Assembly: GCA_012798975.1 (NCBI GenBank)
Contig: JAAZME010000229.1
Location: 1 to 14,351, forward strand
From: Gallicola sp.
GTDB taxonomy: Bacteria; Bacillota; Clostridia; Tissierellales; Peptoniphilaceae
DNA: 14,351 bases
Reading direction: 5' to 3'
The notes beneath the pieces are model-generated. The model was not told the origin of the DNA and did no database searches. It was given only the letters and a program-made list of their open reading frames with translations. The number at the start of each line of letters is the position of its first letter. The first letter of the stretch is position 1. A program made the position numbers and the translations under genes. This document shows positions 1 through 14,351 of the stretch, piece by piece.

Positions 1-36
1 GAACGGTATTTTTCGTTCCTGGCTAGAAATGATCGG

Positions 37-102
37 CCACTCTCCCGCTCTTTCACTCTTCCACTCTTTTTTCCACTACTCTTTTTCCCTTTCCTTTTTT
101 TC
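37..102. repeat. Polypyrimidine/polypurine tract with repeated ACTCT (AGAGT) motif
   Basis: An almost pure pyrimidine run on the plus strand just beyond the phoR terminator, with four ACTCT units at 39, 55, 63 and 78. No gene is visible between position 1 and 125. Positions 1-5 and 14-18 (GAACG and CGTTC) form a short inverted repeat at the window edge. Confidence 0.5.
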
Positions 103-125
103 ACATTTACACTTTATCGCAAAAC

Positions 126-162
126 AAAAAGGACCTGCTCTTTAAAAGAGTAGATCCTTTTT
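126..162 (-). terminator. Intrinsic terminator of the pst-pho operon
   Basis: Arms 126-143 and 145-162 form a long stem with 16 of 18 positions complementary plus a wobble pair; the tip is CTCTTTTAAAGAG. On the minus strand the stem ends in TTTTTGTTTT. The stem begins at the phoR stop codon. Plus-strand reading also ends in TTTTT, so it could stop transcription in both directions. Confidence 0.85.
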
Positions 163-1384
163 ATTCTTCTGGAAGTTCTATGGGAAGTGTAACAACAAAA
201 ACACTGCCTTTATTCAGCTGGCTCTGTACAGAAACTTTACCGCCATGAATAATCGCCACATGCTTTACGAGGGAAAGCCCAAGCCCTGTTCCCGACTTTT
301 TGCCTCTTGATTTGTCTGCTACATAAAAGCGTTCGAAAATACGTCTCTGCTCCTCTTCTGTCATGCCAAGACCCGTATCTTCTACTATGATTTTCACATT
401 ATTAAGCTCTCTGTAAATTTTCAGACTGATGCTTCCTTCTTCCACATTGTATTTTGTTGCATTGGAAAGAAGATTGGTAATGAGTTCGTCGATTTTTTCC
501 TTATCGCCGTAAAAACCGATATCTTCTATCATAGTAACAAGTTTCAGCCGTTTATGTCCGATAATATTCTGATAATCCTCTGCAATTTCCCGGCCTAGTT
601 CGCCTATATTAAATTCCTCAAAAAAGATATTTAGTTTTGTAGATCCGTCGTATTTCGATAAATTAATAATATTATCAATCAGCTCTAAAAGCTTCTTGGC
701 TTCTGTCTGAATAATTCCAGCAAATTTTTTAACGTCTTCGCCTTTTGCGATATCGTGCTGGATCATTTCTCCATAACCGGATATAGACGTTAAAGGAGTC
801 TTTAGTTCATGGGTAATATTTGCTGTAAATTCGGAACGCATCTTTTCGCTTTGCTGAATCTTATCATAGGAATAGTCCATCTTCTGCTTTTCCAGCTGGA
901 TTTCTTCTATAAACGGATTTAACTCGTCTATTTTTGTGGTCACGATATCGTTTTGAAAGATTTTCGTTACTAGATGTTCTTCAGGATCAAATTCTTTTAA
1001 AATTTTCTTTGTAATCAAAAACCCGATCAGCTGTACGGTTAATATTTCCAGAACAATAATACCTACTGCCGACGGAAGCACACCCATAAAAAGATCAAGA
1101 TAGTTCGGAGGTTCTTCAAAAAACACCCATTCTTCCCCGTTAACGTCCCTTGTTTGGGCAGATACCTTTCCGCTTAGGGAAGGATTTTCAGATACCCTTG
1201 CTTTTTGAAAAGTAGTCGGGATATTTTCGATCTCCTTGTCCTTGTAGTTTTGGGCAATCTCATCTATTACCTGTTGTCTTCTAAAAATCAAATCATCCTG
1301 CAATGCTACAGATTGCAAGAAAATCGTCAGCATCGTGACCAACACGATAATGACGATTAAATATCTAGTCAGTAATCTTCTCAT
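161..1384 (-). CDS. phoR: Phosphate-regulon sensor histidine kinase PhoR
   Basis: A membrane histidine kinase expected to phosphorylate PhoP in phosphate starvation. The 407 residues comprise membrane segment 1 (about 7-27), a short extracytoplasmic part (about 28-100), membrane segment 2 (about 103-124), a cytoplasmic linker with charged helices (126-178), the dimerisation/phospho-acceptor domain with His192 (FTANITHELKTPL), and the ATPase domain with N-box NLLSNATKYN (304-313), DTGLGM (336-341), FERFYV (350-355) and GTGLGLSLVKH (365-375). No PAS domain and no clear HAMP domain is seen; the larger PhoR proteins of Bacillus have both. The ATG follows the phoP stop by 9 nt behind a weak AGGA that overlaps that stop. 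The assignment to PhoR rests on context more than on the sensor region. Confidence 0.92.
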   Translation of the reverse strand: MRRLLTRYLIVIIVLVTMLTIFLQSVALQDDLIFRRQQVIDEIAQNYKDKEIENIPTTFQKARVSENPSLSGKVSAQTRDVNGEEWVFFEEPPNYLDLFMGVLPSAVGIIVLEILTVQLIGFLITKKILKEFDPEEHLVTKIFQNDIVTTKIDELNPFIEEIQLEKQKMDYSYDKIQQSEKMRSEFTANITHELKTPLTSISGYGEMIQHDIAKGEDVKKFAGIIQTEAKKLLELIDNIINLSKYDGSTKLNIFFEEFNIGELGREIAEDYQNIIGHKRLKLVTMIEDIGFYGDKEKIDELITNLLSNATKYNVEEGSISLKIYRELNNVKIIVEDTGLGMTEEEQRRIFERFYVADKSRGKKSGTGLGLSLVKHVAIIHGGKVSVQSQLNKGSVFVVTLPIELPEE

Positions 1385-1393
1385 TTTATATTC

Positions 1394-2077
1394 CTAATCT
1401 TCGATCATATACCCGACATTGCGTACCGTTTTTATATATTTTCGGTCATCGGTCAATTTTTGGCGCAGACTTCGTATATGGACATCCACAGTTCTCGATT
1501 CCCCTTCGTAATCATATCCCCAGATCTCATTGGTAATTTGATCTCTCGTTAAAACAATATTTCGATTTTTAATGAGATAGTACAACAGTTCAAACTCTTT
1601 AAAGGTCATATCGACAAACTCGCCATCAATCTCTACTGTCCGCTTGTTCAAGTCGAGAATAATATCTTTAAACTCTACATTGGCTTCTTCCACATTTTCT
1701 TCTCGGCTTGGAATTCTTCTAAGTACTGCTTTGACTCTCGAAATCATCTCCATTACCCCAAAAGGTTTTGTGATATAGTCGTCGGCTCCCATATCCAAAG
1801 CCTTAACTTTATCATACTCTTGATCTTTTGCTGTCAGCATAATAATGGGAATATCCTCGATGTTTTTTGTGGAGCGGATCTGTTTCAAAATTTCATATCC
1901 GTCTTCTCCATCCAGCATAATATCGAGGATTATCAACGACGGCTTCTCTTGATCTATCTGTGTAAACAAAGATGCCCCGTCTCCAAAACCAAGGGCTTCA
2001 TAGCCGCTGTTGTTTAAAGCATAAGAGATTAAATTTCTGATATTTTCTTCATCTTCCACTATATAAATAGCAGCCAT
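1394..2077 (-). CDS. phoP: OmpR/PhoB-type response regulator PhoP
   Basis: The transcription factor of a two-component system, 227 residues. The receiver domain (1 to about 118) has the acidic pocket Asp9/Glu10, phospho-acceptor Asp52 (ILDIMLDGEDG), Thr82 (LTAKD) and Lys104 (TKPF). The C-terminal winged helix (about 130-227) contains MTFKEFELLYYLI, the recognition-helix region SRTVDVHIRSLRQKL, and the NVGYMIE wing. Its place after phoU and before phoR, with Pho boxes upstream of pstS, identifies it as the phosphate regulator. It probably activates the whole operon including itself. The ribosome site is GAAGGA, 6 nt before the ATG. Confidence 0.93.
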   Translation of the reverse strand: MAAIYIVEDEENIRNLISYALNNSGYEALGFGDGASLFTQIDQEKPSLIILDIMLDGEDGYEILKQIRSTKNIEDIPIIMLTAKDQEYDKVKALDMGADDYITKPFGVMEMISRVKAVLRRIPSREENVEEANVEFKDIILDLNKRTVEIDGEFVDMTFKEFELLYYLIKNRNIVLTRDQITNEIWGYDYEGESRTVDVHIRSLRQKLTDDRKYIKTVRNVGYMIED

Positions 2078-2098
2078 GTTTTTCCTTCTTTCTTAACC

Positions 2099-2737
2099 TT
2101 ATATTAATTCGCCTTCTATAGAATATGTTACCCATTCTGAGATATTTTTAGCATGACTTCCGATTCTTTCCAAATATTTTGCAACTAAAAGGAGATTTAT
2201 GGCGTATTCAGGTTTTTCATTGTTTTTTAAATCTTCTATAACCAAATCTCTGATCTCAACGAAATATTCTTTAACCTTTTGATGATGTTCTGAAATGCCG
2301 TCTACTAAAGAAAGATCTCCCGAAATATAGCTTCGTATACTGTGTTTTACCATATCGATAGAAAGCTCCGCCATCTTGATCATTCTTTCGAAAGATTTCT
2401 GGCTTCTATGTTCTGTCATTTCCAAAGAAATTTCAGCGATATCAACTGCATGATCTCCGATTCTTTCCATATCCGTGATCATTTTAAGTGCGGCAGATAT
2501 CAGTCTTAAGTCGCTTGCAACAGGCTGTTCTTTCAAAATCAGCTTCAAAGCTCTGCTTTCAATTTTACTTTCGTAGTCGTCTACTTCATCATCACTTTGA
2601 CGTATAACAAGGGAAGTATCCTTATCGCCGTTTATCATAGAGTAAATTGCCATTGTAATTCTATCAGATATTAAGGAACCCATATCCGATAGATCATCGT
2701 TTAATTTTTCCAACTCTCTATCGTATCTTCTTCTCAT
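2099..2737 (-). CDS. phoU: Phosphate transport regulator PhoU
   Basis: A cytoplasmic all-helical protein that links the state of PstSCAB to PhoR and limits phosphate uptake. The 212 residues form two PhoU repeats. The first has the metal-binding motif DMERIGDHAVDIAE (89-102). The second reads YLERIGSHAKNISEW (188-202), where the usual form is ERIGDHATNIAEW; Ser194 replaces the conserved Asp, so the second metal site may be altered. The ATG follows AGGAGG by 5 nt, and the upstream pstB stop is 9 nt away. The context between pstB and phoP fits a role in signalling. Confidence 0.96.
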   Translation of the reverse strand: MRRRYDRELEKLNDDLSDMGSLISDRITMAIYSMINGDKDTSLVIRQSDDEVDDYESKIESRALKLILKEQPVASDLRLISAALKMITDMERIGDHAVDIAEISLEMTEHRSQKSFERMIKMAELSIDMVKHSIRSYISGDLSLVDGISEHHQKVKEYFVEIRDLVIEDLKNNEKPEYAINLLLVAKYLERIGSHAKNISEWVTYSIEGELI

Positions 2738-2746
2738 TTTTTCCTC

Positions 2747-3496
2747 CTAGCTAAAACGTCCGGTTATATATTCTTCTGTTTTACTGTTCTTAGGATTTGC
2801 AAAGATCTGCTCCGTATCTCCAAATTCTATTAAATCTCCTAATAAGAAGAATCCTGTCTGATCTGATACACGTGTTGCCTGCTGCATATTATGAGTTACT
2901 ATTACAATGGTAAAGTTCTTTTTCATATCGTAAAGAAGCTCTTCTATTTTCGCTGTGGAAATCGGATCTAATGCAGAGGTTGGCTCGTCTAACAATATCA
3001 CTTCCGGCTGAACCGCCATCGCCCTTGCGATACAGATTCTCTGCTGCTGTCCTCCAGAGATAGACAAGGCCGATTTATTTAAATTATCTTTTACTTCGTT
3101 CCAAATAGCTGCCTGCTTTAAAGAACGTTCTACAATTTCGTCTAATACTTTTTTATCCTTTATACCATGGGTACGGGGACCGTAAGCGATATTATCGTAG
3201 ATCGATTTCGGGAAAGGGTTCGGCTGCTGAAATACCATACCGACTCTCGTTCTCAAATCATATACATCGATATCATTCCAGATGTCTTTACCGTCAAGCA
3301 TAATACTTCCTTCGTGGCGAAAAGAATCTACCAAGTCGTTCATACGGTTCATCGCCTTTAACAAAGTTGATTTTCCGCAGCCTGAAGGCCCAATGAATGC
3401 AGTTACTTTATTTTCTTGGATCTCCATATTTACTTCTTTAATGGCGTGAAAATCTTCATACCAAGAATTATAATTTTTCACTTCTAATTTAGCCAT
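2747..3496 (-). CDS. pstB: Phosphate ABC transporter ATP-binding protein PstB
   Basis: The ATPase that powers phosphate import through PstC and PstA on the cytoplasmic side. The 249-residue length is normal. Walker A is GPSGCGKST (36-44), the Q-loop is [14 protein letters not shown] (Gln90), the signature is SGGQQQR (147-153), Walker B is [12 protein letters not shown] with Asp170 and Glu171, and the switch is His202 in [17 protein letters not shown] and the [13 protein letters not shown] sequence mark it as PstB rather than a general transporter ATPase. The ATG overlaps the pstA end by 8 nt, with GGAGG 11 nt upstream. phoU follows after 9 nt. Confidence 0.97.
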
Positions 3497-4325
3497 TCGA
3501 TTGTACTCCTCCTAGTTTTTGAGCAAATTGTGTCGATATAAAATTCAATATTAATACGATAATAAGAAGAATCACGCCTGTTGCGTATGCTGCTTCTACA
3601 TGAAGTCCTTCATTGGATAATACATACATATGAAGAGCTAAGGTTCTTCCGCTGGCAGCAGATCCAACAATATTTGACGGAACTTCTGCTACTGTTCCAG
3701 ATGTATATAAGAGGGCTGCCGTCTCTCCTACGATTCGCCCCGTAGCAAGAATAACCCCTGCTAAAATTCCGGGCATCGCCGATGGAAGAACAACTTGGAA
3801 AATCGTACGGACTTTTCCTGCTCCAAGACCGAAACTGCCTTCTCTATAAGATTTCGGCACAGCTAAGAGCGCATCTTCAGTAGATCTCATAATCAAAGGT
3901 AGAACCATAATCGCCAAGGTCATAGACCCTGCCAAAATACTGTAATTCCATTCTAAGAAAATAACAAAAAACAACATCCCGAACAAACCGTATACGATAG
4001 AAGGAATTCCTGCCAGCGTATCGGAAGTAACTTGTACAATTTGTACCAGTATATTATCTTTGTTTGCGTATTCTATCATATAAACTGCCGTTAATACTCC
4101 TAGGGGAACTGCAACGACTAAAGATAAAGCTACCATAATAAATGTATTGATTATAGCAGGCATCATCGAAATATTGGTAGAATTATAGGTCCATTCGAAC
4201 ATAGAAGGATTTAAGAAGGATACCCCTTTAACCAAAATAAATAGAATGATAAAAAACAAAGATAGAATCGTTAAAAGTGCTGCTATATGCACTAAAGCTT
4301 TTAACAGCTTGCTTGCTTTTCTCAT
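3489..4325 (-). CDS. pstA: Phosphate ABC transporter permease PstA
   Basis: The second membrane subunit of the phosphate channel, 278 residues with about six membrane segments (the first at roughly 12-34). The coupling loop reads [22 protein letters not shown] and is followed by [16 protein letters not shown], typical of PstA. The block [17 protein letters not shown] is also shared by the family. AAGGTGA within the last pstC codons serves as ribosome site, and the ATG directly follows the pstC stop. The 3' end overlaps pstB by 8 nt and contains its ribosome site, GGAGGAG. Confidence 0.95.
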
Positions 4326-5213
4326 CTATTTCACCTTCTTTCTTTTACTTAATACAAATGCTAGATTAATTAGCAGAATAAATATAAAGAGGATTGCTCC
4401 TGTAGCAACCAAGGCTTCTCTATGGAGTCCCGCTGCATAACCCATTTCCAACACAATGTTCATGGTCATTGTACGCACGCCTCTAAATAAGCTGGTAGGA
4501 ATTCTCGCCTGTCCTCCTGCTACCAGAATAACCGCCATCGTTTCTCCGATTGCTCGGCCGATTCCTAGAATAATCGCTGAAAAGATCCCTTGTTTTGCTG
4601 CCGGAATCTGTACTGTAAAAATTGCTCGTTCTTTTGTAGCCCCCAGCGCAACCGCACCGTTAAAATACGCCTTCGGTACCGCTCTCAATGCTGTCTCCGT
4701 TAAAGTGATAATGGTCGGCAGAATCATAATTCCAAGAATTATAATGGCTGCAAGCATTGTAAGACCGGAACGGTTTGTAAGTCTTGTAATCATCGGTACA
4801 ATTAAAACCAGACCAAAAAAACCATAAATGATGGAAGGTATTCCCGCCATCAGATTAACCCCGGTTGAAACTAGTTTATACAATTTCCCCTTGCTATACT
4901 GAGCCATATATACAGCAGTCAAAATTCCAATAGGTACACCGATAATAATAGCGCCTATGGTTACATAGACGCTACCTACGATCATCGGGAAAATACCAAA
5001 GGAAGGGTTGCCTGCTGTAGGCTTCCATTCCATACCGAACACAAAATTACCAAGTCCGATCTGGCTTATAGCAGGGATTGAATTCCCAAAAATAAATAGA
5101 CAGATTACAATAACTGCGATGATGGAAAATGTAGCAGCCACTGTAGTCAGTATGCGGAAGGCTTTCTCCTTCGCGTAAAAAGCTCGCTTACTACTGTCAG
5201 TGTGAATACTCAT
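4326..5213 (-). CDS. pstC: Phosphate ABC transporter permease PstC
   Basis: One of the two membrane subunits forming the phosphate channel. The 295-residue protein has about six membrane segments, the first at roughly 22-43. The ABC-permease coupling (EAA) loop is visible as AVPKAYFNGAVALGATKERAIF, followed by the PstC/PstA signature IGRAIGETMAV. NLMAGIPSIIYGFFGL is another family block. The gene starts 25 nt after pstS, behind AAGGGAG. Its TAG stop is immediately followed by the pstA ATG with no spacer. The position directly after pstS separates it from PstA, which is the second permease in the usual operon order. Confidence 0.95.
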   Translation of the reverse strand: MSIHTDSSKRAFYAKEKAFRILTTVAATFSIIAVIVICLFIFGNSIPAISQIGLGNFVFGMEWKPTAGNPSFGIFPMIVGSVYVTIGAIIIGVPIGILTAVYMAQYSKGKLYKLVSTGVNLMAGIPSIIYGFFGLVLIVPMITRLTNRSGLTMLAAIIILGIMILPTIITLTETALRAVPKAYFNGAVALGATKERAIFTVQIPAAKQGIFSAIILGIGRAIGETMAVILVAGGQARIPTSLFRGVRTMTMNIVLEMGYAAGLHREALVATGAILFIFILLINLAFVLSKRKKVK

Positions 5214-5238
5214 ACCCTTGCTCCCTTATATTTTCTAA

Positions 5239-6114
5239 TTACTTAATGTCTTCCCAGTTTAAAATCGAACCAGTATAGATGCCTTTAAGATTTTCTAAAG
5301 TAATATCTTCAGCAGCATTATCTTTATGAACGATTACTGCGATTCCGTCCATTGCGATTGGAGTACCTGTTAATTGTGATGCTTCTTCTTCTTTTAGTTC
5401 ACGTGAAGCCATACCGATTTGAACAACTCCGTCGATTGCATTTTGAACACCTGTAGTAGAATCAGATTGGCTTACTTGAATATTTGCATTTTGATTTACT
5501 GCTTTATATCCTTCTGCTAGTTTTTCCATAACAGGAGTAACAGATGAAGATCCTCCTACTGTAACGTCTCCGCTTACGTCCGCAGCCTGATATGCACCAG
5601 TACTGTCTACTTTGATATAACCTTCTGCCTCTACAATAGCTTGTCCTTCGTCGCTTAAGATAAATTTAATGAAGTCTTCTGCAACCGGCTCAACGTTTTC
5701 GCCAGTTACGATATTGAAAGGTCTTGCAATCGGATAAGTTTTATCTGAAACCGTTGCTGCTGACGCTTCTACTCCATTGATTTTAACTGCTTTTACTGTA
5801 TCGTTTAAACTTCCTAGAGAAATATATCCGATAGCCGCAGGATCGCCAGATACAGTAGTCATCACTGCATTTGTACTATTTTGGATCGCAGCGTCTGCTG
5901 TAGTATTGTCGTTATCATCTTCTTCAACACCAGTCAATTCAACGAAAGCTCCCCTTGTACCTGAACCTGCTTCTCTCGATACAACTGTAATAGGACCAGT
6001 TAAGCTCTCTCCTGCACCAGTATCTGCTCCTGTGTCGGCTCCACCGCCGCCGCATCCAACTAATACAACAGCTACTGCAAATGTTGCTAATAATACCTTA
6101 ATGATTTTCTTCAT
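5239..6114 (-). CDS. pstS: Phosphate ABC transporter substrate-binding lipoprotein, circularly permuted
   Basis: Captures phosphate outside the membrane for PstCAB. A lipoprotein signal peptide is clear: KK start, hydrophobic core, then LVGC with lipidated Cys21, followed by a Gly/Asp/Thr-rich spacer. The order of conserved blocks is unusual. PITVVSREAGSGTRGAF (41-57), AIGYISLGSL (94-103), YPIARPFNIVT (127-137) and FIKFILSDEGQAIVE (148-162) come first; in standard PstS they form the second half. GGSSSVTPVMEKLAE (187-201), IGMASRELK (233-241), AMDGIAVIVH (254-263) and GIYTGSILNWED (278-289) come last; they normally open the mature protein. The protein stops where the standard sequence would run on into the SREAGSGTR block. 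Both binding-site halves are present and the 291-residue length is normal, so it is probably functional. AGGAGG lies 5 nt before the ATG. It is the first gene of the operon, behind the Pho boxes. Confidence 0.95.
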   Translation of the reverse strand: MKKIIKVLLATFAVAVVLVGCGGGGADTGADTGAGESLTGPITVVSREAGSGTRGAFVELTGVEEDDNDNTTADAAIQNSTNAVMTTVSGDPAAIGYISLGSLNDTVKAVKINGVEASAATVSDKTYPIARPFNIVTGENVEPVAEDFIKFILSDEGQAIVEAEGYIKVDSTGAYQAADVSGDVTVGGSSSVTPVMEKLAEGYKAVNQNANIQVSQSDSTTGVQNAIDGVVQIGMASRELKEEEASQLTGTPIAMDGIAVIVHKDNAAEDITLENLKGIYTGSILNWEDIK

Positions 6115-6153
6115 TCGTTCCTCCTAGTAGTTTTGTTTTGTTTTTAAACTTTC

Positions 6154-6213
6154 ATAATGATTGTAAAGGGACTATGTAAATATGGTCGGAGTTGAATGTT
6201 AAATTTAAGTAAA
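6154..6213 (-). promoter_or_regulatory. PhoP-box array and promoter of the pst-pho operon
   Basis: On the minus strand, TTTACT (6213-6208), a 5-nt spacer and TTAACA (6202-6197) form a pair matching the Bacillus-type PhoP box, a direct repeat of TT(A/C/T)A(C/T)A about 11 bp apart. A third copy, TTTACA (6180-6175), falls exactly 22 bp after the second, keeping the phase. A fourth TTTACA (6167-6162) follows 13 bp later. CATTAT (6159-6154) is a plausible -10 element, and there is no good independent -35, as is common for activator-dependent promoters. PhoP encoded in the same operon is the natural candidate regulator. The repeats are seen; binding is inferred. Confidence 0.7.
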
Positions 6214-6358
6214 ATGATTTAATAATTCCTCTAATTTTCGCTTTTTCTATAATAATTCCAAAAGAAAACCTTTGCTTAAATTTTAAAAATCACTCCTTCA
6301 AAAAACCAACAAAAAAGATAGAGTGGAGAGATTCAAAAGAAAGAGTGAAGTTGTGGAC

Positions 6359-6383
6359 GAAAATAATAGGAACAATTATTTTC
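6359..6383. other. Perfect AT-rich inverted repeat upstream of the pst promoter
   Basis: GAAAATAAT and ATTATTTTC are perfect 9-nt reverse complements separated by 7 nt. No T-run follows on either side, so it does not look like a terminator. It lies about 145 bp upstream of the nearest Pho box and could be a binding site for a dimeric protein, but nothing in the sequence shows which. Confidence 0.5.
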
Positions 6384-6452
6384 TACCTTTGATGAAATGC
6401 AGCTTATGTACGTCGATAGGAACTTATAATTCTTAACATTTTCTTTTCCAAA

Positions 6453-6482
6453 CAAAAAAGAAAGCAGCAAAATGCCGCTTTC
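6453..6482 (-). terminator. Intrinsic terminator of the aro-aminopeptidase operon
   Basis: On the minus strand, GAAAGCGGCA and TGCTGCTTTC pair as a 10-bp stem with one G-U pair and a TTT loop, directly followed by TTTTTTG. There is no T-run on the plus-strand side, so it works in the minus direction only. It lies about 190 nt after the aminopeptidase stop and before the pst promoter, separating the two operons. Confidence 0.88.
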
Positions 6483-6590
6483 CTTCTCTTCACTCTAACA
6501 AACTTCTATTCTATTTTTTCTCAAGCAAATTTTAAGCGATAGCGAAAAATTATCTTTCCCTATTCCCTAAAACCTATTTTCCCTTCTTTT

Positions 6591-6666
6591 CCTGGGTTGC
6601 GAAGCAATCCCGCCCAATGCCTGGCTGTCCTTGGACACGCCGCCTGGGTCGTGCAGCGATCCCGCC
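6591..6666 (-). repeat. Three tandem GC-rich hairpin repeats after the aminopeptidase gene
   Basis: Copy A (6591-6614) and copy C (6643-6666) are 24 nt each and identical at 20 positions; both start CCTGGGT and end ATCCCGCC on the plus strand. A divergent copy B (6620-6642) lies between them. Each folds into the same shape: a 3-bp outer stem, a single bulged base on one side, a 4-bp inner stem and a loop of 3 or 4 nt. A to C contains a compensatory change, T-A at positions 8/16 becoming C-G. The block is far richer in GC than its surroundings. It begins 6 nt after the stop codon and would be transcribed in the 3' UTR. Possible roles are mRNA 3' protection or a relic of a small repeat family; I do not recognise the family. 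Confidence 0.7.
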
Positions 6667-6672
6667 TATTCC

Positions 6673-7893
6673 TTACGCCCAGTTTCCTTTTTCAAACACT
6701 GTAAAGAGTTCTCCGTCCCATGTCTCTCCTTTTATGGAAAGATCTTCAGAACCTACCATAAAATCTTCATGGATCAAGGCGTCGTTGACACCGGCTTCTT
6801 TTAATTCATCCTCATTCATTTTTGTTCCGCCTTCTATACAGGTAGGGTAGGCTTTTCCAAAGGCAAAATGGCAAGATGCATTTTCGTCAAAGAGCGTATT
6901 ATAGTAAAGAATATTGCTGTTGGAAATGGGACTGTCGAAAGGTACCAAGGCAACTTCTCCCAGATGCTTTCCGTTCTCGTCTACCCCAAACATATCCTTT
7001 AAATACTGTTCTCCGATCTCTGCACTGTATTCAACCACTTTTCCGTTCTCAAAAACAAAACGCATGCCGTCAATAAGATTTCCGCCATAATTAAGAGGTT
7101 TTGTAGAATAAAGCACCCCTTCTGCTCCATCTTTTTTCGGCATTGTGAAGACTTCCTCTGTAGGAATATTCGCTATAAATTCCACACCTTTGGCGTTTTT
7201 GCTGCCAGCAGACAGCCAAATATGGTTTTTAGGAAGCTCCACTTTTAAATCTGTACCTTTGCTGTTTTTATAATGAAGATAGCGAAACTGTTTCTCGTTT
7301 AAAAAATCTGCATGGGAGTCCATATCAGCTACATGTTCATTCCAGTTTTTGATAGGATCTTCGCCGACTCGAGCACTGTCTAATATACTAGTCCATAATT
7401 CTTCTACTGCTTGTGCCTCTGAAAGCTCAGGAAACACCTTCTTCGCCCAGGCTTTTGTCGGAGCTGAAACAACACACCATGAATTTAAGTCGTTCATGGT
7501 ATATTTCCGATTTTCTTTTGTTGCAAGACCTGCTGCTTTGTTCCAGGCTGCTATTTTTTTTGGATCTACATCTTTCAACAGCTCTGGATCTTCTGCATGA
7601 ATCGAAATAACAGCACCGTCCTTTTCGAAATAATATTTCGACTTGTCGACGGCCCATTTTGGATATTCTTCGAAAACTTCCATCGGTGCGTTTTCATATT
7701 TTAAAAGAGTCAGCTCATCGTCTGCCCAGTTCATGATCACTTCAGAAGCTCCTCTTTTGTAAGCTTTTTCCGCTAGGATACGGGCAAAATCCGCCCTTTC
7801 AATCGGTGCGCTGATCATAACAGGTTGTCCTTTTTGAATATTGGCTCCTTTTTCAACGATCAACTCTGCATAACGTTCTATTCTTTCTTTCAT
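6673..7893 (-). CDS. M29-family metal-dependent aminopeptidase (AmpS/PepS-like)
   Basis: A 406-residue cytoplasmic exopeptidase of the thermophilic-aminopeptidase (M29) family, which removes N-terminal amino acids from peptides. The N-terminal domain (1 to about 200) carries the typical YAELIVEKGANIQKGQPV opening. The C-terminal domain carries the metal site: Glu246/Glu247 in IPTEEVFTMP, Glu313 in LGEVALVP, His342 in ASCHFAFGKAYP, and His375 and Asp377 in ALIHEDFMVGS. The spacing of these ligands agrees closely with characterised members. The block YSTKPLNYGGNLIDGMRFVF is also characteristic. AAGGAG lies 5 nt before the ATG and overlaps the aroQ stop, so the gene belongs to the aro operon. 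It has no known step in aromatic biosynthesis; the association may be simple co-expression. No signal peptide is visible. Confidence 0.95.
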   Translation of the reverse strand: MKERIERYAELIVEKGANIQKGQPVMISAPIERADFARILAEKAYKRGASEVIMNWADDELTLLKYENAPMEVFEEYPKWAVDKSKYYFEKDGAVISIHAEDPELLKDVDPKKIAAWNKAAGLATKENRKYTMNDLNSWCVVSAPTKAWAKKVFPELSEAQAVEELWTSILDSARVGEDPIKNWNEHVADMDSHADFLNEKQFRYLHYKNSKGTDLKVELPKNHIWLSAGSKNAKGVEFIANIPTEEVFTMPKKDGAEGVLYSTKPLNYGGNLIDGMRFVFENGKVVEYSAEIGEQYLKDMFGVDENGKHLGEVALVPFDSPISNSNILYYNTLFDENASCHFAFGKAYPTCIEGGTKMNEDELKEAGVNDALIHEDFMVGSEDLSIKGETWDGELFTVFEKGNWA

Positions 7894-7902
7894 AGAAACT
7901 CC

Positions 7903-8343
7903 TTATCTGTTCTTGGAATATTTATCTCTTAAATATTCTATCCCATCTACATATCCCTGAAAACCCCGGCCTTTGATTATCTTCTCGCAATACTCTCCGA
8001 TATAAGAGATCTTTCGAAACTCTTCCCTTGTTTCGATATCGCTGATATGGACTTCGACGGCAGGAATTTGAACTGCTTTCAAAGCATCTAGAATAGCTAC
8101 CGAGGTATGAGTATAAGCTGCAGCATTAATCACGATTCCATCCATCCGTCCGTGGGATTGCTGAATCCGATCTACAAGATCGCCTTCGTGGTTGCTTTGA
8201 TAAAACTCCAAAGTTTCAGAATCTCCTTCTGTCCTCTCTCTGATATAGTCGATCAAATCATCATAGGTTTCTTTCCCGTATATCTCCGGTTCCCGAATCC
8301 CCAGCATATTAATATTGGGTCCGTTAATGATCAATATTTTCAT
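7903..8343 (-). CDS. aroQ: 3-dehydroquinate dehydratase, type II
   Basis: Dehydrates 3-dehydroquinate to 3-dehydroshikimate by the type II (dodecameric) mechanism. The start is set at the ATG at 8343 (MKILIINGPNINMLG), 6 nt after GGAGG; this gives 146 residues, the usual length. An in-frame ATG at 8376 would add 11 residues unlike the family and has no ribosome site. Active-site positions are present: NGPNINMLG (8-15, Asn10), Arg17, Tyr22 (IYG), YQSNHEG (48-54), NAAAYTHTS (73-81, Asn73 and His79) and EVHIS (97-101, His99). Downstream, SDIETREEFR stands where SNxxxREEFR is typical, so Asn is replaced by Asp while Arg106 is kept. The gene is translationally linked to aroE-aroK and followed 9 nt later by the aminopeptidase gene. 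Confidence 0.95.
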   Translation of the reverse strand: MKILIINGPNINMLGIREPEIYGKETYDDLIDYIRERTEGDSETLEFYQSNHEGDLVDRIQQSHGRMDGIVINAAAYTHTSVAILDALKAVQIPAVEVHISDIETREEFRKISYIGEYCEKIIKGRGFQGYVDGIEYLRDKYSKNR

Positions 8344-9559
8344 TAAAATCCTCCAGTATCTTCTCGACAGATTCATCTATTTTACCGTTTTGTATTTCCA
8401 CATCGGAAAACCTCTGATATTTAGGCAGCCTTATCTCCTGCATTTTCTTTAAAGAAGAAAGTCCACCCTTTGATAAGGGTCTGCCTTGTATCGGAAGATC
8501 CTCAAGTTTTCGATTTAAAAAATAAATTCTTCCATTCTGCTTCAAAGGTAAATAATTTCTTTCGTCTAATACAGAACCTCCTCCTGTAGATAAGACGATT
8601 CCCGTCATCTTTCCGAATTCCAGTATCACTTCCCGCTCTAATTTTCTGAAGGCTTCTTCTCCTTCGGAGTCGAAAATAGCAGGTATTGATTTTCCCGCTT
8701 TCTTTTCGATTTCAGAATCTGTATCAATATGCTTTCTCGATAATTTTTCTGCCAGAGCTTTTCCCAAGGTAGATTTTCCTGAACCAGGCATTCCGATGAG
8801 TATGATATTTTCTGTTTTTCGGCGAAGCTTCTGTATTACCTTTTCAGTAATCACTTCGCTTATTTTTTTATCCATAAAAAGTTCAGCCGCAGCCTTTGCC
8901 TGAACCACAAGCATAGGCAGACCGTCGCTGCGTTTTATTCCAAGCTCTCGAGCTTGAAGAAGAAGGGCTGTACGATGAGGGTTGTATACCACATCGCACA
9001 CCCCTTCTAAGAGGGAAAAGTCTTTTAAATCGATAATCCTCTCCAAATTATGAGGATACATTCCTACCGGAGTGCAGTTGATAATAATCTCCGCATCATA
9101 ATGGCTGTACAGCTCTTGAAATGTTCTGTTTCCCGATCTAGAAAATTTCAGCACTTCCTTTGCCTTTAGAAAGCTCAGTACCGCTTCTACCGTTTGAGAA
9201 GTGGCACCGTCTCCCAGTATAATAACCTTTTTATTTTCCACTTCGATAGAAGCTCTTTTCAGCTGATACTGAAAACCGTAAAAATCCGTATTATAGCCCA
9301 GAACTTTTCCTTCTCTTTTTATAACCGTATTTACAGCACCGATTTTTAAAGCATTTTCTTCGATGTCGTCGCAGTACTGCATGATGGCTTTTTTATAAGG
9401 AATGGTAATATTAAAACCTGCTATATCTTTTCTTTGGATCAGTTCTTCGATTTCCTGTTCTTCTCTCTCGAACAGTTCATATTTATATGAACCGAAACAG
9501 CTGTGAATTTCTGGCGAAAAACTGTGTTTAAGCGTTTTTCCTAATAAACCGTAAATCAT
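8324..9559 (-). CDS. aroE-aroK: Fused shikimate dehydrogenase - shikimate kinase
   Basis: One 411-residue protein carrying two consecutive pathway steps: reduction of 3-dehydroshikimate to shikimate, then phosphorylation of shikimate. AroE occupies about 1-240: the substrate-binding HSFSPEIHS (12-20), ITIPYKK with catalytic Lys56, GYNTDFYG with Asp92, a nucleotide loop GDGATS (116-121) that departs from the usual GAGG(A/S), and NCTPVGMYP. AroK occupies about 250-411: Walker A GMPGSGKST (256-264), DTD (279-281), FRKLE (304-308), STGGGSV (324-330) and GRPL (359-362). Few linker residues separate the domains and there is no internal stop codon. The ribosome site is TAAGGAG, overlapping the pheA stop. 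The last codons contain the aroQ ribosome site, and the ends overlap by 20 nt. Confidence 0.95.
   Translation of the reverse strand: MIYGLLGKTLKHSFSPEIHSCFGSYKYELFEREEQEIEELIQRKDIAGFNITIPYKKAIMQYCDDIEENALKIGAVNTVIKREGKVLGYNTDFYGFQYQLKRASIEVENKKVIILGDGATSQTVEAVLSFLKAKEVLKFSRSGNRTFQELYSHYDAEIIINCTPVGMYPHNLERIIDLKDFSLLEGVCDVVYNPHRTALLLQARELGIKRSDGLPMLVVQAKAAAELFMDKKISEVITEKVIQKLRRKTENIILIGMPGSGKSTLGKALAEKLSRKHIDTDSEIEKKAGKSIPAIFDSEGEEAFRKLEREVILEFGKMTGIVLSTGGGSVLDERNYLPLKQNGRIYFLNRKLEDLPIQGRPLSKGGLSSLKKMQEIRLPKYQRFSDVEIQNGKIDESVEKILEDFNENIDH
8350..8354 (-). promoter_or_regulatory. Ribosome binding site deciding the aroQ start
   Basis: GGAGG on the minus strand, 6 nt before the ATG at 8343 and inside the last codons of aroE-aroK. 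It favours this ATG over the in-frame ATG 33 nt upstream. Confidence 0.8.
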
Positions 9560-9568
9560 AAAAACTCC

Positions 9569-10705
9569 TTATGTTTCTGAATAGTTTCCTAAAAATACAA
9601 AGTCTGGATTTTCCTTCTTTAAAGATGAAAGCAGCCCCATCACTTCCGGCATCAATACAGAACCTTCAAAATCAAAATGGAACATAAATTCAAAGTCTCT
9701 GCCTACTATCGAACGGCTTTCAATCTTCGTTAAATTAAGGCCAAGGGATGCAAAACGTGCAATAATTTTATAAAGTCCCCCGGGCTCATGGGAAGCTGTA
9801 AGCATTATAGAAATTTTATTGGCTCCTGGATAAATCTCAAGTTTTTTTGAAATACAGATGAAACGGGTATAGTTGTTGTCGCTGTTTTGTATTCCATCTT
9901 CTATTACTTCTAAACCGTATAATTCTGCACAATGAAGAGAAGATATCGCTGCCAACTCTTTTCTATCCGATTCGGAAACTGTTTTTGCCGCCATCGCCGT
10001 ATTTCTTACGGAAGTTATTTCGACATCACTGATTTTTTTCAGATAGCCGCTGCATTGTTCCAAAGCTTGTCGATGGGAGATGATTTCTTTTATATCTTCT
10101 TTCTTAATACCCTTTTTCCCCAATAAACCATGATGGATAAATAAACGGAAGCTTGAAATAATGGAAAAGTTTTTCTTTTCCATTAACTCATACACTTCTT
10201 TCACAGAGCCGTTTGAACTATTTTCTATAGGCAAAACTCCATAGTCGCATAGTCCTTGTTCTACTGCATCGAAAACAGATTCAAAAGTATCGAAATACAT
10301 TAAATGTCCCATGGGAAAAAGTTTATCCGGTGCCTGTTGAGAATAAGATCCTTCCGTTCCTTGAACAGCAATCATTCCCTTTTTCGGCAAAAGCTCAGGG
10401 GTGTTTTTTACCGCTTCTTTGATTTGATCTTCCAATTCTTGGGACTTTAACAAAAATTCCGATTGATAAGATTTGCTTAAGTCAAACAATGTGGAGTATA
10501 AGAGCCTTGCATAGGGCGCAAATTCTCCTGCATTTTTTGTCACACGATCGAGTATTTCTCTTTCTCTGCTTTTATTCTTTATAATAAGTCCTTCTTTATG
10601 TTTCGCCTTTGCTACTTCATAAGAAAGTTCCATCCTCTTTATAAAGCATTCTAAAAGCTGATCGTCTACTTCGTTAATCTTATCCCTAATCTCTTTTAAA
10701 TCCAC
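9569..10705 (-). CDS. pheA: Bifunctional chorismate mutase / prephenate dehydratase with ACT domain (P-protein)
   Basis: Turns chorismate into prephenate and then phenylpyruvate, the phenylalanine branch. I place the start at the GTG at 10705 (MDLKEIRDKINEVDD, 378 residues) because AGGTGA sits 5 nt upstream and the family usually begins with this helix. Another in-frame GTG at 10714 would add three residues but has no good ribosome site. Residues 1-87 are an AroQ-type chorismate mutase. Residues 111-288 are the prephenate dehydratase (IAVQGTEGSYSQQA at 112, LPIENSSNGSV, and the catalytic NYTRF with Thr280). Residues 297-378 are an ACT domain with the GGLYKIIARF helix and ESRS (329-332), where ESRP is usual. 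The ACT domain implies feedback inhibition by phenylalanine. The start overlaps aroC by 20 nt. Confidence 0.95.
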   Translation of the reverse strand: MDLKEIRDKINEVDDQLLECFIKRMELSYEVAKAKHKEGLIIKNKSREREILDRVTKNAGEFAPYARLLYSTLFDLSKSYQSEFLLKSQELEDQIKEAVKNTPELLPKKGMIAVQGTEGSYSQQAPDKLFPMGHLMYFDTFESVFDAVEQGLCDYGVLPIENSSNGSVKEVYELMEKKNFSIISSFRLFIHHGLLGKKGIKKEDIKEIISHRQALEQCSGYLKKISDVEITSVRNTAMAAKTVSESDRKELAAISSLHCAELYGLEVIEDGIQNSDNNYTRFICISKKLEIYPGANKISIMLTASHEPGGLYKIIARFASLGLNLTKIESRSIVGRDFEFMFHFDFEGSVLMPEVMGLLSSLKKENPDFVFLGNYSET

Positions 10706-11786
10706 TTTCTTCACCTGCCATTTCGTCTAATAATATAATCGCCAACGCCGCCTCTACTACAGGAATTGCGCGAATCGCAATACATGGATCGTGACGGCCT
10801 TTGATTACAAGTTTTTTGTTTTTCATTTCGGATATGCTGAAAGAATCCTGCTCCATGCTGATAGAGGCTGTAGGTTTCATTCCCACTCGGAAAAGAATCG
10901 GCATGCCGTTTGAGATACCTCCGTTGATTCCTCCCGCATGATTTGTAAGGGTTTTTACTTCTTCCCCTTGGATCTGTAAAGAATCGTTGTGCTTAGATCC
11001 CTGCATTCTAGTCCCTTCAAATCCTGTTCCGAACTCGATCCCCCGCACTCCCGGAATGCCAAAGATCATTTGTGCAATTCTATTTTCCAAACCGTCAAAA
11101 ATAGGATTGCCAAGACCTCCCGGTACTCCAATGGCAGCACATTCGATCACTCCGCCTACAGAGTCCAAATCCTTTATCATCTCAAGGATTTTTTCTCTTA
11201 TTTTATTGCCAGCTTCCTCGTCTATTACAGGAATTTCTTTTTTTCCAGGAGATAAAAGTTCTTCCTTTGTGATCTCAACATGGTCCCATCTTTTATCTTC
11301 GATTTTTTCAATAGAAGACAAGTGAGCGCCGATATAGATTCCTTTTGCTGCCAAAATCTGTTTCGCAATTCCTCCAGCGATACAAAGAGGCGCCGTCAGC
11401 CTCCCAGAAAAATGTCCTCCCCCTCTCATATCCGCATGACCCCCATACTTCAAATAAGAAGTATAGTCTGCATGGGAAGGCCGGGGAATGTCTTTTAAGT
11501 TTGAATAGTCTTTCGATCTTTGGTCGCTGTTGCGAATCATCGCTGCCAAAGGGCTTCCTGTTGTTCTGTCCTGATAAAGGCCGGCTAGAATTTCCGGAAT
11601 ATCTCCTTCTTTTCGTTTCGTAGCCAAATCGCTTGTACCAGGAGCTCTTCTTTTCATAAAGTCTTTCAGTTCTTCTATATCTACAGATTCTCCTGCTGGA
11701 AGACCGTCTATCACAACACCAATTCCTTTTCCGTGGGATTCTCCGAAGATTGAAATTTTTATATTTTTACCGATTGTCGATGACAT
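10686..11786 (-). CDS. aroC: Chorismate synthase
   Basis: Removes phosphate from EPSP to give chorismate, using reduced FMN. The protein has 366 residues, a normal length. Motifs seen: FGESHG (14-19, His18), PRPSHADY (101-108, His105), RGGGHFSGR (121-129), NGGISNGMPI (288-297, FMN contact) and GRHDP (330-334), followed by AIRAIPVVEAAL. The RPSHAD block has Ser where RPGHAD is usual, and RGGGHFSGR replaces the ERxSAR-type block of enterobacterial enzymes. I know the second variant from clostridial AroC proteins, so I do not read it as a defect. AGGAGG lies 8 nt before the ATG, inside the end of aroA. The 3' end overlaps pheA by 20 nt. Confidence 0.97.
   Translation of the reverse strand: MSSTIGKNIKISIFGESHGKGIGVVIDGLPAGESVDIEELKDFMKRRAPGTSDLATKRKEGDIPEILAGLYQDRTTGSPLAAMIRNSDQRSKDYSNLKDIPRPSHADYTSYLKYGGHADMRGGGHFSGRLTAPLCIAGGIAKQILAAKGIYIGAHLSSIEKIEDKRWDHVEITKEELLSPGKKEIPVIDEEAGNKIREKILEMIKDLDSVGGVIECAAIGVPGGLGNPIFDGLENRIAQMIFGIPGVRGIEFGTGFEGTRMQGSKHNDSLQIQGEEVKTLTNHAGGINGGISNGMPILFRVGMKPTASISMEQDSFSISEMKNKKLVIKGRHDPCIAIRAIPVVEAALAIILLDEMAGEESGFKRD
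10711..10716 (-). promoter_or_regulatory. Ribosome binding site deciding the pheA start
   Basis: AGGTGA on the minus strand, 5 nt before the GTG at 10705. The alternative in-frame GTG at 10714 overlaps this site, which argues against it. Confidence 0.65.
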
Positions 11787-13023
11787 GAACCTGGCCTCCT
11801 AATGATTTATAATCTTCATAAAATGCAGGATAGGATTTGTTAACCGCTTCTGCACGGTCGATTATAACCTCTTTCTCGCATTTAATCGCTGCAATACTTG
11901 CCGCCATTGCAATCCGGTGATCGCCAAAGCTTGAGGTTTCCCCTCCAGAAAGACTCCCTCCCTGTATGATCAGACCGTCTTTCGTTTCTTCTGCTTTTCC
12001 GCCTAGATCTCGGATCATTCTGGCCGTAGTCTCTAAACGGTCTGTTTCTTTATAACGAAGTCTCTCTCCATTATAAAAAACCGATTCTCCTTCGCTTACA
12101 GAAGCGATTACCGCAAGGATTGGCAGAAGATCTGGAATCTCTTTCAAATCGACTTTTATTGCCTGAAGTTTTCCTTTTTGTACGGCGACTTTTTCTCCCC
12201 GAACAATATCAGCTCCTGCTGCTTCTAAAATATCAAGAATTTTCGCATCGGACTGGAGAGTATCTTTTCTTAATCCCTTTAGCACAACCGTTCCTTCCAA
12301 AGCTCCTGCCGCAAGATAAAAGGCTGCATTTGAAAAGTCTCCTTCTACATCGATCTCTCCAGGGCTTTTATAGGAACCTTTCTTTACCCGAAACACACTT
12401 TCAAAATATTCTACATCGATACCGAAACGCTTCATCGTCTCCATTGTCATATCCACATAAGCTGATGATTCTAAAGGACTTGTTAAATGGATTTCTACTT
12501 CTTCTCCCATTAAAGGAGCGGCAAAAAGAATTCCTGATATATATTGAGAAGAAACATTTCCTGGCATTGTGAAAGTCTTGCCTTTTAAACGTCCATTCGT
12601 TTCAAAGGGAAGATTCTCTGTGGAAAAAGAAGTTCCGTTTTCTTCCATGGCATTTTGAAGATCTTTTAAGGGTCTTTCCGGCAGTCTCCCTTCTCCTGTA
12701 AAGGATGCTTTCTTTGTTAAAGCTGCCGTTACAGGGAGAAGAAAACGAAGTGTCGATCCGCTTTCTTTCGGGTTGATAAAAACATCTTCCGGCACTTCTC
12801 GGATAGGCGTTACGATCAGCTGATTTTCTTTTCTTTCAATACCAGCTCCGAGAGCTCTTAAACAACCGATTGTCGCTTCGATATCCTCTGAAGTATTATT
12901 AATATTTATAATCGAATTTTTATCTGCCAAGCTTGCGCAGATCAAAATTCGATGTCCGTCGGATTTAGAAGATAAAATTTCTAGTTCCCCCTCCAGACGG
13001 TCCGCTGTTATCTGTACTTTCAT
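11767..13023 (-). CDS. aroA: 3-phosphoshikimate 1-carboxyvinyltransferase (EPSP synthase)
   Basis: Transfers the enolpyruvyl group of PEP to shikimate 3-phosphate. I chose the ATG at 13023, giving 418 residues (MKVQITADRLEG). An in-frame TTG 21 nt upstream would add seven residues but lies inside the aroB end and has no better ribosome site. Family motifs are present in order: SSKSDGHR (18-25, Lys20 for PEP/S3P binding), ESGSTLRFLLP (87-97), LPERPL (114-119), SSQY (158-161), GDFSNAAF (228-235), the catalytic Asp298 in PDLLPILA, RYKETDR (323-329) and GDHRIAMA (367-374). The ESGSTLR block replaces the NAGTAMR of the enterobacterial enzyme; as far as I recall, clostridial enzymes often have this form. 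The ribosome site (AAGGG, 11 nt upstream) is weak, consistent with re-initiation after aroB. The gene end overlaps aroC by 20 nt. Confidence 0.97.
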   Translation of the reverse strand: MKVQITADRLEGELEILSSKSDGHRILICASLADKNSIININNTSEDIEATIGCLRALGAGIERKENQLIVTPIREVPEDVFINPKESGSTLRFLLPVTAALTKKASFTGEGRLPERPLKDLQNAMEENGTSFSTENLPFETNGRLKGKTFTMPGNVSSQYISGILFAAPLMGEEVEIHLTSPLESSAYVDMTMETMKRFGIDVEYFESVFRVKKGSYKSPGEIDVEGDFSNAAFYLAAGALEGTVVLKGLRKDTLQSDAKILDILEAAGADIVRGEKVAVQKGKLQAIKVDLKEIPDLLPILAVIASVSEGESVFYNGERLRYKETDRLETTARMIRDLGGKAEETKDGLIIQGGSLSGGETSSFGDHRIAMAASIAAIKCEKEVIIDRAEAVNKSYPAFYEDYKSLGGQVHVIDNR

Positions 13024-13024
13024 A

Positions 13025-14083
13025 TTAAACTCTGCCCTTCTCAATATATTCTCGGAAATCTTCGATTAGAATCTTATGAAGCCTGCATTTTCCGATTCTT
13101 TCGATTTCAATAATAGTTATCTTATCGCTGCTGCATTTTTTATCTTTATATACTTTTCCAAATAAATCCTCAGTAGAATAGCTTGTTTTTGTAGGAAGTC
13201 CATTCTTTTCGAGAACCTTAAGAATTCTTTCCCTGTTATCTTTTTTTAAAACCCCGATTTTTTCGCATGCTCTTGCCATCATGCCCATACCCATAGCGAC
13301 TGCATGCCCATGGCTTACTTCATATCCGCTTGCTTTTTCTATAGCATGTCCGATAGTATGCCCGAGGTTTAAAAACTGCCGTTCTCCTTTTTCCATTTCA
13401 TCTTTCTTCACCACTTCAGCTTTATGTTTCACGCATCGTTCTATGATATTGGAAAGGCGGGCATCCCTTTGAGTTAAGGGTGTTTCAAATTCAGAAAAGA
13501 GCTCTTCGTCTCGAAGAATGCCGTATTTTATAGATTCTGCAACACCATCCAGAAAACGCTCTTCTTTCATTGTAGCAAAAAGATCCGGATCGCATAAAAC
13601 CGCCTTGGGCTGTTTAAAAGCTCCTACAAGATTTTTACCTTCCTTAAGATTTACAGCAGTTTTGCCACCAACAGAAGAATCCACTGCAGCGAGCAATGTT
13701 GTAGGTACTTGTATATAATCGATTCCTCTTAAAAAGGACGCCGCCGTAAAACCAGACAAATCGCCTACTACCCCTCCTCCAAAAGCAAGAACTGTATCGT
13801 TTCTATGAAAATTATGTGCTGCCATATATTCTAAAATTCGGCCATAAACTTCTAAAGATTTGCTTTCTTCCCCTGGAACGATAATATATTTATCCCACTC
13901 AATATTATTTTCGTTCATCTGCTCTGCTATAACTCTTCCATAGAAAGAATCTACATTTTCATCTGTAATAATGAGCAGTTTTCCTTTTAGAAAAGGCTTT
14001 ATCGATTTTCCTAGTATGTTAAGCAATCCCTTTTCTATTATGACAGGATAAGAGGGATTTGTTTCGATTTGTATCTGGCTCAT
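13025..14083 (-). CDS. aroB: 3-dehydroquinate synthase
   Basis: Converts DAHP to 3-dehydroquinate, the second step of the shikimate pathway, using NAD+ and a divalent metal in the cytoplasm. The 352-residue length is normal. The NAD-binding glycine motif GGGVVGD is at 102-108, followed by PTTLLAAVDSSVGGKT (127-142) and GKNLVGAFKQP (149-159). The expected metal ligands are Glu183 (VAESIKYG), His242 (LGHTIGH) and His258 (SHGHAVAMGM). The ATG has a strong site, AAAAGGAGA, 6 nt upstream and embedded in the last codons of tyrA. The stop codon TAA is separated from the aroA ATG by a single T. The close coupling on both sides suggests co-transcription and translational coupling. Confidence 0.97.
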   Translation of the reverse strand: MSQIQIETNPSYPVIIEKGLLNILGKSIKPFLKGKLLIITDENVDSFYGRVIAEQMNENNIEWDKYIIVPGEESKSLEVYGRILEYMAAHNFHRNDTVLAFGGGVVGDLSGFTAASFLRGIDYIQVPTTLLAAVDSSVGGKTAVNLKEGKNLVGAFKQPKAVLCDPDLFATMKEERFLDGVAESIKYGILRDEELFSEFETPLTQRDARLSNIIERCVKHKAEVVKKDEMEKGERQFLNLGHTIGHAIEKASGYEVSHGHAVAMGMGMMARACEKIGVLKKDNRERILKVLEKNGLPTKTSYSTEDLFGKVYKDKKCSSDKITIIEIERIGKCRLHKILIEDFREYIEKGRV

Positions 14084-14086
14084 GGA

Positions 14087-14351
14087 TTATCTCCTTTTAT
14101 CTTCCATTTCTTTTTTTGCAGCACATCCGGCATGCAGCATTTCTTTTAACATTTCTTCTTCTTCTTTTTCGATCGCATCGGCATAGCTCTCCAGCTGACT
14201 GCTTATTCTTCGTATTTCTCTGCAGAGATTATCTTTGTTCTTAAAGAAAAGCTCTGTCCACATCTCTGCGTCTAGTGTTGCAACCCGAGTCAAGTCCCTT
14301 AAACTATCCGCAGAAAATCCGTATTCCTCGTTGTGGCTTGGAGACTGGACA
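14087..14351 (-). CDS. tyrA: Prephenate dehydrogenase, C-terminal part (5' end outside window)
   Basis: The last 87 codons of a gene that begins beyond the right edge, read in frame from position 14350. Prephenate dehydrogenase oxidatively decarboxylates prephenate to 4-hydroxyphenylpyruvate with NAD+, the tyrosine branch of the pathway. The visible part contains SPSHNEEYGF, then LRDLTRVA and DAEMWTELFFKNKDNL, which match the helical dimerisation domain that ends TyrA proteins. The tail is a charged, probably coiled-coil helix rich in Glu and Lys. No ACT domain follows, so any tyrosine feedback site would have to be elsewhere. The codon for the Leu of DLTRVA is TTG; it could be mistaken for a start but lies inside the conserved domain. 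The end of the gene (AAAAGGAGATAA) supplies the ribosome site for aroB 3 nt downstream. The assignment is supported by the domain match and by the chorismate-pathway neighbours. Confidence 0.85.
   Translation of the reverse strand, partial: VQSPSHNEEYGFSADSLRDLTRVATLDAEMWTELFFKNKDNLCREIRRISSQLESYADAIEKEEEEMLKEMLHAGCAAKKEMEDKRR

Follow-up and report, generated by a model that had tools for sequence, protein, structure and literature searches.

How does a phosphate-binding protein come to carry its two halves in exchanged order? The question is raised by pstS in a 14,351-nucleotide stretch of Gallicola sp. DNA, analysed as a whole and called the window here. The original prediction, made from the sequence alone, read the encoded protein as circularly permuted, and family profiles, the C. 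perfringens PstS structure 4q8r, a rotation test and the analysis of relatives all support this: the window PstS is a genuine circular permutant, an established but little-described variant. Our best explanation (probability about 0.93) is that this is a true PstS whose class II binding-protein fold has had its two halves exchanged through circular permutation, with the mechanism developed below. The analysis shows the order of the halves, the match to the fold, the conserved pocket residues, the operon, the distribution and the linkage to PstC; phosphate binding, a duplication route, the lobe that carries the tether and any effect of moving it are inferred.

A PstS with exchanged halves

The gene belongs to a co-oriented cluster on the minus strand, running from pstS through pstC, pstA, pstB and phoU to a regulator and a kinase. 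Here A denotes the standard N-terminal half of PstS and B the standard C-terminal half.

5239..6114, minus strand: pstS, circularly permuted phosphate-binding lipoprotein, 291 aa (ORF, profiles, structure match, rotation test)
6052..6114, minus strand: signal peptide and lipobox, residues 1-21, predicted lipidated Cys21 (sequence reading)
5605..6003, minus strand: B half, residues 38-170 (4q8r match)
5572..5610, minus strand: junction between the former C- and N-termini, approximately residues 169-181 (rotation optimum)
5242..5592, minus strand: A half, residues 175-291 (4q8r match)
4326..5213, minus strand: pstC, permease of the clade paired with permuted PstS (TIGR02138 above cut-off; tree)
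3489..4325, minus strand: pstA (TIGR00974 above cut-off)
2747..3496, minus strand: pstB (TIGR00972 above cut-off)
2099..2737, minus strand: phoU (TIGR02135 above cut-off)
1394..2077, minus strand: putative response regulator, PhoP/PnpR kind (ORF)
161..1384, minus strand: sensor kinase, top NCBIfam match PnpS at 225 bits, below its cut-off of 400

The operon context is that of the PstS family, with pstC, pstA, pstB and phoU each exceeding the curated NCBIfam cut-off. The regulator we take to be of the PhoP/PnpR kind, a name given from position and general knowledge rather than from a family search. In the gap upstream of pstS lies a GC-rich, partly palindromic 24-mer (6591-6614) that recurs at 13 further sites of the same assembly with 85-100% identity, a REP-like interspersed element; a 111-base query gave 18 matches there, the query itself counted. 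Elsewhere in the window (8324-9559, minus strand), shikimate dehydrogenase and shikimate kinase are joined as an AroE-AroK fusion in one 411-aa frame, both parts below the curated cut-offs displayed.

The predicted block order is borne out: SREAGSGTRGAF, AIGYISLGSL, RPFN and EGQAIVE precede GSSSVTPVMEKLAE, GMASRELK, DGIAVIV and IYTGSILNWED. The B half thus carries SREAGSGTR (46-54), AIGYISLGSL, RPFN and the EGQ helix, and the A half GSSSV (188-192), IGMASREL (233-240), DGIAV (256-260) and NWED. Both family profiles match in two stretches, one of which has positions 3-125 of 267 in PF12849 falling on residues 175-289 and positions 34-155 of 295 in TIGR02136 on residues 177-290. PF12849 scores 125.7 bits against a cut-off of 27, which places the protein in the family, while TIGR02136 reaches 199.6 bits, marginally below its cut-off of 206.6, and 133.1 bits in a second permuted PstS; that this collinear model falls below its cut-off in both permuted proteins scanned is an effect of the permutation. 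Structure matches tell the same story. Residues 182-290 correspond to 4q8r chain positions 4-113 (E 7e-26) and residues 40-170 to positions 118-246 (E 1.2e-24), and the standard structures 4q8r, 4gd5, 1twy and 4exl match the window PstS over about half its length.

In the rotation test the mature protein was rotated at each residue and scored locally against nine relatives. Rotation lifted the score against the seven normal-order PstS from 236-331 to 419-548, restoring a collinear match for 7/7, with shuffled sequences reaching at most 69; against the two permuted relatives the unrotated protein scored best. The best starts lie at residues 162-171 and those within 3 points of the best at 162-186, which agrees with the linker proposed at about 166-186. 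That the protein ends where the standard sequence would continue into SRExGSGTR fits the half-to-half spacing, the median gap between halves in normal PstS and the median C-terminal overhang in permuted PstS both being 1 residue. Profiles, 4q8r and rotation all show a departure from the standard order, and we class the window PstS with the permuted variants rather than with standard PstS.

In structural terms, some twelve residues link the former C-terminus (EGYIKV) to the former N-terminus (GDVTVGGSSSV), the new break separates the NWED helix from the strand that runs into SRExGSGTR, and the two-lobed fold with its phosphate pocket is as in standard PstS.

Distribution of the permuted form

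The suggestion that the arrangement is a lineage feature rather than unique proved correct: a homologue search with mapping on trees found the same order widely, across many Firmicutes genomes. The figures that follow are counts of table rows. Among 41 relatives searched, a collinear permuted match was obtained for 22 and an A-B-A-B fusion for 2; another 11 showed normal order or matched in part, and 6 had no match. In the window's family (130 genomes) the match was collinear in 102, of other kinds only in 5 and absent in 23. The permuted form occurs in at least 18 of 398 genomes of a phylum sample, the window's included. In the family of Blautia wexlerae (250 genomes) at least 73 genomes have the permuted form and about 65 the normal form among the matches listed, where genomes G745 and G616 carry both. 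The best 120 of 7995 matches to the window protein, itself included, comprise 117 B-A, 2 B-A-B and 1 A-B-A. Named carriers include Blautia, Butyricicoccus, Choladousia and Traorella, and one genome of the window's family (G003) encodes a PstS 95% identical to that of one named uncultured Helcococcus, an indication of Peptoniphilaceae (Tissierellales). The permutation concerns a receptor central to nutrient uptake, and well over 150 of the sampled genomes have it.

Beyond the phylum, a permuted pstS (7947-8792 of locus L017), followed by pstC, pstA and pstB, is found in Helicobacter valdiviensis; its long branch nested within the Firmicutes clade suggests horizontal transfer. In three loci (L067, L069, L179) paired adjacent permuted pstS genes lie ahead of pstC.

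Linkage to the permease and the moved lipid tether

Each fetched PstS was paired with its nearest PstC, giving 174 rows (120 permuted, 54 normal or tandem). Before these counts and those of the 179-row tree described below, duplicate loci were removed together with L018 (lacking PstS), L173 (partly duplicated), L181 (broken) and L097 (a separate genome, taken out by an over-wide filter). The PstC trees were quick ones without bootstrap. With all 174 rows, 2 changes of half order are needed; after dropping L072, L073, L074, L054, L058 and two rows of L090, the remaining 167 (119 permuted, 48 others) need 1, at SH-aLRT 99, these rows being partly non-independent with some genomes present twice and 159 different rows. 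Given so few changes, half order and PstC lineage move together. The linkage is consistent with co-inheritance as a unit and by itself does not establish functional dependence.

The one topological difference in the permuted protein is that signal peptide, lipidated cysteine and flexible spacer enter at the new break, probably on the lobe built around SRExGSGTR, an assignment that presumes the known class II fold. One possible, though on balance doubtful, reading is that the permuted order is adaptive: a distinct PstC/PstA would need the tether on the other lobe, and receptor and permease would have co-evolved. Half order and PstC clade co-segregate almost perfectly (1 change in 167 rows; 2 in 174 when the long rows are retained), as such a need would produce, but operons pass on as units, so that linkage is expected without any functional cause. 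The spacer from cysteine to first half is also longer in permuted PstS (median 27; lipobox recognised in 112 of 125) than in normal PstS (median 14; in 48 of 54), with overlapping ranges. Against this, the tether is disordered in the predicted model, where residues 1-21 have pLDDT below 50, and its point of attachment may not matter. A comparable tethering advantage has been proposed for the unrelated permuted lipoprotein TpMglB-2 (PMC4990184).

Clade II and the number of origins

A second group bears on how often the permutation arose. Locus L072, from the window's own family, encodes a permuted PstS that shares only 37% identity with the window protein, has a longer joint and is accompanied by a distant PstC. 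All of the best 120 of its 5346 relatives (clade II, P0121-P0240) have the B-A order, with the break at the same loop as in the window PstS. A tree built from 65 selected rows separates clade II from clade I, with 2 changes forced by starred branches; holding all permuted rows as one clade was not rejected there (AU p 0.32). The A-half tree joins the two clades (95/84), and the B-half tree separates them, again with no rejection of a single clade (AU p 0.165). The full tree of 98 rows requires 3 changes of the permuted label, owing to the long row L072 and to L071 adjoining L082. Removing seven long rows, including L072, from a set of 186 gave the 179-row tree, which requires 1 (support 86, not starred). 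A query with the clade II protein P0133, run without a positive control, gave no match at E 1e-40 in 398 genomes of the phylum, a result that carries no weight.

These data also allow an account that we think unlikely, in which PstS underwent two or more permutations in Firmicutes, all in one and the same loop and through A-B-A-B forms: one in the large clade that holds the window protein and 4h1x, another in clade II. Each event would be tied to its own permease, A-B-A-B fusions would remain as living parallels, and tether position would be a selected part of the receptor-permease interface.

A proposed origin by duplication and fusion

Judged by distribution, the standard order is ancestral: in the matches to solved PstS of Vibrio, Borrelia, Planctomyces and Mycobacterium, the halves occupy the standard positions. 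Four loci encode A-B-A-B fusions:

L056, 6108-7775: fusion of 556 aa, single ORF, then pstC
L057, 5635-7392: fusion of 586 aa, single ORF, then pstC
L092, 6850-8481: fusion of 544 aa, single ORF, then pstC
L093, 6632-8224: fusion of 531 aa, single ORF, then pstC

Removal of the outer A and B from such a fusion leaves exactly the permuted form. In L092 and L093 the first copies cluster with each other, as do the second copies (support 87 and 97), so the duplication is older than the split of the two genomes and an assembly error is unlikely. In L056 and L057 each fusion's two copies are each other's closest relatives; taken together, these groupings seem to reflect at least three separate duplications. 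The fusions group with normal-order relatives and are parallels, not ancestors. The permutation itself is ancient, the simplest route being an in-frame tandem duplication followed by loss of the outer halves, and permuted PstS has since been inherited jointly with its distinct PstC. Coexistence of normal, permuted and tandem-fused PstS in related genomes makes the stepwise origin, and whether an ABC importer depends on the position of the tether, directly testable.

Several other unusual copies deserve mention. L173 (3498-4898) has a 467-aa ORF with a partial internal PstS duplication. In the normal-order PstS of L082 (5774-6652), the B half lies closest to permuted proteins and the A half to normal ones; this PstS is either a sister lineage of the permuted clade or a recombinant. 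P0005 (B-A-B) and P0010 (A-B-A) were considered as duplication intermediates and dropped, because in the half trees their halves match existing genes at distance 0.0 (the last B of P0005 a normal PstS; the first A of P0010 the normal PstS of one genome, its second A one of Blautia) and their contigs are short (1669 and 4529 bases); judged from these sequences, assembly chimaeras or recent recombinants are more likely. P0006 (B-A-B, 1689-base contig) has no near-identical counterpart among the rows: permuted PstS are the neighbours of its first B and of its A (0.37), normal PstS those of its last B (0.54), and it may be a true hybrid.

Function and the question of artefact

The residues of the phosphate pocket, whose role we assume from general knowledge, are conserved in both halves as in normal PstS, which leads us to expect ordinary phosphate binding between the two lobes. 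The bound phosphate would be passed to PstCA, presumably under control of PhoU and the PhoPR/PnpRS-type regulator of the same cluster. A retained fold with another ligand, or with a sensing role instead of phosphate import, is highly improbable for a gene that stands first in a full pstSCAB-phoU operon, accompanied by a two-component system, and keeps these residues, even though five permuted copies (L187-L190, L198) have no pstC in the fetched stretch and may have another role, and several named relatives are annotated only as 'substrate-binding domain-containing protein'.

That the order reflects misassembly, or a frameshifted read-through of two adjacent normal pstS genes, can be ruled out: despite the fragmented assembly (375 contigs, 82% complete) and the hybrid half-copies of P0005, P0006 and P0010 on short metagenome contigs, the window pstS is one uninterrupted frame that encodes its own signal peptide, the fetched loci include 120 permuted genes with a nearby pstC (some genomes twice), and the crystal structure 4h1x shows the same half order. 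Among 18 loci from one search, 16 have the permuted order followed by pstC, the other two being without any PstS, and the permuted gene is the only PstS match in the window's 82% complete assembly; with the same order in many genomes, this speaks against misassembly.

Comparison with known systems

Natural circular permutation of class II ABC receptors appears to be little described. No account of permuted PstS was found among the matches listed in the open-access literature on permuted PstS or binding proteins and on pneumococcal PstS2, and within those matches the extent of the family, its tie to a PstC clade, the parallels among tandem fusions and a possible second event are undescribed. 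The closest known relative is 4h1x (S. pneumoniae TIGR4 SP_2084), released in 2012 under the molecule name Phosphate-binding protein pstS 2; an open-access search by PDB code found no paper on it. Although from another species, it matches the window PstS in order and over the full length in both sequence and structure, which places our protein with the 4h1x type. The Synechocystis structure 9l8j, whose PDB title mentions an evolutionary hotspot, may bear on permuted PstS; no paper on it was found among the open-access matches listed.

Standard PstS, as in 4q8r, 4gd5, 1twy, 4exl, TIGR02136 and PF12849, shares with the window PstS both halves, the pocket motifs and the operon partners, but has the halves in opposite order. 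Another natural circular permutant is TpMglB-2 (Tp0684), a lipid-anchored glucose-binding ABC lipoprotein with relatives in Gram-positive gut bacteria (PMC4990184). In contrast to permuted PstS, it has a type I (cluster B) sugar-binding fold, binds another ligand and arose by an unrelated permutation.
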